Assembly: GCA_013696525.1 (NCBI GenBank) | Contig: JACCYK010000439.1 | Location: forward strand, 1-7,054 | Direction of reading: 5' to 3' | Length of the DNA: 7,054 nucleotides | Source: Chloroflexia bacterium | GTDB lineage: Bacteria; Chloroflexota; Chloroflexia; Thermomicrobiales; UBA6265 | Shown here: positions 1 through 7,054 of the stretch, piece after piece | Numbering within the stretch: position 1 is the stretch's first letter | How the letters are laid out: each line of letters starts with the position of its first letter | Notes under the pieces: model-generated | What the model was told of the DNA's origin: nothing | The model's database searches: none | Seen by the model: only the letters and a program-made list of their open reading frames with translations | Program-made: the position numbers and the translations under genes

Positions 1-1511
1 TCTACCGGCAACCACCAATGCCCCAACGTCCCGTCGCACGGAATCTCATCGTCGGCGGCTACCATCCGGCGATGAGAGAAGGCCCACGGGTTTGCGCACC
101 AACCGCGATTTCCTGCCTCGGCGGGCCGATAGTCGCGACAGTTCTGGCAGACTCGTGGGAGGTGGGCCGAGAGGTCGAGTCCGGAGAGGTCGAACGCATA
201 GGCGCTGTCGTCGTCTTCTGCAACAACATCAACCGTTAACCAAGGTTCGTCGGCAATGTTACTTTCGATCTCTGGTGCATCGATCGGGTCCTCGGTGTCG
301 GCGGCGGCTGCCAGGGAAGCACCTAATTGCGACTCCGGCGTCTTGTTGTCGTAATCCACACCGTGGCGCTCAAGCTCCGCAAACGGCAGGTCGTCCCGCC
401 GCTCCCTGACGTTCTGGTCCAGATCACGTTGCCATCCAACCGTGTCATCTGAGGCAGTTCGCGCATAGTGATTGCGGATGTCGAATTCGGCGGTTCCATG
501 GGTGGCTGGGCCAGTGTCGTCAGGTTGGAACGTGCCGTCGTCGCCCCGGAGGGATACGTCGGTCGTGTGCGGCCGGGGATCTTGCTCAGCCTGGACTTGG
601 CGACGAGATGGGGACATGCCGCCAGGATCAGTGTCAAGCGTCGCTGCACGCAACTGGGAGTCAACCGGCCGCCGATCGCCGGTCTCTTCTTCAATCGGTT
701 TTTGGGTGGGGGGTGTCTCCCGTTCGCCCTCATTGCCGTCGATATCATCCGAGGCAGCCGCGGAACGCGGTCCTGCCGGTTGCGCGTCTGATCCGATTCG
801 GGCATGAGGCGCGGGTCGGTCGTTTTCACTGGTTTCGATCATCGCCTCTGGGTCGCTGTTGCCGACCGCGTCGTGGTGGTGGTGAGCGGTAGTGCCCGCA
901 GGTGCGGTGGCTGGATGGTCGTCAGGCCGAGCGGCCTCATTCGCAAACGCGGCGAGCATGGCGATCTCAGCGGTACGAGCCGCTTGCAGCCGACCGCGTT
1001 CTCGATACGTCTCGCGCGCTCGGATGATGGCGTTGCGCGTGCCAATGTCCGTCGCCGGACCGGTCGCGGCGGGCTCGATCGGTCCGCTGTTCGTCATCGC
1101 CCAATCCGGTACGAGCTCGCGGCGGTGGGCGTACGCCGGTGGCTCGCCAGCTGAGCCCAACTCGCTGAGGACAACATCGTCACCCCCGGTGCGTTGCGGT
1201 GATTGGCCAAGCGAATCTCCAACGTCGGATTGATCGGCGGCAAGGAGCGCGGCGATTTCTCGCTCGGTTGCGGGCGGCATCTTGCGGTGGGGGAAGGGGT
1301 CGGCAATCGCCGGCGCCCCGGCTAGGCTGCCGGCGTCGAGCTTCGGCTCCCATAAATCGTGGTCCCATTGGTCCCGGCAGGCGATCTCATGCTTGCGGAC
1401 CATAATCATCAGATCGCTGGTGACTTTGCGGAGGGGGTGGTGACACCAGCCACTACTCGCGAGGCGAGCTTCTTGAAAATAGCGGCAGGAGCCGCATGTA
1501 TGCTTGCTCAC
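1..1511 (-). CDS. Twin four-cysteine module protein with long acidic linker (3' end outside window)
   Basis: The frame is open without a stop from its start to the window edge (503 codons seen). I do not recognise a named family. Residues 6-56 form a module with C6, C9, C23 and C45, containing CGSC, GWC, an EIAC tetrapeptide and a W-E-P ending. Residues 455-502 repeat it with C455, C458, C472 and C492, containing CQNC, GWC, EIPC and a W-W-L-P ending. C-x2-C-x13-C is identical in both; the last spacing is 21 versus 19. Four conserved cysteines suggest a bound metal, zinc or a [4Fe-4S] cluster as in small HiPIP-like domains; this is inference. The linker is rich in Asp, Glu, Ala, Pro and Thr and probably disordered, with a likely helix at 157-195, a four-His run at 210-213 and a more ordered patch near 344-388. 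No signal peptide or membrane segment is visible. GTG at 1511 is preferred because GAGGG lies six bases upstream; the ATG at 1517 abuts that SD. The gene is divergent from miaB. Confidence 0.82.
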   Translation of the reverse strand, partial: MSKHTCGSCRYFQEARLASSGWCHHPLRKVTSDLMIMVRKHEIACRDQWDHDLWEPKLDAGSLAGAPAIADPFPHRKMPPATEREIAALLAADQSDVGDSLGQSPQRTGGDDVVLSELGSAGEPPAYAHRRELVPDWAMTNSGPIEPAATGPATDIGTRNAIIRARETYRERGRLQAARTAEIAMLAAFANEAARPDDHPATAPAGTTAHHHHDAVGNSDPEAMIETSENDRPAPHARIGSDAQPAGPRSAAASDDIDGNEGERETPPTQKPIEEETGDRRPVDSQLRAATLDTDPGGMSPSRRQVQAEQDPRPHTTDVSLRGDDGTFQPDDTGPATHGTAEFDIRNHYARTASDDTVGWQRDLDQNVRERRDDLPFAELERHGVDYDNKTPESQLGASLAAAADTEDPIDAPEIESNIADEPWLTVDVVAEDDDSAYAFDLSGLDLSAHLPRVCQNCRDYRPAEAGNRGWCANPWAFSHRRMVAADDEIPCDGTLGHWWLPV

Positions 1512-1583
1512 CCGCATCCCTCGCAAGACTCGTTACATGCACGGGTCCGTGCCGCTGACCGCGTCGGGCCGCGGAAGGAGCAT

Positions 1584-1602
1584 TTCGAGCCCCACGCTCG
1601 AA
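1584..1602 (-). repeat. Perfect inverted repeat in the leader of the twin-cysteine gene
   Basis: TTCGAGC and GCTCGAA are perfect 7-base arms around a 5-base loop. It lies downstream of the minus-strand promoter and upstream of the start codon. There is no T-tract, so it is a leader hairpin or protein-binding site rather than a terminator. Confidence 0.45.
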
Positions 1603-1654
1603 CATCCGACCGGCGTCCGTTCAGGAATTGAGACTTCCTACCCGCCGCGTCTCC

Positions 1655-1683
1655 ATTCTAGCAACCAGGCCAGGGGTTGTCTA
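1655..1683 (-). promoter_or_regulatory. Sigma-70-type promoter for the twin-cysteine gene
   Basis: Read on the minus strand, TAGACA (1683-1678) and TAGAAT (1660-1655) are separated by exactly 17 bases. Each hexamer matches the consensus at five of six positions, which is notable in such GC-rich DNA. Transcription would start near 1648 and leave a leader of about 137 bases before the GTG at 1511. Confidence 0.6.
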
Positions 1684-1737
1684 CGTGACACGAGCTCGGG
1701 CTTGGTACAGGCCGTCTTCGGCGGGACTCCATCAATG

Positions 1738-1743
1738 TATACT
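1738..1743 (+). promoter_or_regulatory. Candidate -10 element for miaB
   Basis: TATACT lies 91 bases upstream of the miaB start codon in an otherwise GC-rich stretch. No good -35 is present at normal spacing (TCTTCG at 17 bases), so this is a partial promoter match. It is the best plus-strand candidate in the gap. Confidence 0.4.
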
Positions 1744-1755
1744 TAGCGGTTGGTC

Positions 1756-1779
1756 CCGCCCTCATCATGAGAGGGGCGG
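1756..1779 (+). repeat. Bulged hairpin in the miaB 5' leader
   Basis: CCGCCCTC (1756-1763) pairs with GAGGGGCGG (1771-1779), with one extra G bulged and a seven-base loop. It lies just downstream of the candidate miaB -10, within the expected untranslated leader. There is no following T-tract, so a terminator role is unlikely. Confidence 0.35.
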
Positions 1780-1834
1780 ACGACGAACCGTGCGGCGAGC
1801 CGCGGGACTTTGACCGGACGCGAGGAATCACGCC

Positions 1835-3196
1835 ATGCAGGACAAGCCAACCATTACGCTTCACCCCGCCGCGAGCCCGGCTCGACTGGCCCCGAACGGC
1901 AAACACTTCTTCATCTGGACGATCGGATGCCAGATGAACGAGGCTGATAGCGCCAAGATTGCGGCGATGTTGCAGGAAGTCGGCTATCAACCGACCGACC
2001 GAGAAGACGATGCGGATATTGTTGTGCTGAACTCCTGCGTCGTTCGCCAAGCGGCCGAAGACAAGGTCGCCGGCAAGCTCAACTCGTTGATGCGGTTGAA
2101 ACGGGCGAAGCCGGAGGTGCCGGTGGTCCTCACCGGGTGCATGGTGACGAATCAGCAAGCGGCGCTTCAACAACGATTTCCCCACGTCGACCTGTTCTTC
2201 AATCCATCGGACTTCGGACAGCTCGAGCGCGTTGTTCCGGAGTTGGCCGATCTCGATGACGACCTGGCGGATCTGCCGCATTACTACTTGCCGGACTCCC
2301 CCGATTCTGCCGGGATCACGGCATTCGTCCCGATCATTTACGGCTGCAACTTCCTCTGCTCGTATTGCATCGTGCCCTACCGGCGAGGAAAGGAGCGAAG
2401 CCGGCCGCTGGCTGAGATCGTGGCCGAGGTCGGACATCTGGTTGGTCGTGGGGTGCGCGAGGTGACGCTCCTGGGACAAACGGTCAATGCGTACGGACAT
2501 GACCTGGCGGAGAAACCGGGCTTGGCCGATCTGTTGGGGGCGATCGACGCCATCCCCGGCCTGGAGCGGTTGCGGTTTTTGACTTCGCATCCAAACTATA
2601 TGTCGAACGACATCATCGACGCGATGGCTGAATTGGAATCGGTGTGCGAGCACATGAATCTGCCGGTACAAGCCGGGGACGACGACGTGCTGCGACGCAT
2701 GCGCCGGAAGTACAGCCGGGACTACTGGAGAGACCGCATCGCCTACACCCGAGCGCGGATGCCGGGAGCGACCATCGCGACCGACATCATCGTTGGGTTT
2801 CCGGGCGAAACCGAGGCGCAGTTCCAACAGACGTACGACCTGCTGGACGAAGTCAGATGTGACAAAGTTCACCTCGCGATGTACTCGCCACGGCCGGGCA
2901 CGCTGTCGGCGCGGTGGGAGGATGACATTCCGCACCACGAGAAGCAGCGACGACATCAGGCGTTGGAGACACTCCAGGAACATCACTGCACCGACCGAAA
3001 CGCCAAGCGTTTACACGACACTGTCGAGGTCCTCGTCGAAGGGATGGCCAAAGGGCGCTGGACGGGACGGACTCGTGGCAACACCCTGGTCCACTTCGCC
3101 GACGAGCGCCGGGTGCTGGGCAAGCTCGTTGCGGTGACGATCACCGAGACAAGCCCGTGGTTTCTCATCGGCAAGCCGGCTGGGCCGGTGCGCTAG
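1835..3196 (+). CDS. miaB: tRNA-2-methylthio-N6-dimethylallyladenosine synthase MiaB
   Basis: A 453-residue radical-SAM methylthiotransferase that adds a methylthio group to N6-isopentenyl-adenosine 37 of tRNAs reading UNN codons. It acts in the cytoplasm and needs two [4Fe-4S] clusters. The N-terminal UPF0004 domain has cluster cysteines C32 (GCQMNE), C68 (NSCVVR) and C102 (TGCM). The radical-SAM triad is C171, C175 and C178 in the C-x3-C-x2-C motif, followed by VPYRRGKERSRP, a hallmark of the MiaB/RimO/MtaB superfamily. LLGQTVNAYG, HMNLPVQAG and DIIVGFPGET follow, and a TRAM domain fills about residues 385-450. Full length for the family. GAGGAA eight to nine bases upstream supports the ATG. 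The TPR gene follows after a short gap, probably in the same transcript. MiaB is favoured over MtaB or RimO by the QMNEADS and RGKERSRP sequences and overall layout. One small oddity is Thr where MiaB usually has Asn in GQNVNAYG. Confidence 0.95.
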   Translation: MQDKPTITLHPAASPARLAPNGKHFFIWTIGCQMNEADSAKIAAMLQEVGYQPTDREDDADIVVLNSCVVRQAAEDKVAGKLNSLMRLKRAKPEVPVVLTGCMVTNQQAALQQRFPHVDLFFNPSDFGQLERVVPELADLDDDLADLPHYYLPDSPDSAGITAFVPIIYGCNFLCSYCIVPYRRGKERSRPLAEIVAEVGHLVGRGVREVTLLGQTVNAYGHDLAEKPGLADLLGAIDAIPGLERLRFLTSHPNYMSNDIIDAMAELESVCEHMNLPVQAGDDDVLRRMRRKYSRDYWRDRIAYTRARMPGATIATDIIVGFPGETEAQFQQTYDLLDEVRCDKVHLAMYSPRPGTLSARWEDDIPHHEKQRRHQALETLQEHHCTDRNAKRLHDTVEVLVEGMAKGRWTGRTRGNTLVHFADERRVLGKLVAVTITETSPWFLIGKPAGPVR

Positions 3197-3234
3197 GCAC
3201 GCACAATACAAAGCACGAAAGCATGGGAGCAGAA

Positions 3235-4101
3235 GTGGCACAATCAGCGGCGGTAACACGACGGCAAATGATCGAGGCGGCCCGGCAGGCAGGGCTGACA
3301 AACCAATGGGACGAAGCCATTTCGCTCAATCAGCAACTCATTGAGCGCATGCCGCGGGACGCCGAGGCGCACAACCGGTTGGGACGGGCCTTCCTGGCCC
3401 TCGGCCGCCACGCGGAAGCAACGGACGCCTATTCCGATGCCCTGCGGGCCGATCCCGCGAACCTGATCGCCCGGCGCAACCTCCAACGCCTGGAGACGAT
3501 CCGCCACCGTGGCGATCCTGCTCTGGCCGCTGCCGGCACGCCGGCGGCGGATGCCGAGGCGGAGGTGACGCCGCGGAGGTCGGTCTTCATCGAGGAAGTA
3601 GGGAAGACGTGGGTCGACGAACTGGTGAACCCACCCGCGATTGATGTGCTGGTCGACGTCTATCCCGCTACCGAGCTTGAGCTCAACATGGAAGGCAACC
3701 GGCTGATCGTTACCACGCGAGACGGTCGCCGGCTCGGAGAGATCGAGGCCAAGACCGCCGAACGGGTGATCGAGCTGATGACCCGGGGCAACCGGTACGA
3801 AGCCTACTCACTCGGGCTTTCGGCCCAAAGCCTGCGTGTTATCTTGCGGGAAGTGTTTCACGATCCGGCCCAGGCTGATACCTTCTCCTTCCCCCGTCAG
3901 ATCACGTCGCGTGCATACCTACGAGAACGTGACTTGCTGCGCCAGCGCGACGAAGCCGACTTTTTCTTCTCTGATGATGAGGACGAAGAGGATGAGAGGA
4001 CGGCGGGCGAAGCGGACGATGAGGAACCGAGCGAGTCCGACCAGGGACAGTTCGCTGATGACACGGTCACCGTTGTTGAGGAAGAAGACTCGACGCTGTA
4101 A
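3235..4101 (+). CDS. TPR protein with unassigned central domain and acidic C-terminal tail
   Basis: A soluble protein of about 288 residues. Residues 12-83 form about two tetratricopeptide repeats, with canonical N-x-L-G-x-A-x-x-x-L-G and A-x-x-x-Y-x-x-A-L-x-x-D-P signatures, so a protein-binding role is likely. A variable stretch follows, then a compact alpha/beta-looking region at about 125-235, including a G-N-R-L-I-V strand, D-G-R-R-L-G-E-I and a helix ending in LMTRG. That stretch faintly resembles a HIRAN-like arrangement, but I cannot assign it. The last 50 residues are dominated by Asp and Glu and are probably disordered. GTG at 3235 is chosen because GGGAG lies five bases upstream; an in-frame ATG at 3223 is the alternative, adding four residues, but lacks an SD. 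It starts 38 bases after miaB and is likely co-transcribed. No enzymatic motif is visible. Confidence 0.85.
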   Translation: MAQSAAVTRRQMIEAARQAGLTNQWDEAISLNQQLIERMPRDAEAHNRLGRAFLALGRHAEATDAYSDALRADPANLIARRNLQRLETIRHRGDPALAAAGTPAADAEAEVTPRRSVFIEEVGKTWVDELVNPPAIDVLVDVYPATELELNMEGNRLIVTTRDGRRLGEIEAKTAERVIELMTRGNRYEAYSLGLSAQSLRVILREVFHDPAQADTFSFPRQITSRAYLRERDLLRQRDEADFFFSDDEDEEDERTAGEADDEEPSESDQGQFADDTVTVVEEEDSTL

Positions 4102-4119
4102 CGCGACCCGGTTATGTTC

Positions 4120-4153
4120 ACCGGCACGACATCAGCAATGATGGCGTGCCGGT
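4120..4153. terminator. GNRA-capped hairpin between convergent genes, possible bidirectional terminator
   Basis: ACCGGCACG (4120-4128) pairs perfectly with CGTGCCGGT (4145-4153). Inside, after an A/G mismatch, CATCA pairs with TGATG around a GCAA tetraloop (4135-4138). It lies 18 bases after the TPR stop and 31 bases beyond the stop of the convergent small membrane protein. The flanking T-runs are weak on both strands, so efficient intrinsic termination is uncertain. Confidence 0.55.
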
Positions 4154-4184
4154 GGTTTGCGCGGTGATTGCCGGCCAGCGCCCG

Positions 4185-4550
4185 TTAGCGATCGATGACG
4201 ACCAAGAGCGTGATCATCAGCAGCAGAAGGGGACCGGCGGTGAACACCAGACGTCGCAAGTCAGACCGGATGTACGCGAACTCCTCGGCCCGCGTGAGTC
4301 TTGGGCGGACCACGGCCGGCCGCGTAAGCTCGGCCGCGCGGGCGGTTGCTGGCCGCGATGACCGTCGCGGTTGCTCCTCCAGAACAACACGGTCGCCATC
4401 CACCGGCGCGGCCACGGCGCGCTCGCGGGCTTCCATCGCCTGAATTTGCGACCGGGTGGGCTGGTCGGACGCACCGCGCTGCTGGCGACGGGAACGGGTG
4501 GCCCGGCCTCTCGATGGTGCTTTTCGACCTGACTGATCACCAACGCTCAC
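4185..4550 (-). CDS. Small protein with C-terminal transmembrane anchor
   Basis: A 121-residue protein of unknown function. The first ~85 residues are Arg-, Ala- and Gln-rich and look disordered, probably on the cytoplasmic side. They are followed by an amphipathic stretch (RAEEFAYIRSDLRR, about 87-100) and a single hydrophobic helix at about 101-119 (LVFTAGPLLLLMITLLVVI) that ends the protein after D-R. The architecture is that of a tail-anchored or single-span membrane protein. A motif of the form E-x-A-Y-x-x-x-D-L-R-R before a terminal helix is, from memory, common in small Thermomicrobia proteins; this is not verified. The start is GTG at 4550 with a weak GAGAAA upstream. It lies 29 bases after the YkvA-like gene and is probably translated from the same mRNA. 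Confidence 0.72.
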   Translation of the reverse strand: MSVGDQSGRKAPSRGRATRSRRQQRGASDQPTRSQIQAMEARERAVAAPVDGDRVVLEEQPRRSSRPATARAAELTRPAVVRPRLTRAEEFAYIRSDLRRLVFTAGPLLLLMITLLVVIDR

Positions 4551-4579
4551 GATTTCTCGCTTTCACACTTGTCGCGGCG

Positions 4580-4996
4580 CTACGACCGGCTCGCTGGAGA
4601 ATCGTGGACACGATACGCCGTATCCACATAGGCTTGGTCACGGTTCGGGGAGTGGGTGGCCGCTCGCCAATGGTCCGAAGGTCTTCCCATCTCAGCCAAA
4701 TGCTGATTTACCACGGCCGCCGGGGCGAGCCGCGGCAGGAGTCGAAAGGTGATCATCAGCGCAATACCGATGAGCCCGAGGTCGTCTACCTGCCCGATCC
4801 CCAATAGGAAATCTGGAATGAGATCGATCGGCGAAATCACATAGAGCAGGATGGCAATTGGAACCAGCAACTTATAGACGGGAGCTACCCGGCGATCGCG
4901 GGCGAGTCGCCAAGTCAGACGGAGATTGTCCAACCCTCCTGGCGCAAGTATGACATTGGCCGATCGAAACGCCTGTCCACGATGTCGAAGGGTCAT
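4580..4996 (-). CDS. YkvA family (DUF1232) membrane protein
   Basis: A 138-residue membrane protein carrying the diagnostic DUF1232 signature at residues 52-72: Y-V-I-S-P-I-D-L-I-P-D-F, then I-G-x-V-D-D-L. This is flanked by hydrophobic helices at about 39-54 and 73-90. The family's biochemical role is not established. The last ~50 residues are polar and variable. The ATG at 4996 is chosen because a perfect AGGAGG sits five bases upstream; a GTG immediately before it would be only two bases from the SD. A TATACT -10 candidate lies just upstream in the gap after mobA, so this gene and the following small membrane protein may form their own two-gene unit or be read from mobA. Confidence 0.88.
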   Translation of the reverse strand: MTLRHRGQAFRSANVILAPGGLDNLRLTWRLARDRRVAPVYKLLVPIAILLYVISPIDLIPDFLLGIGQVDDLGLIGIALMITFRLLPRLAPAAVVNQHLAEMGRPSDHWRAATHSPNRDQAYVDTAYRVHDSPASRS

Positions 4997-5026
4997 CACG
5001 TCCTCCTGGTGCCCCTTTCCGCTGCA

Positions 5027-5032
5027 AGTATA
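5027..5032 (-). promoter_or_regulatory. Candidate -10 element for the YkvA-like gene
   Basis: On the minus strand TATACT is followed by a leader of about 24 bases that includes the AGGAGG site. It lies in the 60-base gap after the mobA stop. The -35 region at normal spacing is GC-only, so only the -10 is supported. Confidence 0.4.
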
Positions 5033-5056
5033 GAAGAAGAGCCCGCGACCCGCCGC

Positions 5057-5719
5057 CTAGCGGGGAAGCCATTCGCGGGCTTGTCGCATCGCTGCCGGTG
5101 TATCCACGCTGAAGAACGACCGAGCTCCCACATCGTCGACCCCGAGTTGGGCTTGATCGACCGCTTCGACCCGGACATCGGGGAAGAAGCTGCTTATGCG
5201 CCGTTCGCCGGCCAGCAGCCGTCGTTCGGCGGCCGGACGACAGCGATGACTATAGATGGCGTGTAGGGTTTGCGGCACAAGCCGTGGGCGCCGGTCGCGA
5301 TCGGGATCAGGGATGACCGGGAGCAGCACGTCATAGGCATCCCGAGGTCGCCCAGCCATCCGGCGCAGGAGATGGGGATCGAGAAACGGCATGTCACAGG
5401 CGACGACGAGACAGTGAGGATGTTTGGTTGCCTCGAGGGCGGTGACGATGCCGCCCAACGGGCCCGCGCCGGGAAATCTGTCGGCGATCAGCGGCGCGTC
5501 AAATTCGTCGTATCCGGGGCGATCAACGCCGACCAGGAACAGGTCGTCCGTCACGTCGTGGAGTCGAGCGATGACGCTGACCAGCACCGGCGGACCGGTA
5601 GGGTGGAGCGAGAGCAGGGCCTTATCTGAGCCCATGCGGCGGCTCGATCCACCGCAAAGGATGGCTACACTGATCGGGGCGTCGATCGTTTCCAGCGAAT
5701 TCGCCATTCCGCCGCCCAA
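5057..5719 (-). CDS. mobA: Molybdenum cofactor guanylyltransferase MobA
   Basis: A 220-residue nucleotidyltransferase that joins GMP from GTP to molybdopterin-bound molybdenum, giving the bis-MGD-type cofactor precursor in the cytoplasm. The N-terminal nucleotide-binding loop is L-C-G-G-S-S-R-R-M-G-S-D-K-A (21-34), with Cys in place of the usual Ala. D80-R-F-P-G-A-G-P-L-G-G-I is the second family block, and C-D109-M-P-F-L carries the metal-binding Asp. The C-terminal block has H-x-I-Y, R-R-L-L-A-G and S-F-F-x-V-D-T-P-A, as in MobA. Length is about the family norm. The start is TTG at 5719, preceded by AAGGA five bases upstream; the ATG at 5707 (four residues shorter) is the alternative but lacks a properly spaced SD. 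A molybdenum- or tungsten-dependent enzyme is implied in this organism, but none is in the window. Other nucleotidyltransferases such as MocA are less likely. Confidence 0.9.
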   Translation of the reverse strand: MGGGMANSLETIDAPISVAILCGGSSRRMGSDKALLSLHPTGPPVLVSVIARLHDVTDDLFLVGVDRPGYDEFDAPLIADRFPGAGPLGGIVTALEATKHPHCLVVACDMPFLDPHLLRRMAGRPRDAYDVLLPVIPDPDRDRRPRLVPQTLHAIYSHRCRPAAERRLLAGERRISSFFPDVRVEAVDQAQLGVDDVGARSFFSVDTPAAMRQAREWLPR

Positions 5720-5780
5720 CCGCGTCCTTGACTCCAGATGATCGATGACGCAACTCCTAGCGCGATGTCGCTGCTGCCGC

Positions 5781-5786
5781 TATAAT
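5781..5786 (+). promoter_or_regulatory. Perfect TATAAT -10 candidate upstream of the sORF/SWIM leader
   Basis: An exact TATAAT occurs in GC-rich DNA on the plus strand, with transcription expected to begin near 5793. The -35 position (TAGCGC at 17 bases) is a poor match, so an activator or an alternative sigma factor may be involved. A plus-strand terminator lies about 135 bases downstream and no plus-strand gene lies upstream, which supports a local transcript starting here. Confidence 0.5.
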
Positions 5787-5852
5787 CATCCCTTAACGAT
5801 GATCGGCGGTGGCAACCGAAGTGTCATGTCGATCTCGGATGGAGGTTCAGCT

Positions 5853-5930
5853 ATGGACCACGGCCATCGCCAAATCCGGAGCCCCGGAGCAGCACCAGAT
5901 GCAATCGCATCGTGGTGCTGTTCTGTTTAA
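5853..5930 (+). CDS. Putative 25-aa leader peptide overlapping a terminator
   Basis: A 25-codon ORF begins with ATG seven bases after a full GGAGG (5841-5845). It encodes a His/Arg/Pro/Ala-rich peptide ending in S-W-C-C-S-V. Its last third is the terminator hairpin: the 3' arm encodes W-C-C, and the stop codon uses the last T of the T-tract. A ribosome finishing this ORF would unfold the terminator, while a stalled or absent ribosome would let it form. The Trp-Cys-Cys codons resemble control codons of amino-acid attenuators, but here they lie inside the hairpin rather than before it. A longer in-frame start at 5745 (61 codons) lacks an SD and would overlap the TATAAT. Translation is inferred from the SD and spacing; homology is untested. 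Confidence 0.45.
   Translation: MDHGHRQIRSPGAAPDAIASWCCSV
5890..5928 (+). terminator. Intrinsic terminator or attenuator upstream of the SWIM gene
   Basis: AGCACCA-GATGC pairs with GCATC-G-TGGTGCT around an AATC loop, giving 12 bp plus a closing C-G pair and one bulged G. TTCTGTTT, with six T in eight, follows immediately. This is the best intrinsic terminator in the window and points to the plus strand. It lies about 100 bases before the SWIM start codon. Confidence 0.7.
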
Positions 5931-6030
5931 CGCTCGTTTCTCCCGTGCGGTAGAGAGGAGAGCCGCCGCTGATTGATCGTACGGACCGTTCATTCCAGTG
6001 CGACCGAACGTACCCTGAAGGAGTCAATCC

Positions 6031-6333
6031 ATGAATTCGAGCATGATCGGGAAGATCGAGAAGGCGCACCGGTACGCCCGCGAGCCGGAGCGGGTGCAGA
6101 TCCAGGCAATCGAGTCGACCTTTCGTGGCGGTCATGATGAGTACCATGTCCGCTTCGACGACGGCGCATGGAACTGCTCTTGTCACACCTTCTCGTCTCA
6201 TGTGATCGGCACCTGTAGCCACATCATGGCGATGCAGCAGATGCTCGGCACGATGCTCCCCGCGAATGCTCGCTTTTGGGAAGAAGAAGCCTCTCCGCTG
6301 AAGGCCGGGGCGGCGGTCGGCGTCGCCGGTTGA
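6031..6333 (+). CDS. Small SWIM zinc-finger protein
   Basis: A 100-residue protein with a complete SWIM motif, C49-x-C51-x10-C62-x-H64, in the usual setting: a strand with a W (W47-N-C) followed by C-S-H-I-M-A-M-Q. SWIM fingers bind zinc and are associated with DNA or protein binding. The N-terminal part (I-G-K-I-E-K-A-x-R-Y-A-x-E-P-E-R) precedes beta strands leading to the finger, as in stand-alone SWIM proteins of Actinobacteria and Chloroflexi. The last ~20 residues are a variable Ala/Gly-rich tail. The ATG is firmly set by AAGGAG seven bases upstream. It follows the sORF/terminator leader and ends 12 bases from the convergent cyclic-di-AMP receptor gene. Its partner and target are unknown. 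Confidence 0.88.
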   Translation: MNSSMIGKIEKAHRYAREPERVQIQAIESTFRGGHDEYHVRFDDGAWNCSCHTFSSHVIGTCSHIMAMQQMLGTMLPANARFWEEEASPLKAGAAVGVAG

Positions 6334-6345
6334 CACCGGGGGTCG

Positions 6346-6687
6346 CTAATCGAAGCGCTCGTGGCGAGTGACCCGGGCGATAAAGGCGACCCCGCCAGCG
6401 ATGGTGACGCGGGCAATGCCGGACGCGTAGAGTTCCGCGAGCTCAGGTGAGGGATCGCTGATGGGCCGGTCCGGCCGAGCCCGACAAAGACTGCTCAGGA
6501 GGGCAAGACAAGCGTGCACTTCACCCACCGGTACCCCAAGCAGCAGCGTCGAGTTCCCGGCACGTAGGTAGCCGCCGCTGCTCGCGACACGGGTGGCGCC
6601 AAATCCGCTGGCCGATAAACTCCCAAGGAGACGATCGGCGTCAAAATCTTGGACAATGGCGATGATCAGGCGGTCGATCGACGGCAC
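6346..6687 (-). CDS. Cyclic-di-AMP receptor, DarA/PstA-like P-II-fold protein
   Basis: A 113-residue cytoplasmic protein of the cyclic-di-AMP receptor family (formerly DUF970; trimeric P-II-like DarA/PstA). It opens with R-L-I-I-A-I-V-Q-D, followed by A-D-R-L-L at 17-21. The ligand-loop signature is at 28-47: G-F-x-A-T-R-V-A-S-S-G-G-Y-L-R-A-G-N-S-T, with T32, G38-G39 and N45 at positions expected to contact ligand. L-L-L-G-V closes the core, and a C-terminal strand has G-G-V-A-F-I-A-R-V. The GTG at 6687 is preferred because GAGAG lies seven bases upstream and it gives the family's usual N terminus. An ATG at 6720 would add 11 residues without an SD. It is convergent with the SWIM gene and divergent from aconitase X. 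No cyclic-di-AMP cyclase is in the window. Cognate partners of this family are poorly known. Confidence 0.9.
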   Translation of the reverse strand: MPSIDRLIIAIVQDFDADRLLGSLSASGFGATRVASSGGYLRAGNSTLLLGVPVGEVHACLALLSSLCRARPDRPISDPSPELAELYASGIARVTIAGGVAFIARVTRHERFD

Positions 6688-6747
6688 CGGGCAACTCTCT
6701 CCCCGCATCGGGCGCATCATACCGCGGCATGGCGACGTTGGCGAGCA

Positions 6748-6779
6748 ATCGCCGTGAGCTTGGCTCGTGCCGCGGCGAT
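6748..6779 (+). repeat. Inverted repeat spanning the aconitase X start codon
   Basis: ATCGCCG (6748-6754) pairs with CGGCGAT (6773-6779), and GAGC (6756-6759) with GCTC (6763-6766), around a three-base loop and an asymmetric internal loop. The GTG start is inside the structure. It could be a translational control element, an operator, or chance in GC-rich sequence. Confidence 0.35.
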
Positions 6780-7054
6780 CGTCACTCTAACGGACGAAGA
6801 GCAAAGCATGCTTGCTGGAGCCGGCGGCGAGGCGACCCGGCTGGCAATGCGGATCCTCGTCCGGATGGCGCCGTTGTATGGCGCCGATCGGCTCCTGGAG
6901 GTGACGAGGGCGCATATCGACGGCTGCATCTACGAGGGTGACGCCGGTTTGGAGTTCGCGGAACGACTGGCCCGGCTTGGTGGAGTGGTGCGCGTCCCGA
7001 CGAGCCTCAACGTCGTCTCACTCGACCGCTCGCGATGGCGAGAGCTGGGAACCC
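6754..7054 (+). CDS. Aconitase X family dehydratase, N-terminal part (cut by window end)
   Basis: One hundred codons are visible, with no stop before the edge. The start of the aconitase X (DUF521) large domain is clear: L-T-D-E-E-Q-x-M-L-A-G at 12-22, Y-G-A-D-R-L at 42-47, A-H-I-D-G-C-I-Y at 53-60 and G-D-A-G-L-E-F-A-E at 62-70, then V-P-T-S-L-N at 81-86. Characterised members are cis-3-hydroxy-L-proline dehydratases in bacteria and phosphomevalonate dehydratases in archaea; the visible part cannot separate these. GTG at 6754 is the first start in the open frame; TTG at 6760 is a second option. Neither has a strong SD, and both lie in a hairpin. The gene is divergent from the cyclic-di-AMP receptor, with 66 bases between the chosen starts. 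Confidence 0.88.
   Translation, partial: MSLARAAAIVTLTDEEQSMLAGAGGEATRLAMRILVRMAPLYGADRLLEVTRAHIDGCIYEGDAGLEFAERLARLGGVVRVPTSLNVVSLDRSRWRELGT

Follow-up and report, generated by a model that had tools for sequence, protein, structure and literature searches.

Introduction

HiPIPs are exported electron carriers that spend their working life outside the cytoplasm, and HiPIP-like domains also occur in anaerobic radical enzymes, where they form small subunits. According to the account in PMC12358834, the HiPIP-like beta subunits of glycyl radical enzymes carry their cluster > 30 A from the active site and are believed to control the shape of the partner, and such subunits can act via docking and conformational control. 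A second described system is Csd5 of Helicobacter pylori, reported in PMC9507126 to bind bactofilin inside the cell and peptidoglycan outside it through an SH3 domain. Sphaerobacter thermophilus, a cultured member of the bacterial group considered here, is described in PMC3035262 as pleomorphic and an obligate aerobe. Among the matches listed in a literature search of titles, no paper title tied Fe-S to bactofilin, RodZ or cell shape; Thermomicrobium combined with HiPIP returned no paper, and neither Thermomicrobi with bactofilin nor HiPIP with domain architecture returned a title naming such a link.

The twin-module gene

The window (the whole stretch of DNA analysed) is an entire contig (G000:C158) of 7054 bases in a 689-contig genome, and the stop codon of the gene at its left end therefore lies outside the visible sequence. 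The features of the window are given in Table 1. The initial annotation had described an uninterrupted minus-strand frame with the same four-cysteine module at both ends, and this was borne out: starting at a GTG (1511), the frame stays open as far as the contig's left edge, and all eight cysteines of the inferred protein fall within the two modules. Their positions also confirm the spacing first given, which is C-x2-C-x13-C-x21-C in the N module and C-x2-C-x13-C-x19-C in the C module. The contig end has removed the tail that follows the second module in relatives.

Table 1. Features of the 7054-base window, with strand and the evidence for each.
Feature	Position	Strand	Evidence or remarks
Twin-module protein gene, truncated by contig end (no stop, no C-terminal tail)	3..1511	-	503 open residues
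C module, residues 450-503, C455 C458 C472 C492	3..164	-	alignment A2 (28 rows); AlphaFold; VIA-align rows
Linker, long, acidic, probably disordered	165..1340	-	0 cysteines; 75 D/E vs 34 K/R
Short linker motif DDVVLSE, residues 111-117	1161..1181	-	EDVVVG-like motif in homologues
N module, residues 1-57, C6 C9 C23 C45	1341..1511	-	alignment A1 (25 rows); AlphaFold2; VIA-align rows
Gap between divergent twin gene and miaB	1512..1834		divergent arrangement in 32/39 loci
miaB-like radical SAM methylthiotransferase, divergent neighbour	1835..3196	+	Radical_SAM, UPF0004, TRAM above cut-off
TPR protein, strongly acidic C-terminal tail	3157-4101	+	adjoins miaB in the window and in the majority of fetched relatives (cluster 6)
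Small protein	6031-6333	+	weak SWIM zinc-finger match (E 0.093, below cut-off); conserved in relatives' neighbourhood (cluster 9)
Cyclic-di-AMP receptor family protein	6346-6720	-	PF06153, E 2.5e-19
Aconitase X N-terminal part, running off right contig end	6649-7054	+	PF04412, E 2.1e-29

The local alignment of residues 1-60 with residues 444-503 scored 60, a value reached by none of 5000 shuffles (mean 24.4, maximum 54), two CxxCx13C motifs in one chain were likewise seen in 0/5000 shuffles of the whole protein, and a profile-profile comparison of the N and C modules gave a probability of 96.7% (E 3e-10). No membrane-like stretch was found in the window protein (hydropathy maximum 0.63) or in any of the 120 listed twin homologues (hydropathy < 1.6 in all), and, as judged by hydropathy only, there is no hydrophobic stretch that could serve as an export signal. 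Since the first cysteine is already at residue 6 and membrane-like stretches are absent from both the window protein and its homologues, the most likely location of the twin protein is the cytoplasm, in contrast to the exported HiPIPs.

Predicted fold of the modules

Searches of the PDB with the N, C and single-module profiles each ranked HiPIPs first, although weakly (best E 0.02-0.13). In a matched control with the cysteines held fixed, HiPIPs made up 4/4 matches when the real columns were used and 0/5 and 0/1 when the other columns were shuffled. A whole-length twin profile compared with PDB sequences placed PioC first (E 0.27), followed by two unrelated proteins (E 2.5 and 2.6). Separate structure prediction of the two ends, a check proposed with the initial annotation, gave related predicted folds. 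The AlphaFold2 model of the N module had a pLDDT of 82.8 and an AlphaFold model of a relative's C module, with its tail, a pLDDT of 80.0; all rows listed by VIA-align for the two models (13/13 and 13/13) were HiPIPs or HiPIP-like subunits of glycyl radical enzymes, with modest Z values (up to 4.1 and 4.7), and the top row for both was a subunit of the latter kind, 2y8n_B. Both models agree with the HiPIP fold, each module is predicted to take a HiPIP-like fold and, judging from that fold, the modules likely hold a [4Fe-4S] cluster. The earlier proposal of a zinc or iron-sulfur site is thus retained as a likely metal or cluster site, and the sequence profiles and predicted folds narrow it to a HiPIP-like [4Fe-4S] fold.

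The initial annotation knew of no named family with this layout. This stands in so far as none of the curated families searched was matched above its cut-off, but the fold predicted for the modules is one already known. The window protein scored 16.1 bits against Pfam HIPIP (PF01355), below the cut-off of 22, and a twin protein from outside the order (at L110, see below) scored 17.8 bits (E 0.0042), also below the cut-off but stronger than the window protein. PF18524 (HPIP_like) was matched at E 0.17 and 0.019 only, below its cut-off, and searches of NCBIfam with the window protein, with a short relative of the twin type and with the SH3 paralogue described below gave no match. Identity with the classical HiPIPs was rejected, as membership of PF01355 failed; at E <= 0.01 that family was found in none of 61 genomes, while the control was positive in 1/14 known genomes. 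A phage protein was also considered and rejected, there being no match in PHROGs for three proteins. The predicted fold is thus a familiar one, and the novelty lies in having two copies of it on a long tether and in its regular occurrence next to cytoskeletal genes of two kinds.

Distribution and conservation of the family

A search for homologues, also suggested at the outset, retrieved both twin- and single-module relatives. Matches to the twin protein occur in 59 of 61 genomes (its own and 60 relatives), and 273 proteins were matched at E <= 0.001 in a search of 5.8 billion. The twin layout is a conserved family of the order Thermomicrobiales. The module is present in 67/158 genomes of the class, 59 of the 67 lying within the order, and outside the order the twin protein was found in one genome (G149). 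The family profile matched 35 loci in named records, a small number of which are single-module loci, under the names Thermomicrobium, Sphaerobacter, Thermalbibacter, Thermomicrobiales, Thermomicrobiaceae, Sphaerobacteraceae, Chloroflexia and Chloroflexi.

The rows of alignments A1-A3 were chosen by a pattern in which the first three cysteines are obligatory, and invariance at these positions is partly built in. A fairer test is provided by the 120 twin and 120 paralogue homologues that were collected without that pattern. Both modules, with the four cysteines whose retention the initial annotation had made decisive, were recognised by pattern in 119 of the 120 twin matches listed, and the single module in 117 of the 120 paralogues listed; the exceptions are one twin protein that starts inside its first module (P0084) and three paralogues that also start inside the module (P0182, P0193 and P0231).

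The linker of the 119 homologues varies in length from 112 to 486 residues (candidates were limited in length), is poorly conserved in sequence, rich in A, P, R, E, S and D and nearly free of cysteine. Its acidic character, first remarked on in the window protein, where it is plain from the composition, extends to 104 of the 119. An EDVVVG-like motif was recognised by pattern in the linkers of 55/120 listed homologues, and the tail after the second module carries an SxHxxPTP-like motif in 116/120 and, in one modelled relative, ends in a predicted helix.

The SH3 paralogue and the origin of the modules

Relatives of the twin protein include a paralogue whose one N-terminal module leads into a variable stretch, after which come a membrane helix and an SH3 domain. 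It has 504 homologues. A membrane-like stretch is present in all 120 of those listed, and in 119/120 there is more K/R before it than after it, so the module of the paralogue should face the cytoplasm. A precomputed SH3_3 assignment was available for most of the 120; the domain was above the cut-off in one protein scanned (L112) and just below it in another (L052). The paralogue thereby shows the layout of a Csd5-like anchor, with its N-terminus predicted to lie inside the cell, a single membrane helix and SH3. Genome G036 also encodes two short single-module proteins without SH3 (L061 5691-6299 and L063 5989-6456), which have in common a C-terminal WP+FPxV-like stretch and have no Pfam match.

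In a tree of 69 modules, the N modules (26) and the C modules (29) each form one group with strong support, and the single-module type (14) forms one group with weak support. Profile comparisons of N with single and C with single modules gave E values near 1e-17, as against 3e-10 for N with C. By sequence, the N, C and single modules are homologous, which upholds one half of the initial proposal of a very likely internal duplication. The other half, direct duplication, is one of two possible origins; given the three tree groups and the lower E at which N and C each match the paralogue than each other, fusion of two single-module genes is as good an account.

Weak matches to the module were followed up at nine places elsewhere in the phylum. 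Six of these (L121, L122, L124, L126, L127 and L129; family f33, possibly a further use of the module) have a CPHC...CWVC-like stretch immediately ahead of a similar four-cysteine stretch, L123 has a lone similar stretch, and L125 and L128 have nothing alike.

Gene neighbourhood

The rodZ and bactofilin context of these genes lies outside the window and was established from related loci. There are 42 distinct twin loci, of which 38 have at least 900 bp of sequence downstream and were used for the rodZ count, and 39 have at least 1200 bp upstream and were used for the miaB count. A rodZ-like frame is the next gene downstream, on the same strand and opening within 259 bp of the twin stop codon, in 37 of the 38. 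The sole exception is L110 (5842-6672), the locus in G149, which codes for a twin-module protein; neither rodZ nor miaB was present in the 11 kb fetched there. Two of the rodZ-like proteins were scanned; both have HTH_25 above the cut-off, while RodZ_C is above it in one and below it in the other, and their N-termini match an NCBIfam model for RodZ, with scores short of its cut-off. A rodZ gene was not found in the genome of the window itself, which shows little, as this genome is 79% complete and the contig ends where rodZ should follow. The divergent upstream neighbour, which we take to be miaB, was not found in L037, L040, L050, L051, L110, L116 and L117. Of these seven loci, six still have rodZ next to the twin gene, and rodZ is therefore the tighter link of the two.

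The single-module genes show a different association. Same-strand bactofilin frames lie upstream of 17 of 30 such genes. The SH3 paralogue is directly downstream of bactofilin genes in 16/17 loci in the order (exception L118) and in 0/8 outside it, and of the five short genes without SH3 one (L119) has this arrangement. Bactofilin identity was checked with Pfam, PF04519 being found in seven proteins of five loci, one of them a fragment below the cut-off. At a contig start in the genome of the window (L052), the paralogue comes after a bactofilin fragment. Ten proteins scanned as neighbours of SH3 paralogues outside the order (from L108, L109, L111, L112 and L118) matched no cytoskeletal family. 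MreB is the usual partner of RodZ, and it was matched at E below 1e-70 in 59/61 genomes; a looser count of 60 includes Hsp70-like matches, and the MreB model was also positive in control genomes in which MreB is not known to occur.

Proposed role and alternatives

We propose, with a little less than even confidence, that the twin protein is a cytoplasmic two-headed adaptor of the RodZ cell-shape machinery, in which two HiPIP-fold modules, each with a likely [4Fe-4S] cluster, are joined by a long linker. Each head may be a docking domain built round its cluster, on the precedent of the HiPIP-like subunits of glycyl radical enzymes. The rodZ gene link suggests that one head would dock on RodZ or on a RodZ-bound protein; the other may dock elsewhere in the envelope-growth machinery, and the linker would span the distance between the two docked sites. 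Clusters are open to loss and to oxidation, so docking could respond to the state of iron or of redox, with gain, loss or oxidation of the cluster altering it. The SH3 paralogue would do a matching job at bactofilins, with its module inside the cell and its SH3 domain on the wall side.

Several other readings account for part of these data. The modules may be iron-sulfur proteins with no tie to cell shape at all, their rodZ and bactofilin neighbours reflecting slow change of gene order within Thermomicrobiales; conservation extends to further genes in the neighbourhood of the twin gene, and neither link is seen outside the order. Yet two separate module genes adjoin two different cytoskeletal genes, and the persistence of rodZ at the loci without miaB also speaks against this explanation, which we consider unlikely. 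The twin protein could instead be a two-cluster electron carrier, its modules passing electrons, for example to the divergently encoded MiaB, and its linker merely joining the redox heads. HiPIPs do carry electrons, and miaB is the upstream neighbour at most loci, but it was not found at the seven loci listed above, a membrane-anchored SH3 paralogue beside bactofilins fits poorly, and a long linker would be unnecessary; this makes a carrier rather improbable.

Zinc, which four-cysteine sites often bind, might replace the cluster, in which case the modules would be plain interaction domains without redox chemistry and the adaptor role could be the same. The zinc-binding possibility draws some support from one of the three profile searches, in which eL42 appears with E values of 1.3 and 7.3, and from the CPHC...CWVC-like stretch that precedes a similar stretch in the six weak matches elsewhere in the phylum. 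HiPIPs were, however, the best matches of all three profiles and did not appear in the shuffled controls, and the fold search put HiPIP-like entries on top for both modules, so that we regard zinc as improbable, to the same degree as electron transfer if not slightly more so. That the twin protein is an accessory subunit of a glycyl radical enzyme, as the top VIA-align row for both modules might suggest, is very remote: S. thermophilus is an obligate aerobe, as noted above, and the glycyl radical domain PF01228 was found in 0/61 genomes against 3/14 known genomes in the control. This candidate was rejected, unless an enzyme without a detectable PF01228 exists here.

A broader picture can also be drawn, although we consider it doubtful as a whole: Thermomicrobiales may have wired HiPIP-type modules into the cytoskeleton as a soluble two-headed tether with RodZ and as a single-module membrane anchor holding bactofilin filaments to the wall, with cell shape and wall growth answering directly to iron or redox state. 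The HiPIP fold would then be in a new use, as a cytoplasmic tethered pair and a membrane-anchored single module, each beside a different cytoskeletal gene. It would give unannotated proteins one testable idea, and whether wall growth is coupled to the redox or iron state would become open to direct test.

Comparison with known systems

The modules resemble the classical HiPIPs (PF01355; 2hip, PioC 6xyv) in their predicted fold, in the C-x2-C-x13-C spacing and in having, like the 2hip stretch, an H-P behind the third cysteine. They differ in falling below the Pfam cut-off, in the absence of a visible export signal, in the spacing before the last cysteine (18-21 residues, against 15 in the 2hip stretch), and in that a single chain carries both modules, set apart by a long linker. 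With the HiPIP-like subunits of glycyl radical enzymes (HPAD, Bss, Mas; PF18524) the twin protein would share a cytoplasmic location and a [4Fe-4S] HiPIP-like fold that, in those subunits, acts on a partner and not as a free carrier, as PMC12358834 describes; the cluster of the twin protein is predicted. The same source describes the HPAD subunit as also holding two clusters, but in only 9.5 kDa in all. The differences are that no such enzyme was found in the 61 genomes, that PF18524 is matched below its cut-off, and that the twin protein has its long linker. The SH3 paralogue is like Csd5 of H. pylori in its layout, a cytoplasmic N-terminus, a membrane helix and an outer SH3 domain (Csd5 as described in PMC9507126). 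The two differ in that the inner part of the paralogue has a HiPIP-like module, and in that Csd5 is associated with bactofilin by binding (PMC9507126), whereas the SH3 paralogue is associated with it by gene order.
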